Positions 1-64,000 of a DNA stretch of 64,000 nt are shown piece by piece. The stretch's first letter is position 1. Each line of letters starts with the position of its first letter. The DNA is from Pseudooctadecabacter jejudonensis. GTDB taxonomy: Bacteria > Pseudomonadota > Alphaproteobacteria > Rhodobacterales > Rhodobacteraceae. The stretch is taken from assembly GCF_900172275.1 (NCBI RefSeq), contig NZ_FWFT01000006.1:62001-126000 (forward strand). The letters are read 5' to 3'. Both the position numbers and the translations under genes were made by a program. A model generated the notes under the pieces. It saw only the letters and a program-made list of their open reading frames with translations, had not been told where the DNA came from and ran no database searches.

Positions 1-950
1 ATGTCGGGGCGATTGGCCAGGGACTCCGGCACCTCAAAATCATTGTGGGCGGCGGCGGAATGGGCATCAAGCGAGACGTCATCGGGCAGGGCCGCGCGGG
101 TGCGGGCGTCGACCAGCAGCGTTTCAGCCGCGATGCCTTCGGCATAGATGATCTGGTGGTCGTCAAAAAGGATCTGAAAATAGTCGACAAAGCCGCCGTC
201 CTGCTGGACGACGGTGTCGCCGTTGATCAGGTGACGCACCTTCACGAGGACTTCGGAGCGGCCCGCGCCAAGGCGGTCTTCGCGCTGGTAAATGAACAGG
301 CGGTGATCGGGGGACAGCACCAGATCACGGGTGTTGAACAGCGCGCCTTCGCGGATGACCACGGGGGCGTAATCGCCCACCGCGCGCAATGTGGTCTCAC
401 CGATCCAGCGGATGGATTGCTGGCCTGCGTCACGGGTCAGCACACGGTCGCCCACCTGGAGCTGTTCGATGGGCACCTGTGCGCCGGAGGCCAGTGTGAT
501 GTGGGTGCCGCGGGCAAAGCGCACGCAGGCCACATCGCCGAACTTGGCGGCGGCGGCGTCGCGGTCATGGCCCACCAGCCGGTAGGGGATGTCGTCGTTG
601 AGGGTGGCCAGCGGCATCATGTAGACCTCGGCGGCCTCATCGCCCTCGACCTCCACCAGGATCAGGGCCTCATAGGTGGCACCGTCGGGGGCCATGAGGG
701 TGATGGCGCAATCAAGAAACAGAAGGTTGCCCGGTGTGCCACAGGCGCTGCCCGCTGAGATGACAAAGCCCGCCGACTGGCCCACTTCGTAGGTCAAAGC
801 GGCGCGATTGGCATCGGGGGACAGCTGATAGACATCATCCAGGACAAGTTCGTCCATGAATGAGATCGGCTCCCCCTCGGCCACGCCATCAATCACGTTG
901 AATGTGGCGGATGAAAAAACAGCGATGGTGGTGCGGGCGGTTTGGGACAT
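1..950 (-). CDS. Hint-domain protein, partial at the window edge
   Basis: The frame reads from an ATG at 950 and stays open to base 1, so the C-terminus is outside the window (about 316 residues visible). The first 135 residues have no recognisable domain. From about residue 142 (ACVRFARGTH) to 285 the protein has a Hint (Hedgehog/Intein) module: CxRFxxGTxI start, VPIEQLQVGDRVLT and later LSPDHRLFIY. Hint_2-type proteins of this form are abundant in Rhodobacterales and are often attached to secreted or calcium-binding proteins; their substrate is generally unknown. No signal peptide is visible and no strong ribosome site precedes the ATG, so the start is moderately sure. It lies divergently to the SDR gene downstream. 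Confidence 0.75.
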   Translation of the reverse strand, partial: MSQTARTTIAVFSSATFNVIDGVAEGEPISFMDELVLDDVYQLSPDANRAALTYEVGQSAGFVISAGSACGTPGNLLFLDCAITLMAPDGATYEALILVEVEGDEAAEVYMMPLATLNDDIPYRLVGHDRDAAAAKFGDVACVRFARGTHITLASGAQVPIEQLQVGDRVLTRDAGQQSIRWIGETTLRAVGDYAPVVIREGALFNTRDLVLSPDHRLFIYQREDRLGAGRSEVLVKVRHLINGDTVVQQDGGFVDYFQILFDDHQIIYAEGIAAETLLVDARTRAALPDDVSLDAHSAAAHNDFEVPESLANRPD

Positions 951-1066
951 TTGAACGCGATACTGTGAACAGGGGGTGGTCAATGGGGATATGGCTACCC
1001 TAGAAACATGGCGAAAGATGGTCGCCCGCGGGGAAAGCCAAGGGCGCGAATGCAAGGAGAGACATC

Positions 1067-1846
1067 ATGGATATGGGGCTGAAAGGCAAGCGCGCACTGG
1101 TGTGTGCGTCCTCAAAGGGGTTGGGGCGCGGCTGTGCGGAGGCTTTGGCGGGCGAGGGCGTCAATCTGGTGCTGAACGCGCGTGGGCCAGAGGCGCTGGA
1201 GGACACGGCGGCGCAGATCCGTGCTGCGTATGGTGTGGACGTGGTGACCGTGGCCGGTGACATCACCGCGGCGGAGGTTCAAACACAGGTGATCGAGGCC
1301 GCGGCGGGCGTGGACATTCTGGTGACCAACGCGGGCGGCCCGCCCCCGGGGATGTGGTCCGATTGGAGCCGCGATGATTTTATTGCGGCGTTTGATGCCA
1401 ATATGCTGGCCCCGATCGCGCTGATCCAGGGGTTGATGCCCGCGATGATTGAAAAAGGGTGGGGGCGTGTGGTCAACATCACCTCTGCCTCCGTCAAGGC
1501 GCCCATTCCGGTGTTGGGGCTGAGCAATACGGCCCGCACGGGGCTGACAGGGTTTGTTGCAGGCACGGCCCGTCAGGTGGCGGGATCCGGTGTGACGATC
1601 AACAACCTGTTGCCGGGCATCCATGCCACGGACCGCGCGGTGAGCCTTGATCAGGGGGTTGTGGCCGCCCAAGGCATCACGATGGAAGAGGCCAAAGCGC
1701 AACGGGAGGCGACCATTCCGGCGGGGCGCTATGGCACGGCAGAGGAATTTGGCGCGGCCTGTGCGTTCTTGTGTTCGGACAAGGCCGGGTTCATCGTGGG
1801 GCAAAACCTGTTGCTGGACGGGGGCGCCATCAACGCGACCATATGA
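1067..1846 (+). CDS. SDR-family oxidoreductase with non-canonical active site
   Basis: A 259-residue short-chain dehydrogenase/reductase fold protein of FabG-like length. The N-terminal nucleotide-binding loop is ASSKGLGRG (about residues 14-22), NAGG is at 88-91 and the NITSAS strand at 137-142. The usual YxxxK catalytic pair is missing: aligning the conserved AGLIG-like segment (here TGLTG) places Ser153 where Tyr is expected and Arg157 where Lys is expected. Either the enzyme uses another mechanism or it is a non-reducing family member. Related atypical SDRs with an LGLSN segment are known to me in proteobacteria, with no established function. The start is fixed by AAGGAGA just upstream. 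It appears monocistronic, with a dispersed repeat after its stop. Confidence 0.88.
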   Translation: MDMGLKGKRALVCASSKGLGRGCAEALAGEGVNLVLNARGPEALEDTAAQIRAAYGVDVVTVAGDITAAEVQTQVIEAAAGVDILVTNAGGPPPGMWSDWSRDDFIAAFDANMLAPIALIQGLMPAMIEKGWGRVVNITSASVKAPIPVLGLSNTARTGLTGFVAGTARQVAGSGVTINNLLPGIHATDRAVSLDQGVVAAQGITMEEAKAQREATIPAGRYGTAEEFGAACAFLCSDKAGFIVGQNLLLDGGAINATI

Positions 1847-1873
1847 TCGTGCGGCAAATCGGCCCTGCGGGGC

Positions 1874-1895
1874 GAGTTTTTCTGGTCAGATGAAG
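1874..1895 (+). repeat. Dispersed repeat family A, copy 1
   Basis: Copy of a 22-nt element that starts GAGTTTTTCTGGTCAGATGA and ends AG, found again at 9282, 14589 and 47035. It follows the SDR stop codon by 28 nt and is preceded by a GC-rich stretch (CTGCGGGGC). Position downstream of a gene fits a role at transcript 3' ends, which is inference. Confidence 0.8.
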
Positions 1896-1987
1896 CCAAA
1901 GCGCCCGGAGGGCGGGGTCTTGCCCGCCCGAGTTTGGGTTGTTATCTGCGGGCAAAGCCTGATGTTTTCGCTAAGGAATTGTCCCCC

Positions 1988-3091
1988 GTGTCAGACATAC
2001 CACGTCTTGAGATCAAGAACCTGTCGCGCAGTTTTGCGGGGCGGACGGTCGTGGATGATGTGTCGCTGAGCATCATGCCGGGGCAGGTCACCTGTTTGTT
2101 GGGCCCATCGGGGTGCGGGAAATCCACGACCTTGCGGATGATTGCGGGCATCGAGATGCAGGACAGTGGTGAGATCTGGTCCGATGGGGAGTTGATCTGC
2201 AATACGGTCGAGAGAATCCCGCCCGAGGGACGGGGCATCGGCCTGATGTTTCAGGATTTCGCGCTGTTTCCGCATCTGACGGTGGCGGGCAACGTGGCCT
2301 ACGGGTTGCGCGGGCGGCGGGCGCAGACACGGGCACGGGTGGAAGACCTGTTGGCGAAGGTTGGTATGTCGGCCCACATCGACCGCTATCCCCATGAATT
2401 GTCGGGGGGCGAACAGCAACGGGTGGCACTGGCCCGCGCCTTGGCCCCGCGTCCGCGGATCATGTTGATGGATGAGCCGTTTTCGGGCCTTGATGACCGT
2501 CTGCGCGATGAAATCCGCGATGAGACGCTGGACGTCTTGAAGGCCGAGGGCACGGCCGTGTTGCTGGTCACACATGAGCCGGCGGAGGCCATGCGCATGG
2601 CCGATGAAATTGCCCTGATGCGGGGCGGGCGGATTGTGCAGACCGGCGCGCCCTACAACATCTACAACACCCCCATCGACCGAGAGGCCGCGGCCTTTTT
2701 CAGTGACATCAATGTTGTCTCTTCGACCGTGGAGGGCGCCTTGGCGCAGACGGTGTTTGGCCAATTCCTGGTGCCGGGTGTGGCCGATGGGACGAAGGTG
2801 GATATTGTCGTGCGGCCCCAGCACCTGAAGATTGATTTTGACCGGCAGGGCAAGGGACCCAACCCGACCATTGCGACCGGAACGCCAGCACGCGGGACGG
2901 TGAAACGCGCCCGGTTCATGGGGGGCGAGAGCCTTGTGGAGTTTACTTTGGACGATGGCAGCGAGATGACGGCGGTTGTTCCGTCCGTGTTTCTGCCCAA
3001 GCGCGGGATGGTTTTATGGCTGATGATCCGGCGCGACCGCTGTTTCATCTTCCCGCGCCCAGTCCCGATCCCGCTGGCGACGGAAGTCTGA
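1988..3091 (+). CDS. ABC transporter ATP-binding protein (FbpC/PotA-like), orphan
   Basis: A 367-residue ATPase of the CUT/Fe(III)/polyamine importer type. Walker A GPSGCGKST is at about 39-47, the Q-loop MFQDFALFP at about 88-96, the signature LSGGEQQR at 138-145 and Walker B RIMLMDEPF at 157-165. A C-terminal TOBE-like regulatory region (about 280-345) follows. I chose the GTG at 1988 because AAGGA lies ten bases upstream; a longer TTG-started frame has no ribosome site. No permease or binding-protein gene adjoins it, so the substrate cannot be read from context; iron, thiamine or polyamine are possibilities. Its 3' end overlaps the convergent WYL regulator gene by 78 bp. Confidence 0.87.
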   Translation: MSDIPRLEIKNLSRSFAGRTVVDDVSLSIMPGQVTCLLGPSGCGKSTTLRMIAGIEMQDSGEIWSDGELICNTVERIPPEGRGIGLMFQDFALFPHLTVAGNVAYGLRGRRAQTRARVEDLLAKVGMSAHIDRYPHELSGGEQQRVALARALAPRPRIMLMDEPFSGLDDRLRDEIRDETLDVLKAEGTAVLLVTHEPAEAMRMADEIALMRGGRIVQTGAPYNIYNTPIDREAAAFFSDINVVSSTVEGALAQTVFGQFLVPGVADGTKVDIVVRPQHLKIDFDRQGKGPNPTIATGTPARGTVKRARFMGGESLVEFTLDDGSEMTAVVPSVFLPKRGMVLWLMIRRDRCFIFPRPVPIPLATEV

Positions 3092-3709
3092 CAGACGTTT
3101 CCCTTCTTCTTCGACGAACAAGCTGGGCAGGACGCGAAGGGCGGTGATCTGGTCGATGCGCAACTCGTCGAATTTTCGGGTGGTGTCGCACCAGACGATG
3201 CAGGTCCACAGGCGGCCCCAGTAATCCAGTTGCAAGGGGCGCACGGTGCGGTCGCGGTGGGTGGTCAGCATCAGCTTTTGGCGCGCACGGATGGCGCTGC
3301 GGATTTTGGGCAGATGTTGAAAGCCGCGCGCGGCATCGGCAAAGGGATAGACCGCCAGGGCGCGCGGTGCCTCCCCTTCGGGCAGCACCCCATCGAGTTT
3401 GCGCGCCAGCGAGGTGGCGGCCGCGGCCAAGTCCGCATCCTGGGCTTGGGTCATGGCCGCCAGCGACACGTGCAGGGCCTCAAGCTCTGCCATGCTGAGG
3501 TTCAGCGGCGGCAAGGTGATGGCGGCGGTGACGCGGTAGCCTGTGCCGCGTTCGCCTTCGATGGGGACGCCTGAGGCGGCGAGCGTTTCCATATCGCGGT
3601 AGATCGTGCGCAACGACACCCCCATGACGCGGGCCAAATCGGTGGCGCGGTGCAACTCGCCCTCTCGCAGGTGGCGAATCAAATCCATCAATCTGTCGGC
3701 ACGTCGCAT
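3014..3709 (-). CDS. HTH/WYL-family transcriptional regulator (YafY-like)
   Basis: A 231-residue regulator. The N-terminal helix-turn-helix is of the HTH_11 type (MRRADRLMDLIRHL then DLARVMGVSLRTIYRDMETL, residues 1-45), followed by the family-typical GVPIEGERGTGYRV at about 47-60. A C-terminal WYL-like ligand-sensing domain covers about 130-215. Such proteins usually repress and sense a small molecule. A long inverted repeat lies 28 nt upstream of the start and probably serves for autoregulation. The 3' end is convergent with, and overlaps by 78 bp, the ABC ATPase gene; both reading frames look genuine to their ends, although the last 25 residues of each are not conserved enough to be certain. 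Confidence 0.85.
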   Translation of the reverse strand: MRRADRLMDLIRHLREGELHRATDLARVMGVSLRTIYRDMETLAASGVPIEGERGTGYRVTAAITLPPLNLSMAELEALHVSLAAMTQAQDADLAAAATSLARKLDGVLPEGEAPRALAVYPFADAARGFQHLPKIRSAIRARQKLMLTTHRDRTVRPLQLDYWGRLWTCIVWCDTTRKFDELRIDQITALRVLPSLFVEEEGKRLSDFRRQRDRDWAREDETAVAPDHQP

Positions 3710-3736
3710 GGTTTTGCCCCTTTCGCAGGTGCAGAA

Positions 3737-3772
3737 TTGTCAAAAAACTGACAGTTGTCAATTTTTTGGCAA
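3737..3772. promoter_or_regulatory. Inverted-repeat operator candidate
   Basis: Two 17-nt arms, TTGTCAAAAAACTGACA and TGTCAATTTTTTGGCAA, separated by GT; the arms are inverted copies with two mismatches. It sits between the WYL regulator (minus) and tatA (plus). On the minus strand it contains TTGACA, a good -35 element, so a protein bound here would block regulator transcription. Likely target is the WYL protein itself, by inference. Confidence 0.6.
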
Positions 3773-3908
3773 AAGATCACACAAACCCTTGTGAAATTGG
3801 CTGTGTTTACGCTGTTTTTGCTTTCATCTTTGGGGGGAAGCCGTACTACTGAGCACCGCACTTATTTTCGCAGGCGCAGCGTCTGCATTCTGTCTTCGGA
3901 GAAAGAAC

Positions 3909-4130
3909 ATGCTGAATAACATCGGTCTTCCTGGCCTTCTTTTGATCGCCGTCGTTGTCCTCGTCCTGTTTGGGCGTGGCAAAATCTCGTCCTTGATGGG
4001 CGAAGTTGGCAAAGGCATCACCGCCTTCAAGAAAGGTGTCGATGATGGCAAGGCGGAGCTGGAAGACAGTGCTGCTGACGCCAAGGACGTGACCCCGACT
4101 GAAGAGACCAAAGAAGAAACCAAGGTCTGA
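3909..4130 (+). CDS. tatA: Sec-independent translocase TatA
   Basis: A 73-residue twin-arginine translocase subunit. Residues 4-21 form the single transmembrane helix, followed by the hallmark FGRGK hinge (21-25), then the amphipathic helix [20 protein letters not shown] and an acidic, lysine-rich tail. TatA oligomers form the conduit for folded proteins. It is the first gene of tatA-tatB-tatC; tatB begins 33 bp downstream. GGAGAAAG precedes the ATG. Length and motifs match alphaproteobacterial TatA rather than TatE or TatB. Confidence 0.97.
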
Positions 4131-4163
4131 TCCTGAACCGATCCAAATGGGGAACGTGGCCTG

Positions 4164-4649
4164 ATGTTTGATCTTGGCTTTATGGAAATGCTGGTGATCG
4201 GGGTGGTGGCCCTGATTGTCGTGGGGCCCAAGGATTTGCCGGGACTGTTCCGATCTGCGGGGCAGTTTGTGGGTAAGGCGAAGGGCATGGCGCGGGAGTT
4301 TTCGTCAGCCATGAACGCGGCTGCGGACGAGGCCGGCGTGAGCGAGATCAACAAGACGATCAAGGCGGCGGCCAACCCGCAGAAATTCGGGGCCGACAAG
4401 ATCCGCGAAGCGACCAAGATGAAGTCATCGGATGAGGTTCAGGCGGAGCAGCGGGCGCGGGCGGAGGCCAAGGCGGCTGACGCCAAGCCGCAGAACGAGA
4501 CCGACAAGTTGCGCGCCAAGATGACCGACGAACGCAAGGCCACCGCCGAGAAAATCTCAAAAGCCATGGCCGAGAAGGCCGAGGCGCGGATGGCGGCGGA
4601 AAAGGCCGCCGCTGAGGCCGCTGCGGCGGAGGCGAAGGACGGATCATGA
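4164..4649 (+). CDS. tatB: Sec-independent translocase TatB
   Basis: A 161-residue TatB. The N-terminal membrane segment is [21 protein letters not shown] with the TatB hallmark Glu8 and the [11 protein letters not shown] hinge, followed by an amphipathic helix and a long Ala/Lys/Glu-rich coiled tail (residues about 95-160). With TatC it forms the signal-peptide receptor. Its stop overlaps the tatC start as ATGA, so the two are translationally coupled. The tail has low complexity but is normal for the family in this order. Confidence 0.95.
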
Positions 4650-5563
4650 GCCAGACCGACACCCAACCTGAGATTGAGGACAGCGCCGCCCCGCTGATCG
4701 AACATCTGGCGGAGTTGCGCACGCGGCTGATCCGTTGCGTGGTCTACTTCCTGATCGGGATGGTGATCTGTTTCACCGTGGCCACGCCCATTTTCAATTT
4801 CCTGACCGCGCCGTTGTGTTCGGTGTTGGCAGAGAGGGGGCAGGACTGCGACCTGATCTTTATCTCGCCGCAGGAAGGGTTCTTTGTGGCGATCAAAGTC
4901 TCGCTTCTGGGCGGGTTTATCCTGTCGTTTCCTTTTGTGGCCAATCAGCTGTGGCGGTTTGTGGCGCCGGGGCTTTACCGCAATGAAAAGGGCGCGTTTC
5001 TGCCGTTTCTAATCGCCTCTCCGTTTATGTTCCTGCTGGGCGCATCATTCGCGTTTTATGTCGTCACGCCGCTGGCCTATGACTTTTTCCTTGGGTTCCA
5101 ACAGTTTGGCGGCGAGGGAGAAGTGGTTGACCCTGGTATGAACGCAGCACCGCTGTCCGTTGTGTTCCAGGGGTCGGCGCAGGAATATCTGAACCTAACG
5201 GTGAAATTCATCGTGGCCTTCGGGATGTGTTTCCAGCTGCCGGTGTTGCTGACCTTGATGGGCAAGGCTGGGTTGGTCAGCTCTGAGGGGCTGCGCAATG
5301 TCCGCAAATATGCTGTGGTGGGCATTCTGGTGCTGGCCGCACTGGTGACGCCCCCCGATGTGATCACCCAGATCATTCTGTTTGTTGTGGTGTACGGCCT
5401 TTATGAGGTGTCGATCCAATTGGTCAAACGCGTTGAAAAGCAACGGGAAGCCAAGTTGCGCGCGGAAGGGCTGTGGTTTGAGGACGACGAAGAGGTTGAG
5501 GATTTCGAGGCCGCAGAAGATGCCGCTGATAACGATGCCACCGACGATGAGGCGCAGAAGTGA
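4646..5563 (+). CDS. tatC: Sec-independent translocase TatC
   Basis: A 305-residue, six-helix membrane protein that recognises twin-arginine signal peptides. The signature [12 protein letters not shown] occurs at residues 20-31 and [22 protein letters not shown] near 95-115, the region that binds the RR motif; the conserved Glu of LYRNEKG is present. After the last helix the protein carries an acidic tail of about 45 residues ([17 protein letters not shown]) that is longer than in E. coli TatC. It is the last tat gene and its stop overlaps the GTG start of the next gene, the DUF815 ATPase. Confidence 0.97.
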
Positions 5564-6396
5564 ACGATGACGCCTTAGGCCGCATCGCGGAGGCGCTGGA
5601 ACGGCTGGCGCCGCCGCCTGCGACAGCGCCGGATTTCACCGCCTCGGCCTATGTGTGGCACGCAGAGCCAGACCGATTGGACCCGGTGGAGACGGTGAAC
5701 AGGGTCGATCTGTCGCTGTTGGTGGGCATCAACCGCAGCCGCGACACATTGCACGCGAATACGGTGCAATTCGCCAAGGGCCTGCCTGCGAACAATGCGC
5801 TGCTTTGGGGCGCGCGTGGCATGGGAAAATCAAGCCTTGTCAAGGCGATACACGGTGATGTTGCCGCGTCACATGACCAGCTGAAGATTGTCGAAGTGCA
5901 ACGGGAAGACCTGCCCAGCATCGGCCGTTGTCTGGCGTTGCTGCGCGGTCGGGCAGAACGGTTTATCCTGTTTTGCGATGACCTGAGTTTTGGTCATGAC
6001 GATGCCCATTACAAATCCCTCAAGGCGGTCCTGGATGGCGGGATTGAGGGGCGGCCGGAGAACGTGGTCCTTTATGCGACGTCCAATCGCCGTCACCTGA
6101 TGCCGCGCGATATGATCGAGAATGAACGGTCCTCGGCGATCAACCCGTCTGAGGCGGTAGAGGAAAAGGTGTCTTTGTCAGACCGCTTTGGCCTTTGGCT
6201 TGGGTTTCATCCGTGTGATCAGGATGAGTATTTGGCCATGATCCGGGGGTATTGTGAGGCCCATGGGGTCGAGATCAGCGACGCGGATTTACGGGCTGAG
6301 GCGATTGAATGGCAAGCCACGCGCGGGTCCCGGTCGGGGCGCGTGGCTTGGCAGTATTTTGTGGACCTTGCCGGTCGCCGTGGGGTCGTGCTCTAA
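5560..6396 (+). CDS. DUF815 AAA+ ATP-binding protein
   Basis: A 278-residue P-loop ATPase of the DUF815 family. Walker A GARGMGKSS is at 84-92 and Walker B FILFCDDLSF at 135-144, followed by the sensor-like YATSNRRHLMPR (about 171-182), which is very characteristic of the family. Cellular function is not established. The GTG start overlaps the tatC stop (GTGA), so it is probably co-expressed with tat. In related genomes this gene often adjoins yajC (my recollection), which here lies 38 kb away. The stop codon TAA lies inside the perfect palindrome at 6391-6414. Confidence 0.9.
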   Translation: MNDDALGRIAEALERLAPPPATAPDFTASAYVWHAEPDRLDPVETVNRVDLSLLVGINRSRDTLHANTVQFAKGLPANNALLWGARGMGKSSLVKAIHGDVAASHDQLKIVEVQREDLPSIGRCLALLRGRAERFILFCDDLSFGHDDAHYKSLKAVLDGGIEGRPENVVLYATSNRRHLMPRDMIENERSSAINPSEAVEEKVSLSDRFGLWLGFHPCDQDEYLAMIRGYCEAHGVEISDADLRAEAIEWQATRGSRSGRVAWQYFVDLAGRRGVVL

Positions 6397-6414
6397 AATT
6401 CCGGAATTTTAGAG
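6391..6414. terminator. Palindromic 3'-end element, copy 1
   Basis: Perfect 24-nt palindrome with core TAAAATTCCGGAATTTTA flanked by CTC and GAG. In RNA it folds into an AT-rich stem with a CCGG tip, ending in a UUUU run on either strand, so it can act for both converging genes. The DUF815 stop codon is inside the left arm. The same core recurs at 14543, 47002 and 51077. Confidence 0.7.
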
Positions 6415-6419
6415 CGGCG

Positions 6420-6441
6420 TCTAAATTTCGAGAAATTTAGA
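6420..6441. terminator. Second hairpin between converging genes
   Basis: TCTAAATTTC and GAAATTTAGA are inverted arms around this position, separated by only two bases. It is related in design, but not identical in core, to the palindrome just upstream. It abuts the stop of the minus-strand LytM gene, so it probably terminates that transcript; the two hairpins together separate converging transcription. Confidence 0.6.
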
Positions 6442-6442
6442 G

Positions 6443-7636
6443 TTACGGCAGGAAGTCGGCGGGATCGACGCTTTCGAGGCCGTCGCGCACCTCAAAGTGC
6501 AAAAAGCTCGGATCGCCGGATGAGACTTTCGCGATGGCCTGCCCCTGAGATACGCTGTCATCCTTGGCCACTGTCAGCTCATCAACGTTGACATAAACAG
6601 TCAGAATGTTGCCCGTGTGCCGGATCACCACGATCTGTGCGCCGTTGGTGTTTTGCGTGATGGCAGCGACGGTGCCTGCGGCTGCGGCTTTGACAGAGGT
6701 GCCTGCTGGCACGCCGATGTCGATGCCTTCGTTGCGGCCTGGATTGTAGGCGCGAATGATTGTGCCTGTGACCGGATAGATAAAGGGCGCGCTGGTGGCC
6801 GGTGTGCTGGGTGTGCCCAAATCAGGGGCGGGGACAGGCGGCGTCGGGGCCGCGGCGGCGGGTGTCGCGACTGCGGCGGGCAACGGCGCACGCGCGCTGG
6901 GCGGTGTGGGGGTTGAGCTGCCTTCACCGGGGGCTGTTGTGGCCGCCGGGCTGGGCGGTGTGGCGCCCGCCACGGGGATCAGGAGTTGTTGGCCTTCGCG
7001 GACCGTCAGGTCTGACCCAAGGCCGTTCCATTCGGCCAGTGCAGCCACGGGGACGTCATAAAGGCGTGCGATCTGGAAGGCGGTTTCGCCGCGCGCGACG
7101 CGGTGCAGGCCAGGTTCTGCCCCCGTTTGGGGGGAGGGCTGTGTGGCCGCAGGCGTTCGGGTCTGTTCGCCTGCGCGGTCAATCGCGTCGGAGGCCAGGG
7201 TGGTGACATTCACCGTTGGGGGCTGGATTGGGCCGGTGGTGACAGCGCCAGTCGCGGGCGAGGGTTCCGCCACGCGTGAGGGCAGGGCCACAATTTCGTC
7301 GCGGCGCAGCGCCACATCTGCGTCGACCCCGTTGAAGGCCGCCAGCGCGTTTGCGTCTAGGTTCAAGCGGCCTGCGATCTGGCGGACGGTTTCACCACGC
7401 TCTGCCACGACAACCTGATAGTTGGGATAGGAGATGACGCCGCGATCATCGGGGCGCGGGCGGTCGGCCAGGTTCTGTGCGGCTGCGGTTGTGTTGAACC
7501 CGCCACCAAGGCCCCGAAGGTCCGCATCCAGATTAAGAGGGCTGAGATTGAAATTGTCGTCACAGGCTGCCAAGGCCACACAGGCCGTTGAGACCATGAG
7601 AACGGAACGGAAGGGGGGCAGGGAAAGGCTGCGCAT
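6443..7636 (-). CDS. LysM / M23-like lipoprotein (NlpD/EnvC-type, degenerate active site)
   Basis: A 397-residue outer-membrane or periplasmic cell-wall protein. A signal peptide ends in the lipobox LAAC (Cys25). Two LysM peptidoglycan-binding modules lie at about 74-120 and 177-222, then a long Pro/Ala linker and an M23/LytM domain at about 285-395. Of the zinc and catalytic residues, the first His is Asn302 (RNEGID), Asp306 is kept, the YAH-type His is Asn350, and only His380 of the final HxH remains. That pattern matches non-catalytic activators of amidases such as EnvC and NlpD in cell separation. GAGGAG precedes the ATG. It follows surE and pcm on the same strand, a common order with nlpD. 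Confidence 0.9.
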   Translation of the reverse strand: MRSLSLPPFRSVLMVSTACVALAACDDNFNLSPLNLDADLRGLGGGFNTTAAAQNLADRPRPDDRGVISYPNYQVVVAERGETVRQIAGRLNLDANALAAFNGVDADVALRRDEIVALPSRVAEPSPATGAVTTGPIQPPTVNVTTLASDAIDRAGEQTRTPAATQPSPQTGAEPGLHRVARGETAFQIARLYDVPVAALAEWNGLGSDLTVREGQQLLIPVAGATPPSPAATTAPGEGSSTPTPPSARAPLPAAVATPAAAAPTPPVPAPDLGTPSTPATSAPFIYPVTGTIIRAYNPGRNEGIDIGVPAGTSVKAAAAGTVAAITQNTNGAQIVVIRHTGNILTVYVNVDELTVAKDDSVSQGQAIAKVSSGDPSFLHFEVRDGLESVDPADFLP

Positions 7637-7697
7637 GGACTGTCTCCTCGAGGGTGTCGGATCTTTTGCCCGATCTGGTCGTCTTTATAGCGCCTGT

Positions 7698-8345
7698 TCA
7701 GTCGTTTCCCAAGCCCTCAAGCAGGGGGACGAACCGCACGGGGCGCAATTCTTCGTAATCGAACCCGGTCTCAAGCCGGCGCACGCGGATGAGCTGTTGC
7801 ACGCTGTCTGATTGTCCGACGGGCAAAACCATGATCCCGCCGACCTTGAGCTGTGCCAAAAGGGGGCCGGGGGGGTCTTCGGCGGCGGCGGTCACGAGGA
7901 TGCGGTCAAAGGGGGCCTGCGCGGGCAGACCAAAACTGCCGTCTGCCGTAAAAGCTGTCAGGTTGGTGATGTCGAGGCGTTCGAAAATCGCGCGGGCGTC
8001 GCGCATCAGGGTTTTGTGGCGGTCCACGGTATACACACGGCGCGCCAGATGGCTGAGAATGGCGGCCTGATAGCCCGAGCCCGTGCCAACCTCGAGCACT
8101 TTGTCGCGCGGGGCGACCTGCAAGGCCTGCGTCATCAGGCCCACCACGGACGGCTGGCTGATGGTCTGGCCGCAGGCAATGGGCAGGGGCATGTCCTCAT
8201 AGGCGCGGTCGGCAAAATGCCCGCGGACAAACAGGGCGCGGTCCGTCTTTTCCATGGCCGTCAGGACGCGCGTATCCGTCACGCCCTTGGAGCGCAGGGC
8301 GAACAGAAACTGCATCTGTTGTTGGGCCCGTGGGGTCATCATCAT
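7698..8345 (-). CDS. pcm: Protein-L-isoaspartate O-methyltransferase
   Basis: A 215-residue SAM-dependent methyltransferase that repairs isoaspartyl residues in damaged proteins. Motif [16 protein letters not shown] starts at residue 83 and the substrate-contact segment [11 protein letters not shown] is at 59-69. Its ATG overlaps the surE stop by 4 bp (ATGA), so the two are coupled; the LytM lipoprotein gene follows 61 bp downstream. SurE-Pcm-NlpD is a classical proteobacterial order associated with stationary-phase survival. Confidence 0.95.
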
Positions 8346-9127
8346 GACAGACGCCCGTTCAGATCAGACAAAAGATCATGGGCCGTAAGATCCGCGCGCA
8401 TGGGCGTGATCGATGTGTAGCCGTCGAGATTGGCGGTGACATCCGTCCCCGGCCCTGTGGCCACATCTTGCGGACCACCTTTGACCCACAGATACCGCCG
8501 CCCATTGGGGGCTGTTGTGGGGGTCATGCCAAATCGGGTGTCACGTCGAAACCCTTGGGCGGCGACCTTGTGGCCTTTGACGTCCGCCGCGGGGATGGGC
8601 GGGAAATTGACATTGTAAAACACGCGGTAGTCGCCTTCGGTCCAGATGCCGTGATCGAGCAGCGCGCGGACGGTGGCCGCACCGTGGACTGCCGCGGCGT
8701 CAAACGGATCAGCGAGATCGCGATTGGCGGGGCCGAAAAACTGGCTCAGAGCGATGCCCGGAACGCCTTGCAAGGCGGCCTCCATCACGGCGCCGATGGT
8801 GCCGGAATAGAGCGTGTTGTCCGCTGCGTTGTTGCCGCGGTTCACGCCTGAGAGCACCAGATCGGGCGGGCTGTCCTGCATCACATCGTAGAGTGCTGCC
8901 AGAACGCAATCGGCGGGGTTGCCGTCCACGGCATATCGGCGGTCCTCAAGCTTGGAGATCAGTGTGGGGTGTGCGTAGTTGATGCAGTGACCGACGCCCG
9001 ATTTTTCAAACGCAGGGGCGACGGTCCAGACCTCTCCGCCGGGGCCCGCGATCTTCTGCGCGATTGCCGTGAGCGTGGCCAGCCCAGGGGCCGTGATGCC
9101 GTCGTCATTGGTGATCAGAATGCGCAT
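8342..9127 (-). CDS. surE: 5'/3'-nucleotidase SurE
   Basis: A 261-residue metal-dependent nucleotidase that removes phosphate from nucleoside monophosphates. [10 protein letters not shown] opens the protein with Asn7, Asp8 and Asp9, the metal ligands; the SG(V)[15 protein letters not shown] segment near residues 92-108 is the family signature. It is the first gene of surE-pcm-lytM. The gene normally found in front of it in relatives, serS, is instead 33 kb away at 42.4-43.7 kb (synteny stated from memory). Confidence 0.96.
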
Positions 9128-9281
9128 GATGGCCCCCTTTGCCTTCCCGTTTAGGTGAAGGGATCAGGGCGGGCAAGACAGCCGAAGGTGGCAAGGTGCC
9201 AGGCGTTGCACGAAAGACTCGTGCTGTGAGGCGGAGAGCTGCGGGCAGGGGCGCGCGTATGGCGGGCGGGCCCTCCGGGGG

Positions 9282-9303
9282 GAGTTTTTCGGGTCAGATG
9301 AAG
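9282..9303 (+). repeat. Dispersed repeat family A, copy 2
   Basis: GAGTTTTTCGGGTCAGATGA plus AG, preceded by the GC-rich GCCCTCCGGGGG block that resembles the head of the 47024 and 18874 repeats. It lies in the 219-nt gap between the surE start and the stop of the next minus-strand SDR gene. The rest of that gap shows no open frame of interest. Confidence 0.8.
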
Positions 9304-9346
9304 GAGGGGTGCCCCCTGCCTTTGGGACGGGGCGCGAGCAGGCGGT

Positions 9347-9997
9347 TTATGCGAGGATGTCTGCAAGCAGACGGGTCGCTTCGTCTTTGGGATCGGCCAG
9401 AGCGCTGCGATCTTCGCCGGGGTAAAAGCGCGCGCGGGTGGCTGTGGCCATGGGGGCAGGCGAGAGGATGCGGACCTTGGGGCCTGTTTTTTCCGTCTCT
9501 GCCGCCCAGGACTGCGCCAGGGCAGTTTGTGCGGCTTTCGTGGCCCCGTAGGAGCCAAAGAACGCAGCGCCATGGCGCGGGTCGTCAAAGAAGACCGCCT
9601 GACCGGTGGCCCCCAAGAGCGGGGCGACATAGGTGATCAGGCGCGATGTGGCGGTGATGTTGATGTCCGTGGATTTTGAGAAATCCTTGGCGTTGACGTG
9701 GCTTGCGGGTGTCAAAGGGGCCGCGTGGACGGCGGCATGCACCCAAAGGTCAAGCTTGCCCCAGCGGTCAAAGATGGACCGGCAGAGTTGCTGCATCGCG
9801 GGATCGACGGTGATGTCCATGGGGGCCAGTGTGGCCTCTCCGCCGGCGGCTTTGATACGGTCGTCAAGCTCCTCCAGCGCGCCGGTGGTGCGGCCCACGG
9901 CGATGATGTGGTGGGTTGCGGCCAGCTGTTCGGCCAGCGCGGCACCAAGGCCCCGAGAAGCGCCGGTGATCAGAGCGGTTTTTGCGTGCGTAGTCAT
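9347..9997 (-). CDS. SDR-family oxidoreductase
   Basis: A 216-residue short-chain dehydrogenase. The NAD(P) loop ITGASRGLGAAL is at 10-21, with Arg36 after the second strand (VGRTTG) suggesting NADP(H). The catalytic YGATK gives Tyr150 and Lys154. The NAG motif reads HAA and no Ser occupies the usual place about 12-13 residues before Tyr150 (FFDDPRHG), so substrate chemistry may differ from FabG. Substrate unknown. The gene stands alone between purF's small neighbour and surE. Confidence 0.85.
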   Translation of the reverse strand: MTTHAKTALITGASRGLGAALAEQLAATHHIIAVGRTTGALEELDDRIKAAGGEATLAPMDITVDPAMQQLCRSIFDRWGKLDLWVHAAVHAAPLTPASHVNAKDFSKSTDINITATSRLITYVAPLLGATGQAVFFDDPRHGAAFFGSYGATKAAQTALAQSWAAETEKTGPKVRILSPAPMATATRARFYPGEDRSALADPKDEATRLLADILA

Positions 9998-10047
9998 GGC
10001 GCGTCTTTAGGCCGGGCGGGCGGGTTTGGCAATGTCAGCCGATAATG

Positions 10048-10326
10048 TCAGCTGATGACGAGCCGGTGCAGGGTGTCGCCCTCCGCGACCATGGCCCAGC
10101 CGTCGCCTGTGCCCATGAGGGTGAGGCCATCCGACGGGTGATCCTGATCCAGCATGATGTTGGTGCCGTTTTTGCGGACCAGCGCGCGGGCCCCGTTGGC
10201 GGAGGTGTAGATGCCCAGCAGCGTAAGCGGGCGGTTGAGGGTGCTGGCCGGAATGGTGGCCGCCTGCGCGGTGAGGGTATTTGTCGATGCCATGTCTGGA
10301 CCTGTCGTTGCGGGTTCGACAGGCAT
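10048..10326 (-). CDS. Small protein with PilP/GspC-like C-terminal motif
   Basis: A 92-residue protein. The N-terminal 30 residues are Ala/Thr-rich; from about residue 33 the pattern LTLLGIYTSANGARALVRKNGTNIMLDQDHPSDGL resembles, loosely, the beta-rich homology region of PilP and GspC proteins (LLGVF...RRALVR...GD). Neither possible start (10326, or Met12 at 10293) has a convincing ribosome site. It lies downstream of purF on the same strand with a 90-bp gap. No other pilus or secretion gene is near, so I give no function. Confidence 0.6.
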   Translation of the reverse strand: MPVEPATTGPDMASTNTLTAQAATIPASTLNRPLTLLGIYTSANGARALVRKNGTNIMLDQDHPSDGLTLMGTGDGWAMVAEGDTLHRLVIS

Positions 10327-10415
10327 TTATGTGCGGCGGATCAGCCCGTGTAGGGGCGACGTGGCGTTCGGCGGTGGGCGGGCGAAAACTTGCCCATGTG
10401 GGCGGCGGTCAGGTG

Positions 10416-11897
10416 TTATTCGGCGGCTGTTTTCATCTCAAAACCTTGTTCCAGCATATCCGCCGGTTTGACAGGGTATTCGCCGCTAAAGCAGGCGTCG
10501 CAGTATTTGGGGGCGCTGGCATCGCGGCCCTTGGCCTCGCCCACGGCGCGGTAGAGACCGTTCAGAGAGATGAATTTCAGGCTGTCGACGCCAAGATGGT
10601 CGCGCATTTCATCTTCTGACATCGTCGCCGCCAGCAGTTTTTCGCGTTGGGGCGTGTCGACGCCGTAAAAGCAGGGCCAGGCGGTGGGCGGGGAGGCGAT
10701 GCGGAAGTGCACCTCGGCCGCACCGGCATCGAGGATCATGTCCTTGATTTTGCGCGAGGTGGTGCCGCGTACCACGCTGTCGTCCACCAGGATCACCCGT
10801 TTGCCTTCGATGAGCGCGCGGTTCACGTTCAGTTTCAGGCGGACGCCCATGTTGCGGATGGATTCCGTGGGTTCGATGAAGGTGCGGCCCATGTATTGGT
10901 TGCGGATGATGCCCATGGCGTAGGGAATGCCCGATTGCAGGGAATAGCCGATGGCGGCGGGGGTGCCGCTGTCGGGGACGGGGCAGACCAGATCGGCGTC
11001 CACGGGGTTTTCCTTGGCCAGTTCGCGGCCAATGTTTTCGCGGGTTTCATAGACGCTGCGCCCGCCGAGGATGCTGTCGGGGCGGCTGAAATAGACGTGT
11101 TCAAAGATGCAAAAGCGGGATTTGGCGGGGCGGAAGGGGTGGTTGGATTCCACGCCTTTTTCGGTGATCACCACCATCTCGCCCGGTTCAATCTCGCGGA
11201 TGAATTTGGCGTTGATGATGTCCAGGGCGCAGGTCTCGGACGCCAGCACCCAACCGTCGCCCAATTGGCCCAGCACAAGCGGGCGCACGCCCAGCGGGTC
11301 GCGGCAGCCGATCAGTTTGGTGCGGGTCATGGCGACGACAGAGAACGCGCCTTCGACCTTGCGCAGCGCCTCTTCCATGCGGTCAGGGATCGACCGGCCC
11401 ATGGAGCGTGCCATCAGGTGGATGATGCATTCGCTGTCTGAGGAGCTTTGGAAAATCGATCCGCGTTCGATCAGTTCGCGGCGCAGGGCCATGGCGTTGG
11501 TGATGTTGCCGTTGTGCGCAATAGCCGCCCCGCCCATGGAGAATTCGCCAAAGAAGGGTTGCACGTCGCGGATCTGTGTGGCGCCCTTCGATCCGGCGGT
11601 GGAATAGCGCACGTGGCCGATGCCAATGGGGCCGGGCACCGTCGCCAACGTGTCCTCGTCGGTGAAATTGTCGCGCACAAGGCCAAAACGTCGGGCGGAG
11701 TTGAAGCCCTGTTCGGGATCATGGGTGACGATGCCGCCTGCCTCTTGTCCGCGGTGCTGCAGCGCATGCAAGCCAAGGGCCACGACCGAGGCCGCATTGG
11801 CCACGCCCACGACGCCAAAGACCCCGCATTCTTCTTTTAATTTGTCGTCGTCGAAAGGATGGGCGGGGGGCATTTGGCGTTTCAGCACATTGGACAC
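10416..11897 (-). CDS. purF: Amidophosphoribosyltransferase
   Basis: A 493-residue enzyme for the first committed step of purine synthesis: PRPP plus glutamine gives phosphoribosylamine. The N-terminal nucleophile is Cys24 in EECGVFG, so residues 1-23 form a propeptide to be removed. The glutaminase half carries GIGHVRYSTAG, and the phosphoribosyltransferase loop is VILVDDSVVRGTTS. I take the GTG at 11897 as the start since GGAG lies nine bases upstream; an ATG at Met9 is the alternative. It is part of the radA-cvpA-purF string, although a small plus-strand gene intervenes here. Confidence 0.97.
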   Translation of the reverse strand: MSNVLKRQMPPAHPFDDDKLKEECGVFGVVGVANAASVVALGLHALQHRGQEAGGIVTHDPEQGFNSARRFGLVRDNFTDEDTLATVPGPIGIGHVRYSTAGSKGATQIRDVQPFFGEFSMGGAAIAHNGNITNAMALRRELIERGSIFQSSSDSECIIHLMARSMGRSIPDRMEEALRKVEGAFSVVAMTRTKLIGCRDPLGVRPLVLGQLGDGWVLASETCALDIINAKFIREIEPGEMVVITEKGVESNHPFRPAKSRFCIFEHVYFSRPDSILGGRSVYETRENIGRELAKENPVDADLVCPVPDSGTPAAIGYSLQSGIPYAMGIIRNQYMGRTFIEPTESIRNMGVRLKLNVNRALIEGKRVILVDDSVVRGTTSRKIKDMILDAGAAEVHFRIASPPTAWPCFYGVDTPQREKLLAATMSEDEMRDHLGVDSLKFISLNGLYRAVGEAKGRDASAPKYCDACFSGEYPVKPADMLEQGFEMKTAAE

Positions 11898-12059
11898 GTT
11901 GGGCAGCTCCGGTTGCAGGGTGACGTGTTGGGGGCGTCTTAACCCCTTGTTACGATTCTGTCACGGGCTCAGATCGTTCAATTCGCGCTATGCAGTTTGA
12001 CGGGACCTCGTCTAAGGTTGGGCAAAGATGACGGGCACACAATACGGGGACAATACACT

Positions 12060-12503
12060 ATGATCGGATGGCTTGCTGCGGCTGCAATGGTGGCCAGTTT
12101 TTTCCTGCCTTGGGTGTCGCTGTTCGGGACCGATCTGGGGCCTATTGATTTCGCGAATGGCGACGCGCCCGACATCGGGGGATATCCTTGGCGGCTGTAT
12201 GTGTTGGCGGCCAGCTTCCCCTTTGCAGCCCTTGCGGTGGTCCTGGTCGTGATCCGGCGCAAGGCCGGTTTGGCGATGCTGATCGCCGGTGGCATCCCCG
12301 TAGGCCTCATCGCGGAGCCATTGATCCGCGCGGCCGCAGATTGGGGGGACGTTGCACAACAATTGCCTCAACCGACGGTGGGGGATGGCGCACAGGTTTG
12401 GGACACCGTGCGTGAATTTATCGGGTTGGGCCTGCCGATTTATGTGGTGGCGGCTTTATTGTTGTTCGTGATCGGGCTGACCCGAACGCTGCGCGGCACC
12501 TAA
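12060..12503 (+). CDS. Four-helix membrane protein, unknown
   Basis: A 147-residue integral membrane protein with hydrophobic segments at about 1-20, 46-66, 72-88 and 122-142. No recognised family. The ATG at 12060 is preceded by GGGGA. It is inserted in the plus orientation between cvpA and purF, which are otherwise adjacent on the minus strand in many genomes, and it ends only 4 bp from the cvpA stop (convergent). Its promoter would lie in the 160-bp gap shared with purF. Confidence 0.75.
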   Translation: MIGWLAAAAMVASFFLPWVSLFGTDLGPIDFANGDAPDIGGYPWRLYVLAASFPFAALAVVLVVIRRKAGLAMLIAGGIPVGLIAEPLIRAAADWGDVAQQLPQPTVGDGAQVWDTVREFIGLGLPIYVVAALLLFVIGLTRTLRGT

Positions 12504-12506
12504 AAG

Positions 12507-13070
12507 TTACTGGGCAGGGGCGGCGCAGCTGCCGACAAGCTGTTCGTACTGGGTGGTGATCCAGCCCAATGCGGCCTCTGGGTCCTGGTTTTCAACCGAA
12601 CCTGTCAAGTTGGAGAACACGGCAATCGCGCGGGAGTTTTCGATCATTTCGATGCTCTGCGCTTCGAGAACCGTTTGGTACACAAAGAAGGCGACTGCGA
12701 CCAAAAGGATGCCGCGCAGCGCCCCGAACAAGAACCCCAGCCCTTGATCCAGCCCCCCCAGCACGGACCGCTGAACGAGGGACGAAAACAGCGGGGTAAA
12801 GATTGATGCAATCACCAAAACCACGGCAAACACGGCTGCAAAGGCCGCGATGATGCTCAGTTCACAGCTGTCGCCGATAAACCCGCCGATCACGGGGATT
12901 TGGCGCACAAGAGGCGTGACCTGGTCGGCAAAGATGAAAGCCACAAGTGTGGCGATGATCCAGCCTGCGATGGCCAGCGTTTCACGCACCAAACCGCGGC
13001 TGTAGGCCAAAAGCGCGGACATCACGATGACAAGGGCAACAATGCCGTCGATAAGGGTGAAATCCGCCAT
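12507..13070 (-). CDS. cvpA: CvpA family membrane protein
   Basis: A 187-residue, four-helix inner-membrane protein of the CvpA (colicin V production) family. The start at MADFTLIDGIVALVIV is typical; a longer reading from 13103 adds an unconserved MMHPEG extension. The family pattern RGLVRETLAIAGW occurs at about 26-38. Role in E. coli concerns envelope and bile-salt tolerance; exact activity is unknown. It is 40 bp downstream of radA and probably in one transcript with it. Confidence 0.9.
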   Translation of the reverse strand: MADFTLIDGIVALVIVMSALLAYSRGLVRETLAIAGWIIATLVAFIFADQVTPLVRQIPVIGGFIGDSCELSIIAAFAAVFAVVLVIASIFTPLFSSLVQRSVLGGLDQGLGFLFGALRGILLVAVAFFVYQTVLEAQSIEMIENSRAIAVFSNLTGSVENQDPEAALGWITTQYEQLVGSCAAPAQ

Positions 13071-13109
13071 GATCTGTCCGTTCTGCCCCTCGGGGTGCAT
13101 CAAAAAGGG

Positions 13110-14477
13110 CTATCTGGCCCCGAAAACCTGTTCCACGAAGGCAAGCAGACCTGGCATTTCGCGCAAGGTGACGCCCCCGTCTCCCCCGCGTTTTGTCCGC
13201 ACTGGGGTGATGGCGGACGTAAAACCAAGTTTTGACGCTTCTTTCAACCGATTTTCGGTCTGGGGGGCCGGACGCAGCCCGCCGCTGAGGCTGATTTCGC
13301 CGAAAATGACGCTTTCTTTGGGCAAGGCCGCGTCCTCGCGGGCGGAAATCAGCGCGGCGGCCACGGCCAGATCGGCGGCCGGTTCGCTGACCCGCAGCCC
13401 GCCCGCCACGTTGAGGTAGACGTCAAGGCCGGTGAACGGCACGCCGGCACGGGATTCCAACACGGCCAAGATCATCGCCAGACGAGAGCCATCCCAGCCC
13501 ACCACCGTGCGGCGCGGCTGGCTGTGGGGCGAGGGCGAGACAAGCGCCTGAAATTCGCACAACATGGGACGCGAGCCTTCGATCCCCGCAAAGACCACCG
13601 ACCCCGGCGCGGGATCACCGCGTTCGGACAAAAACAACGCGGACGGGTTTTTGACCTCCGCCAGGCCCTTTCCTGTCATTTCAAACACGCCGATCTCATC
13701 TGCGGGGCCAAAGCGGTTTTTGACGGCGCGCAGGATGCGGAACTGGTGGCCCCGTTCGCCTTCGAAATACAGGACCGTGTCGACCATGTGTTCGACCACG
13801 CGCGGGCCCGCAATGGCGCCTTCCTTGGTGACGTGACCCACCATGACGATGGCGATGCCGCGGGATTTGGCAAACGTCGTGAGCTCATGCGCGGCGGAGC
13901 GGACCTGGGAGACGGAGCCGGGGGCGGCCTCAACCGTGTCGAGCCACATGGTCTGGATGGAATCGATGATGACAAAATCGGGCTGTTCGGCCTCAAGCGT
14001 GGTGAGGATGTCACGCAGGTTCGTTTCCGAGGCCAGTTTGACGGGGCTTTCGGTGAGGCCAAGACGACGGGCGCGCATCTGAACCTGAGAGGCTGATTCC
14101 TCACCCGAGATATAGATGACCTTGAGGCCATTGCGGGCAAAGCGGGCGGCCGCTTGCAACAAGAGCGTGGACTTGCCGATGCCCGGATCGCCGCCCACCA
14201 GCAGGGCGGAGGCCTTGACGAGGCCGCCGCCCAAGGTGCGGTCCAACTCATCCACGCCAGACAGCGTGCGGGGCGGTTCTTGTTCTTCGGTGGCCAGATC
14301 GGTGAGGGGGATGGCTTTGCCGCGCACGCCGCCCATGGCCTTTTTGGATTTGGGGCCGGAGGAGAGCGGTTTGACCTCCTCAATGGTGTTCCATTCGCCG
14401 CAGGTGTCGCAGCGGCCCGACCATTTGGTGGTGGCGGCGTTGCATTTGGAACAGATGAAGGTGGGGTCTTTGGCCAT
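13110..14477 (-). CDS. radA: DNA repair protein RadA (Sms)
   Basis: A 455-residue branch-migration helicase that extends recombination intermediates. A four-Cys zinc finger (Cys9, Cys12, Cys23, Cys26) is followed by the RecA-like core with Walker A GGDPGIGKS at 95-103, the RadA-specific KNRFG motif near residue 250, and a C-terminal Lon-protease-like domain (from about 330: SRAGVPFTGLDVYLNVAGG). Length is normal for the family. It is the head of radA-cvpA. Confidence 0.97.
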   Translation of the reverse strand: MAKDPTFICSKCNAATTKWSGRCDTCGEWNTIEEVKPLSSGPKSKKAMGGVRGKAIPLTDLATEEQEPPRTLSGVDELDRTLGGGLVKASALLVGGDPGIGKSTLLLQAAARFARNGLKVIYISGEESASQVQMRARRLGLTESPVKLASETNLRDILTTLEAEQPDFVIIDSIQTMWLDTVEAAPGSVSQVRSAAHELTTFAKSRGIAIVMVGHVTKEGAIAGPRVVEHMVDTVLYFEGERGHQFRILRAVKNRFGPADEIGVFEMTGKGLAEVKNPSALFLSERGDPAPGSVVFAGIEGSRPMLCEFQALVSPSPHSQPRRTVVGWDGSRLAMILAVLESRAGVPFTGLDVYLNVAGGLRVSEPAADLAVAAALISAREDAALPKESVIFGEISLSGGLRPAPQTENRLKEASKLGFTSAITPVRTKRGGDGGVTLREMPGLLAFVEQVFGAR

Positions 14478-14542
14478 GTTCTTGTTTTGTTTTATTTATG
14501 TCTTGCGTGCAAGACGTTTGTACGGCTCGATCTTTGGGGGGT

Positions 14543-14564
14543 GCTAAAATTCCGGAATTTTAGC
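14543..14564. terminator. Palindromic 3'-end element, copy 2
   Basis: Core TAAAATTCCGGAATTTTA flanked by GC and GC arms (22-nt perfect palindrome). The stop codon of the minus-strand pqiA-like gene (14560-14562) lies inside the right arm. Probably terminates that gene, and could protect radA from read-through. Confidence 0.7.
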
Positions 14565-15039
14565 GGCCTGTTTCAGACGGTGCGCCGTGAGTTTTTCTGG
14601 TCAGATGAAGACGGGCGGTCAGGATGGAGACGGCGATGGAGGCCAGCACGCAGAAGGTGAACAGATAGAGGCCCCAGCCCCCTTCGACCGTGACGCGGCC
14701 CGCGCCTTTGACCACCACAACATAAAGCGCGATCAGGAAAATATCGGCCATGGCCAGTTTGCCCAGATAGCCCAGCACGGGCAGGGTGCTGGGTTTCAAC
14801 AGATCAAAATGCACAAGCGCCAGCCCAATGGTTTTAAGGTAGGGCGCGAAGATGGCGAAGGCGGTGACGATGAGGGCCAGAACCACATCCGAGCCCCAGA
14901 GGCTTTGCAGGCCTGATATGACGCTGATTTCGTCCATTCCGAAGATCGGCAGAAGGGCCGCGCGCAACAGGGGCGCGAACCAAGCGATGGGAAACAAGAT
15001 CAGCAATGTCAGATTGATGATGCGCAGGAATGTCAGCAT
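14560..15039 (-). CDS. Paraquat-inducible protein A family
   Basis: A 159-residue membrane protein of the PqiA type with four hydrophobic segments (about 5-25, 45-65, 90-112, 125-145) and the hallmark PVLGYLGKLAMADIFLIALYVVVVK (Lys-Met/Ala-Asp pattern). Related proteins belong to lipid-transport (MCE) systems in the envelope, and mlaFE lie 1.9 kb upstream. I take Met at 15039 because AAGGG precedes it. The C-terminal tail from about residue 143 (LHLTRKTHGAPSETGR) is encoded by antisense repeat family A plus the palindrome, so the original end of the protein may have been replaced. Confidence 0.85.
   Translation of the reverse strand: MLTFLRIINLTLLILFPIAWFAPLLRAALLPIFGMDEISVISGLQSLWGSDVVLALIVTAFAIFAPYLKTIGLALVHFDLLKPSTLPVLGYLGKLAMADIFLIALYVVVVKGAGRVTVEGGWGLYLFTFCVLASIAVSILTARLHLTRKTHGAPSETGR
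14589..14610 (-). repeat. Dispersed repeat family A, copy 3, inside a coding region
   Basis: GAGTTTTTCTGGTCAGATGA plus AG on the plus strand, lying within the last 17 codons of the pqiA-like gene and translated from the opposite strand as HLTRKTH. Other copies lie between genes, so this one has become coding. Confidence 0.75.
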
Positions 15040-15128
15040 GGCCCTTATCCGTTTTGAGACACGATGCGGGGGATGACCGACCGAGGCAAGGGCGATTGGT
15101 GTAGACGCGCGCACAGTTTACGCGCGGT

Positions 15129-15893
15129 TTACTCGGCGGCTGGTTTTTGCGGCAGGGGGAGGATGTCGGCGCTTTGCTTGCCAAGGGTGTAGCCCAAGGC
15201 GGGCAGTGTTGCCTCCAGCTGTTCTTCCAGCTGGCTCAGCTGGCTGGCGACGACGCTTTCTTCCAGTTCCACCTGTTGGGACCATTTGCGGATGTCGCGC
15301 AGGGCGTGGTGGGCTTCGACGATCAGGGTTTGCTGGCGTTCTGCCTCTTCTTGACGTTGGCGCAGGAAGGTTTTGGCACGGGCGACCTTTTCGTCGTTGT
15401 AGATGTCGGCCAATTCCCTTGATTGCTGGGACATTTGGGCGGCCAGTTCAAGGATTTGCGGCTCTAGGCTGTCCAGATCGGGGTGGTCGCGCAGATAGGA
15501 CAGGCGTTCGCGCACGGCGTCGAATTCGCTGCTCATGGTGAAGACGCCGGCACGGTCGGCGGTGTGGCAGGTGTGATAGGCGCGGGCCACGTCTTCCATG
15601 GTGATGCGGAAATTGCGGTGGCTGCGTTCCAGCGACATGATGCGGCCTGCGCTGGGCATGAAGAAAAACAGCGACGCGAGGATGACCGTCACGACGATCT
15701 GCGTGATCATTCCTGCATTGGGCACGAACAGATCGCCAAAGGTGGCGGTAAACGTCAGCCACGGGGCGGCCCCCATCGCACACGCCAGAGTGTAGCCAAT
15801 CGCCGCCAGCCCCAAAACCAAGATAAAGGTCATGGACATGGAATGTAGGATACGGTGGCCCGTTGCCACCAAAGACCGATCAGACACTTGCAC
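15129..15893 (-). CDS. Membrane protein with long coiled coil, unknown
   Basis: A 254-residue protein. Two or three hydrophobic helices lie in the first 85 residues (MTFILVLGLAAIGYTLACAMG; TQIVVTVILASLFFFM), followed by a long alpha-helical, Gln/Glu-rich region (about 120-235) that looks like a coiled coil (QRQEEAERQQTLIVEAHHALRDI). I know no function. The start is a GTG preceded by a G-rich stretch; a second in-frame GTG two codons on is possible. It lies between the pqiA-like gene and mlaF on the same strand. Confidence 0.75.
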   Translation of the reverse strand: MQVSDRSLVATGHRILHSMSMTFILVLGLAAIGYTLACAMGAAPWLTFTATFGDLFVPNAGMITQIVVTVILASLFFFMPSAGRIMSLERSHRNFRITMEDVARAYHTCHTADRAGVFTMSSEFDAVRERLSYLRDHPDLDSLEPQILELAAQMSQQSRELADIYNDEKVARAKTFLRQRQEEAERQQTLIVEAHHALRDIRKWSQQVELEESVVASQLSQLEEQLEATLPALGYTLGKQSADILPLPQKPAAE

Positions 15894-16181
15894 CCCCAGG
15901 TTACTGATTAGATCGTTAACCCTAATCTAAGCAAAAAGTTGCCGATGCCTAAGGGGAAAAACGAAAATATCCCGTTTGCTGCAAGAATTGCTGTTCGTTT
16001 TCAGCAAGTTGTTGCTTTGCCGTCGCGGGGCTGAGAACAATCTGCTGTGCGGAGACGTCTTTGTTTCGCGGCATGCCTGGCCATATCTTGATGTGCTGAC
16101 GGGTATAGATTCGCAGATGAGGTGCGGGGGCAAAGATGTTGGGGTTGCCCCAGACACAGGCGCTGCGATTCGTGTTTAGGT
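15894..16181. other. Gene-poor gap with a small inverted repeat
   Basis: A 288-nt gap upstream of the coiled-coil protein and downstream of mlaF. It is AT-richer than its surroundings. GATTAG and CTAATC form an inverted pair at 15906-15927 just before the 15893 start, a possible operator. Short frames exist on both strands here but none has a ribosome site or family resemblance. Confidence 0.5.
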
Positions 16182-16928
16182 TTAGCGGATCGTTGCAATC
16201 GGGCCGTCGGCACGCCCATTTACAAATTGCACGACATGGGGGTCCAGGGCGTCGTTCAAGGTGCCAACGGGCCCTGTCCATTGAATTTTGCCGTCGTGCA
16301 GCATTGCCACATCATCTGCAATCGCGTGAACGGACGACATATCATGGGTGATGGTGATCGCGGTTACGCCAAGGTCGGTGACGATGTCGCGGATCAGGGT
16401 GTTGATGACGCCCGCCATGATCGGATCAAGGCCTGTCGTGGGTTCGTCAAAGAAGATGATATCGGGGTCGGCGGCAATGGCGCGGGCGAGGCCTACGCGT
16501 TTTTGCATGCCGCCAGACAGCTCAGCCGGAAACCTGTCGGCCACATCTTCCCCCAAGCCGACCTGTCGCAATTTGTCGATGGCCGTGGCCCGCGCCTGAT
16601 CGCGGGGCAGTTTGAGGCGCCCCCGCAGCAGCCTGAAGGCCACGTTTTGCCACACAGGCAGGCTGTCAAACAGGGCCGCGCCCTGAAACAACATGCCGAA
16701 CCGCGACAGGAACGCGTCGCGGTCGTGGCGCGTGGTGGCGCGCCCGCCCACAGTGATAGTACCGCGGTCGGGCTGGATCAGACCCAGCACCGATTTGATC
16801 AGCACGGATTTGCCGGTGCCGGAGCCCCCGATGACCACCATGGAGCGGCCTTGATCCACCGTCAGATCGACCCCTTTGAGGACATGGTTTGGCCCGAAGG
16901 ATTTATGGATGTTTTCAAAGGTGATCAT
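16182..16928 (-). CDS. mlaF: Phospholipid ABC transporter ATPase MlaF
   Basis: A 248-residue ABC ATPase of the MlaF/Ttg2A type, energising retrograde phospholipid transport between the membranes to keep outer-leaflet asymmetry. Walker A GGSGTGKSV is at about 34-42, the signature LSGGMQKRVGLARA at about 140-153, and Walker B DIIFFDEPTTGLDP at about 159-172, all diagnostic of the Mla subgroup. Its start overlaps the mlaE stop by 4 bp. No mlaD or mlaBC gene follows. Confidence 0.93.
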   Translation of the reverse strand: MITFENIHKSFGPNHVLKGVDLTVDQGRSMVVIGGSGTGKSVLIKSVLGLIQPDRGTITVGGRATTRHDRDAFLSRFGMLFQGAALFDSLPVWQNVAFRLLRGRLKLPRDQARATAIDKLRQVGLGEDVADRFPAELSGGMQKRVGLARAIAADPDIIFFDEPTTGLDPIMAGVINTLIRDIVTDLGVTAITITHDMSSVHAIADDVAMLHDGKIQWTGPVGTLNDALDPHVVQFVNGRADGPIATIR

Positions 16929-17725
16929 AGGGAAAAGAAGGCCTCCGTCAGGAGGAAGTTCGCGCCCAGGATCAGAACGGCAGCGGCCACGACGGCGGAT
17001 TTGGTGGCGCGCCCCACGCCCATGGCCCCGCGCGAGGACGTCATGCCGAAATAGCAGCCCATAAGGGCGGCGATGAAGCCGAAGGCGGCCCCTTTCACGA
17101 GGGAGGAGACGATATCAAGCGGTTCGATGAACTGCGCCGTGTTTTGCAGGTAGGCGGCGGCGTTGAACTCCAGCCGCCCGGTGGCCACGATATAGCCGCC
17201 GAGGATGCCGATGATGTCGCCCACAGCCACAAGGGCGGGCATCACGAGCGTTGCGGCCAGCACGCGCGGCACGGTGAGGTATTTCATGGGATCGGTGGAC
17301 AGGGTGACCAGCGCGTCGATCTGCTCTGTCACTTTCATGGTGGCGATTTCAGCGGCGATCGAAGACGTCACGCGGGCCGCGATCATCAGCCCCACCAGGA
17401 CAGGGCCCAATTCGCGCACCATGCCGATGGCCACGATTTGGGGCACCACGGCTTCGGCTGAAAACCGTGCGCCGCCTGCGTAGATCTGCAAGGCCAGCGC
17501 GCCGCCGGTGAACAGCGCGGTCAGGCCGACGACGGGGAGGGAAAAGAACCCGATTTGGACGAGCGCCGTGGCGAATTCGCGGGCGTAGAAGGGGGGGCGC
17601 ACGAGGTGGGACACCGTGGCGGCTGTGAACAGCGTAACCCGTCCGATTGCGGCCAAAAGGGCCAGGGTCGCCGCCCCCAAGGCGGCCAGACCCGCGGCAG
17701 CCAGTCCAACGGCCCCCCGCGTCAT
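16925..17725 (-). CDS. mlaE: Phospholipid ABC transporter permease MlaE
   Basis: A 266-residue permease with five or six membrane helices. The MlaE signature [35 protein letters not shown] is present near 120-155 (the EQIDAL coupling helix contacts MlaF). It sits between alr and mlaF with ATGA overlaps on both sides, so alr, mlaE and mlaF form one tightly coupled operon on the minus strand. The substrate-binding MlaD must be encoded elsewhere. Confidence 0.93.
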
Positions 17726-18759
17726 CCGCCGGAATAGCGGCGCTGGTAGCGTGCGCCGAGGGATGTGAGGATTTCATAGCCAATGGTGCCCGCATGATCC
17801 GCGACGGCGTCAACGGTCTGGTCCGACCCCAGGATCGACAGCACGCCGGGCAATTCGGACAGGTCGGTCACGTCTGCGGTGATCAGGTCCATGGACACAC
17901 GGCCCACCACCGGGACGGGCTGTGCGCCGTGCCACAGCTGCGCGTGGCCGCCCATGGCGCGGATCAAGCCATCTGCGTATCCCCCTGATACGGTTGCAAT
18001 TTTTGACGGCCTCTCGGCGGTCCAGCTGTTGGCATATCCGACGGTTTCGCCGGCCTCGACCTCTCGGATCTGGATGACGGGCAGGTCAAGATAGGCCACG
18101 GGCTGGGCATCGGCAAAGGGCAGACCGCCGTAGAGGCCCACACCGGGCCGGACGAGATCAAAATGATACTCAGGCCCCAGCAGAATGCCCCCCGTGGCGG
18201 CCAGCGACCGCGGCACGGAAATGCCGTCTGTCATCAGGTGAAACTGGTCAAGCTGTTGGCGGTTCATCGGGTGGTCAGGCTCATCCGCGCAGGCCAGATG
18301 GGACATCACCAGTCGGCAGTTTTGCGACAGGGCTATTTCAGCAATGCTGGCCCATTCGGCCATCTCAAGCCCCAGACGGTTCATGCCCGTGTCCAGTTGA
18401 ACCCCGAAGGGATGTTCGGGCAGGCCTTCGAGGTGGCGGGTCAGCTGGCCCACGGTGTTGATCATCGGCGTCAGCATCATGTCGGCGATCATGTCCGTGT
18501 CGCCGCGCATGTGGCCCGAGAACACGCAGATCTCAACATTGGGGCCAAGCGCCTGCCGCAGGGCCGCGCCTTCTTCGGCCACAGCCACGAAAAAGCGCCG
18601 GACCCCTGCGCGCATCAACGCACGCCCCACCTTATCGGCGCCAAGACCATAGCCATCCGCCTTAACGACCGCAGCCGTTTCGGCGGTTGAACGGGCATCA
18701 AGGGCGCGCCAGTTGGTGACCAGCGCATCAAGATCGACGGAAAGAAAACCTGTACTCAT
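17722..18759 (-). CDS. alr: Alanine racemase
   Basis: A 345-residue PLP enzyme that makes D-alanine for peptidoglycan. The PLP lysine is Lys33 in [11 protein letters not shown], and the second catalytic base is the Tyr of VGYANSW near residue 240. It is somewhat shorter than the 360 residues of E. coli Alr but keeps both domains. It is first in the alr-mlaE-mlaF operon; the next upstream gene (18917-19369) is separated by a gap that holds a dispersed repeat. Confidence 0.95.
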
Positions 18760-18873
18760 GCCGCTTCATGCCAGCCACGGGCATGGGTCGCAAGTGGGGG
18801 ATGTGGGAGAGCAGGAGATGAGGCGCGCGCGGATCACATTCAGCATCTCCTGCACATGACGGCGAGATCCGGT

Positions 18874-18906
18874 GCCTCCGGCGGGGATATTTTTGAAACA
18901 AAGACA
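18874..18906 (+). repeat. Dispersed repeat family B, copy 1
   Basis: A 33-nt element: head GCCTCCGGCGGGG, middle ATATTTTTGAAAC, tail AAAGACA. It lies between alr and an unknown membrane gene. The same element is found at 62412 on the plus strand and, inverted, at 21744, 26632 and (partial) 50998. The head is shared with family A copy 4 at 47024. Confidence 0.85.
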
Positions 18907-18916
18907 CCCCTTGATG

Positions 18917-19369
18917 TCAGTCACAGGGGGGGACCAGGGCGCACGACAGATCACGGAAGGTGGCAATCAGTTTCGCCACGCTTTCGGTGTCGCCGCGCGG
19001 GGCTGAAGTGCTGCAAAAATAGGGCGCGTGTGGCACCATGTCGGACAGATAGACGGAGGCCCAACCGCTGTCCGTGTCGAGGGTCAATTCCGCCGAATAC
19101 AAAAGGTGATCGACAAAGGCGATGTAGGCGCCGGATGTGTCACTGTCCAAGAGGCGGCAAACATCCTTGGGTTCTGCAAAGTCCGGGTGGGAGACCGCCA
19201 AGGACAGATGGCCGCGATAGGCGTCGCGGGCGGCCTGTTCCAGCGCCAGTGTATCGGCAGCGTTCAGCTGTGCACTGACCCCAAAAAGGGCTGCAACAGC
19301 GACCACTGCCGTGAGGGCCGCGGCGCAGGCCTCAATCACGGGGGCGTTTCGGGTCAGCCAATTTGGCAT
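18917..19369 (-). CDS. Conserved-looking secreted or anchored protein, unknown
   Basis: A 150-residue protein with one N-terminal hydrophobic helix (about 10-33, APVIEACAAALTAVVAVAALFGV) and a soluble remainder with four cysteines (CRLLD, YFCST, LSCAL, PPCD) that could form disulfides in the periplasm. No known family to me. It begins 6 bp after the dnaB stop on the same strand, so it may ride on the dnaB transcript. Confidence 0.7.
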   Translation of the reverse strand: MPNWLTRNAPVIEACAAALTAVVAVAALFGVSAQLNAADTLALEQAARDAYRGHLSLAVSHPDFAEPKDVCRLLDSDTSGAYIAFVDHLLYSAELTLDTDSGWASVYLSDMVPHAPYFCSTSAPRGDTESVAKLIATFRDLSCALVPPCD

Positions 19370-19375
19370 GGGGGG

Positions 19376-20863
19376 CTAGAATTCTTGATCCGAGTTTTGC
19401 TGCCACGGTTTGACCAGATTGCCAAAACGGGTGAATTCGGGCGTAAAGCTGAGCTCAACCGTGCCGATGGGTCCGTGACGCTGTTTGCCGATGATGACTT
19501 CGGCCTTGCCGTGCAGCTGGGCCATTTTGTCCTGCCATGCGGCCATGGCCTCAAGGTTGTTGTCATCGGGTTTTTCGCGTTCGGTGTAGTATTCGCCCCG
19601 GTAAACGAACATCACGACGTCTGCGTCCTGCTCAATCGAGCCGGATTCGCGCAAATCGCTGAGCTGTGGGCGTTTGTCCTCGCGGCTTTCGACCTGACGG
19701 CTGAGCTGGGACAGGGCGATGACGGGGATGTTGAGTTCCTTTGCAATCGCCTTGAGGCCCATGGAAATTTCACCGATTTCCTGCACGCGGTTGTCGGATG
19801 TCCCGCGCACCAGTTGCAGGTAGTCCACGATCAGCACATCGAGCCCGTGGGTCCGTTTCAGACGGCGCGCCCGGGCGGCCAGCTGGCTGATGGGGATGGC
19901 GGCGGTGTCGTCGATGAACAGCGGGCAGGACTCAAGCTGTTTGGCGGCATCCACAAAGCGGCGGAATTCGCTTTCGGTCATGTCGCCTTGGCGGATCTTG
20001 TGGCTGGAAATTTCGGAGGCTTCGGCCAGAATCCGGCCCGCCAGCTGTTCGGCCGACATCTCAAGCGAAAAGAAGCCCACGACGCCCCCATCAACAGCCC
20101 CTTCGGACCCATCGGTCAGCTTGCCTTTGCGGTACGCCTTGGCGACGTTGTAGGCGATGTTGGTGGCAAGCGAGGTTTTGCCCATAGACGGACGGCCGGC
20201 CAGGATCAGCAGGTCAGACTTGTGCAATCCACCCAGTTTTTCGTCCAGATCCACAAGGGCCGTGGGCACACCCGCCAGCCCGCCATCGCGCTGATAGGCG
20301 GAGTTGGCGACATTCACAGCCTCGGTCACCGCCTTGAGGAAGGATTGAAAGCCCCCCTCGGAGGTGCCCTGTTCGGCCAGTTTGTAAAGCGCCTGTTCTG
20401 CCTCGACGATTTGCTCTTTTGGCTCGGAGGCGACATCGACCTTGGCGGCTTTGGCGGCGATGTCATGGCCCACGCTGATCAATTCGCGGCGCACGCTGAG
20501 GTCATAGATCATCTGCGCGTAGTCCCGCGCCGCAAAGGCCGAAATCGCAGCCCCCGCCAGACGGGCCAGATAGGCGGGGCCGCCCAGTTCCTTCAGCCCC
20601 TCGTCGTCCTCCAAAAACGCCTTTAGCGTGACAGGAGAGGCGAGGTTGTTTTTGGCAATCCGCGCGGCTGCGGTTTCAAAGATGCGGGCATGGACGGGGT
20701 CATAGAAGTGTTCCGGCCCAACGATGGAGGCCACGCGGTCAAAGATGTCATTGTTGGTGAGGATGGCGCCCAAAAGCTGTTGTTCCGCCTCAATCGAATG
20801 GGGCGACTGATCGACGTTCGCCTCAGCCGTGCCTGATGCGTTGAAAGTCGTGATTTCGTTCAT
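19376..20863 (-). CDS. dnaB: Replicative DNA helicase DnaB
   Basis: A 495-residue hexameric helicase that unwinds DNA at the fork. The N-terminal domain begins at about residue 20 (PHSIEAEQQLLGAIL), and the RecA-like C-domain has Walker A GRPSMGKTS at about 214-222, Walker B IVDYLQLV near 325 and SQLSRQVE near 370. Length is normal with no intein. A perfect DnaA box lies 90 nt upstream of its start. Confidence 0.97.
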   Translation of the reverse strand: MNEITTFNASGTAEANVDQSPHSIEAEQQLLGAILTNNDIFDRVASIVGPEHFYDPVHARIFETAAARIAKNNLASPVTLKAFLEDDEGLKELGGPAYLARLAGAAISAFAARDYAQMIYDLSVRRELISVGHDIAAKAAKVDVASEPKEQIVEAEQALYKLAEQGTSEGGFQSFLKAVTEAVNVANSAYQRDGGLAGVPTALVDLDEKLGGLHKSDLLILAGRPSMGKTSLATNIAYNVAKAYRKGKLTDGSEGAVDGGVVGFFSLEMSAEQLAGRILAEASEISSHKIRQGDMTESEFRRFVDAAKQLESCPLFIDDTAAIPISQLAARARRLKRTHGLDVLIVDYLQLVRGTSDNRVQEIGEISMGLKAIAKELNIPVIALSQLSRQVESREDKRPQLSDLRESGSIEQDADVVMFVYRGEYYTEREKPDDNNLEAMAAWQDKMAQLHGKAEVIIGKQRHGPIGTVELSFTPEFTRFGNLVKPWQQNSDQEF

Positions 20864-20952
20864 GCCTCACCCCTATGTTGCCCGATTGTGCCGCGTCCCA
20901 CCGCAGGCCACTGCCATACAAAGCCCCGACGGGCAGGGCAAATTGTATAAGC

Positions 20953-20961
20953 TGTGGATAA
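20953..20961. promoter_or_regulatory. DnaA box upstream of dnaB
   Basis: TGTGGATAA, an exact match to the reverse complement of the consensus TTATCCACA, embedded in a direct repeat ATAAGCTGTGG/ATAAGCTGTGG. It lies about 90 nt before the dnaB start codon, suggesting control of the helicase gene by DnaA. A single box is too few to propose an origin. Confidence 0.55.
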
Positions 20962-20984
20962 GCTGTGGGACAAAGTGTGCCACA

Positions 20985-21015
20985 AAATAAGGCCCGCGGC
21001 TAGGTGCTACGGGCC
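20985..21015 (-). terminator. Intrinsic terminator of pyrE
   Basis: On the minus strand GGCCCG and CGGGCC form a six-bp stem followed by TTATTTTG. It lies 49-79 nt after the pyrE stop and before the dnaB promoter region, so it separates the two transcripts. Confidence 0.6.
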
Positions 21016-21063
21016 AGATGTGGTGGTTTGGGCGCTCTGCCGCGCTTAATTATTTTGTAAGGT

Positions 21064-21738
21064 TTAGGCGTGTGCGGCAGACCAGCCCGCCGGATCCTTC
21101 AAATAGGCCTCAACCGCATCCAAGGTGGCCGCATCGAAGGAATCGGAGGCCTTCGCCTCAGCCAAGACATCCCACCAGGTGCACAGTGACAGCAGTTGCA
21201 CACCATGATCGGCCAGTGTCTGTTCCACCCCTTCGAATATCCCGTAATAAAAGATGACGGCGGTCGCGTTGCAGGTGGCGCCTGTTTCGCGAATGGCGTC
21301 CACAAAGCTCAGCTTTGATCCGCCGTCTGTCGTCAGGTCTTCGACCAACAACACCCGCTGACCTTCGGTCATCACCCCTTCAATGCGCGCATTGCGGCCA
21401 TAGCCTTTGGGCTTTTTGCGCACATAGGTCATGGGCAGCGCCAAACGTTCGGCCATCAAGGCGCCAAACGGGATACCTGCTGTCTCACCGCCTGCGACAT
21501 TGTCAAAGGCCTCAAACCCCACCTCACGCATGACGGTGACGGCCAGAAAATCCATCAAGGTCGTGCGAATGCGCGGAAACGAGATCAGTTTGCGGCAATC
21601 CACGTAAGTGGGGGCCTTTTTGCCGGACGCATGGGTGAACGGCTCTTCCGCGTTGAAATCAATCGCGCCAATCTCGATCAACATGCGCGCTGTCAATCGG
21701 GCAATTTCGGCTTTGTCTGGAAAGGAGGTGGGGATCAT
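21064..21738 (-). CDS. pyrE: Orotate phosphoribosyltransferase
   Basis: A 224-residue enzyme that joins orotate to PRPP to make OMP in pyrimidine synthesis. The PRPP-binding motif is [14 protein letters not shown] near residues 129-142, with [12 protein letters not shown] before it. Its ATG follows directly on repeat family B (21744-21779), which therefore forms the 5' leader of the mRNA. pyrC lies upstream on the same strand, with two hairpins between them. Confidence 0.96.
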
Positions 21739-21743
21739 GTGCC

Positions 21744-21779
21744 TGTCTTCGCTGTTTCAAAAATATGCCCGCCGGAGGC
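21744..21779 (-). repeat. Dispersed repeat family B, copy 2 (pyrE leader)
   Basis: Inverted copy: on the minus strand it reads GCCTCCGGCGGGCATATTTT, then TGAAACAGCGAAGACA. It ends six bases before the pyrE start codon, unlike other copies, which follow genes at their 3' ends. Confidence 0.8.
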
Positions 21780-21825
21780 CAAATTCTTATCAAGAATTTG
21801 TCTACAGAATTTTTTCAAAATTCTG
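21780..21825 (-). terminator. Tandem hairpins at the 3' end of pyrC
   Basis: Two AT-rich hairpins. The first pairs CAAATTCTT with AAGAATTTG (21780-21800, loop ATC). The second pairs CAGAATTTT with AAAATTCTG (21805-21825, loop TTC) and contains the pyrC stop codon at 21815-21817. Expected to terminate pyrC or to attenuate entry into pyrE. Confidence 0.65.
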
Positions 21826-22879
21826 CTCTCGCCTCGACGCGCCAATGGAGGGGGAAGCCCGGGTCGAAGACGGTGACGGGGCCGTCGCCGGTCTCGATCT
21901 GTGCTGGATAATCGACAGGATCGCCCTTGATCAGTGTGATCGTGTCTTCGTTGGGGGGCAGGCCGTAATAGCGTGGACCGGCCAGTGAGGTGAAGTTTTC
22001 CAACTTGTCCAAGGCACCCGCTGCGTCAAAAACCTCAGCCAGACATGACAGGGTGTTGGGGGCGGTAAAACAGCCCGCGCAGCCACAGGGCAGATACTTG
22101 TTCGCATCCGTGTGTGGCGCGGAATCGGTGCCCAGAAAGAAACGTTTGTCGCCCGAGATCGCCGCCGCCACCAGCGCGATGCGGTGCTTTTCGCGTTTGG
22201 CTACGGGCAGGCAATAGTAATGCGGTTTGATCCCACCGGCGAGGATGTGATTGCGGTTGATGATCAGGTGGTGCGTTGTGATGGTCGCCGCCAGATTGGA
22301 CCGGCTGTCGCGGACATAATCCACGGCATTTTCTGTCGTCACATGTTCCATGATGATCCGCAGGTCGGGCACCTTCTTGCGCATCGGTTTCAGGATGCGG
22401 TCGATAAACACGGCCTCACGGTCGAAGATGTCGATATCGCTGTCTGTGACTTCACCGTGCACACACAGGGGCAGGCCGATCTCGGCCATGCGTTCCAGCA
22501 CCGGACGCACCTTGTCGAAGTCTTTGACGCCGGAGGCCGAGTTTGTCGTCGCCCCTGCCGGGTACAACTTCACCGCTGTAATGATGCCATCCGCGTGGGC
22601 GCGGGCCAGATCTTCCGCGTCGGTGTCTTCGGTCAGATAACAGGTCATCAGGGGGCGGAACGGGCTGCCTTCGGGCAAGGTGGCCATGATCCGGTCGCGG
22701 TAAGCGCCCGCCTGTGCCCCTGTCACCACGGGCGGCACGAGGTTGGGCATCACGATGGCCCGTCCGAAGTGGGCCGCAGAATACGCAGTCACGGCTTCCA
22801 TCATTGCGCCGTCACGCAAGTGCAGGTGCCAGTCGTCAGGGCGGCGGAGTGTAAGGCGGTCTATGGCAGTCTTAGGCAT
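21815..22879 (-). CDS. pyrC: Dihydroorotase (class II)
   Basis: A 354-residue zinc amidohydrolase that closes carbamoyl aspartate to dihydroorotate. The metal-binding HLH is at His18 and His20 ([10 protein letters not shown]), the carboxylated lysine is Lys104 in [13 protein letters not shown], and the later HITTHHLI and FLGTDSAPH segments supply the remaining ligands. Sequence and length match the E. coli-type single-zinc-loop class. Its last codons fold into the second hairpin above. Confidence 0.97.
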
Positions 22880-22997
22880 ATCACCGCCTTACACCGCTTG
22901 AGGGAAAGGGGGAAGAGGGTTCCCCTTGCGCCCACTGCGCCCCGTGTTTGATTATCGGCCCAACACCACGTCAAAGACTTTGAAAGGAATGTGTCAC

Positions 22998-23279
22998 ATG
23001 TTTGGATTTCTCATTGCCGTCGCCGCAGGTGCCGCAACGCCCATGATCGAAGGCCCCGTTGCGCGCCCCATCGCCCGCGCGCTGGGCCAGAACATCGAGG
23101 TGCAGGACACCGAAATCCGACTGATTGCCTTTGCTGTGGCGCTTTTTGCAGCAGCCATCTTGGGGTCGGTCTTTGACAGCGGATCAGCCGTGGGCCTGAT
23201 CGTTGGGGGAACTTTGGGCTATTTTGGCCTGCGTTTGGTGCGTTGGGTGCAGCGGGTCATCGAAGGGCGGCGCGACTAG
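22998..23279 (+). CDS. Small membrane protein, unknown
   Basis: A 93-residue protein with three hydrophobic stretches (1-18, 45-62, 65-83) and a basic C-terminus (RWVQRVIEGRRD). The ATG at 22998 has AAAGGA nine bases upstream, an ATG nine bases earlier is too near that site. No family known to me. It stands alone, divergent from pyrC. Confidence 0.75.
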   Translation: MFGFLIAVAAGAATPMIEGPVARPIARALGQNIEVQDTEIRLIAFAVALFAAAILGSVFDSGSAVGLIVGGTLGYFGLRLVRWVQRVIEGRRD

Positions 23280-23361
23280 GTCGCGCGACCTGTGGCATCC
23301 GTCCGCCGTTTGGAGGCTGTTCAGGCGACGGGCAGGGGCGAGGGGGCGCAACAGCAGGGCG

Positions 23362-24300
23362 TCACACTTTGACGCCCTTCGCCTCCAGCTCAGCCAGTTT
23401 TTGGGCAAACAGCGGGCGATCATTGTCGCGTGTCATTGCGCGGCAGACCCAGGCCAGCAGACGGGGATGCGTGTCCGATGAGACCAACCTGTCAAACAGC
23501 TGACGCATGTATTTGAGGTTGTTGAACCGCGCCCGCCACACGGCACCATAGCGGGCCGGTGTCAGATCGCCCGACATGGCCTGTTCCACCAGATCAGCCC
23601 ACACGCCCACGTCCATAAATGCACGATCCGCATTCGGCCCCACATGGCGCGCGGTGAGATGGTGCACATGATCTGCATCAAACATCTGCGCATGCACGGC
23701 ATCTTCCAGAACATCGGGGTCATGGATCACCCACACATCGGAGGCCGTTTCAACCATATCGGGGGCGTAGCCGTAGCGTGTGCTGAAATCCAGACGTCGC
23801 GTTTGCGGAAACCGTTTGTCCCAACCAGCGCGATCGGTGTCCAACGTGGCTTGCGGTTGGATCAGCAGCGCCCGTGCATCGGGGGCTGCCACGGAAAAGG
23901 CAGCCGCCGCATAGGCCCGCGCGCCTGCGCCGTAAAACAGGATTTGATCGAAATCATCAAAAAACCCGTCGTCGATCATCCGGTCAAAATAGCCGAAAAC
24001 CGCGTCATGGCGGAACCAATCCTGCCGGTTGTGGGACATCACCGTCAGGCTGGACCAGCCGTGGCTTTGGACGAACTGCCAGCCCAAGGGTGCGTGATTT
24101 GCATTGCTTTTATGAACGGTTGGTGCCGCTTCGAACGTCACCAACAGGGTGCGACCGGCATCAATGAAGGCCGCGGAATGATCCGGGCCCAGGGGCTCAA
24201 AATGCCCGAATTCCTCGCTGACATCATCCAGCAGGTCGAGCCAGGGCTCAAACGCCAGGTTGGTCAGATCAAACTGAAAGGCGGCACTTATGTCTTTCAT
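23362..24300 (-). CDS. Unknown protein with alpha/beta-hydrolase-like core
   Basis: A 312-residue soluble protein. The segment QILFYGAGARAYAAAAFSVAAPDARALLIQPQATLD (residues about 142-178) resembles the strand-elbow-helix of alpha/beta hydrolases found in polysaccharide-linked proteins, but the nucleophile position reads GAGAR, so no serine or cysteine is present. Similar proteins have been labelled PAPS reductase in databases, in my memory; nothing here supports that. Start ATG at 24300 has a weak ribosome site. It is downstream of the acyl-CoA dehydrogenase gene on the same strand. Confidence 0.65.
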   Translation of the reverse strand: MKDISAAFQFDLTNLAFEPWLDLLDDVSEEFGHFEPLGPDHSAAFIDAGRTLLVTFEAAPTVHKSNANHAPLGWQFVQSHGWSSLTVMSHNRQDWFRHDAVFGYFDRMIDDGFFDDFDQILFYGAGARAYAAAAFSVAAPDARALLIQPQATLDTDRAGWDKRFPQTRRLDFSTRYGYAPDMVETASDVWVIHDPDVLEDAVHAQMFDADHVHHLTARHVGPNADRAFMDVGVWADLVEQAMSGDLTPARYGAVWRARFNNLKYMRQLFDRLVSSDTHPRLLAWVCRAMTRDNDRPLFAQKLAELEAKGVKV

Positions 24301-24400
24301 CAAACTTTACTCGTACTCAGTGTGATCCCACTCACACCTCGCTTTGTGCGTAAGGAATGCGGCGAAAATGGGCGGGCGATGCGACGTTTTTGCGAAGCCA

Positions 24401-25621
24401 TCAGAAAAACGCCTGAAGGCCCGTTTGCGCGCGCCCCAGGATCAGGGCGTGGACGTCGTGGGTGCCCTCATAGGTGTTGACGGTCTCAAGGTTGACCATA
24501 TGGCGCATGACGTGGAAGTCGTCCGAGATGCCGTTGCCGCCATGCATGTCACGCGCCGCCCGTGCCACGTCCAGCGCCTTGCCGCAGTTGTTGCGTTTCA
24601 TCAGGCTGATCATCTCAGGCGCGGCTGTGCCGGCTTCCATCAAGCGGCCCACTTGCAGGGATCCTTGCAGGCCCAGCGAGATGTCCGTTTGCATATCCGC
24701 CAGTTTCTTTTGAAACAGCTGCGTTTGTGCCAAAGGTCGGCCGAATTGGTGACGGTCCAGCCCGTAGGTCCGGGCCGCATGCCAGCAGAATTCAGCGGCC
24801 CCCATCACACCCCACGAAATGCCGTAGCGCGCGCGGTTGAGACAGCCAAACGGCCCCTTGAGGCCTTGAACATTGGGCAGCAGGGCGTCTTCGCCGACCT
24901 CAACCCCGTCCATCACGATCTCACCGGTGATGGAGGCGCGCAGGGACAGTTTGCCGCCGATCTTTGGCGCGCTGAGGCCCGTCATGCCTTTTTCCAGCAC
25001 AAACCCGCGGATCTTGCCGTCGTGATGGTCGGACTTGGCCCAGACCACGAAGACATCGGCGATTGGGGCGTTGGAAATCCACATCTTGGACCCGGTCAAC
25101 CGGTAGCCGGTGTCGGTTTTGACGGCCCGTGTTTTCATGCCCGCAGGGTCACTGCCCGCGTCGGGTTCCGTCAGACCAAAACAGCCGATCAGATCGCCTG
25201 TGGCCAGCCCTGGCAGGTATTTCGCCTTTTGCGCGTCGGACCCATAGGCGTGGATGGGATACATCACCAAGGACGATTGCACCGACATCATGGACCGGTA
25301 TCCGCTGTCCACGCGCTCAATCTCGCGCGCAACTAGGCCGTAGGTCACATAGCCCGCGCCGAGGCCGCCATACTCTTCGGGAACGGTCAGCCCTAAAAGG
25401 CCCGCGTCGCCCATCTCCTTGAAAATGGCAGCGTCGGTGGCCTCTTCGCGGTAGGCATCGCGCACCCGTGGCTGCAGGCGATCTTGGGCAAAGGTGCGGG
25501 CCGCGTCGCGCAGCATGCGTTCGTCTTCGGTCAGCTGATCTTCAAGACGCAGTGCATCGGCCCAGTCGAAGGCGCCCAAATCGGGGCCAAATCCGGTTTT
25601 GATCGGGGACGATTCGGTCAT
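24401..25621 (-). CDS. gcdH: Glutaryl-CoA dehydrogenase type acyl-CoA dehydrogenase
   Basis: A 406-residue flavoenzyme that oxidises and decarboxylates glutaryl-CoA to crotonyl-CoA in lysine and tryptophan breakdown. Family segments are [31 protein letters not shown] and [20 protein letters not shown], the last holding the catalytic Glu. [17 protein letters not shown] in the middle is characteristic of GcdH rather than of short-chain dehydrogenases. AAGGGAG precedes the ATG. Divergent from the MoxR gene across 109 bp. Confidence 0.9.
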
Positions 25622-25730
25622 TTGAGCACTCCCTTGATTTCGCGTTAATCTAACGCGCCGCCCCCGCTGGGACAATGCACGGCTTGACGCGCGGGGCATA
25701 GGGTGCAGCTATGGGACAGGTGAGGGCGAT

Positions 25731-26630
25731 ATGAACAGCATTGATGACGTACAATCTCAACTGGGCGGGCAGGGGTATGTGTGCGGACGCGCGCTGGCCA
25801 CTGTGGTGTATCTGAGCCAAACCTTGGGCCGACCGTTGTTCCTGGAGGGGGAGGCAGGCACCGGCAAAACCGAAATCGCCAAGGCGATTGCTGCGTCTTT
25901 GGGGCGCGACCTGATCCGCCTGCAATGCTACGAGGGCCTTGATGCGGCGTCGGCTGTCTACGAATGGAATTTCGCTGAACAGATGATTGCCATTCGCACC
26001 GCTGAGGCTGCGGGTGGGGCGGACCGTCGCACACTGAAGTCCGAGCTTTTCACCGAAGACTACCTGATCGAACGCCCGCTGCTGCAGGCCATGCGCCCCC
26101 ATCCCGCAGGCCCGCCCGTGCTGCTGATCGACGAGATCGACCGCACCGATGCCCCGTTTGAGGCATTCCTGCTTGAGGCGCTGAGCGATTTTCAGGTCAC
26201 GATCCCGGAACTGGGCACCATCCGCGCGCCCCAGCCACCGATTGTGATCCTGACGTCAAACCGCACCCGCGAGGTCCACGACGCGCTGAAACGTCGGTGT
26301 CTTTATCATTGGGTGGATTACCCTGATTTTGACCGCGAAATGGATATCCTGGCGGCGCGCGTGCCTGAGGCGCAGGAAACGCTCAGCCGTGAGGTCGTGG
26401 CCTTTGTCCAACGTCTGCGCGGCGCCGATTTGTTCAAAACGCCAGGGGTGGCGGAAACCATCGACTGGGCCAAATGCCTGCTGGCGCTGGATGTCGTGAC
26501 GCTCTCGCCTGAGGTGATCAGCGACACCATCGGCGCGATCCTGAAATACCAAGACGACATTCAGGCGCTGCAAGGGTCCGCCGCCAAAAAACTGCTGGAT
26601 GAGGCCCGCGCCGACCTCTCCCCCGCATGA
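25731..26630 (+). CDS. MoxR/CoxD-family AAA+ ATPase
   Basis: A 299-residue AAA+ chaperone-like ATPase. Walker A GEAGTGKTE is at 40-48, Walker B VLLIDEIDR at about 129-137 and sensor-1 LTSNRTRE at about 179-186. MoxR proteins work with VWA-domain partners to insert metals or activate enzyme complexes; such a partner (CoxE-like) lies next. No CO dehydrogenase gene occurs in the window, so the client is unknown. GTGAGGG precedes the ATG. Confidence 0.88.
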   Translation: MNSIDDVQSQLGGQGYVCGRALATVVYLSQTLGRPLFLEGEAGTGKTEIAKAIAASLGRDLIRLQCYEGLDAASAVYEWNFAEQMIAIRTAEAAGGADRRTLKSELFTEDYLIERPLLQAMRPHPAGPPVLLIDEIDRTDAPFEAFLLEALSDFQVTIPELGTIRAPQPPIVILTSNRTREVHDALKRRCLYHWVDYPDFDREMDILAARVPEAQETLSREVVAFVQRLRGADLFKTPGVAETIDWAKCLLALDVVTLSPEVISDTIGAILKYQDDIQALQGSAAKKLLDEARADLSPA

Positions 26631-26631
26631 T

Positions 26632-26663
26632 CTGTCTTTGTTTCATAAATATCCCGGGGGAGG
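26632..26663 (-). repeat. Dispersed repeat family B, copy 3
   Basis: On the minus strand GCCTCCCCCGGGATATTTAT, then GAAACAAAGACA; diverged in the head but intact in the tail. It begins two bases after the MoxR stop codon. Confidence 0.7.
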
Positions 26664-26679
26664 CCCGTAGGGCCGGGGG

Positions 26680-26761
26680 CAGAGCCCCCAGAAACATCGC
26701 GTGCAGAGCCCCCAAAAACGTCGCGTGCAGAACCCCCAACAATATCGCGTGCAGCGCCCCC
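26680..26761. repeat. 24-bp tandem repeat before the VWA gene
   Basis: Three units of 24 bp (beginning CAGAGCCCCC, CAGAGCCCCC, CAGAACCCCC and each ending TCGCGTG) plus ten bases of a fourth. Just before it GGGGGC-AGA-GCCCCC forms a small hairpin (26674-26688). The units are in frame with the VWA gene and would encode RVQ(S/N)PQ-type repeats if translation started at the GTG at 26701. Confidence 0.8.
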
Positions 26762-26763
26762 TG

Positions 26764-28074
26764 ATGGTTGCCCTTCCGCCCCTCGATATTCCCGAAGACG
26801 GCGCATTGGCCCGCAACATCACCCACTTTGCCCGCGCCCTGCGGCGGGCAGGGATCCCCATTGGTCCGGCGCGCACCGTGGATGCCATCGCAGCCGTGGC
26901 TGCGGCGGGCTTCACGAAACGTGAGGATTTTTTCCACACGTTGCAGGCCTGTTTCGTCAGCAAACCCGATCACCGCGCGGTCTTTGCGCAGACGTTCCGG
27001 CTCTATTGGCGCGATCCGCAGTACCTTGAACACATGATGTCTTTGCTGATCCCACAGGTGCAGGGGCTGCAAGACGACCGGCGCGCGGCCCCCGCGGAAA
27101 AACGCGCAGCACAGGCGCTTTTGGACCAGACCGATCCGATCACGCCAGAGACGGCAAAAGAGGACGCCGAGACGGAGATCGACATCGACGCGTCCCATAC
27201 AATGTCCACACAAGACGTGCTGCGCACGCTGGATTTTGAGCAGATGTCAGCGCCCGAGATGGCCGAGGCCCTGCGGCTTTTGTCCAAGCTGACCTTGCCT
27301 GTGACGCCCGTCCCCTCGCGGCGCACTGTGCGGGGTGTGGGCCCTTTGCCCGATTGGCGTGAAACACTGCGCCGGGCCAATCGGCAGGGCGGCGAGATCC
27401 GCGCCTTTGTCACCCGCCGAAAACGCATTCAGCCCCCCGATCTGGTGGTGCTGTGCGATATTTCGGGATCCATGTCCGCCTACAGCCGCGCGGTGCTGCA
27501 TTTCGCCCATACCTTGGCCAACAGCCGGACAGAACACTGGGGTCAGCTGCATGCCTTCACCTTTGGCACGACGCTGACGAACATCACCCGCCACCTGCGG
27601 ACCCGCGATGTGGATGCAGCACTGGCCGCGGCCGGTGCGCAGGCGCAGGATTGGGAAGGCGGCACGCGGATCGGGCATTGCGTCGACCGGTTCAACCGCG
27701 ATTGGGCGCGGCGCATTTTGGGGCAGGGCGCGGTTGTCGTGCTGATCACCGATGGTCTGGACCGTGACGCGGGCGACACCTTGGGGGCCGCGATGAGGCG
27801 GCTGTCGCTGACGGCACGGCAGGTCATCTGGCTGAACCCGCTGTTGCGCTGGGCGGATTTTGCCCCCAAAGCGCGCGGCATCCGCACCATGCTGCCCCAT
27901 GTGAATACGTTTCGCGCAGGCCACAACATCGCGTCGCTTGAAGGGCTGGCGGCGGCCCTGTCTGACCCCCGCGACACAGGCGACAAGACCCGCATGATGG
28001 CCCTGATCAAGGCGGATGATGCGGCCCCCAAAGACACCTTGGGCTGGCAATGGGACCAATCGGGGCCTAAGTAA
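26764..28074 (+). CDS. VWA-domain (CoxE-like) protein
   Basis: A 436-residue protein pairing with the MoxR ATPase. The C-terminal VWA domain has the metal site DISGSMS (Asp232, Ser234, Ser236), and TDGLDRDAGD supplies the later MIDAS aspartate. The N-terminal half (TVDAIAAVAAAGF, FFHTLQACFVSKPDH) is typical of CoxE. The start is unsure: ATG at 26764 follows the 24-bp repeat with no ribosome site, and a GTG at 26701 would add 21 repeat-encoded residues. Probably co-transcribed with MoxR. Confidence 0.85.
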   Translation: MVALPPLDIPEDGALARNITHFARALRRAGIPIGPARTVDAIAAVAAAGFTKREDFFHTLQACFVSKPDHRAVFAQTFRLYWRDPQYLEHMMSLLIPQVQGLQDDRRAAPAEKRAAQALLDQTDPITPETAKEDAETEIDIDASHTMSTQDVLRTLDFEQMSAPEMAEALRLLSKLTLPVTPVPSRRTVRGVGPLPDWRETLRRANRQGGEIRAFVTRRKRIQPPDLVVLCDISGSMSAYSRAVLHFAHTLANSRTEHWGQLHAFTFGTTLTNITRHLRTRDVDAALAAAGAQAQDWEGGTRIGHCVDRFNRDWARRILGQGAVVVLITDGLDRDAGDTLGAAMRRLSLTARQVIWLNPLLRWADFAPKARGIRTMLPHVNTFRAGHNIASLEGLAAALSDPRDTGDKTRMMALIKADDAAPKDTLGWQWDQSGPK

Positions 28075-28102
28075 CAGCAGCCGACGCCAAGAAAGAGCAC
28101 CG

Positions 28103-29917
28103 ATGCGCAGCCTCAGCCCGACCTCCGCCAACCTCAATGATCATCAAGTGCAGGGCTGGAAGGTCGTCAAAAAGGTGGCACCCTACCTGTGGCCGGACGA
28201 TCAGCCTTGGGTGAAACGCCGGGTCGTGGCGGCCCTGATCGTGCTGTTCATTGCGAAACTGATCGCGGTGGGTACTCCGATTTTTTACAAGAACGCGGTG
28301 GATGCGCTGGCCGGTGAAGGTTCGGGCTGGCTGGTCGCGGTGGGGGCTGTGGGTCTGACGGTTGCCTACGGGATGGCGCGTTTGCTGAATGTCGGATTTC
28401 AACAGCTGCGCGATGTGATCTTTGCCCGCGTGGGTCAGCGGGCACTGCGCGCGCTGGCGTTGGAAACCTTCACCCATATCCACCGGCTGTCCCTGCGCTA
28501 TCACATCACGCGCAAAACCGGCGGGCTGAGCCGGATCATCGAGAGGGGCGTCAAGGGCGTGGAATTCCTGCTGCGGTTCTTGCTGTTTTCCATCGGGCCG
28601 CTTGTGCTTGAATTGTTGATGATTTCGGTCGTTTTGTTTTTCTTGTTTGATGTCTGGTACTTGGCGGTCGTCGTGGGGACCATCGCGCTGTATATCTGGT
28701 TCACATTCACGGTCACCGAATGGCGCGTGAAGATCCGAAAGGAGATGAACGACCAAGACACAGACGCCAACCAAAAGGCCATCGACAGCCTGCTGAATTT
28801 CGAGACGGTGAAATATTTCGGGGCCGAAACCCGTGAGGCGGACCGTTATGACGTCGCGATGGCCGGTTATGAAAAGGCTGCCCTGAAAACATCCTATTCG
28901 CTGGCGTTTTTGAACTTCGGCCAATCGCTGTTGATCACCGGCGGGCTGGTCGCGGTCATGGTTATGGCCGCAATCGGCGTGCAGAATGGCGCGCTGACCG
29001 TGGGTGATTTTGTCATGGTGAACGCCTACATGATCCAGATCACCATGCCGCTGAATTTCCTTGGCACCGTGTATCGCGAAATCCGTCAGGCGCTGGTTGA
29101 TATGGGGGAGATGTTTACCCTGCTGGAACAACCTGCCGAGGTCAAAGACCGTGAGGGCGCGGCCCCTTTGAACGTCACTGGTGGGGAGGTTCGGTTCGAC
29201 GATGTGGTCTTTGGCTACGACGCGGAACGCCCGATCCTGAAGGGCGTCAGCTTGGCCGTGCCTGCGGGGCAGACGGTGGCGATTGTGGGATCATCGGGGT
29301 CGGGGAAATCGACCTTGGGGCGGTTGTTGTTCCGGTTTTATGACGTGGGCGCGGGGGCGATCACCATCGATGGCCAAGACATTCGCGATGTGACCCAAGA
29401 CAGCCTGCATGACCGTATCGGCGTGGTGCCGCAGGACACCGTGCTGTTCAACGACACCATCCGGTATAACATCGCCTATGGCCGGGATGGGGCCCGTTTT
29501 GAGGACATCGTTGCCGCCGCGAAGGCCGCGAAAATCCACGACTTTATAGAAAGCCTGCCTGAGGGATATGAGACCGCTGTGGGCGAGCGTGGCCTGAAAC
29601 TGTCAGGCGGCGAAAAGCAGCGGGTGGGCATTGCGCGCACGTTGCTGAAGAACCCGCCGATCCTGATTTTGGACGAGGCGACAAGCGCGCTGGATACGGA
29701 CACTGAGCTGGAAATTCAAAACGAACTCAAGGCGATGGGGCAGGGCCGGACGGTGCTGACCATTGCCCACCGGCTGTCGACGATTGCCGATGCGGACCGG
29801 ATCGTTGTGTTGGAAAACGGTGTGATCGTGGAAGAGGGCAGCCATGATGCGCTGCTTGAGGCCGAAGGGCGCTATGCGCAGTTGTGGAACCGCCAGCAGC
29901 AAGATGAGGCGGCTTAA
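28103..29917 (+). CDS. ATM1-type ABC exporter
   Basis: A 604-residue half-transporter: six membrane helices in residues 30-330, then an ATPase with Walker A GSSGSGKST at about 397-405, signature LSGGEKQRVGIARTLLKNP near 500 and Walker B ILILDEATSALD near 522. The ISIERGVKG-like SRIIERGVKGVEFLLRF and DSLLNFETVKYFGAE segments identify the ATM1/HMT subfamily, which exports glutathione-linked sulfur species or metal complexes and supports Fe-S or metal homeostasis. AGAAAGAG precedes the ATG. Its stop overlaps the convergent calcium-binding gene by 4 bp. Confidence 0.92.
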   Translation: MRSLSPTSANLNDHQVQGWKVVKKVAPYLWPDDQPWVKRRVVAALIVLFIAKLIAVGTPIFYKNAVDALAGEGSGWLVAVGAVGLTVAYGMARLLNVGFQQLRDVIFARVGQRALRALALETFTHIHRLSLRYHITRKTGGLSRIIERGVKGVEFLLRFLLFSIGPLVLELLMISVVLFFLFDVWYLAVVVGTIALYIWFTFTVTEWRVKIRKEMNDQDTDANQKAIDSLLNFETVKYFGAETREADRYDVAMAGYEKAALKTSYSLAFLNFGQSLLITGGLVAVMVMAAIGVQNGALTVGDFVMVNAYMIQITMPLNFLGTVYREIRQALVDMGEMFTLLEQPAEVKDREGAAPLNVTGGEVRFDDVVFGYDAERPILKGVSLAVPAGQTVAIVGSSGSGKSTLGRLLFRFYDVGAGAITIDGQDIRDVTQDSLHDRIGVVPQDTVLFNDTIRYNIAYGRDGARFEDIVAAAKAAKIHDFIESLPEGYETAVGERGLKLSGGEKQRVGIARTLLKNPPILILDEATSALDTDTELEIQNELKAMGQGRTVLTIAHRLSTIADADRIVVLENGVIVEEGSHDALLEAEGRYAQLWNRQQQDEAA

Positions 29918-30894
29918 CCCCCGTTTGGCCTTGCCTCGATCGAAAGGTTCGCGGCATTCAAATCGGACGACTGGGTGTTGAGGATCAGCGCATAGTCATT
30001 GCCGTCAATCGACACCATCACCGACCCGTCGTCGCGGTCTTCGTATGTGATGTCCCCAAACGTAGGGTTGCCCAACCCATAGGCCGTCAATTCGATCATG
30101 TCTTCGTCCGGGTTGAAGTCAGCGATGACCACAGGCTCGAACACGTCCACGGTACTCGCTCTGGTGATTGTGGCTAGTGTGTCTTCGCCTTCGCCCCCAA
30201 AAAGGGTCGATCCGTTGACGGCAAATACGCGGTCGTTGCCTTCGCCGCCATACAAGGTATCGGGGGCGGCAAGGTCATTATACCTGATTTCCGTTTCCAA
30301 AGACGGCGCTGACATAATCTGATCGTCGCCCGTGCCGCCATAAACGATGTCGGCCCCCACGCGGGTCGAGATATTATCGTTCCCGGATCCACCATAAATG
30401 GTGTCATCATCCGTGATCCCGCCGAAAACTTCGGTGCCGAAGATGGTAGCGTCTCCGATCAGATCATTGCCGCTGCCGCCATGCACTTCGTCATCGCCAA
30501 AACGAGTTGCAATCCAGTCGTTTCCCGCGCCGCCGTAGGCTGTGGCTTCGTCTTCCCCGTCGCGAAGGCTAGAATTATATATAACGATCGTGTCCGCATC
30601 GTTGCCACCAAATATGATGTCTTGTCCGCCCTCGCTCCTTAGATAGTCGCTGCCTTCGCCGCCAAAGAGCGTGGAGTTTCCATAGCCTTCAAGGATGTCA
30701 TCGTCACCATCCAACCCATAGACCAGGAGGTCATCGTTGGTTTTGTCTTCCAGAAAGTCATTTTGGTCTGTCAATTCGGTGGGAGGCGGAGTGTCGTCGA
30801 TGGGCGCATCCTCGGTGGTATTGTCGGTGCTGTCGAAAACATCCAACACCAAGCCAACGCCAAAAGCCGCGCCAAGTAATAAAATCAATTCCAT
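29914..30894 (-). CDS. RTX-like calcium-binding repeat protein with N-terminal anchor
   Basis: A 326-residue acidic protein. A hydrophobic N-terminus (MELILLLGAAFGVGLVLDVF) precedes an Asp/Thr/Pro linker and then hemolysin-type nonapeptide motifs GGxGxDx (GGEGSDYL, GGAGNDWI, GGSGNDLI, GGSGNDNI, GGTGDDQI, GGEGNDRV, GGEGEDTL) from about residue 75 to 245. Each motif pair binds calcium. The tail (about 250-326) is a beta-rich domain common in such proteins of this group. Typical type I substrates lack an N-terminal membrane segment, so this one may stay surface-bound. Codons such as ATA and TTA are commoner than in neighbours, hinting at transfer. GGAG is seven bases before the ATG. Confidence 0.85.
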   Translation of the reverse strand: MELILLLGAAFGVGLVLDVFDSTDNTTEDAPIDDTPPPTELTDQNDFLEDKTNDDLLVYGLDGDDDILEGYGNSTLFGGEGSDYLRSEGGQDIIFGGNDADTIVIYNSSLRDGEDEATAYGGAGNDWIATRFGDDEVHGGSGNDLIGDATIFGTEVFGGITDDDTIYGGSGNDNISTRVGADIVYGGTGDDQIMSAPSLETEIRYNDLAAPDTLYGGEGNDRVFAVNGSTLFGGEGEDTLATITRASTVDVFEPVVIADFNPDEDMIELTAYGLGNPTFGDITYEDRDDGSVMVSIDGNDYALILNTQSSDLNAANLSIEARPNGG

Positions 30895-31084
30895 CGTCAC
30901 ACTCCATTACCTTTACGCAATATGGTGTACGACTGGGCTGGAAAAATCAAATAAATTAGGCAGTTCCGGCAGAGCAGCGTAGAAGTCGCGACGCGCCTGA
31001 CGGTACAGACCGCGGCCTGTCGCAACATCGCAAGGCTTGAGTGGTGGGAAGGACGCGCGGCAAAGGGGTGTGCAGGTCTGGCAA

Positions 31085-31112
31085 AAAGGGCGGCCCATTG
31101 GAACCGCCCTTT
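31085..31112 (-). terminator. Intrinsic terminator of the RND operon
   Basis: AAAGGGCGG and CCGCCCTTT pair around a ten-base loop; on the minus strand the stem is followed by TTTTT. It lies immediately after the RND permease stop codon. Confidence 0.8.
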
Positions 31113-31114
31113 CT

Positions 31115-34100
31115 TTACTCGGCCGCCTGAAGGGGCGGGTGGGGTCTGTCCGGGGTATTGTCCCCGTCGTCAGATGCCTCCGGTTCGACATTGGCGTCCA
31201 GCTCCGTCACGTCATGGGGGGCGTCGGGGTCGCCCCAGATGATCTCGGGCGCTTTGACGCGTTTGGCGTCGCGGGCCAGTGCCCAGTCACGGGCGGCACG
31301 GCTGGACCGGCCCATGGACAGTTTTGCCAGCAGTTGGCCCAACCACCGCGCATAGGTCGTGACCCAGACACGCAGCGCCAACATCGAAGGCGTGAAGATC
31401 AACGTCAGCACCGTCGCGATGCCAAGGCCAAAGACCACCGCCGTGGCCAGCTGTTTCCACCAGAGCGATGTAGGGCTGTCGACGCTGTAGCCACCGCCAA
31501 TAAAGTCGAGCGAGAGGCCGAACATCATCGGTGCCAGACCGGCCATGGTGGTGATTGTGGTCAATAGAACAGGGCGGATGCGGTCCTCTGCCGTGCGGGT
31601 GATGGCCTCCGTCCGCGGCATGTAGCGTTCATATTCCTGATAGGTGTCGATCAGAACGATGTTGTTGTTCACCACGATGCCCGCAAGCGCCACGATGCCC
31701 GTGCCTGTCATGATGATCGAGAACGCCTGATCCATGACCAACATGCCGATCAGAACACCGGTGGTGGACAGCACCACCGCCAGCAGCACCAGAACGGAGT
31801 TGTAGATGGAGTTGAACTGCGCCAGCAGGATGATGAACATCAACGCCAGTGCGCCCATGAAGGCGGTCGCGAGGAAGGCCCCGGATTCCGCCTGATCCGC
31901 CTGATCGCCGGTCCATTGATAGTTGACGGAGGCGGGCAGGGGCAGGGTGTCCAGCCATGCGGTCAACACCTCAATCCGTTCATTGCCGTTGATCACAACC
32001 GGTGTGGCGTCGCCGTCGCTGATCGCCTGCTGCACCGCATCGACGGAGGCGGCGTCGATCAACGTCACCAGTTCCAACACGTCGCCGCCTGTGGTTTCCA
32101 CGGTTGCGCTGCCATCTGCGGCGACCTCACCCTCAGCCAGGCTGCGGAAGATGCCCAAGGTGGACACATCGTCGCCTTCGCCGGTAGTGAATTTCGTCAG
32201 GCCCGGCAGAACGTCCGCTTTGACGTCGAAATAGCGCGCCTGATCAATGCGGTTGATTTCGGCCAGTTTGGGGACCGGCGTGCGGGTGATGAAGTTTGAC
32301 AGGGGCACAAGGCCGCCGTTGGTGCGCACGCGCAGGCTGTCGAGGGTGGACAGCACCCGGTCTGCCTCAGGCAGGCGCACGCGGATCTCGATCTCTTCAT
32401 CCGATGTGTCGACGCGCATGGTGTCGAGCAGAATGCCGCGTGTGACCAGCTGCACCATGCCGCCAACGGTCGCCACGTCCGCGCCAAAACGGCCCGCCTT
32501 TTCCACGTCGACGTCAATTTGCCAGTCGATGCCGGGCAGGGGGCGGCTGTCTTCGATCAGGGTTAGACCGGTGGTCTGTTCGAACTGGGCGCGGGCGATG
32601 GCGGTGCCCTCGATCAGTTCGGGCCAGTTTTCGCCGGACAGGCGCAGGTGGACGGGCTTGGCCGCCGCAGGCCCACGAGAGAGGTTGAGGATTTCCGTGC
32701 GGATGCCTGGCAAGGTCTCAAGCTCAGCCGTGAGGCGTTCGAGGACGAGATCGCCGTCCAGCGTTGCCAGATCGATGTCATTGGCACGGGCAAAGGCGGG
32801 GCGGTCATCCCACGGCACCAGTTCCAGCTGCAGCTGGCCGATGGTGTCGCGCGGGCCTTCGCCGCCGCCGGTGTTCTGGTTCAGACCACCCGCACCGGCA
32901 AAGGCAAAGACGGACTGGATGCCGGGTTCGGCGAGGGCAATCGCCTCGGCCTGGGCGACGATGTCGTCTTTTTCATCGATGCTGAGGTTGCCGCGGGCCT
33001 GTACATAGACAATCGCCTGTTCCGGTTCGGATTCCACGAAGAATTCGACGCCGTTGTTGTTCTGGCCAAAGTACGTGAACACAAACATGACCGAGCCCAC
33101 GACCGCCCCGATGGCCACGATCGGCATGATCGGGTTGCCGGAGATGAAGTGGATCAGGTGGCCAAAGATCGAACGGCGGTAGCCTGCGCGGATGCGGCGC
33201 TGCTGACGTTCGATACGGGCGGCCCCCACCGTGATGGACACGGCAATTGCGCCCGCAAGAAACAGGATCATACCGGGCAGGGCGGCGAAAAAGCCGCCTT
33301 GCACCTGTTCGCCGGTGAAATAGCCCGGGTTCAACGTGAGCATCGCGCCGGTGAAGACCAACATGATCGCAGGCGCAATCAGGAGGGCGCGGATGATCCA
33401 AGGCAGACGCGCCTTGAGAACATTTGACGCCCCCGCAAAGGCGTTGGACAACCGCCCCGTCACACCGCCCATAACGGGCAGATAGATCAGCGCCACGACA
33501 AGGGACGCCGACAGCACGAAGATGATCGTGACCGGCAACATGCCCATGAATTGGCCAGGCACACCGGGCCAGAACAGCATCGGCAGGAAGGCGCACAGCG
33601 TTGTGGCGGTGGAGCTGACGATGGGCCAGAACATGCGTTTGGCGGCGTCTGTGTAGGCCTCCATCGGGCCTGCCCCTTCGGACATGCGTTTGTCGGCGTA
33701 TTCGACCACCACAATGGCCCCGTCGACAAGCATACCCACAGCCAGAATGAGGCCGAACATCACGATGTTCGAAATTGTCACACCCATGACTGCAAGGAAG
33801 GCAAAACACAGCAGGAACGACGTCGGGATCGCAAAACCCACCAAGAGCGCAGGCCGCGTGCCAAGGGCGGCCAGCACCACGATCATCACCAGCGCGATGG
33901 CCGTCAGAACGGATCCTTCAAGCTGGCGCACCATGCTGTCCACGTTGCGGGACTGGTCATTGCTGACGCCCACTTGCACGGCATCACGCAGGTCTTGCGG
34001 CCAGGTGGCAACTTCGGCGTCGACGACCTCTTTCACCTCGGCGGCGGTGTCGATCAGGTTGAAGCCGCGACGTTTGACCACCTGCAGGGCCACGGTGGTT

Positions 34101-34927
34101 GTGCCGTTGAACCGCGCGGTGCTGGTGCGGTCTTCGAATGTCAGGCGGATTTCGGCCAGATCGCCAAGGGTGATCACGCGGTCGCCATTTGTCTTGACGG
34201 GCAGGCTGTAGATGTCGCGGGGTTCATCAAAGCTGGAGGGGATCTTGACCGCGAACGACCCTTGATCCGTCTCAACCTCACCCGCCGCGATCAGCAGGTT
34301 GTTTTGGGTGACGACGTTTATCAACTCACCGGCGGTGACGTTGTAGGCCTCAAGTTTCAGGGGGTCGATGATGACTTCGATCATCTCATCGCGCTGACCT
34401 GTGAGGGAGGCCTCAAGCACGCCGTCAATGCCCTCGACCGCCTCTTGCAGGTCTTCAGCCACGCGGATCAACGTGCGTTCGGGCACGTTGCCGGTCAGGT
34501 TGACGATGACGATGGGAAATTCGGAGAAGTTGATTTCGTTGATGGAATAATTGTCCGCGCCTGCAGGAAACTGGCCTTCGGCGGCGTTCATGGCGTCACG
34601 GATGTCGGCCATGGTGTCGGTCTTGTTCCAGCCGAAATCGAATTCCAGCGCCACACCGGCATAGCCTTCGGAGGCGGTGGCGGTCATCTCAAGCAGGCCG
34701 TCGATATCCTGAAGCTGTGCCTCCATTGGTTTGACCAGCAACGTCTCGGAATCCTCGGCCGAGATGCCGGGGAAGGGGACAGAGACGAAGATCACGGGGA
34801 TCTCAATATCCGGCTCACCCTCTTTGGGCAGACCCACATAGGCGTAGGCCCCCGCAAGCAGGGACAGCACGATAAACGCAATCACCATCCGCGCGCGGGC
34901 GGCGGCGGTATCGACGAGTCTGATCAT
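31115..34927 (-). CDS. RND efflux permease, enlarged
   Basis: A 1270-residue resistance-nodulation-division pump of the AcrB/MdtB class, a proton-driven inner-membrane exporter. It starts with the usual helix (ARMVIAFIVLSLLAGAYAYVGLP), and GMLVDGAIVVVEYADKRM near residue 400 holds the proton-relay Asp pattern of TM4; the C-half has GIVVNNNIVLIDTYQEY. It is about 230 residues longer than AcrB. The excess comprises two additional hydrophobic stretches between TM6 and TM7 (about residues 505-575) and an acidic cytoplasmic tail of about 75 residues. Its start overlaps the adaptor gene stop (ATGA). No outer-membrane channel gene adjoins. Confidence 0.93.
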   Translation of the reverse strand: MIRLVDTAAARARMVIAFIVLSLLAGAYAYVGLPKEGEPDIEIPVIFVSVPFPGISAEDSETLLVKPMEAQLQDIDGLLEMTATASEGYAGVALEFDFGWNKTDTMADIRDAMNAAEGQFPAGADNYSINEINFSEFPIVIVNLTGNVPERTLIRVAEDLQEAVEGIDGVLEASLTGQRDEMIEVIIDPLKLEAYNVTAGELINVVTQNNLLIAAGEVETDQGSFAVKIPSSFDEPRDIYSLPVKTNGDRVITLGDLAEIRLTFEDRTSTARFNGTTTVALQVVKRRGFNLIDTAAEVKEVVDAEVATWPQDLRDAVQVGVSNDQSRNVDSMVRQLEGSVLTAIALVMIVVLAALGTRPALLVGFAIPTSFLLCFAFLAVMGVTISNIVMFGLILAVGMLVDGAIVVVEYADKRMSEGAGPMEAYTDAAKRMFWPIVSSTATTLCAFLPMLFWPGVPGQFMGMLPVTIIFVLSASLVVALIYLPVMGGVTGRLSNAFAGASNVLKARLPWIIRALLIAPAIMLVFTGAMLTLNPGYFTGEQVQGGFFAALPGMILFLAGAIAVSITVGAARIERQQRRIRAGYRRSIFGHLIHFISGNPIMPIVAIGAVVGSVMFVFTYFGQNNNGVEFFVESEPEQAIVYVQARGNLSIDEKDDIVAQAEAIALAEPGIQSVFAFAGAGGLNQNTGGGEGPRDTIGQLQLELVPWDDRPAFARANDIDLATLDGDLVLERLTAELETLPGIRTEILNLSRGPAAAKPVHLRLSGENWPELIEGTAIARAQFEQTTGLTLIEDSRPLPGIDWQIDVDVEKAGRFGADVATVGGMVQLVTRGILLDTMRVDTSDEEIEIRVRLPEADRVLSTLDSLRVRTNGGLVPLSNFITRTPVPKLAEINRIDQARYFDVKADVLPGLTKFTTGEGDDVSTLGIFRSLAEGEVAADGSATVETTGGDVLELVTLIDAASVDAVQQAISDGDATPVVINGNERIEVLTAWLDTLPLPASVNYQWTGDQADQAESGAFLATAFMGALALMFIILLAQFNSIYNSVLVLLAVVLSTTGVLIGMLVMDQAFSIIMTGTGIVALAGIVVNNNIVLIDTYQEYERYMPRTEAITRTAEDRIRPVLLTTITTMAGLAPMMFGLSLDFIGGGYSVDSPTSLWWKQLATAVVFGLGIATVLTLIFTPSMLALRVWVTTYARWLGQLLAKLSMGRSSRAARDWALARDAKRVKAPEIIWGDPDAPHDVTELDANVEPEASDDGDNTPDRPHPPLQAAE

Positions 34928-36135
34928 CCTTCTGCCTCCTCATAGGTCGGGATTACGGGCACGCCGTCGGTGACGTATTCCTGACCGACCACAATCACAT
35001 CCACGGTTTCGGGCAGGCCCGTGACCCAGATGCCATCAATGGTGTCGCGCAACACGCCTACGGGCATGAACCGTGCCACATCGCCTTCGTCCACAACGCG
35101 GATGCCGATGTTGCCATCGTTGTCCAATGTCATGGCGGAGGCGGGCAGCAGATGTGCCTTGCGCCCGTCGGAGGCCACAAGAATTTCCGCCGTCTGCCCA
35201 TCGCCGATGGCCAGATCGTCATTGGGCACCGCGATTTCCACGCGGAAGGTGCGGGTTTCATCATCGGCGGAGCGGGACAGGAACGTCACCTCGCCCACGA
35301 CCTCTTGCCCGGATGTCAGGCGGGCCCCTGCGCGGGCACCCACGGTCACTTGGGACACGCTGTCTTCAGGCACAAAGCCCACCAGTTTGATGGGGTTGAG
35401 TTGAATGATCGTCGCGCAGGGCGCGCCGGGCTGCATCAGTGAGCCGAGTTCGGCGGTGTCGGATTCCAGAAGGCCTGCGAAGGGTGCCGTGATGTTGAGA
35501 CGTTCCATTTCACGCTCAGCTGCGGCCACGGCGGCTTGGGCGGATTCGATACCGGCCTGCGCGGAGGTCACCTGAGAGGTCGCGCGCTGCACGCCTGCGT
35601 TGGCGGCTTCAAGGGCGGCCTCGGCGCTTACAAGGCGGGTTTCGGAGGCGAACCCATCCTGGCTGAGGGTGCGGGCCGCGTTGACGTTGATCTCAGCCTC
35701 GCGGACGCGGGCCTGCGCCTCGGCCACGGCGGCCTGGGCCTCTGGCACGCGGCCTTGCGCCTCCGTCAGGCGGGCGCGGGCCTCGGCCAGGGATGATGCC
35801 CGCGTGCCGGGGTCCAGCTGACACATCAGCTGGCCTTCTTCGATCGTGGCACCTTTGCGGATCGGCTCAGAGATCACCTGACCCGATGTTTCAGACGCAA
35901 CCGTCACCTGACGCGCGGCTTCGGTGCGGCCGCGCAGGATCACGGCGCTGTCCACGGTTTCGGCCACAGAGGTGCGGGCCACGACGCTGACGGGGTCGAT
36001 TGTGTCCACCTGAGGCGGGGTGTCATCGGTGTCGGGGGCGACCTGCGCGAATGCCAAAAGCTGTTCACGTTCAAAAACGAGAGCATAGAGCGTCAGCGAC
36101 ACGATGATCGCAGTGAAGAGGGGCATGATACGCAT
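34924..36135 (-). CDS. RND periplasmic adaptor (MFP) protein
   Basis: A 403-residue membrane-fusion protein. One N-terminal hydrophobic helix (MRIMPLFTAIIVSLTLYALVF) is followed by a barrel-sandwich half-motif (QVTVASETSGQVI), a long heptad coiled coil (about 115-195: EARARLTEAQGRVPEAQAAV and so on), the second half (MERLNITAPFAGLLESD) and a beta-barrel domain. It links the pump to an outer-membrane channel. I take ATG at 36135; an upstream TTG extension is unlikely. First gene of the operon, with an operator-like palindrome 68 nt upstream. Confidence 0.92.
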   Translation of the reverse strand: MRIMPLFTAIIVSLTLYALVFEREQLLAFAQVAPDTDDTPPQVDTIDPVSVVARTSVAETVDSAVILRGRTEAARQVTVASETSGQVISEPIRKGATIEEGQLMCQLDPGTRASSLAEARARLTEAQGRVPEAQAAVAEAQARVREAEINVNAARTLSQDGFASETRLVSAEAALEAANAGVQRATSQVTSAQAGIESAQAAVAAAEREMERLNITAPFAGLLESDTAELGSLMQPGAPCATIIQLNPIKLVGFVPEDSVSQVTVGARAGARLTSGQEVVGEVTFLSRSADDETRTFRVEIAVPNDDLAIGDGQTAEILVASDGRKAHLLPASAMTLDNDGNIGIRVVDEGDVARFMPVGVLRDTIDGIWVTGLPETVDVIVVGQEYVTDGVPVIPTYEEAEG

Positions 36136-36202
36136 GTAGCAACTTTCGAAATAGATGTCGTCGACCGGCAAGTATGTTCTGTGACGTACAAAATCTACGC
36201 TA

Positions 36203-36214
36203 AACTGACCAGTT
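36203..36214. promoter_or_regulatory. Small palindrome upstream of the RND operon
   Basis: AACTGACCAGTT, five-base arms AACTG and CAGTT around AC, lies in the 256-nt divergent gap between the adaptor gene and the yfgM-like gene. TetR-type repressors of RND operons bind sites of this sort, but no such regulator gene is near. The rest of the gap is AT-rich with a second weak pair GTAAA/TTTAC near 36255-36270. Confidence 0.4.
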
Positions 36215-36391
36215 CAGATTAAAGAATTATTGCCGCAGGTGCAACATGAAGATGTAAAACGTATTTACATGTGCAAATTGGTGAATTTTTGATCGGTTTC
36301 AATGCCGGTCTGGAGGCAGAGCACCCGTGAGCCCCTTGCCCAGCTTTGGCTGTTCAAGATAAGAGGGTCCAACACGCAAGGTGAGGACCAG

Positions 36392-37075
36392 ATGAGCAAT
36401 ACTGACAGCTTCATTGATGAAGTTTCCGAAGAGGTCCGCAAAGACCAATTGTTCGGCTATATGCGCAAGTACGGCTGGATCGCCGTTTTGGTGGTTTTGG
36501 TGCTGGTGGGCGGCACGGCGTTTTCCGAATTCCGCAAGGCCCAATCTGAGGGTGCCGCGCAAGAAACAGGCAATGCGATTCTTGCAGCCCTTGAGCTTGA
36601 CGATGATGCCGCGCGGGCCGAGGCCTTGCAGGCGGTTGAGGCAGAGGGGGGCGCTGCGGCAATCACGGGCCTTCTGGCGGCTGCAGACCTGACCGAAACC
36701 GGCGAAGCCGAAGCGGCGGTTGAAACCTTGAATGCCGTGGCCTTGCAAGATGACGCGCCGCAAATCTACCGCGATCTGGCGGCGCTGAAATCTGCCATGA
36801 TCGCAGACGGACCGATGTCTGACGATGACCGCCGCGCGACCTTTGAACGTCTTGCCGCCCCGGGGGCGACGTTTCGTCTTGTGGCGCAGGAACAGATTGC
36901 ATTGATGAATGTCGCTGCAGGGGAAACGGACCTTGCGCTGGATCAGTTCGCGGCGATTGCACAAGATGCCGAAGTGACACGGGGCTTGCGTGATCGGGCA
37001 TTCGGGATGATTGTGGCGATGGGCGGTGATCTGGAAGGTCTGCTTTTGGGCGACACCGGTGAAGTCAATCAATAA
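36392..37075 (+). CDS. YfgM-like TPR membrane protein
   Basis: A 227-residue protein: 30 cytoplasmic residues (SNTDSFIDEVSEEVRKDQL), one membrane helix (about 38-57, WIAVLVVLVLVGGTAFSEF), and an Ala-rich helical periplasmic part of TPR type. YfgM in E. coli is a chaperone-linked partner of the SecYEG translocon. The order yfgM-bamB-der seen here is the same as in enterobacteria, which supports the call. GAGGA precedes the ATG at 36392. Confidence 0.85.
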   Translation: MSNTDSFIDEVSEEVRKDQLFGYMRKYGWIAVLVVLVLVGGTAFSEFRKAQSEGAAQETGNAILAALELDDDAARAEALQAVEAEGGAAAITGLLAAADLTETGEAEAAVETLNAVALQDDAPQIYRDLAALKSAMIADGPMSDDDRRATFERLAAPGATFRLVAQEQIALMNVAAGETDLALDQFAAIAQDAEVTRGLRDRAFGMIVAMGGDLEGLLLGDTGEVNQ

Positions 37076-37094
37076 GCCCGAAAAGGGGTCGATA

Positions 37095-38462
37095 ATGGGG
37101 AATGACGTGACAGGCATGGACACCTCCTACGCTGTGAAACGGGGCGATCGCCGTCCTTTGAAGACATCCCTTTTGGCGGCCTGCGCGGCGCTGGGTCTTT
37201 TGTCGGCCTGCGGTGAGGCGGATATCGTCCTGCCGGGCGAACGTCTGGACATTCGCGGCGATGCGGTGGTCGCAGAGGCCTTCGTGAATGAAACACGCGC
37301 GATTTCGCTGCCCGCCCAAGTGGCCAATGCCGAATGGACCCATCGCGGTGGCGGGCCTGCGCACCAGATCACCCATCCGGCGCTGGGTGCGACGTTGACG
37401 CAAATCTTTTCGGCCGACATCGGTTCGGGCAACACCCGCCGGTTGCGTATCACAGCGGATCCGGTCGTGGCCGGTGGACGAGTGTTCACACTGGACGCGC
37501 GGTCGCAGGTGACGGCGACCTCCACAGGCGGTGAAACCTTGTGGAGCGCGAGCACCACACCTGCCACAGACAACGCGACAGATGCCTCTGGTGGGGGTCT
37601 GGCCGCCGACGGTGATCTGCTGGTCGCAACCACCGGCTTTGGTGAGGTCGTGGCGCTGGACCCTGCGACAGGGGGCGAAATCTGGCGACAGGATCTGGAC
37701 GCGCCGGGCACATCCGCGCCCACAATCCGCGGCGATCTTGTCTATGTGGTCAGCCGCGATGGCCGGGCTTGGGCCATTGAACGGGGCAATGGCCGCGTGC
37801 GCTGGACGATCAACACTCTCACACCGGGTGCGAATTTCTCAGGTGGGGCGGGCGCCGCTGTGACCTCTGATCTGGCGATTTTCCCGTTCCCGACGGGCGA
37901 AGTTCTGGCGGCCTTCCCTGAAGGCGGCTTGCGGCGCTGGTCCACGGTTGTGACGGGCCAACGTGCGGGCCAGGCGGCGTCAAACATCTCGGACATTGCG
38001 GGTGATCCTGTGGTTGACGGCAACACTGTGTATGTTGGCAACGTCTCGGGCCGCGTTGTGGCGCTGAACGTCGACACGGGCGATCGGATCTGGACGGCCA
38101 CCGAAGGCGTTGTGGGGCCTGTTTGGCCTGCGGGCGGGTCGGTCTTTTTGGTCAGCGACATCGGGGAATTGGTGCGGCTGGATGCCTCCAGCGGGCAACC
38201 CATCTGGCGTGTTGCCTTGCCTGGGTTTGAGGAAACGCGCGAACGGCGTCAGAAGACCCGCTTTGCCCATTATGGGCCGATCATCGCCGGTGGTCGCGTG
38301 ATTGTCGCGTCAAGCGACGGGGTGCTGCGCCAGTTTGATCCGGCCTCCGGTGCGGTTGTGGGCACAGCTGCGATCCCGGGGGGCGCGACCTCCAACCCCG
38401 TTGTGGCCAATGGCATTTTGTATGTCGTGTCCGAACGGGGCCAACTGGTGGCTTTCCGTTAG
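37095..38462 (+). CDS. bamB: Outer-membrane assembly lipoprotein BamB
   Basis: A 455-residue lipoprotein of the BAM complex that inserts beta-barrel proteins. The lipobox LSAC gives Cys39 after a long N-region. The remainder is a PQQ-like eight-blade propeller with repeats such as GGRVFTLDARSQVTA, GEVVALDPATGGEIWRQ, GRVVALNVDTGDRIWTA and GQLVAFR at the end. AAAAGGGG precedes the ATG; an ATG seven codons later is the alternative. It lies 19 bp after the yfgM-like gene. Confidence 0.93.
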   Translation: MGNDVTGMDTSYAVKRGDRRPLKTSLLAACAALGLLSACGEADIVLPGERLDIRGDAVVAEAFVNETRAISLPAQVANAEWTHRGGGPAHQITHPALGATLTQIFSADIGSGNTRRLRITADPVVAGGRVFTLDARSQVTATSTGGETLWSASTTPATDNATDASGGGLAADGDLLVATTGFGEVVALDPATGGEIWRQDLDAPGTSAPTIRGDLVYVVSRDGRAWAIERGNGRVRWTINTLTPGANFSGGAGAAVTSDLAIFPFPTGEVLAAFPEGGLRRWSTVVTGQRAGQAASNISDIAGDPVVDGNTVYVGNVSGRVVALNVDTGDRIWTATEGVVGPVWPAGGSVFLVSDIGELVRLDASSGQPIWRVALPGFEETRERRQKTRFAHYGPIIAGGRVIVASSDGVLRQFDPASGAVVGTAAIPGGATSNPVVANGILYVVSERGQLVAFR

Positions 38463-38510
38463 ACGATTTAGGGTGTAGGGGGCAGCCCTTAACCTGATAG
38501 GTGTGCAGAC

Positions 38511-39971
38511 ATGTCCTTTACCCTTGCCATCGTGGGGCGCCCGAATGTTGGCAAATCCACGCTCTTTAACCGTCTGGTCGGCAAAAAGCTGGCGCTGGTT
38601 GATGACCAGCCCGGTGTGACGCGCGATTTGCGCGAAGGGGCCGCGCGGCTGGGCGACCTGAAGTTCACCGTCATCGACACCGCCGGGCTGGAGGAGGCCA
38701 CGGACGAAAGCCTGCAGGGCCGCATGCGCCGCCTGACGGAACGCGCCGTGGAAATGGCCGATATGTGCCTGTTCATGTATGATGCGCGCACGGGCGTCAT
38801 GCCCGCAGATGAGGTCTTTGCGGATATCCTGCGCAAGAAGAATGCCCATGTGATCCTGGCCGCCAACAAATCCGAAGGCAAGGCGGCGGATGCCGGTGTG
38901 CTGGAGGGGTTCAATCTGGGGCTGGGGGAGCCCATTCGTTTGTCCGCAGAGCACGGCGAAGGTCTGGCAGAGCTTTACGATGTGTTGATGCCGTTGGCCG
39001 ACGCGTTCGAGGAACGCGCCGCCGCCGATGCGCCCGAGACAGATGTTGACGTGGAGGAAGACGACGACGCGGACGGCCCGCGCACGCCAACCCGTGCCAA
39101 GCCGCTGCAAATTGCCGTCGTGGGCCGCCCCAATGCGGGCAAATCCACGCTGATCAACAAGATCATCGGTGAGGACCGTCTGCTGACGGGACCTGAGGCT
39201 GGCATCACCCGTGACGCGATTTCGGTGCAGACCGATTGGGGCGAGACGCCCGTGCGGATCTTTGACACCGCGGGCATGCGCAAACGGGCTAAGGTTCAGG
39301 AAAAGCTTGAGAAATTGTCCGTGTCGGATGGTCTGCGCGCGGTGAAGTTTGCCGAGGTGGTTGTCGTCTTGCTGGATGTTGAGATTCCGTTTGAGCAGCA
39401 GGACTTGCGGATTGCCGATTTGGCGGAACGGGAAGGCCGCGCCGTTGTGGTCGCGGTGAACAAATGGGACGTGGAAGACGAAAAGCAGGCCAAACTGAAG
39501 GCGCTGAAAGAACAGTTCGAGAGGCTTTTGCCGCAGTTGCGCGGCGCGCCGCTGATCACGGTGTCCGCCAAGACCGGACGTGGCCTTGACCGGCTGCAAG
39601 AAGCGATCATGCGGGCCCATGACATTTGGAACCGCCGTGTGACCACGGCCCAGTTGAACCGCTGGCTGATGGGCATGACCGAGGCGCACCCGCCCCCCGC
39701 ACCGGGCGGCCGTCGCATCAAAATGCGCTATATGACACAGGTGAAAACACGGCCCCCGGGGTTTGTGGTGATGTGCAGCCATCCCGACATGCTGCCTGCC
39801 AGTTACTCTCGGTATCTGGTGAACGGATTGCGGTTGGATTTCGACATGCCCGGCACGCCCATCCGTCTGCATTTCCGGTCTCAGGCCGAGAAAAACCCCT
39901 ATAAAAACAAAACCAAATCCACCCCGTCCCGTCTGCGCAAACATCTGGGCAAGGGACGGGCAGATGAGTGA
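38511..39971 (+). CDS. der: Ribosome biogenesis GTPase Der
   Basis: A 486-residue double-GTPase (EngA) needed for 50S assembly. The first G-domain has GRPNVGKST at 9-17 and DTAG near 58-61, the second GRPNAGKST at about 204-212, [11 protein letters not shown] and NKWDVED. A C-terminal KH-like domain (about 375-470) follows, ending in GTPIRLHFR. The linker between G-domains is acidic ([13 protein letters not shown]). Third gene of yfgM-bamB-der; a tandem repeat follows. Confidence 0.97.
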
Positions 39972-40000
39972 GTTTTAAGGTATTTTTGACCCAAAGAATT

Positions 40001-40262
40001 CGAGCCGTCTCGGAGCGGCCGCAAATGATGTCCACTGGGGGGCCGGTCAGGCGAAGAATGGTCGGAGACCCGAGCCGTCTCGGAGCGGCCGCAAATGATG
40101 TCCACTGGGGGGCCGGTTAGGCGAAGAATGGTCGGAGACCCGAGCCGTCTCGGAGCGGCCGTAAATGATGTCCACTGGGGGGCCGGTCAGGCGAAGAATG
40201 GTCGGAGACCCGAGCCGTCTCGGAGCGGCCCCGTTTGTAGTACGCTGGGGGCCGGTCTGACG
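40001..40262. repeat. 70-bp tandem repeat array, 3.7 units
   Basis: This 320-nt gene-free stretch is filled by units starting at 40001, 40071, 40141 and 40211, each beginning CGAGCCGTCTCGGAGCGGCC. Units 1-3 are nearly identical (one or two substitutions); unit 4 is diverged and truncated. Each unit holds two small hairpins (GGTC-GGA-GACC; GCCG-N8-CGGC). Unit length is not a multiple of three, so no coding repeat is possible. It lies between der and the convergent TspO-like gene. Confidence 0.95.
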
Positions 40263-40291
40263 AAGCCGCGTTTGCGGAGTTGAGCGCGCCG

Positions 40292-40996
40292 TTAGGCGGG
40301 CAGGGCAGCCCGGTGTTGGGACCACAAAAGCCCCGCGATCAATGCGATGCCCAAGGCGGCCTCAAGCGAGACGAGGCTGGTGCCATTGGCCACGATGATG
40401 CCGACGCTGGCCCAGATGACCGTGAGGCCATATCCCGGCGCGTCTGCGCGCGTATATTGCACAGGCAGCGTGAGGGCGAGGGCAAGGGCAATACCTGCGT
40501 AGGCCCAGCCGTTTTGGTCAAACAAGATACCGTAGCCTGCCATGGTTGACCCGATGGACACACAGGACGCGGCCGTCAGCCAGCCCGCATAGATTGATAC
40601 AGGCCAGCGTGCCCAGCCCGCGTCATGGGCGGGCGCACGCAGCATGGCGACCACAGCAGGCACGGCCATGGCGATGATCAATACGGTCGCCCAGATGGCG
40701 GATTGGTTGGCGACCCATAACCATGGTGTCCCCAGGGCGAGGCTGAGGATCAGCGGTGTGCGCATCACGTCCCACGCCGGATCTTGCGCCCGCTTTAGCA
40801 CCCCAAAAAGCGCCGAGACCGTCAACCACCCATAGATGAGGCCCCAGATGGAAAACGCGTATCCGGCGGGCTGGATTGGCGGGTTGATCTGTGGGATCGG
40901 CAGCTGGTCTGCCTCAAATCCGCTGAAGGGGGAGGTGACAAGGGGGGAGACCACGAAAGTCACGGTAAACAGGAGGGTCAGACATGCGCGTATCAT
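40292..40996 (-). CDS. TspO/MBR-like tryptophan-rich membrane protein
   Basis: A 234-residue membrane protein with six or seven hydrophobic helices. The FSIWGLIYGWLTVSALF motif (residues about 48-64) is seen in proteins distantly related to the tryptophan-rich sensory protein TspO; it is longer than bacterial TspO (about 160 residues), so equivalence is uncertain. Binding of tetrapyrroles is possible by analogy only. Divergent from the DUF2235 gene over 149 bp. Confidence 0.7.
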   Translation of the reverse strand: MIRACLTLLFTVTFVVSPLVTSPFSGFEADQLPIPQINPPIQPAGYAFSIWGLIYGWLTVSALFGVLKRAQDPAWDVMRTPLILSLALGTPWLWVANQSAIWATVLIIAMAVPAVVAMLRAPAHDAGWARWPVSIYAGWLTAASCVSIGSTMAGYGILFDQNGWAYAGIALALALTLPVQYTRADAPGYGLTVIWASVGIIVANGTSLVSLEAALGIALIAGLLWSQHRAALPA

Positions 40997-41145
40997 GGTG
41001 TGCCTTTTGGTTTTCAGGGTGAACGCACCGCAGACGAGGTTGGTTCAATTGGATGTCAAAAGATGTAGGCCGAGGGTCGGGAAAAGCACACTTGACCGAA
41101 ACGGGTGCCCCCATCAGGCTGAAATCAATGTTGGGGGACAAGCCT

Positions 41146-42411
41146 ATGAAACGCATTGTTATTTTCATTGATGGAACGTGGAACCGGCCGGATGCGGAAC
41201 ATCCCACAAATGTGGTGCGTCTGGCGCGCTGCGTGCAGCACCGCACGGACAGCGGGATGCCGCAGGTGGTTTTGTATACCGCTGGAGTGGGGTCTGGATC
41301 GGGCAACAACAGGCTGGCGCGCAAGATGGACCGTGTTTTTGGCGGCACCTTGGGGTGGGGCTTGTTGTCGATCATGGAGGACATGTACCGCCGGTTGGTC
41401 TTTGCCTATGAGCCGGGCGACGAGGTGATGATTTTCGGCTTTTCGCGCGGGGCTTTTGCCGCGCGGTCGTTGGTGGGGTTCATCCGGTCGGCGGGGATTT
41501 GCGGGCGCGACAGGTTGCGCGATATTCCGGCGGCGGTGGCACGGTATGTGGACCGCGCGCCCGAAACGCACCCGCGCCATGAGGACAGTTATGCGTTTCG
41601 GCTGGGGTTTTCGCCCGCCGTCGTGACGTCGCTGGATGAACGGAAATGGCGCGCAAAACATGGCCAACGACATGAGGATGTGGTGGATCTGCGCATCGCC
41701 TATCTGGGTGTGTGGGACACGGTGAAGGCGCTGGGGTTGCCGGCGGCTTTGCCGGGGGCGGGGGCGTTTAACCGCAAATATGAATTTCACGATGCGATGT
41801 TGTCTTCCATGGTCATGGCCGCGCGCCACGCGATTTCCATTGATGAACGCCGCAAGACGTTTCCGGCCATGCCGTGGAGCAATATTGCCGAGATGAACAA
41901 GGCCCGAAACTTTGTGGCACCGGAATATCTGCAGCAATGGTTTCCCGGCAATCATGGGTCCGTGGGCGGGGGCGGCAGCCGTCGGGGGCTGTCGTCTGTT
42001 GCGCTCAACTGGGTGATGTTGGGGGCGGCCAAGGCGGGGTTGGCGCTGGATTGGCGCGAGATGCGAAACGTCGCGGACCGGTTCGACGTGATGGAGCCTT
42101 TGGACAACAAGTTCGGGCCCCTTGGGCTGGCCAATGTCCTGAACAAATGGACGAACGACCGCAAAGGCCCGCAAGAGCTGGTCGAGATGTCGATGTTGGC
42201 CATTGACCGCGTGTTTGAGGACGAGGGCTATATCCGCAACCCCAGCCTGAAGGCCATTTATGCGGATCTGTATAAATTGGACGAGGACCGGCGCGACAAG
42301 ATTAGGAAGGCCCACAGGGCGACCGATGGGGCCTATACCCATATGCCGGGACGGGTGACGTGGCCGGGCCCGCCGGAATGGGCCCGAACGCCTGATACGC
42401 TGGACGAGTGA
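41146..42411 (+). CDS. DUF2235 alpha/beta hydrolase (Tle1-like fold)
   Basis: A 421-residue protein of the DUF2235 family. KRIVIFIDGTWNRP at the N-terminus is the family signature and the nucleophile elbow GFSRGAFAAR (Ser about 104) follows; YLGVWDTVKALG near 190 and HGSVGGGGS near 265 supply candidate Asp and His. Family members include Tle1 phospholipase effectors of type VI secretion, but many are free-standing with unknown role; no T6SS gene is near. GGGGGAC precedes the ATG at 41146. Confidence 0.88.
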   Translation: MKRIVIFIDGTWNRPDAEHPTNVVRLARCVQHRTDSGMPQVVLYTAGVGSGSGNNRLARKMDRVFGGTLGWGLLSIMEDMYRRLVFAYEPGDEVMIFGFSRGAFAARSLVGFIRSAGICGRDRLRDIPAAVARYVDRAPETHPRHEDSYAFRLGFSPAVVTSLDERKWRAKHGQRHEDVVDLRIAYLGVWDTVKALGLPAALPGAGAFNRKYEFHDAMLSSMVMAARHAISIDERRKTFPAMPWSNIAEMNKARNFVAPEYLQQWFPGNHGSVGGGGSRRGLSSVALNWVMLGAAKAGLALDWREMRNVADRFDVMEPLDNKFGPLGLANVLNKWTNDRKGPQELVEMSMLAIDRVFEDEGYIRNPSLKAIYADLYKLDEDRRDKIRKAHRATDGAYTHMPGRVTWPGPPEWARTPDTLDE

Positions 42412-42417
42412 TCGGGG

Positions 42418-43707
42418 CTAGATCAACGCACCGTCAGCGGAGATCGCCTGTTTGCCGCCCAGATAGGGGTGCAAGACAGTTGGAAGTTTAACCGAGCCGT
42501 CGGGCTGTTGTCCGTTTTCCAGCACAGCGATCAGACAGCGCCCCACCGCAAGGCCCGAGCCGTTGAGGGTGTGGACGAACTGCGGTTTGCCGCCCTCGGC
42601 AGGTTTGAACCGGGCGTTCATGCGACGCGCTTGAAAGTCACCCGTGGTCGAAACGGAGGAGATTTCGCGGTAGGTGTTCTGGCCCGGCAACCACGCCTCG
42701 ATGTCATAGGTGCGGCGCGCCCCGAACCCCATGTCACCGGTGCACAGAATGACGGTTCTGTAAGGGATTTCAAGACGTTCGAGGATGTCTTCGGCGCAGC
42801 GCAACATGCGTTTTTGTTCCGCATCGCTTTCACCCGGGTGCGTGACAGAGACCATTTCGACCTTTTCGAACTGGTGCTGACGCAACATGCCTGAGGTGTC
42901 GCGGCCGGCACTTCCGGCCTCGGAGCGGAAACACAGGGAATGGGCGGTGTAGCGCAGGGGCAGGGTGGCCTCCTCCAGCACGTCCCCGGCGGCCATGTAG
43001 GTCAGCGGGACTTCGGATGTGGGGATCAGCCACATGCCGTCTTCGGTGCGGTAGCTGTCGTCGCCGAATTTTGGCAGTTTGTCGGTGCCGTACATGGCGT
43101 CATCGCGGACGAGGACCGGGGTGTTCACCTCGGTCAAGCCATTGTCCATCGTGTGCACATCCAACATGAACTGCGCCAGAGCGCGGTTCACTCGGGCGAC
43201 GGCCCCGCTGAGCAGAACAAACCGGCTGCCAGAGAGTTTCGCTGCCGTTTCAAAATCCATGCTGCCTTTTACGGCTGGAATATCAAAGTGTTCCTGTGCG
43301 TTCTTAATGTCACGCGGGGTGCCCCAGCGGTTGATTTCCACGTTGTCGGCCTCATCCGTGCCGTCTGGCACGTCATCGGCGGGCAGGTTCGGGATTTCCG
43401 CCAGACGGGCCGTCAGGGCTGCATCTTGCGCCTTCGCCTCCTCGTTCAGGGCAGCGATTTGCTGTTTCTTTTCAGCCACCAGTGCGCGCAGCCGTTCAAA
43501 TTCAGCCTCATCCCCACGCCCCTTTGCGGCGCCCACTTCTTTGGCGGCTTTGTTGGCGTCGGCCTGCGCGCCCTCTGCCTGCGCGATCTTGGTGCGGCGG
43601 GCCTCATCCATGGCGAGCAATTCGGACGACACGGGCGCGTCCCCACGTCGAGACAGCGCCGCGTCGAAGGCGGCGGGGTTCTCTCGGATCGCGCGGATGT
43701 CGTGCAT
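42418..43707 (-). CDS. serS: Seryl-tRNA synthetase
   Basis: A 429-residue class II synthetase. The N-terminal long antiparallel coiled coil (about 30-100) grips the tRNA-Ser arm. Motif 2 is [21 protein letters not shown] with VEMV, and motif 3 is [16 protein letters not shown]. Length is standard. In related genomes it adjoins surE and tatC (recalled synteny); here it sits between the DUF2235 gene (convergent, 6 bp apart) and yajC (divergent). Four phased GCGTATGG repeats lie 54-94 nt before its start. Confidence 0.97.
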
Positions 43708-43760
43708 GGGTCTGTCCTTTGGTTAATGCGTCTCAAGGGGGCCATATGGCGTAATTTTGC

Positions 43761-43804
43761 GCGTATGGAAAGCGTATGGCTGGCGTATGGCACGCGTATG
43801 GCAA
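43761..43804. repeat. Four GCGTATGG motifs at 11-bp spacing
   Basis: GCGTATGG begins at 43761, 43772, 43783 and 43794, an exact 11-bp period, in the 244-nt divergent gap between serS and yajC. The period places the motifs on one face of the helix, as for iterated protein-binding sites. A related CATATGGCGTAA lies just before (43743-43754). Confidence 0.85.
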
Positions 43805-43951
43805 AAGATATGGCGTTGTTATTGCGCCCGAGCCTTGAACATAGGTTAATTTGCGGCCACTTCAGATTGCGAATCCCGCACCCCGCCCGTAGGGTGCCGC
43901 AACTTTGCAAGGCGTGCAGCTTTGCCCCTAACACGTAAGGAACGACCGACC

Positions 43952-44233
43952 ATGGAAGCGCTTGGCCAATTTATCCCGCTGATCCTGATTTTTGCGATCA
44001 TGTATTTCCTGCTGATCCGTCCGCAGCAGAAAAAGCTGAAAGAGCATCAGGCGATGGTTGCGGCCCTGCGGCGCGGCGATCAGGTGATCACCCAAGGCGG
44101 TTTGATCGGCAAGGTGAGCAAAGTCGTTGATGATGGCGAAGTCGTTGTTGAGCTGGGCGAGGGCATGAAAGTGCGTGTTGTCCGTTCCACCATTTCTCAG
44201 GTTTTGAACAAAACCGAACCAGCCGAAGGCTAA
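43952..44233 (+). CDS. yajC: Preprotein translocase subunit YajC
   Basis: A 93-residue accessory subunit of the SecDF complex. A single membrane helix (about 7-25, FIPLILIFAIMYFLLIRPQQKK, with the hallmark RPQQK) is followed by a small cytoplasmic beta domain (GDQVITQGGLIGKV). AAGGA precedes the ATG. secDF follows after 127 bp. Confidence 0.95.
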   Translation: MEALGQFIPLILIFAIMYFLLIRPQQKKLKEHQAMVAALRRGDQVITQGGLIGKVSKVVDDGEVVVELGEGMKVRVVRSTISQVLNKTEPAEG

Positions 44234-44240
44234 AACGGGG

Positions 44241-44313
44241 CGGCCCAAAGCGGGCCGTGTCACGACAGGATTTGGGGATCGGGCCAGCACGATGGCCCGC
44301 CCCTTTTGATTTT
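44241..44313 (+). terminator. Two hairpins between yajC and secDF
   Basis: CGGCCC-AAAGC-GGGCCG (44241-44257) and GGGCC-N8-GGCCC (44281-44298), the second followed by GCCCCTTTTGATTTT. This could be a partial terminator that lowers secDF expression relative to yajC. Confidence 0.5.
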
Positions 44314-44360
44314 AAAAGGTGGCCCCCGCAGGCGGCGGCCCCAGACACACAGGACCTGCC

Positions 44361-46994
44361 ATGCTGAAGATTGATCTTTGGAAACGCGTTACAATCTGGC
44401 TGGTGGTGGCCATTGGTATCGCGATGGCGTTGCCCAACGGGTTTTACGGCACGGTCGAGAGGTCCAACGATGCCGAGGCCGCGCTGGCGGCAGGGCAGTC
44501 AGGCGAGGATCTGCAGGCTGACGCGGCCGCGTGGCCGTCGTTTATGCCCGACAATCTGGTGAACCTGGGCCTTGATTTGCGCGGTGGCGCCCAGCTGTTG
44601 GCCGAAGTGCAGGTTGAAGATGTCTACGAGACCCGCATGCGCGCCCTGTGGCCCGAGGTGCGCGATGTGTTGGCCGCCCAGCGGGACGTCGTGGGGTTTG
44701 TCACCGACGAAAGCGACACGCCCGGTGAACTGCGCGTGCGCATTTCGGAGCCTGCCGGCATGGACCGTGCGCTATCGCTGGTGCGGGGTCTGGCGCAACA
44801 GGTGGTGAGTGTGACAGGCGTCGGGCAGACGGATATTGTGGTGCGCGCGGTCAGCGATACAGACCTGATCGTGACCCTGTCCGAGGCCGAAATGCAGGCC
44901 ACGGACGACCGCACGGTGCGCCAGGCGCTTGAGATTGTGCGCCGCCGGATTGACGAGGTCGGCACGCGGGAGCCATCCATTCAGCGCCAGGGCGCGGACC
45001 GGATCCTGATCCAGGTGCCGGGTGTGGGATCGGCACAAGAGGTCAAAGACATCATTGGCACAACCGCGCAGCTGGGGTTCCACCCTGTGGTGGGCCGCAC
45101 CTCTGACCCTGAGGACCGTGCAGGTGCGGGCAATGTGGTGCTGCCGTCGCTGGATGAACCTGGTGTGTATTACATCGTCGAACGCTCGCCGGTGGTGACG
45201 GGCGAGGATCTGGTGGACAGCCAGCCCACCTTTGACCAGAACAACCGCCCCGCCGTGACGTTCCGGTTCAACCCGTCGGGTGCGCGGAAATTTGGTGATT
45301 ATACGTTGGAAAACATCGGGTCGCCCTTTGCGATTGTGCTGGATGACGAGGTGGTCAGCGCGCCGACCATTCAGGCGCATATCTCGGGTGGATCGGGCAT
45401 TATCACGGGGCAGTTTACGGTTGAGGAATCGACCAATCTGGCCGTTTTGTTGCGCGCAGGTGCTTTGCCCGCGGAATTGAATTTCTTGCAAGAACAGACA
45501 GTTGGGCCTGATTTGGGGCAAGACAGCATCAATGCGGGCGCCATCGCCTGTCTGGTCGCTTTTGCGCTGGTGCTGATTTACATGGTGCTGAGTTATGGGC
45601 TGTTCGGCATCTTTGCCAATGTCGCATTGTTGGTGAACGTGGCGCTGATTTTCGGGCTTTTGTCGCTGATCGGCGGCACGCTGACGTTGCCTGGCATCGC
45701 GGGCATCGTGCTGACGATTGGTATGGCGGTGGATGCCAACGTTCTGATCTTTGAGAGGATACGAGAAGAGGCGCGCACGGCCAAAGGCCCCGCCCGCGCT
45801 ATTGAGTTGGGCTATGAAAAGGCGCTTTCGGCCATCATCGACGCCAACATCACGACCTTTATCACCGCGGCGATCCTGTTTGCCATGGGCGCGGGGCCCG
45901 TGCGCGGGTTTGCGATTACGCTGGGGCTGGGGATCATCACATCCGTCTTTACGGCGATTTTTGTGACGCGCCTGTTGGTGGTTATCTGGTTCGAACGCAA
46001 GCGGCCAAAGCAGTTGTTTGCGGGTCGGTATTTGCGGCTGGTCAAACAGGGGACTGCGTTTGATTTCTTCAACCGGGCCAAGATGTGGCTGGGGATTTCG
46101 GCGGTTCTGGCTTTGGTCGCTTTCGGATCGTTCCTGTATCAGGGCCTGAATTTCGGCATCGATTTCAAAGGCGGCACAACCTTGCGCACCCAAAGCGCGC
46201 AGGTGGTGGATGTGGGCGAATATCGCAGCGTGATCGACGGTCTGGAGCTGGGCGAGGTCACGATTACGGAAGTGTTCGACCCGACGTTTGGGCCGGATCA
46301 AAACGTGGCCCTTGTGGCCTTGCAAGCGCAAGATGGCGAGGAGGCCGTGACGAACGAGACGATCAATGCGGTGCAAGACGCGTTGCGCACGATTGATCCG
46401 GACATGACCTTCCCTGCGGTGGAATCCGTCGGACCGACCGTGTCGGGAGAGTTGATTCAGGCGGCGATCATTGCGGTGGCATTGGCCATCGGTGCGGTGC
46501 TGATCTACATCTGGTTGCGGTTTGAGTGGCAGTTTGCCCTGGGCGCTGTGGCGGCCCTTGTGCATGATGTGGTGCTGACGATCGGCATCTTCTCGGAGCT
46601 GCAAATCCGGTTCGATCTGGCGATCATTGCGGCCTTGCTGACGATTGTGGGCTATTCGCTGAACGACACGGTGGTGGTGTTTGACCGCGTGCGGGAGAAT
46701 TTGCGCAAGTATAAGCAAAAAGACCTTAAGGCGGTGTTGAACCTGTCGATCAATGAAACCCTGAGCCGGACATTCATGACGTCGTTCACGACTTTGCTGG
46801 CGCTGATTTCGCTTTATGTCTTGGGCGGCGATGTGATCCGCGGGTTCGTGTTTGCGATGATCTGGGGCGTGATTGTGGGCACTTACTCATCGATCTTTGT
46901 GGCCTCGACCACGTTGTTGGTGTTGGGCGTCAAACGGGATTGGTCGGGTGACAACAAGAACGTCGGCGGACAATTTGCCAACATTGATGCCTGA
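44361..46994 (+). CDS. secDF: Protein translocase SecDF (fused)
   Basis: An 877-residue protein fusing SecD and SecF, which use proton flow to pull secreted proteins across the inner membrane. SecD part (1 to about 555): first helix, the DLRGGAQLL motif near 73, the large periplasmic domain, then GMAVDANVLIFERIREE. SecF part (about 568 on): GIDFKGGTTLRTQ near 597 and YSLNDTVVVFDRVREN near 775. Twelve helices expected. Followed after 7 nt by the palindromic 3' element and a repeat. Confidence 0.97.
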   Translation: MLKIDLWKRVTIWLVVAIGIAMALPNGFYGTVERSNDAEAALAAGQSGEDLQADAAAWPSFMPDNLVNLGLDLRGGAQLLAEVQVEDVYETRMRALWPEVRDVLAAQRDVVGFVTDESDTPGELRVRISEPAGMDRALSLVRGLAQQVVSVTGVGQTDIVVRAVSDTDLIVTLSEAEMQATDDRTVRQALEIVRRRIDEVGTREPSIQRQGADRILIQVPGVGSAQEVKDIIGTTAQLGFHPVVGRTSDPEDRAGAGNVVLPSLDEPGVYYIVERSPVVTGEDLVDSQPTFDQNNRPAVTFRFNPSGARKFGDYTLENIGSPFAIVLDDEVVSAPTIQAHISGGSGIITGQFTVEESTNLAVLLRAGALPAELNFLQEQTVGPDLGQDSINAGAIACLVAFALVLIYMVLSYGLFGIFANVALLVNVALIFGLLSLIGGTLTLPGIAGIVLTIGMAVDANVLIFERIREEARTAKGPARAIELGYEKALSAIIDANITTFITAAILFAMGAGPVRGFAITLGLGIITSVFTAIFVTRLLVVIWFERKRPKQLFAGRYLRLVKQGTAFDFFNRAKMWLGISAVLALVAFGSFLYQGLNFGIDFKGGTTLRTQSAQVVDVGEYRSVIDGLELGEVTITEVFDPTFGPDQNVALVALQAQDGEEAVTNETINAVQDALRTIDPDMTFPAVESVGPTVSGELIQAAIIAVALAIGAVLIYIWLRFEWQFALGAVAALVHDVVLTIGIFSELQIRFDLAIIAALLTIVGYSLNDTVVVFDRVRENLRKYKQKDLKAVLNLSINETLSRTFMTSFTTLLALISLYVLGGDVIRGFVFAMIWGVIVGTYSSIFVASTTLLVLGVKRDWSGDNKNVGGQFANIDA

Positions 46995-47001
46995 GGGGCA
47001 T

Positions 47002-47023
47002 GCTAAAATTCCGGAATTTTAGC
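47002..47023. terminator. Palindromic 3'-end element, copy 3
   Basis: Core TAAAATTCCGGAATTTTA with GC on both flanks, starting seven bases after the secDF stop. It runs directly into a composite repeat (47024-47056). Confidence 0.7.
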
Positions 47024-47056
47024 GCCTCCGGCGGGAGTTTTTCGGGTCAGATGAAG
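47024..47056 (+). repeat. Composite repeat: family B head plus family A tail
   Basis: GCCTCCGGCGGGAGTTTTTC followed by GGGTCAGATGAAG. The first 12 bases equal the head of family B and the remainder (47035-47056) is family A copy 4, showing that the two families are variants of one modular element. It ends 10 bases before the next start codon. Confidence 0.85.
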
Positions 47057-47066
47057 GGGGCCGCCC

Positions 47067-47423
47067 ATGCGCCTGAATGAAGTTGTTTATACGGATGCGA
47101 AGCCCGTGGATGGGTATGGTGCGGGCTTTTTTCGCATCGGTGGGCAGGTGTACGAGGGGGCCTTGGTTGTGCTGCCCACAGGCATCGCGCCGTGGGGCGG
47201 ATATGACGATGCGCAGACCCTGATTGATGCAGTCGCCGATCTGGATGTTGTGTTTGTTGGCACTGGGGCTGAGATCGCGCATATTCCAACGGATTTGCGC
47301 ACCGCTCTTGAGGACGCGGGGTTGGGCGTTGAGGTGATGTCGTCGCCCACGGCGTGTCGCACCTACAATGTTTTGCTGAGCGAAGGGCGGCGTGTCGGGC
47401 TGGCCCTGCTGCCTGTCGGTTGA
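47067..47423 (+). CDS. Mth938-like domain protein (DUF498)
   Basis: A 118-residue protein of the Mth938/DUF498 family (a relative of mitochondrial NDUFAF3, a complex I assembly factor). MRLNEVVYTDAKPVDGYGAGFFRIGGQVYEGALVVLP and FVGTGAEIAHIPTDLR are typical. Function in bacteria is not settled. It lies between secDF and ccmA and is probably the head of the ccm transcript, with 14 bp to ccmA. Confidence 0.88.
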   Translation: MRLNEVVYTDAKPVDGYGAGFFRIGGQVYEGALVVLPTGIAPWGGYDDAQTLIDAVADLDVVFVGTGAEIAHIPTDLRTALEDAGLGVEVMSSPTACRTYNVLLSEGRRVGLALLPVG

Positions 47424-47437
47424 GGGGGCGGGCCGCG

Positions 47438-48055
47438 ATGGAACTGAAGGTTCTGGATGTATGCGTCGCGCGTGGCGGGGTGCCTGTGCTGGAGGGGCTG
47501 ACTTTTGAGGTCGCCGCAGGGCAGGCACTGGTGTTGCGCGGGCCCAATGGGGTCGGCAAGACGACATTGCTGCGCACCCTTGCAGGATTGCAGCCGCCAC
47601 TGACGGGAGAGGTGATTTATCCCGAAGACAGTGGCGCCTACGCCAGTCATGCCGATGGCATCAAAGCGCAGCTGAGCGTGACCGAAAACCTTGCGTTTTG
47701 GGGGGACGTCCATGGGGCAGATGTGCCGGACGCCGTCTTTGCGGCGTTTGATCTAGAAGACTTGAGGGACCGTTTGGCGGGCACGTTGTCGGCGGGGCAA
47801 AAGCGCCGTTTGGGTCTTGCACGGCTGGGGGTCATCGGGCGCAAAGTGTTGTTTCTGGATGAGCCGACGGTTAGCCTCGATGGCTTTTCAGTGAAGATGT
47901 TTGCCCGTTGGTTGCAGGGCAGCCATTTGGCCGCAGGCGGCATTGCTGTCATTGCCACCCACATTGACCTTGGTATCGATGCCCCGGAGCTGGAACTGGC
48001 GCCTTTCAAGGCGGCGCCCGACGCTCGGGACGGTGCGGACGAGGCGTTTCTTTGA
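47438..48055 (+). CDS. ccmA: Heme exporter ATPase CcmA
   Basis: A 205-residue ABC ATPase that releases heme-loaded CcmE during cytochrome c maturation. Walker A GPNGVGKTT is at about 34-42, the signature LSAGQKRRLGLARL at about 124-137 and Walker B VLFLDEPTVSLD at about 144-155. Start is ATG at 47438. The ccmB start overlaps its stop as TTGA. Confidence 0.95.
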   Translation: MELKVLDVCVARGGVPVLEGLTFEVAAGQALVLRGPNGVGKTTLLRTLAGLQPPLTGEVIYPEDSGAYASHADGIKAQLSVTENLAFWGDVHGADVPDAVFAAFDLEDLRDRLAGTLSAGQKRRLGLARLGVIGRKVLFLDEPTVSLDGFSVKMFARWLQGSHLAAGGIAVIATHIDLGIDAPELELAPFKAAPDARDGADEAFL

Positions 48056-48708
48056 TTGCGCTGTTGCGCCGAGATCTGGCCTTGGCCGTGCGCGCAGGCG
48101 GCGGCTTTGGCCTTGGCCTTGCGTTCTTTCTGATTGTGATCGTTCTGGTGCCCTTTGGCGTCGGGCCGCAGGCGGATATTCTGTCCCGCATCGCACCTGG
48201 TGTTTTGTGGGTGGCCGCGCTGTTGGCGGCGCTGTTGTCGCTCGATCGGATCTTTGCGCTGGATTTTGAGGACGGGTCCCTGCCGCTTTTGGCGACATCC
48301 CCGCTGCCGCTTGAAGGGGTCGCCTTGATAAAAGGGGTGGCCCATTGGCTGACCACGGGCCTGCCGCTGACCTTCGCCGCGCCCGCGTTGGGGTTTTTGC
48401 TGTCACTGGCGCCCGGGGCCTATGTCTGGCTGCTGGCGTCTTTGGTGTTGGGCACACCGGCCCTGTCGATGATCGGCACCTTTGGGGCGGCGGTGACGGT
48501 GGGCCTCAAACGTGGGGGGCTTTTGATGTCTCTTCTGGTGTTGCCGCTTTATGTGCCGACGTTGATTTTCGGGGCGGAGGCCGTGCGTCGCGGGGCCGAT
48601 GGGCAAGACCCCACGACGCCGCTTTTGATGTTGGCCGGGATCACGCTGGGCTGTTTTGCGCTGCTGCCTTTTGCCAGTGCCGCCGCCCTGCGGGTGAATT
48701 TGAAGTGA
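48052..48708 (+). CDS. ccmB: Heme exporter membrane protein CcmB
   Basis: A 218-residue six-helix protein partnering CcmA and CcmC. MIALLRRDLALAVRAGG and the LDRIFALDFEDGSLPLL segment near residue 63 are typical. The start is a TTG overlapping the ccmA stop (TTGA), so translation depends on coupling; no ATG lies in the first 90 residues that would keep the family N-terminus. Confidence 0.94.
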   Translation: MIALLRRDLALAVRAGGGFGLGLAFFLIVIVLVPFGVGPQADILSRIAPGVLWVAALLAALLSLDRIFALDFEDGSLPLLATSPLPLEGVALIKGVAHWLTTGLPLTFAAPALGFLLSLAPGAYVWLLASLVLGTPALSMIGTFGAAVTVGLKRGGLLMSLLVLPLYVPTLIFGAEAVRRGADGQDPTTPLLMLAGITLGCFALLPFASAAALRVNLK

Positions 48709-48749
48709 GCGGTCTTGTCGGCGCAAAGGGGAAGGGCTAGCTAACACTC

Positions 48750-49475
48750 ATGTCGATCTGGGAATACGCCAATCCGAAGAAATTCATTGCAACAACCGGC
48801 CCTTGGGTGCCGGTGATGCTGTGGGGATCCATTGCAATCCTTGTTGTCGGGCTTGTCTGGGGGTTTTTCTTTACGCCCGACGATTTCCGGCAGGGGTCCA
48901 CCGTCAAGATTTTCTATCTGCATGTGCCATCGGCCCTGATGGCGATCAACGCGTGGTTCATGATGCTGATCGCCTCGGTTATCTGGTTGGTGCGCCGTCA
49001 TCATGTCAGCGCCTTGGCCGCCCGGGCCGCTGCGCCTGTGGGCGTTGTGATGACAGTGATGGCCTTGTTTACCGGCGCCATTTGGGGCCAGCCCATGTGG
49101 GGCACATGGTGGGCCTGGGATCCGCGCCTGACGTCCTTTCTGATCCTGTTTTTGTTCTACCTTGGCTACATTGCCTTGTGGGAAGCGATCGAGGATCCGG
49201 ACACGGCCGCTGATCTGACGTCGGTGCTGTGCATCGTGGGGTCGGTGTTTGCCGTCTTGTCGCGCTATGCGGTGAACTTCTGGAGCCAAGGGTTGCACCA
49301 ACCCGCATCCTTGTCGCTGGATAAGGAAGAAAACGTGGCAGATGTGTTTTGGTATCCCGCGCTGGTTTGTATTGCGGGTTTCGTGCTGTTGTTTGTGGCC
49401 TTGGTGCTGATGCGCACAGCCACCGAAATTCGCGTCCGCCGGATGCGCGCACTTGAGGCGAGGATGCGCGGATGA
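48750..49475 (+). CDS. ccmC: Heme exporter protein CcmC
   Basis: A 241-residue six-helix protein that loads heme on CcmE. The tryptophan-rich heme-handling motif WGQPMWGTWWAWDPRLTS is at residues about 112-129, with the heme-ligand histidines in FYLHVPSAL (about 53) and near FWSQGLHQP (about 182). Stop overlaps the ccmD start (ATGA). Confidence 0.96.
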   Translation: MSIWEYANPKKFIATTGPWVPVMLWGSIAILVVGLVWGFFFTPDDFRQGSTVKIFYLHVPSALMAINAWFMMLIASVIWLVRRHHVSALAARAAAPVGVVMTVMALFTGAIWGQPMWGTWWAWDPRLTSFLILFLFYLGYIALWEAIEDPDTAADLTSVLCIVGSVFAVLSRYAVNFWSQGLHQPASLSLDKEENVADVFWYPALVCIAGFVLLFVALVLMRTATEIRVRRMRALEARMRG

Positions 49476-49642
49476 TGCCGGATCTGGGAAAATACGCGGT
49501 CGAGGTTTTGCTGGCCTATGGCGTGTCCATTGTTCTTTTGATCGGCGTTGTGGTGGTGTCTTTGCGTCGCGAACGGCGCGTGGCCCGACAGTTGCAGGAT
49601 GTTGAGGCACGGCGGCATATCCAAGCTGTGGCGCGCAAATGA
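49472..49642 (+). CDS. ccmD: Heme exporter protein CcmD
   Basis: A 56-residue single-helix protein: MMPDLGKYAVEVLLAYGVSI then a hydrophobic run and a basic tail (SLRRERRVARQLQDVE). Size, the YAVEVLLAYG pattern and place between ccmC and ccmG identify it. CcmD stabilises the CcmC-CcmE complex. It overlaps both neighbours by 4 bp. Confidence 0.92.
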   Translation: MMPDLGKYAVEVLLAYGVSIVLLIGVVVVSLRRERRVARQLQDVEARRHIQAVARK

Positions 49643-50181
49643 AGTGGCTGTTGATGATCCCTGTGATTGTTTTTGCCGCACTGGCGGGGCTGTTTGCGGC
49701 GGGCATGTTTCTGGGCCAGGGGGATGAATTGCCTTCGGCCCTGATCGGAGAGCCCGCGCCGGTGGTGGAGGTCGAAGAGGTCGAGGGGCTGCCCCTTCTG
49801 ACCGATGAAATGTTGCGTGACGGAGAGGTCAAGATCGTGAATTTCTGGGCCAGCTGGTGCGCCCCCTGTCGTGTGGAACACCCCAACCTGACGGCGTTGG
49901 CGCAAGAGGGCGTGCCGATCTACGGCGTCAACTATAAGGATTTCGATCCCAACGCTGCGGCATTTCTGGAGGAATTGGGCGATCCTTACGTGGCCGTGGG
50001 ATCTGACAAACAAGGGTTTTATGCCATCGATTGGGGTGTGTACGGCGTGCCGGAAACCTTTGTGCTGGATGGGGATGGCACGATCCTGTTCAGAATGGCG
50101 GCCCCGATTACATCCCGAGAGCTGGAGGGCAGATTGCGCCCTGCGCTTGAGGCGGCTTACGCAGCTAAGGCCAGCGAATAA
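49639..50181 (+). CDS. ccmG: Thiol:disulfide interchange protein CcmG (DsbE)
   Basis: A 180-residue membrane-anchored thioredoxin that keeps apocytochrome c cysteines reduced. One N-terminal helix is followed by the active site NFWASWCAPCRVEHP (Cys-Ala-Pro-Cys near residues 74-77) and the CcmG-typical YGVNYKD and YGVPETFVLD segments. Last gene of ccmABCDG. Its 3' end overlaps the convergent dimethylarginine hydrolase gene by 25 bp. ccmE, ccmF and ccmH are not in the window. Confidence 0.96.
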   Translation: MKWLLMIPVIVFAALAGLFAAGMFLGQGDELPSALIGEPAPVVEVEEVEGLPLLTDEMLRDGEVKIVNFWASWCAPCRVEHPNLTALAQEGVPIYGVNYKDFDPNAAAFLEELGDPYVAVGSDKQGFYAIDWGVYGVPETFVLDGDGTILFRMAAPITSRELEGRLRPALEAAYAAKASE

Positions 50182-50957
50182 CGCAACGACATACAGCTGA
50201 GCCCGCCATCAACCAAGGCGGCCTGCGATGTGTTCAGCACCTTGACCGCGTAACCGGCCTGATCCAACAGATCTGCCGTGCGCGGGTAACCCGCAGACAC
50301 AAACACGTCGTTATTGACCCGGATGGCATTGGCTGCGGCTTCTTCCCCGTGCGGTGTTTCAATGACGTTAAGCCCTTGAAACGCGCCAGAGGCGGCCAGC
50401 TTTGGGGTCGCTAGAACGGTCTCATGATCCAGCAGGGAACTTTCTGTTTTGAAATGCAGGATTTCGGGCGGCGTTTGCAGGATGTCCAAACGGTAACCCT
50501 GCGCCTCAACCAAAGGCCGCAAGTCCTCAGCCCCTTGTGCGGTTGTTCTGGCAGACAAGCCAAGGAGAACGCGATCATCGGTGCACAAGATATCGCCGCC
50601 GTCGACGAAGCCGTCGGTCTGCAAATCAACGACATCCGCCATGGTCTCCAGCAACGCAGGTCGCAATGCTGCGGCCTCACCTATTCGGCTGTCTGCACCT
50701 GGACGCAAGACAATTGCCACACCGTTCAGCACCAAAGCAGGGTCTTCGATGAACACGCTGTCTGGAAAGCTGTCGTCTGCCGGTAAAACGGTCACGTCAC
50801 ACCCCGCATCCCGCAATGCACTGACGTATGCTGCGTGTTCAGCCGCAAAGACAAGGGGATCGGGGTCACCCTGATCGGTGGCGCGCAATCCGTCTGTTAC
50901 AGACAGCGCGGGCGTGCGACACAGGGCATGGGTAAATTCAAAAGATCGGTGCGTCAT
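50157..50957 (-). CDS. Dimethylarginine dimethylaminohydrolase-like amidinohydrolase
   Basis: A 266-residue guanidino-modifying enzyme of the DDAH type, which turns dimethylarginine into citrulline and dimethylamine. Catalytic residues can be placed: Glu71 and Asp72 (FIED), GGDILCTD near 120-127, His168 (ILHFKTESS) and the nucleophile Cys255 in LSCMSLRYS. A longer frame reading to 51164 has an unconserved N-terminus; I use ATG at 50957. The gene could equally be an arginine deiminase relative, but length favours DDAH. Confidence 0.85.
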   Translation of the reverse strand: MTHRSFEFTHALCRTPALSVTDGLRATDQGDPDPLVFAAEHAAYVSALRDAGCDVTVLPADDSFPDSVFIEDPALVLNGVAIVLRPGADSRIGEAAALRPALLETMADVVDLQTDGFVDGGDILCTDDRVLLGLSARTTAQGAEDLRPLVEAQGYRLDILQTPPEILHFKTESSLLDHETVLATPKLAASGAFQGLNVIETPHGEEAAANAIRVNNDVFVSAGYPRTADLLDQAGYAVKVLNTSQAALVDGGLSCMSLRYSLALAA

Positions 50958-50997
50958 GCCCCCACCATACGCCGACCCAGCGCGCCGTCTAGGTTTC

Positions 50998-51016
50998 GCT
51001 GTTTCAAAAATATGCA
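50998..51016 (-). repeat. Dispersed repeat family B, copy 4 (partial)
   Basis: CGCTGTTTCAAAAATATGC, matching the middle of copy 2 at 21744. It lies 40 nt upstream of the DDAH-like start, in the gap to acnA. A GC-rich inverted pair GCGCCGCCTGA/TCAGGCGGCGC is nearby (51039-51064). Confidence 0.6.
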
Positions 51017-51038
51017 AAATCACCCGCCCACAAAAAAC

Positions 51039-51064
51039 GCGCCGCCTGAATGTCAGGCGGCGCG
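51039..51064 (-). terminator. GC-rich hairpin downstream of acnA
   Basis: GCGCCGCCTGA pairs with TCAGGCGGCGC around ATGT. On the minus strand the stem is followed by GTTTTTTG, so this is a good intrinsic terminator for the aconitase transcript, behind the palindrome at 51077. Confidence 0.75.
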
Positions 51065-51076
51065 TTAAAGTCGCGT

Positions 51077-51100
51077 CTCTAAAATTCCGGAATTTTAGAG
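51077..51100. terminator. Palindromic 3'-end element, copy 4
   Basis: A 24-nt perfect palindrome with the same core TAAAATTCCGGAATTTTA and CTC/GAG flanks as copy 1, two bases after the acnA stop codon. Confidence 0.7.
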
Positions 51101-51102
51101 CA

Positions 51103-53805
<2,703 letters not shown>

Positions 53806-54068
53806 GTGCGTCTCCTGCGATGAACGTGGGATGATTCTGGCTGCGGTATACAATCGCACACAATAGCTGCCAAGTGTTGTTTATACTTATTTTGATGCGT
53901 TTGAGTGACGCAGGCGCGATGTGATTTTTCCCATTTATCTCGCGACAGGATCCCTTACGACGTGATGAACGGCTGCGGGTGTCGCAATTGTAACAGACGC
54001 CTCGCGAACGGTTGATTGGCATATGGAAGACAGCCCCGTTACCCATGGGGCAGAATAAGGGAATCTAT

Positions 54069-54776
54069 ATGCGTCAAATACTCGCCAGTTTGTCTGTCGC
54101 CATCACCATGATGGGGGCCGCACCCGCGTCTGCTGAGGGGCCGGTGGTCATTGAGCTTTATACATCGCAGGGGTGTTCCAGCTGCCCGCCTGCGGATGCG
54201 CTTTTGCATGATTTGGCGGACCGCGATGACGTGATCCCATTGGCGCTGCATGTGGATTATTGGGATTATATCGGCTGGGCGGACAGCTTTGCCGATCCGC
54301 GCCACACTGTGCGACAGCAAGGATATGCTGCGGCGGCGGGGCACAATACGATCTACACGCCCCAGATGGTGATTGCAGGGCAGACGCATGTGATTGGTGC
54401 AAAGCCGATGCAGGTGGCCGATGCGATCAAGGCCCATCAAGCCCCCACTGGCGTTGCGGTTGATGCGGCCGTCGCGGGCGGTGCGTTGACAATCACCGGA
54501 ACCACCGAGCAGGCCTTGCCCGCAGGGACCACGGTCCAGGTCGTCCGTTTCAGTGCGCGCGAGACAGTGGATATCCAACGGGGCGAAAATGCGGGGCGCA
54601 CCCTCGAATATGCCAACATCGTTACCGACTGGCAGACCGTGGGCGAATGGTCCGGTGCAGACAGCCTGCAGCTGTCCATCCCCGTGCAGGGCGACGCGCC
54701 GATTGTTGTGATCGTACAGCAAGAAGGTGCCGCGAATGGCCCCGGTGCTGTTTTGGCGACGGCTGTTTTGCGCTAA
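54069..54776 (+). CDS. DUF1223 secreted thioredoxin-like protein
   Basis: A 235-residue exported protein. The signal peptide is MRQILASLSVAITMMGAAPA with cleavage after SA at about 22. The mature part begins with VVIELYTSQGCSSCPPADALLHDLA, the DUF1223 signature with a CxxC-like CSSC at about 34-37, followed by HVDYWDYIGWADSFADP. A redox role is plausible but undetermined. AAGGGA precedes the ATG. The 263-nt gap upstream, shared with acnA, shows no clear motif. Confidence 0.88.
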   Translation: MRQILASLSVAITMMGAAPASAEGPVVIELYTSQGCSSCPPADALLHDLADRDDVIPLALHVDYWDYIGWADSFADPRHTVRQQGYAAAAGHNTIYTPQMVIAGQTHVIGAKPMQVADAIKAHQAPTGVAVDAAVAGGALTITGTTEQALPAGTTVQVVRFSARETVDIQRGENAGRTLEYANIVTDWQTVGEWSGADSLQLSIPVQGDAPIVVIVQQEGAANGPGAVLATAVLR

Positions 54777-55408
54777 GGTTGACGGGCGACCCCCGTGCCG
54801 ATCATGCTGTCGCGGGTCACCAATTTTGCCAATTCATCAACAGACATGCCATCGGTGCCCGACGGTCGCGCGGGGATCACAATATATCGCATGTCGGCCG
54901 TGCTGTCGTGGACGCGCACTCTTGTGGTGTCGGGCAGGGTGACGCCAAATTCGGCCAGCACACCGCGTGGATCGCGCACTGTTCGGCTGCGATAGGCCCT
55001 CGATTTGTACCAATCGGGCGGCAGGCCCAACAGATTGCGCGGGTAACATGAACACAAGGTGCAGACGATGATATTGTGTTCATGGGCCGTATTTTCGACG
55101 GCGATCAATTTCAGCGGGCCAATGTCGAACCCCATATCCCGCGTCGCGGCGGAGGCATCTTGCATCAGGGCTGCGTGAAAGTCCGGATCTGTCCAGGCGC
55201 GCGCGACGACTTGCGCGCCATTTGCGGGGCTTCGGGCGTCCATGGTGTTGATCTGGGACGCAATCTCTTCGGGCGATGTGATGCCTTTTTCGACCAGCAA
55301 TTCGCGCACGGCGATTTCCATGGTTTGCCAGTAGCTGAGCGGGGTGTCGTCATCGGCGCGGTAGGGATGGCCGGACGGGCTAAGGGAATCGTGGTGATCA
55401 TGGGGCAT
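54773..55408 (-). CDS. nthA: Nitrile hydratase alpha-subunit homologue (cobalt type)
   Basis: A 211-residue catalytic subunit. The metal claw VCTLCSC gives Cys116, Cys119, Ser120 and Cys121; Thr in the third position of the motif is typical of cobalt enzymes (iron enzymes have Ser). The flanking CYPRNLLGLPPDWYKSRAYRSR and RDPRGVLAEFG are canonical. The enzyme would hydrate nitriles to amides; thiocyanate hydrolase gamma is a close alternative. The start overlaps the preceding ORF by 11 bp. Last of three genes that together form the whole enzyme. Confidence 0.88.
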   Translation of the reverse strand: MPHDHHDSLSPSGHPYRADDDTPLSYWQTMEIAVRELLVEKGITSPEEIASQINTMDARSPANGAQVVARAWTDPDFHAALMQDASAATRDMGFDIGPLKLIAVENTAHEHNIIVCTLCSCYPRNLLGLPPDWYKSRAYRSRTVRDPRGVLAEFGVTLPDTTRVRVHDSTADMRYIVIPARPSGTDGMSVDELAKLVTRDSMIGTGVARQP

Positions 55409-55673
55409 CGTCTGCGGGCTCCAACCAGTGATCATAAATTTCGGCGTCGAGGGTGTCGTCGGGGTTGGGCGTGTCCGGCCCCCAGATGTCACCCATGCGG
55501 AACCGCACACGGTGTAAGGGCAGGGCGGGTGCGTCGTGTCCATAGGCGAGGTCTTCGGGGTTGGGAAAGGCGCCCAGACTGCGTTCGATCACGCCGGCTT
55601 TGCCCCGCAGATAGTGCGGAGTGCGCACGTGGCCGGGCGGCATCAGGGGTTTGACGCGTACTTTTTGCATCAT
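55398..55673 (-). CDS. Nitrile hydratase beta subunit, C-terminal half as separate ORF
   Basis: A 91-residue protein equal to the SH3-like C-terminal domain of nitrile hydratase beta: HVRTPHYLRGKAGVIERSLGAFPNPEDLAYG and YRVRF-type HRVRFRMGDIWGP. It starts within the stop of the N-terminal-half gene (ATGA). Three-polypeptide enzymes of this design are known from thiocyanate hydrolase and from toyocamycin nitrile hydratase. Confidence 0.85.
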   Translation of the reverse strand: MMQKVRVKPLMPPGHVRTPHYLRGKAGVIERSLGAFPNPEDLAYGHDAPALPLHRVRFRMGDIWGPDTPNPDDTLDAEIYDHWLEPADDAP

Positions 55674-56092
55674 GGGGCCCCAGCCGCGTCGCCGTAGGTA
55701 AGGCCGCGCCTTGCGACGTCGTCCATTTTTGCGGCCAATTCAGCGGTGGTGTAGGCGCCGCCTTCGATGAGGTTCTGGTTCACCGATGCGATCCAACGTT
55801 CGTAATAGGTCATGGTTTCAAAGGCGTCTTCGCCCATGTCCTCAAGAACGCGGCGCAATCCGTCGACGGTGAAATAGCCCTTGGCTGACCCGATGATCAT
55901 CAAGGCATCAACGCGTTTTTCCCAAAGGGAGAAATCATGTTGGTCTGTGGGGACGGGTCCTGCGTCATCGCCGCCCATGTCATGCCAACGGCGCGCGGGA
56001 TTGTCGTGCCAGCGGCGCGCAGGGTCATCGTGCCAGCGGCGCGCGGGGTTTTTTGAGGGCGTGCCCTCTTGGGGGTTAGTTTTTTCAGCCAT
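55670..56092 (-). CDS. Nitrile hydratase beta subunit, N-terminal half, with octapeptide repeats
   Basis: A 140-residue protein equal to the N-terminal helical domain of nitrile hydratase beta: HDMGGDDAGPVP, FSLWEKRVDALMIIGSAKGYFTVDGLRR and YYERWIASVNQNLIEGG. Upstream of HDMGG the sequence PARRWHD is present three times in tandem (residues about 16-38). In most species beta begins near HDMGG, so the repeats are an extra extension. First gene of the three-gene set on the minus strand. This protein could alternatively be an accessory activator, but the separate C-half favours a split subunit. Confidence 0.85.
   Translation of the reverse strand: MAEKTNPQEGTPSKNPARRWHDDPARRWHDNPARRWHDMGGDDAGPVPTDQHDFSLWEKRVDALMIIGSAKGYFTVDGLRRVLEDMGEDAFETMTYYERWIASVNQNLIEGGAYTTAELAAKMDDVARRGLTYGDAAGAP
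55980..56051. repeat. 24-bp coding minisatellite
   Basis: Three units of 24 bp at 55980, 56004 and 56028, sharing GTGCCAGCGGCGCGC (unit 1 ATGCCAACGGCGCGC). Translated on the minus strand as (N/D)PARRWHD. The last unit on the minus strand precedes MGGDDAGPV. Confidence 0.9.
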
Positions 56093-56130
56093 GTCGGGAG
56101 GCTAGACCCTGAGCTGCCCCTTTGCCAAGG

Positions 56131-57186
56131 TCAGTCTTCATCCTCATCCGGCACAATCAAGGTCAGCGTGCCATCGCTCGCCGCCGCACGGATCGCGGTG
56201 ACAAGGGCGGTTTGGGCCGTTTCGCCATCCGATTGTTTGATCTTGCCCCGTTCCCCGATTTCTTCGCGCAGGTTGTCGGCCATGCGGCTGGACATGTTTT
56301 CGAGGATGAAGGTGGCGGCGGCCTCCAAATCGCCGCCTTCCTGCTTGGCAAAGCCGATTGCAGTGACAAGATCGGCCTGATCGACCTCGCGGATGGCCTT
56401 GGGCACATCCGGCACCGCCAGCCGTGCGGGAATGTCGGCAAAGGTGAAGATGGCCTTGCGCACGCCCTCTCCGAAGGTGGGATCCTCCGCCAGCAGTCCC
56501 TCAAGGATGCCATCGCGCGTGCTGGCGGAGCTGGAATTGAGGATTGCGCCGATTCTGCTTTCGGGTGTGTCGGGAAAGGCAGAGATCGAGACGCCGCAGT
56601 AGTTTTTTGCCAAACTGGCCCCGATCCGGCCAAGCGCCTGCGGTGTGACTTTGGTGGTGCGCGACATGGAAAAGGCGATGCGACGGGCGCGCGCGCCGGG
56701 CATCATGCCCAACAGCTCAGCCGCCTTTGCCGTCGTCATCTTTGACAGCAGAATCGCGGAAATCTCGGGGCTTTCGGCCTCGGTTATCGGAAGGATATCT
56801 TCGTTTTCGAGTTCGAGAACCGTTTTCCAGGGGTCGTGGCCTGCGCGGGCGGCTGCCTCTTCGCGCAGTTTGGCCACGGTGCCCGGTGAAATGCGCCCCT
56901 CAAGGGATTGCAAAGCAGCCTCAACACTGCCGGGCGCTGTGAGGGCGATGGAGGACAGCTCAGACGAGAATTCCTCAATCACTTGATTCAGCGTCTTTTT
57001 GTCGATGATGCTGAGCGCGCCGAGTTCGCGGGTCAGGCGGGCCTGCGTCGCCTCAGGCAGATCAGACAGGGGCAGATCGCCATCGTTGCGCAGTAAGAAC
57101 TGCACAACCATCGCAGCCTTTTGCGAACGTGAGATCGCGGGCAGGTTGGAGGGGGAGGCATTCGAAAGAGCAGCAGAGCCAGACAT
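56131..57186 (-). CDS. fliG: Flagellar motor switch protein FliG, isolated
   Basis: A 351-residue FliG homologue. The N-domain starts at about 20 (SRSQKAAMVVQFLL), the middle domain carries the MTTAKAAELLGMMPGARARRIAFSMS region, and the C-domain has FTFADIPARLAVPDVPKAIREVDQADLVTAIG near 245-275, where the torque-generating charged residues lie. No other flagellar gene is in the window. It lies 105 bp downstream of the HTH-less LuxR-like gene on the same strand, with a hairpin (GGGATGTGC/GCACATCCC, 57258-57285) between, so the two may be partly coupled. Confidence 0.85.
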   Translation of the reverse strand: MSGSAALSNASPSNLPAISRSQKAAMVVQFLLRNDGDLPLSDLPEATQARLTRELGALSIIDKKTLNQVIEEFSSELSSIALTAPGSVEAALQSLEGRISPGTVAKLREEAAARAGHDPWKTVLELENEDILPITEAESPEISAILLSKMTTAKAAELLGMMPGARARRIAFSMSRTTKVTPQALGRIGASLAKNYCGVSISAFPDTPESRIGAILNSSSASTRDGILEGLLAEDPTFGEGVRKAIFTFADIPARLAVPDVPKAIREVDQADLVTAIGFAKQEGGDLEAAATFILENMSSRMADNLREEIGERGKIKQSDGETAQTALVTAIRAAASDGTLTLIVPDEDED

Positions 57187-57291
57187 AAATCACCAAAGCT
57201 TGTCAATTCAGCATGGTGATAGAGGGTATCGGTAAATTGCCGATTAACGCTGAAGCGGGATGTGCCCCAAATTGCGCACATCCCCTTGGGG

Positions 57292-57780
57292 TTAGCTGGG
57301 GTGTGTCATGCGGACTGAGAGTTTGTGCAATTCGGCCCGTACCTCGGGCGTCATGCCGGTTTCGGATGCGGTGAGGCTGTGCAGATCTTGAACGTGGTCC
57401 GTCAAGGTTTGCATTTCCGCGTCCGTGTATTCCCGGTCTGGACGGGCAAAGCCCGCGATGGAACGTGATCCGCCGGCTTCAACCCCGATGGCTGTGCCAT
57501 ATTTGATCCCGAAATCTGCGGATTGTTCGTAGATTTTCAATGCGTCCTGATCCGACAGGGCGGACCACCTGATGGATCCGGTATTGGCAAACGCCCATCC
57601 CACTGTTGGGTCCGACATGATGAACCCTTTGCTGTTGTACAAATCCATCCACGCCTTGGGATAGGTCTGAAACTGGAATTCGGACGATGTCATGCGGATG
57701 TGAAACGCAATGGCAAACCCCGCGGGGGCCATGTCTTCTGCTGTTTCAATCAGATCGGTGATCTTTTCTAGATCGGCCAT
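57292..57780 (-). CDS. LuxR-type autoinducer-binding domain without HTH
   Basis: A 162-residue protein consisting only of an autoinducer-binding domain. The acyl-homoserine-lactone pocket residues of LuxR proteins are in place: Trp44, Tyr48, Asp57-Pro58 and Trp72 (YPKAWMDLYNSKGF, SDPTVGW, TGSIRWSAL). Its paralogue transcribed divergently 144 bp away shares NTGSIRWSA and ARPDREYTDAEM/ARPDREFTDDEI. The 23 residues after the domain have no helix-turn-helix. Proteins of this build could sequester signal or form inactive heterodimers with the full LuxR, as TrlR does to TraR; this is inference. Two-component or ligand-only function remains possible. Confidence 0.85.
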   Translation of the reverse strand: MADLEKITDLIETAEDMAPAGFAIAFHIRMTSSEFQFQTYPKAWMDLYNSKGFIMSDPTVGWAFANTGSIRWSALSDQDALKIYEQSADFGIKYGTAIGVEAGGSRSIAGFARPDREYTDAEMQTLTDHVQDLHSLTASETGMTPEVRAELHKLSVRMTHPS

Positions 57781-57924
57781 TTTACGCGCTCCGGTTCGCT
57801 TGACGGTTGCTTACGACTCGCTCAAGTGGGTAGAAAGTTTCACGAGGCATGGACAGCGGGAAAGTGCCCTTTTTTGTCTTTTAGACAGGTCCCGCGATAG
57901 GTTTGCAGCAGGGAAGGGGAGAGT

Positions 57925-58533
57925 TTGGGCGATCTCGCATCATCAGATGACGTCACAGCCCTCGCCCGATCAGGATACTACATCGCCCTGCGGGTCGGAT
58001 TTGCCTTTCCCATGGAAGAGGTGAACGCCCTGCCGCAGCCGTGGATCGATCACTACACCAAGTTACGTTTTATGTTGCATGATCCGGTGACACGCTGGGT
58101 CTACAGCAATACGGGATCCATCCGGTGGAGTGCGATTGACTTCGATGATCCGATGCGGGTGCTGGATCAGGCCCAAACGTTCGGTCTGCGCTACGGCGCG
58201 GCGGTGTCCTATTTTGATGGCAACGCCGATGGCCACCGATCGTTCGGGCATTTTGCGCGCCCTGACCGGGAGTTCACGGATGACGAGATTGCGGCCCTGT
58301 CGACCTACATCAAAAATCTGCATCACGCCAAAGCGCCGCCTACCAATCTGACTGCGGCCGAGCTTGAGGTGCTGGCCATGGTGCGCGACGGGCAACGCCT
58401 GAAACAGATTGCCCATGATTTGGGTGTCACCGAAGGGGCGGTGAAGCAGCGGCTGAAGAATGCCAAGTCCAAATTGGGGGCGCAGACGTCGGCGCAGGCG
58501 GCGGCGATGGTCAAACAATTCGGCCTGATCTGA
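57925..58533 (+). CDS. LuxR-family quorum-sensing regulator
   Basis: A 202-residue regulator with the N-terminal autoinducer-binding domain (Trp40, Tyr44, Asp53-Pro54, Trp68) and a C-terminal GerE-type helix-turn-helix (about 139-195: LTAAELEVLAMVRDGQRLKQIAHDLGVTEGAVKQRLKNAKSKLGA). It is short by about 35 residues at the N-terminus compared with TraR. The start is a TTG supported by GGGAAGGGGAG; no ATG is available upstream. Located 224 bp before luxI in the same direction, the classical pair arrangement. Confidence 0.92.
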   Translation: MGDLASSDDVTALARSGYYIALRVGFAFPMEEVNALPQPWIDHYTKLRFMLHDPVTRWVYSNTGSIRWSAIDFDDPMRVLDQAQTFGLRYGAAVSYFDGNADGHRSFGHFARPDREFTDDEIAALSTYIKNLHHAKAPPTNLTAAELEVLAMVRDGQRLKQIAHDLGVTEGAVKQRLKNAKSKLGAQTSAQAAAMVKQFGLI

Positions 58534-58620
58534 TTCTTTTTGGGCGATGTTTTTGGGCCGGACTGCGCCCAATATTGACACGGATTACAACCTATGCGCG
58601 AATTTTGCGCGGTGTAATGG

Positions 58621-58635
58621 TTAACGATATTTTAA
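58621..58635. promoter_or_regulatory. CtrA-type binding site upstream of luxI
   Basis: TTAACGATATTTTAA, an exact TTAA-N7-TTAA, the full CtrA consensus, within the larger near-palindrome GGTTAACGATATTTTAACC. It is 122 nt before the luxI start. CtrA controls motility and related traits in Rhodobacterales and is tied to quorum sensing there. Confidence 0.6.
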
Positions 58636-58757
58636 CCAAATTATGGGGTCATAGAGTCGCGCGGTTTGGAGGCTAAAAACCTCATTCCAAAGGGAAAATG
58701 TGGTTAATCTACCTGTGGAATGAACGCTAAATAGACTCTCCAAATAGGAGAGTGGAA

Positions 58758-59372
58758 ATGCAAAATATCACCTTTAACTTGTCTAACGTGCATCAACACG
58801 GCGGTGCGTTCTTTGATTACCTCGCCCTGCGGAAATCGTTCTTTGTCGATACCCTGAACTGGCAGATCCCGCACAACGCAGATGTGGAAATGGACCAGTA
58901 CGACAACCCCATGGCCCGCTACTGTCTGGTGCTGGACGATGAGGGCCGCGTGATGGCCGGTGCGCGTGCCATGTCCTGTGCGGCGCAATGGGGCGATCAC
59001 ACCTATATGTTGAAAGATGCCATGACCGGCAAACTGTCCACGATCCCCACCGACCTGCTGGACACGATCATCGACGGCCCAGAGGCCTGGGAATGCACGC
59101 GGTTGGTTATTTCACCCGAAGTGAAATCAATGCGGGCGCGCACGGAATGTCTGGATTTGATCGTGGGGGGGCTGATCGACATGGCCACGGCCGAGGGCGC
59201 GACCACGTTGATTTCCTTGTCGAACCTGTGGTTGCTGCGGGCGCTGAAACGTCTGGGCTATGGCGCGCAGTTGTTGGGCGAACCCTATGAGAACGATGAT
59301 GACGGCCACAAATACGCGGTCATGGCGATTGCGGCCCGTCACAAAGAGGAGGCGGACCGTCAGGTCGCCTGA
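58758..59372 (+). CDS. Acyl-homoserine-lactone synthase (LuxI family)
   Basis: A 204-residue autoinducer synthase that joins an acyl chain from acyl-ACP to S-adenosylmethionine. All invariant residues are present at LuxI-like spacing: Arg25, Phe29, Trp35, Asp46, Asp49, Arg70, Glu112 and Arg115 (LRKSFFV, EMDQYDN, GARAMS, WECTRLVI). I take the ATG at 58758, seven bases after GGAG; a GTG two codons earlier abuts the ribosome site. Acyl-chain length cannot be read from sequence. Confidence 0.95.
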   Translation: MQNITFNLSNVHQHGGAFFDYLALRKSFFVDTLNWQIPHNADVEMDQYDNPMARYCLVLDDEGRVMAGARAMSCAAQWGDHTYMLKDAMTGKLSTIPTDLLDTIIDGPEAWECTRLVISPEVKSMRARTECLDLIVGGLIDMATAEGATTLISLSNLWLLRALKRLGYGAQLLGEPYENDDDGHKYAVMAIAARHKEEADRQVA

Positions 59373-59421
59373 TCTTGCTGTTTTGCCTCCGTGGGGTGGG
59401 GACCCACGGAGGAAACGGGTG

Positions 59422-60723
59422 TTAGCCGAACACGCGTTTGAAGATCGTGTCGACGTGTTTGGTGTGGTAATCCATGTCGAATTTCTCGTTGATGCCATCG
59501 ACGCCAAGGGCTGCGACAACCTCTTCATCCGCGAGCAGTTCTTCGCGGAAATCGACGCGGTGTTCCCAGACCTTCAGCGCATTGCGTTGCACCATGGAAT
59601 AGGCGTCTTCACGGCTGACACCAGCCTGTGTCAGGGCGAGAAGCACCCGCTGAGACATCACAAGGCCCGGGAATTTGTTCATATTATCCAGCATGTTGTC
59701 GGGGAAGATCAACATCTTGTCGACAACGCCCGTCAGACGGTTGAGCGCAAAATCAAGCGTCACTGTCGCGTCAGGCCCGATGCCACGTTCGACAGAGGAA
59801 TGCGAAATATCGCGTTCGTGCCAGAGGGCGACGTTTTCCATAGCCGGAATGACCGTCATGCGCACCAGACGCGCCAGACCGGTGAGGTTTTCGGTCAGCA
59901 CCGGGTTTTTCTTGTGCGGCATCGCGGAGGAGCCTTTTTGGCCCATTGAGAAAAACTCCGCCCCCTCAAGGACTTCGGTGCGCTGCATGTGACGGATTTC
60001 AATGGCGACGTTTTCGATGGACGACGCGATGACACCCAGCACGGCAAAGAACATGGCGTGACGGTCACGGGGGATGACTTGGGTGCTGATCGGTTCGGGG
60101 TGCAGGCCCAGTTTTTCGCAGACATGCTCCTCCACGGCGGGGTCGATGTTGGCGAAGGTGCCCACGGCGCCGGAGATGGCACCGGTGGCAATCTCGTCCC
60201 GCGCGGCGACCATGCGGGCGCGGTTGCGATCCATTTCGGCGTAAAAGCGGGCAAACGTCAGACCCATGGTGGTGGGTTCGGCATGGATGCCATGGCTGCG
60301 GCCCACACGGACGGTCATCTTGTGTTCCATCGCGCGCTTTTTCAAAGCGGCCAGCAGGTTATCCAGATCTTCGATCAGGATGTCGGCGGCGCGGACCAGT
60401 TGCACGTTCAGACAGGTGTCCAGGACGTCGGACGACGTCATGCCTTGGTGGACGAAGCGCGCCTCTTCGGAGCCTACGTGTTCGGCCAGATGGGTGAGGA
60501 AGGCGATCACGTCGTGTTTGGTCACGGCCTCAATCTCATCAATGCGGGCCACGTCGAATTCAACGTCGCGGGCCTTCCAGACGGCGTCCGCGTTTTCGCG
60601 GGGGATGACGCCGAGGTCGGCCATGGCGTCGCAGGCGTGGGCCTCGATCTCATACCAGATGCGGAATTTTGTGGCGGGCTCCCAGATCTGTGTCATGGCG
60701 GGGCGGGCGTAGCGAGGAATCAT
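59422..60723 (-). CDS. purB: Adenylosuccinate lyase
   Basis: A 433-residue enzyme of the fumarase/aspartase superfamily acting twice in purine synthesis. The signature GSSAMPHKKNPV is near residue 265, with the catalytic Ser in the flexible loop; TSSDVLDTCLNVQL near 85 and RSHGIHAEPTT near 140 supply active-site His residues. ATG at 60723 gives the standard N-terminus MIPRYARP. Stands alone. Confidence 0.96.
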   Translation of the reverse strand: MIPRYARPAMTQIWEPATKFRIWYEIEAHACDAMADLGVIPRENADAVWKARDVEFDVARIDEIEAVTKHDVIAFLTHLAEHVGSEEARFVHQGMTSSDVLDTCLNVQLVRAADILIEDLDNLLAALKKRAMEHKMTVRVGRSHGIHAEPTTMGLTFARFYAEMDRNRARMVAARDEIATGAISGAVGTFANIDPAVEEHVCEKLGLHPEPISTQVIPRDRHAMFFAVLGVIASSIENVAIEIRHMQRTEVLEGAEFFSMGQKGSSAMPHKKNPVLTENLTGLARLVRMTVIPAMENVALWHERDISHSSVERGIGPDATVTLDFALNRLTGVVDKMLIFPDNMLDNMNKFPGLVMSQRVLLALTQAGVSREDAYSMVQRNALKVWEHRVDFREELLADEEVVAALGVDGINEKFDMDYHTKHVDTIFKRVFG

Positions 60724-60806
60724 GGGTAAATGGCCTTTTGTGACGTGCAATCAGGGTTCGCTGCGTCATAAGCTGATGACGGGGTGAGAACAACAGGGGC
60801 GTTGAG

Positions 60807-61136
60807 ATGCGAGGGATGACAATGGCGCTGTTGTGTGCGCCGACGGTGGGATTGGCGCAGATGGAGCCCATGACAGGACCGCAGATCGCGGCGGCCCTGA
60901 CGGACCGTGCCTTGGTTTATGACGACGGGGCGACACAGGATTTCCGCGCCTCTGGCCGCACGTTGTATAATGCAGGCCGCGACAGTTGGGGGTACTGGGC
61001 CGTGCGCGGCGACCAGTATTGCAGCCAGTGGCCGCCCAGCGACGGTTGGTTCTGCTATGACATGGCGCGGCAGGGCGATGGTCTGCGGTTCATCGCAGAG
61101 GACGGAAGCTTTACCGACGGGACATACAGAGACTGA
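60807..61136 (+). CDS. Small secreted protein, unknown
   Basis: A 109-residue exported protein: signal peptide MRGMTMALLCAPTVGLAQ, then a soluble part with TLYNAGRDSWGYWAVRGDQYCSQWPPSDGWFCYDMAR, two cysteines probably bridged. It resembles hypothetical secreted proteins of the clade; no function known. Its stop and the next start overlap (TGATG), so it is coupled to the DUF6314-like gene. Confidence 0.75.
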   Translation: MRGMTMALLCAPTVGLAQMEPMTGPQIAAALTDRALVYDDGATQDFRASGRTLYNAGRDSWGYWAVRGDQYCSQWPPSDGWFCYDMARQGDGLRFIAEDGSFTDGTYRD

Positions 61137-61546
61137 TGCGAGGTTTGGGCGATTTTTGCGGGCACTTCACAGTGTCGCGCACCATTGAGGACCGGCGGAG
61201 CGGTGCACAGAGCCAGTTTGAAGGGACAGCGGACATCATCGCCACGCCAGAGGGCGCGACCTATGCGGAGGCGGGGGAGTTGATCCTTCCGGCGGGGCGG
61301 TTTGCAGCAGAGCGGTCCTATCTTTGGCGGACGACGGCAGGACGGATTGAGGTGCTGTTCGCAGACGGCCGCCCGTTTCATGATTTCGACCCAGAGGTTG
61401 GCGGGCAGGCCACGGAACATCTGTGCGGTGCGGACATGTATCGGGGCGGTTATGACTTTTCGGAATGGACCTGCTGGGCTGTGCGCTGGGACGTCACGGG
61501 ACCGCGCAAGGATTACACTTCGGTCACCTGGTATGTGCGACGTTAG
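61136..61546 (+). CDS. DUF6314-like protein
   Basis: A 136-residue soluble protein. The pattern GHFTVSRTIEDRRSG, then LRWTTAGRIEVLFADGRPFHDFD, HLCGADMYRGGYDF and WDVTGPRKDYTSVTWYVR fits the DUF6314 family, a lipocalin-like small beta-barrel of unknown role. Starts one base inside the stop of the upstream gene. Confidence 0.75.
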   Translation: MRGLGDFCGHFTVSRTIEDRRSGAQSQFEGTADIIATPEGATYAEAGELILPAGRFAAERSYLWRTTAGRIEVLFADGRPFHDFDPEVGGQATEHLCGADMYRGGYDFSEWTCWAVRWDVTGPRKDYTSVTWYVRR

Positions 61547-61633
61547 CGATATCTGGCGGTAAAGGCGGCCTTCGCACTTGCAGAACGCGCGCGCACAGGG
61601 TTATCTGCGGCCAACGAAATAAAGGAGAGCGTC

Positions 61634-62290
61634 ATGTCGACAGCCACAACAAACATGGTCCTGAGCGACCGCCTTTGGGATGCACAGGGCGCGGCCCTTT
61701 GGATCAAACGTGCAATTTTGCTGGTGGCCGGTGTGGCCGCGCTGACGGTTTCCGCGAAGATCCAGATCCTGACGCAACCGGTGCCGGTGACCTTGCAGAT
61801 GCTGGTTGTCATGGTGATCGGTGCAGCCTACGGGCCGAAGCTGGGGGCTGCGACGGTGGCGTCCTACATCGCTTTGGGTCTGCAGGGTCTGCCTGTGTTT
61901 GCGGGCGCTGTCGCGGGTCCGGCCTATGTGCTGGGTGCGACGGGTGGCTACCTGCTGGGCTTTATGATTGCGGCCTATGCTGTTGGCGCGCTGGCCTCTG
62001 CCGGTTGGGACCGCTCCCCTTTGCGGATGGCTGCGGCCATGGCCGTGGGCATCCTGTGCGTCTACATCCCAGGCGTGCTGTGGCTGAGCGCCGGTGCGGC
62101 GCTGCTGGGCGCTGCGGCGACGGCTGCTGTGTCCGGGTTTGTGGGCGGCGAAGCCTTCACCGGTTACGGGTGGGCTAACTGGTACGCCTACGGCGTGAAG
62201 ACCTTTATCTGGGTTGATGCGCTGAAGCTGGTTGTTGCGGTCATCGCATTCCCTGCGATCTGGAAGCTGGTGGGCGACGCCCGCGGCTAA
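61634..62290 (+). CDS. bioY: Biotin transporter BioY
   Basis: A 218-residue six-helix substrate-binding (S) component for biotin uptake. QILTQPVPVTLQMLVVMVIGAAYGPKLG near 45-72 and GPAYVLGATGGYLLGF near 95-110 are the family hallmarks. bioM and bioN do not adjoin; solitary BioY proteins can work alone or share an ECF module. AAAGGAGAG precedes the ATG. A strong terminator follows. Confidence 0.93.
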   Translation: MSTATTNMVLSDRLWDAQGAALWIKRAILLVAGVAALTVSAKIQILTQPVPVTLQMLVVMVIGAAYGPKLGAATVASYIALGLQGLPVFAGAVAGPAYVLGATGGYLLGFMIAAYAVGALASAGWDRSPLRMAAAMAVGILCVYIPGVLWLSAGAALLGAAATAAVSGFVGGEAFTGYGWANWYAYGVKTFIWVDALKLVVAVIAFPAIWKLVGDARG

Positions 62291-62315
62291 AACCGGCCTA
62301 TAGGTGTTAAAATGA

Positions 62316-62351
62316 GAGGCGCGGAGCGATGCTCCGCGCCTCGTTTTGTTT
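62316..62351 (+). terminator. Intrinsic terminator of bioY
   Basis: GAGGCGCGGAGC and GCTCCGCGCCTC form a perfect 12-bp stem around GAT, followed by GTTTTGTTT. Confidence 0.92.
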
Positions 62352-62411
62352 ATGGGTGCCTGTGGCAGGTGTGAGCCCATTCCGAAGGCGTGGATTTGGG
62401 GTGTGACCTGC

Positions 62412-62444
62412 GCCTCCGGCGGGGATATTTTTGAAACAAAGACA
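62412..62444 (+). repeat. Dispersed repeat family B, copy 5
   Basis: Identical to copy 1 at 18874 over the 33-nt element (head GCCTCCGGCGGGG, middle ATATTTTTGAAAC, tail AAAGACA). It lies between the bioY terminator and the stop of the convergent hydrolase-OsmC gene. Confidence 0.85.
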
Positions 62445-62449
62445 GGGGC

Positions 62450-63658
62450 CTATGCCAATTTCGTCTCAATCCGGTTGCTGCGCTCAAGGGATTGGTGGAC
62501 GGGGCAGCGGTCGGCGATTTCCAGCAGGCGGGCCCGTTGGGCGTCGTCGAGATCACCGGTGAGGTGGATCGTGCGGGTGAAGTTGTCGATCTTGGATTTG
62601 GTTTCGGTGCCGGCGTCTTGTCCGTGGACTTTGTCATGTGTCACATCGACCAAAACATGGGTCAGCGGCCAGCCTTTGCGGCGCGCATACATGCGGATGG
62701 TCATGGAGGTACAGGCCCCGAGACCTGCGGATAGAAAGCCATAGGGCGTGAGGCCTTTGTTGGTGCCGCCGTAGGCCGCCGGTTCGTCCGCGAGGACGTG
62801 GTGGGGGCCTGATTGGATGTCTTGCAGAAAGCCTGAGGCGTCGGCCTCGGACACCCGTAGCACGCCTTCGGGGATGCCGATGGGGGGGGCGGGGCGGTTC
62901 AGGTCAACGTATTTGGTGGCCCAGCTGGCGATCATATTGGCCACGTATTCGGCGTCTTGCGCACGTGTGAGCAGGTGATCGGCGTCATCGAGGGTGATGA
63001 AGCTTTTGGGGTGTTTGGCGGCCAAGAAAATCTCGGACGCGTTGTCGATGCTGACTGTTGCATCCCGCGGGGCGTGCAGGACCAGCAGCGCGGCATCCAA
63101 TTTGGCGATGGCGGGCGTCAGCTGGCCTTTGGCGACGTCTTCCAGAAAGTCGTTGGAGATGCGGAAGGGGCGACCGCCCAGCGTAACCTCGGCCACGCCG
63201 TCTCGGATGATGTCGGGCAGGCTGTCGGCGAAGTTGTGGGTGACGTGTTCGGGGTCAAAGGGCGCGCCGATGGTCACGACGCCTTTGATGGACGGCAAAT
63301 CAGGCGCTGCCTTGAGCACGGCGGCCCCGCCCAGACTATGACCGATCAGCAGGGAGGGGGTCATGCCACGTTTGTCCAACTCTGCCGCGGCGGCCGAGAG
63401 GTCAGCGACATTGGTGGTGAAGTTCGTATTCTCGAACTCGCCTTCCGAGTGGCCCAGGCCGGTGAAATCGAACCGCAGCACCGCGATGCCCATGGCCGCC
63501 AGTCGGCCCGCGATGCGGCGGGCGGCGGGGATGTCTTTGGAACAGGTAAAGCAGTGCGCAAAGAGGGCCGTGGCCAGATGCGGCCCATCGGGCAGATCAA
63601 GACGGGCGGCGAGTTGTTGGCCATCGTGGCCTGGGAAGGTGAAACGTGTGGTGGGCAT
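62450..63658 (-). CDS. Alpha/beta hydrolase-OsmC fusion protein
   Basis: A 402-residue two-domain protein. The N-terminal alpha/beta hydrolase (1-250) has GHSLGG with nucleophile Ser108, Asp199 and His228. The C-terminal OsmC-like domain (about 265-400) has the peroxidatic Cys316 in GLGACTSMT and the resolving Cys385 in CPVHQSL. OsmC proteins reduce organic hydroperoxides; the hydrolase may release them from esters (inference). This fusion is a known architecture. It is monocistronic. Confidence 0.93.
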
Positions 63659-63760
63659 GGGTTTTGGTCCTTGTGTTGACCTTTACCTGCGCCTGCGCGG
63701 CTGACTGCGCAAGGGATGTGACGGGGGCGTCACGCTATGGTGAGAAATGTCACCGACTGG

Positions 63761-64000
63761 TTACAGCCCCATCAGCGCGTCATCCCAAGGGTAGGTGGTG
63801 AGGCGTTCATAGCCGTCTTCGGTGATCAGCACCTGATCTTCGAGCTTGATCGAAAAATCGCCGCCGACTTCGCCCACCAGCGCCTCTACACACAATGTCA
63901 TGCCTGGTTGCAGTTCGTAATCAAACGCGCCGGGCACCATCTTGTCTGGATAGGCCACGAGGGGCCATTCATCGCACAGGCCCACGCCATGCATAAGGCA
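63761..64000 (-). CDS. dddP: M24-family enzyme, DddP-like DMSP lyase, partial
   Basis: The C-terminal 79 residues of a protein whose N-terminus is beyond the right edge. CLMHGVGLCDEWPLVAYPD, CVEALVGEVGGDF and IKLEDQVLITEDGYE carry metal ligands His, Glu and Glu spaced by 35 and 15 residues. That equals the spacing reported for DddP (His371, Glu406, Glu421), the roseobacter DMSP lyase built on the M24 peptidase fold; ordinary methionine aminopeptidases and prolidases have different spacing. An M24 peptidase of another kind is the alternative, since only the tail is visible. Confidence 0.7.
   Translation of the reverse strand, partial: CLMHGVGLCDEWPLVAYPDKMVPGAFDYELQPGMTLCVEALVGEVGGDFSIKLEDQVLITEDGYERLTTYPWDDALMGL

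Follow-up and report, generated by a model that had tools for sequence, protein, structure and literature searches.

The window, the whole 64-kb stretch of DNA analysed here, contains a quorum-sensing locus in which a LuxR-type protein without a helix-turn-helix (HTH) domain is encoded next to a complete LuxR and a luxI. From sequence and by analogy, we consider it reasonably probable that the two LuxR-type proteins act as one AHL receptor in two parts, in the manner of CerN/CerM, with a CtrA output and control of luxI. The locus and its gene for a protein with the autoinducer-binding domain (ABD) only have already been tabulated, in 2013 and 2015 (PMC3824088; PMC4338825), and the kind of receptor pair is known from CerN/CerM.

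Organization and conservation of the locus

Pfam profiles give the gene order fliG, HTH-less receptor, luxR, luxI, purB. The HTH-less gene (57292..57780, minus strand) encodes a CerN-like autoinducer-binding receptor of 162 aa that matches Autoind_bind (PF03472, E=5e-16), lacks GerE and has no further Pfam match at E up to 1; family alignments, AlphaFold2 and Foldseek also entered its assignment. A divergent intergenic region of 144 bp (57781..57924) separates it from the gene of the CerM-like partner LuxR (57925..58533, plus strand; 202 aa), which has Autoind_bind plus GerE (PF03472 and PF00196), was also assigned by alignment and pocket columns, and begins with a TTG preceded by AAGGGGA. The AHL synthase gene luxI follows (58758..59372, plus strand; PF00765, Autoind_synth, E=5e-15); alignment with relatives favours its ATG at 58758 over a GTG at 58752. 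The initial annotation had described a 162-aa minus-strand HTH-less receptor back to back with a complete LuxR and then luxI, and the profiles bear this out. It had also placed fliG downstream of the truncated gene, which is correct: fliG (56131..57186, minus strand; PF01706, PF14841, PF14842) lies 105 bp downstream on the same strand. On the other flank, after luxI, is purB, for adenylosuccinate lyase (59422..60750, minus strand; PF00206, PF10397). The 3.4-Mb genome has four autoinducer-binding domains, and this locus accounts for two of them.

The window locus has the order of Roseobacter topology D (fliG - luxR(s) - luxI - adenylosuccinate lyase). Cude and Buchan tabulated topology D in 2013 for six genomes, two Octadecabacter among them, as fliG, two PF03472 genes, luxI and adenylosuccinate lyase, with luxR genes chosen by PF03472 (PMC3824088). 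The locus also resembles LuxR solo group 4 of a 2015 survey, which covers loci without luxI; there an 'abd, autoinducer binding domain protein' stands between fliG and luxR, and ABD-only proteins are said to occur often near LuxRs (PMC4338825). The parts of these two accounts covered here give neither a function nor a link to CerN/CerM, and among the papers listed by searches of the open-licence literature none was found to join topology D or group 4 to CerN/CerM.

The HTH-less protein appears to be intact. Its AlphaFold2 model (pLDDT 93.5) is a confident ligand-domain fold with an extra helix at the end, and Foldseek matches it to TraR, RhlR, LasR, QscR and SdiA (query TM-scores of 0.50-0.62 among the matches listed). 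That it is a decaying luxR pseudogene is scarcely credible. The objection that an HTH might be encoded in another frame fails: a profile made from partner LuxRs found no HTH remnant in the six frames of 57100-57800 (best E=0.36; a control LuxR scores 6e-43). The open reading frame measures 156-180 aa across the 80 named loci (best 80 of 186), the shortest (156 aa, L200) being truncated at the 3' end where its contig stops. The gene is also under purifying selection, with dN/dS of 0.017-0.284 in 14 pairs of relatives at ≥70% identity, none of which includes the window; 27 pairs were compared, and the 13 that were too diverged (identity <0.70, ratios up to 0.69) were not used. On these three grounds the frameshift or pseudogene reading was rejected. 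The ligand domain of the partner LuxR gives 0.019-0.104 in the same 14 pairs, so the HTH-less protein evolves faster.

Within the genus, the HTH-less gene is intact in 15 of 19 genomes, the window's own included. Signs of decay, as the pseudogene reading would have it, are seen in the congener G014 (L019, L044), with an in-frame TAG and a luxI that is also broken, and in G034 (L041), where the match contains a TGA. In G012 only a piece of the gene is present, at a contig end, and G004 and G007 (74% and 88% complete) gave no match to it. Among named genomes, scanned with the partner LuxR as query, the best 80 of 186 relatives were analysed, and the set is for that reason weighted to window-like loci. 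An HTH-less open reading frame divergent from LuxR is found in all 80 (best 80 of 186), in 79 by script and in L127, whose open frame runs on, by eye. The conservation that the initial annotation had asked about is present in the genus and beyond it: the 80 loci include ones titled Octadecabacter, Yoonia, Loktanella, Salibaculum, Marivivens, Limimaricola, Flavimaricola and Roseisalinus. Neighbouring genes in the same loci (best 80 of 186) are luxI in 76, fliG in 75 and purB in 77. L126 and L175 have no luxI, with 60 and 307 bp, respectively, between luxR and purB; L137 and L144 end at contig ends.

A reverse search with the HTH-less alignment gave some match in at least 313 of 395 family genomes, full-length LuxRs included; 60 of the matches listed, together with the earlier loci, were then classified. 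The HTH-less protein occurs at no fewer than 61 loci in at least 59 of the 395 genomes, counting the window's own locus. Among the matches listed in the scan that covered the genus, only two weak ones (G064, G098) lie outside the family. A LuxR lies within 2.5 kb in 60 of the 61 loci, L120 being the one without; the two genes diverge in 56, of which L086 and L040 were recognised by eye and the other 54 by script, and share a strand in four (L106-L109). No luxI is seen at nine of the 61; L065 among these lies at a contig end, the other eight do not, and a LuxI profile run over the stretches of these nine found no match. New here are the occurrence of the receptor pair in no fewer than 59 of the family's 395 genomes and its persistence at loci that lack luxI.

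These counts bear on what the HTH-less protein acts upon. If it were a sponge that only soaks up AHL and has no protein partner, its confident ligand-domain fold and intact pocket residues would be accounted for, but a sponge needs no linkage to a LuxR, and the linkage holds even where luxI is absent; in addition, CerN pulls down CerM with AHL (PMC11655674). We regard a sponge as highly improbable. It is very unlikely, too, that the protein is a mere neighbour of luxR with another target, such as the flagellar switch protein encoded by the adjoining gene. The adjacency of fliG in the named loci (best 80 of 186) and its same-strand position in the window favour such a target, but no more than 25 of the 61 reverse-search loci have a fliG. 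The CtrA-type box TTAA-N7-TTAA, which we take to be the CtrA consensus, was found in none of 74 fliG upstream regions. Since fliG is so often absent and has no such box 5' of it, the receptor pair, and not fliG, is the constant unit, and the link to motility that had been read from gene position is not supported. What is supported is a conserved receptor without HTH, which probably works by pairing with the LuxR encoded beside it.

Lineages, pockets and a possible operator of the two receptors

In the window the HTH-less protein and its partner LuxR share 36% identity over 143 aa (E=3e-34). In a careful tree of 61 rows, the partner LuxRs fall on one side of a branch with support 100/99. The HTH-less proteins fall on one side versus the other two groups at 97/96 if the far outgroup row is left aside; when counted, that row joins the HTH-less rows and the best tree no longer keeps them in one group, but a tree that does so is only 0.6 log units worse (p-AU 0.40). 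For the other LuxRs two changes are required. A faster tree of 93 rows recovers the same groups, with support 78 and 89. The root is not fixed, and the groupings are sides of branches. Because the two receptors form separate lineages, they parted before these genera did.

The HTH-less gene may have arisen by local duplication of the partner luxR and loss of the HTH, and identities favour neither origin strongly. A third LuxR lineage of the same receptor family, presumably of the GtaR/LuxR1 type, is full length and is found elsewhere in the family as luxR closely followed by luxI. Across the family its mean identity to the HTH-less proteins is 38.7%, versus 35.4% for the partners; the window HTH-less protein is 37.3% identical to its own partner versus a mean of 36.7% to the third lineage. 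The best tree places partner and other LuxRs together on one side of a branch (97/96). AU tests reject neither a grouping of HTH-less proteins with partners (p 0.137) nor one with other LuxRs (p 0.425).

Segments that the two window proteins share, NTGSIRWSA and ARPDRE, had been taken as a mark of their common origin. Both are real in this genome and rare as exact strings: NTGSIRWS occurs in 2/113 HTH-less proteins, 3/95 partners and 0/18 other LuxRs, and ARPDRE in 11/113, 3/95 and 0/18 (domains reduced at 85% identity). The underlying TG..RWS is general to the class (41/113, 38/95 and 9/18).

The ligand pocket separates the two lineages at one position. Both window proteins retain six TraR residues, Trp57, Tyr61, Asp70, Pro71, Trp85 and Gly113, as assigned by spacing and, for Gly113, by alignment only; with these six kept, the partner LuxR may still bind AHL. 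TraR Tyr53, which a review names as essential for ligand binding (PMC9654057), was matched by spacing to the position four residues before Trp57. It is Tyr in 109/113 HTH-less proteins (Phe in 4) and in 16/18 other LuxRs (Phe in 2). Among the 95 partner LuxRs it is Leu in 74, Phe in 14, Met in 3 and Tyr in 4. The window LuxR has Leu36, and the pocket tyrosine of its HTH-less neighbour is Tyr40. That partner LuxRs have mostly lost a pocket residue kept by the HTH-less proteins is new here. Phe at the TraR-Trp57 position was found only in the LuxR of L110 among the 95 partners, a change that has also been published for CerM (PMC11655674).

The pocket is one point at which a dominant-negative brake of the TrlR type can be weighed. 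According to this model, which we rate as unlikely, LuxR activates luxI once it has bound AHL, and its inactive heterodimers with the HTH-less protein raise the quorum threshold. The model has the TrlR precedent (PMC13043044; PMC11655674), the position of luxR directly upstream of luxI and the six classical residues in its favour. It is at odds with the replacement of Tyr53 in 91 of the 95 partners, with the persistence of the pair at luxI-less loci and with the absence of LuxR-LuxI co-variation beyond background. Co-variation was measured on 62 non-redundant loci from the 68 with all five genes (best 80 of 186). Given PurB and FliG, LuxR and LuxI distances have a partial correlation of 0.06 (87/500 permutations; raw 0.61), HTH-less and LuxI distances 0.41 (0/500; raw 0.74), and HTH-less and LuxR distances 0.31 (0/500; raw 0.82). 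The HTH-less protein, not LuxR, co-varies with LuxI after flanking-gene correction. This result is new here and weak, a hint only, because both receptors correlate most strongly with FliG (partial 0.74 for the HTH-less protein, 0.77 for LuxR); the correlation of the HTH-less protein with FliG also counts in favour of the flagellar switch protein as its target, though that of LuxR is no weaker.

The divergent intergenic region contains an operator candidate. A perfect 13-bp palindrome, TGTCTTTTAGACA (57875..57887), is a possible operator and the only copy in the window; the strict palindrome TGTCT-N2-5-AGACA was found in none of the 80 named loci (best 80 of 186). Only its right half, (A/G)ACAG, is seen again: of 15 close relatives (L122-L135, L140), 8 carry it between -40 and -47 relative to the luxR start as assigned. 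The published CerM motif TNT(N5)AAGACA(N2)T is not enriched in divergent intergenic regions (mean 6.37 vs 6.33 shuffled), and its real targets may lie elsewhere. The single published CerM site scores 9.63 vs 9.03 shuffled in the same regions, a difference inflated by related sequences. This lack of enrichment also favours the brake; with the CerM motif missing and the six-residue pocket of the partner intact, the TrlR-type model stays alive.

Candidate control elements upstream of luxI

Elements of two kinds precede luxI. The CtrA-type box TTAACGATATTTTAA (TTAA-N7-TTAA; 58621..58635) is the only copy in the window. Such a box precedes luxI at 18 of 76 loci (from the best 80 of 186), compared with 0.45 expected from mononucleotide shuffles, mainly in the Octadecabacter group and Salibaculum. 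Closer to the gene, a GTTAA at -55 from the luxI start (58703..58707, plus strand) is a candidate CtrA half-site or -35 region. Across 111 distinct upstream regions, TTAAC or GTTAA is present between -75 and -40 in 47, usually at -54 to -56; shuffling gives a mean of 8.8 and at most 15. Predicted CtrA sites have been reported for luxI2/R2 of D. shibae (PMC6473078).

A predicted RNA hairpin, ACUCUCC-AAAUA-GGAGAGU (58735..58753, plus strand), covers the luxI Shine-Dalgarno sequence, with a fold of -11 kcal/mol and a z of -4.4. For comparison, upstream regions were chosen only by the presence of GGAG (85 of 135, giving 63 distinct sequences); some of the 50 without GGAG result from a misassigned luxI start. 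Seven or more pairs before the second mismatch are formed by 36 of the 63, against 0.9 (at most 4) after shuffling of the 5' arm. Compensatory changes were counted in the 46 sequences with ≥5 pairs, a selection that favours structure: 26 cells are changed on both sides, versus 11.1 in shuffled and at most 13 in slid alignments. The hairpin pattern up to the ATG occurs once each in 14 of the 19 genus genomes and in 0 of 42 other genomes, and the reversed pattern used as control does not occur. A shorter stem pattern is present at exactly two places in the window's own genome. Rfam gave no match at E up to 1 over 56000-60800, and none of the papers listed by a literature search dealt with such a hairpin. 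The box occurs in 5 and the hairpin in 2 of 27 loci titled Yoonia or Loktanella, which indicates that both elements are clade-limited.

A proposed CerN/CerM-like circuit

The closest characterised relative of the pair is that of Cereibacter sphaeroides, described in 2024. CerN is an HTH-less LuxR homologue; CerM, which carries W57F, binds DNA without AHL, and CerN with AHL binds CerM, pulls it down and weakens its binding to DNA (PMC11655674). CtrA and CtrA-dependent swimming are lost in cerN and cerI mutants, and loss of cerM restores swimming to both; the CtrA output is indirect (PMC11655674). Locus L110 (genome G109), with divergent receptor genes and the order cerN-cerM-cerR-cerI, would be C. 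sphaeroides or a very near relative. Each of its two proteins groups with the matching window protein, although the HTH-less one is long-branched and its membership rests on the branch with the far outgroup left aside.

The window and C. sphaeroides share an HTH-less ABD protein adjoining a full LuxR, with a similar identity between the two receptors (36% in the window, 31% published for CerN/CerM; PMC11655674). They differ in what surrounds the pair. In C. sphaeroides a separate cerR-cerI follows, whereas the window pair is followed by its own, different luxI and, unlike CerN/CerM, is flanked by fliG and purB; the window LuxR also keeps Trp57. The cerR-cerI that follows the pair is a trait of one species' neighbourhood and not a definition of the pair. 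The L110 synthase is 27% identical to the window LuxI, from which it follows that signal and circuit differ between the two.

TrlR of Agrobacterium, to which the initial annotation had likened the truncated protein, is also a truncated LuxR-type protein pairing with a full-length one, TraR. It is, however, an 88% identical copy (PMC11655674) that blocks AHL-activated TraR, whereas the window receptors are far more diverged and, as the 97/96 and 100/99 branches indicate, belong to separate old lineages; the comparison with a TrlR-like duplicate is not supported. The built-in brake proposed with it probably has the wrong sign. The characterised pair, which groups with both lineages, works in the opposite sense, and deletion of cerN acts like deletion of the synthase (PMC11655674). 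Because it fits the CerN/CerM pair, the HTH-less protein is probably a sensor and not a simple brake.

We infer that the window pair works like CerN/CerM and that luxI is controlled at two steps. The HTH-less protein would bind the AHL made by the neighbouring LuxI, and the full LuxR would bind DNA with little or no AHL. Once loaded, the HTH-less protein would pair with LuxR through the ligand-binding domains and take it off DNA, and this release would turn on the CtrA pathway and thereby motility. By acting at the TTAA-N7-TTAA box, CtrA would increase luxI expression and close a positive loop, while the hairpin over the ribosome-binding site would gate translation of luxI.

A wider reading, which we offer tentatively as a possibility, is that the AHL receptor of Rhodobacteraceae is split into an HTH-less signal-binding subunit and a DNA-binding LuxR subunit largely without signal binding. 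What are called LuxR/LuxI pairs would then be misassigned, the HTH-less protein being the cognate receptor of LuxI, and in the Octadecabacter group the loop would be closed by CtrA and the hairpin. In marine roseobacters, each LuxI is generally assigned a single LuxR to make up the quorum circuit. Should the sensing in fact be done by the HTH-less protein, then annotation, studies of AHL specificity and knock-outs at these loci have examined the wrong receptor. The luxI hairpin would be a separate, directly testable control of signal synthesis. If the HTH-less protein is indeed the sensor, the C. sphaeroides case would represent a mechanism found across much of the family, tying cell density to CtrA and motility.

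Conserved elements at luxI and the HTH-less gene

An RNA hairpin at 58735-58753 covers the Shine-Dalgarno sequence of luxI, the AHL synthase gene; it is conserved, with compensatory changes, and occurs as a single copy per genome in 14 of the 19 genomes of the genus. A short element at 57795-57810, immediately upstream of the gene for the HTH-less autoinducer-binding receptor (57292-57780, minus strand), is also kept among close relatives, which carry CTCGCTTT..GGTTGC on the plus strand where the window has TTCGCTTGACGGTTGC.

Unusual loci in relatives

In one genome, G014 (L044, 6815-10039), the HTH-less gene contains an in-frame stop. There luxI is broken too and lies about 1.4 kb further from luxR, whose frame is open. 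Another genome, G024, has an additional HTH-less/LuxR pair (L037, 6211-7433) besides its locus between fliG and purB (L036), with no luxI within the 13.5-kb stretch that holds this second pair. Among the matches listed, a single HTH-less protein of the 61 (L120, 5013-5552) has no LuxR within 2.5 kb.

Other genes in the window

Nitrile-hydratase genes lie downstream of fliG (54773-56092), and their beta chain is encoded by two separate genes, N-terminal and C-terminal, as in thiocyanate hydrolases. The N-terminal gene contains a 24-bp repeat (55983-56049; 2.8 copies) encoding PARRWHD. At 62450-63658, a single ORF combines an alpha/beta hydrolase with an OsmC-like domain.
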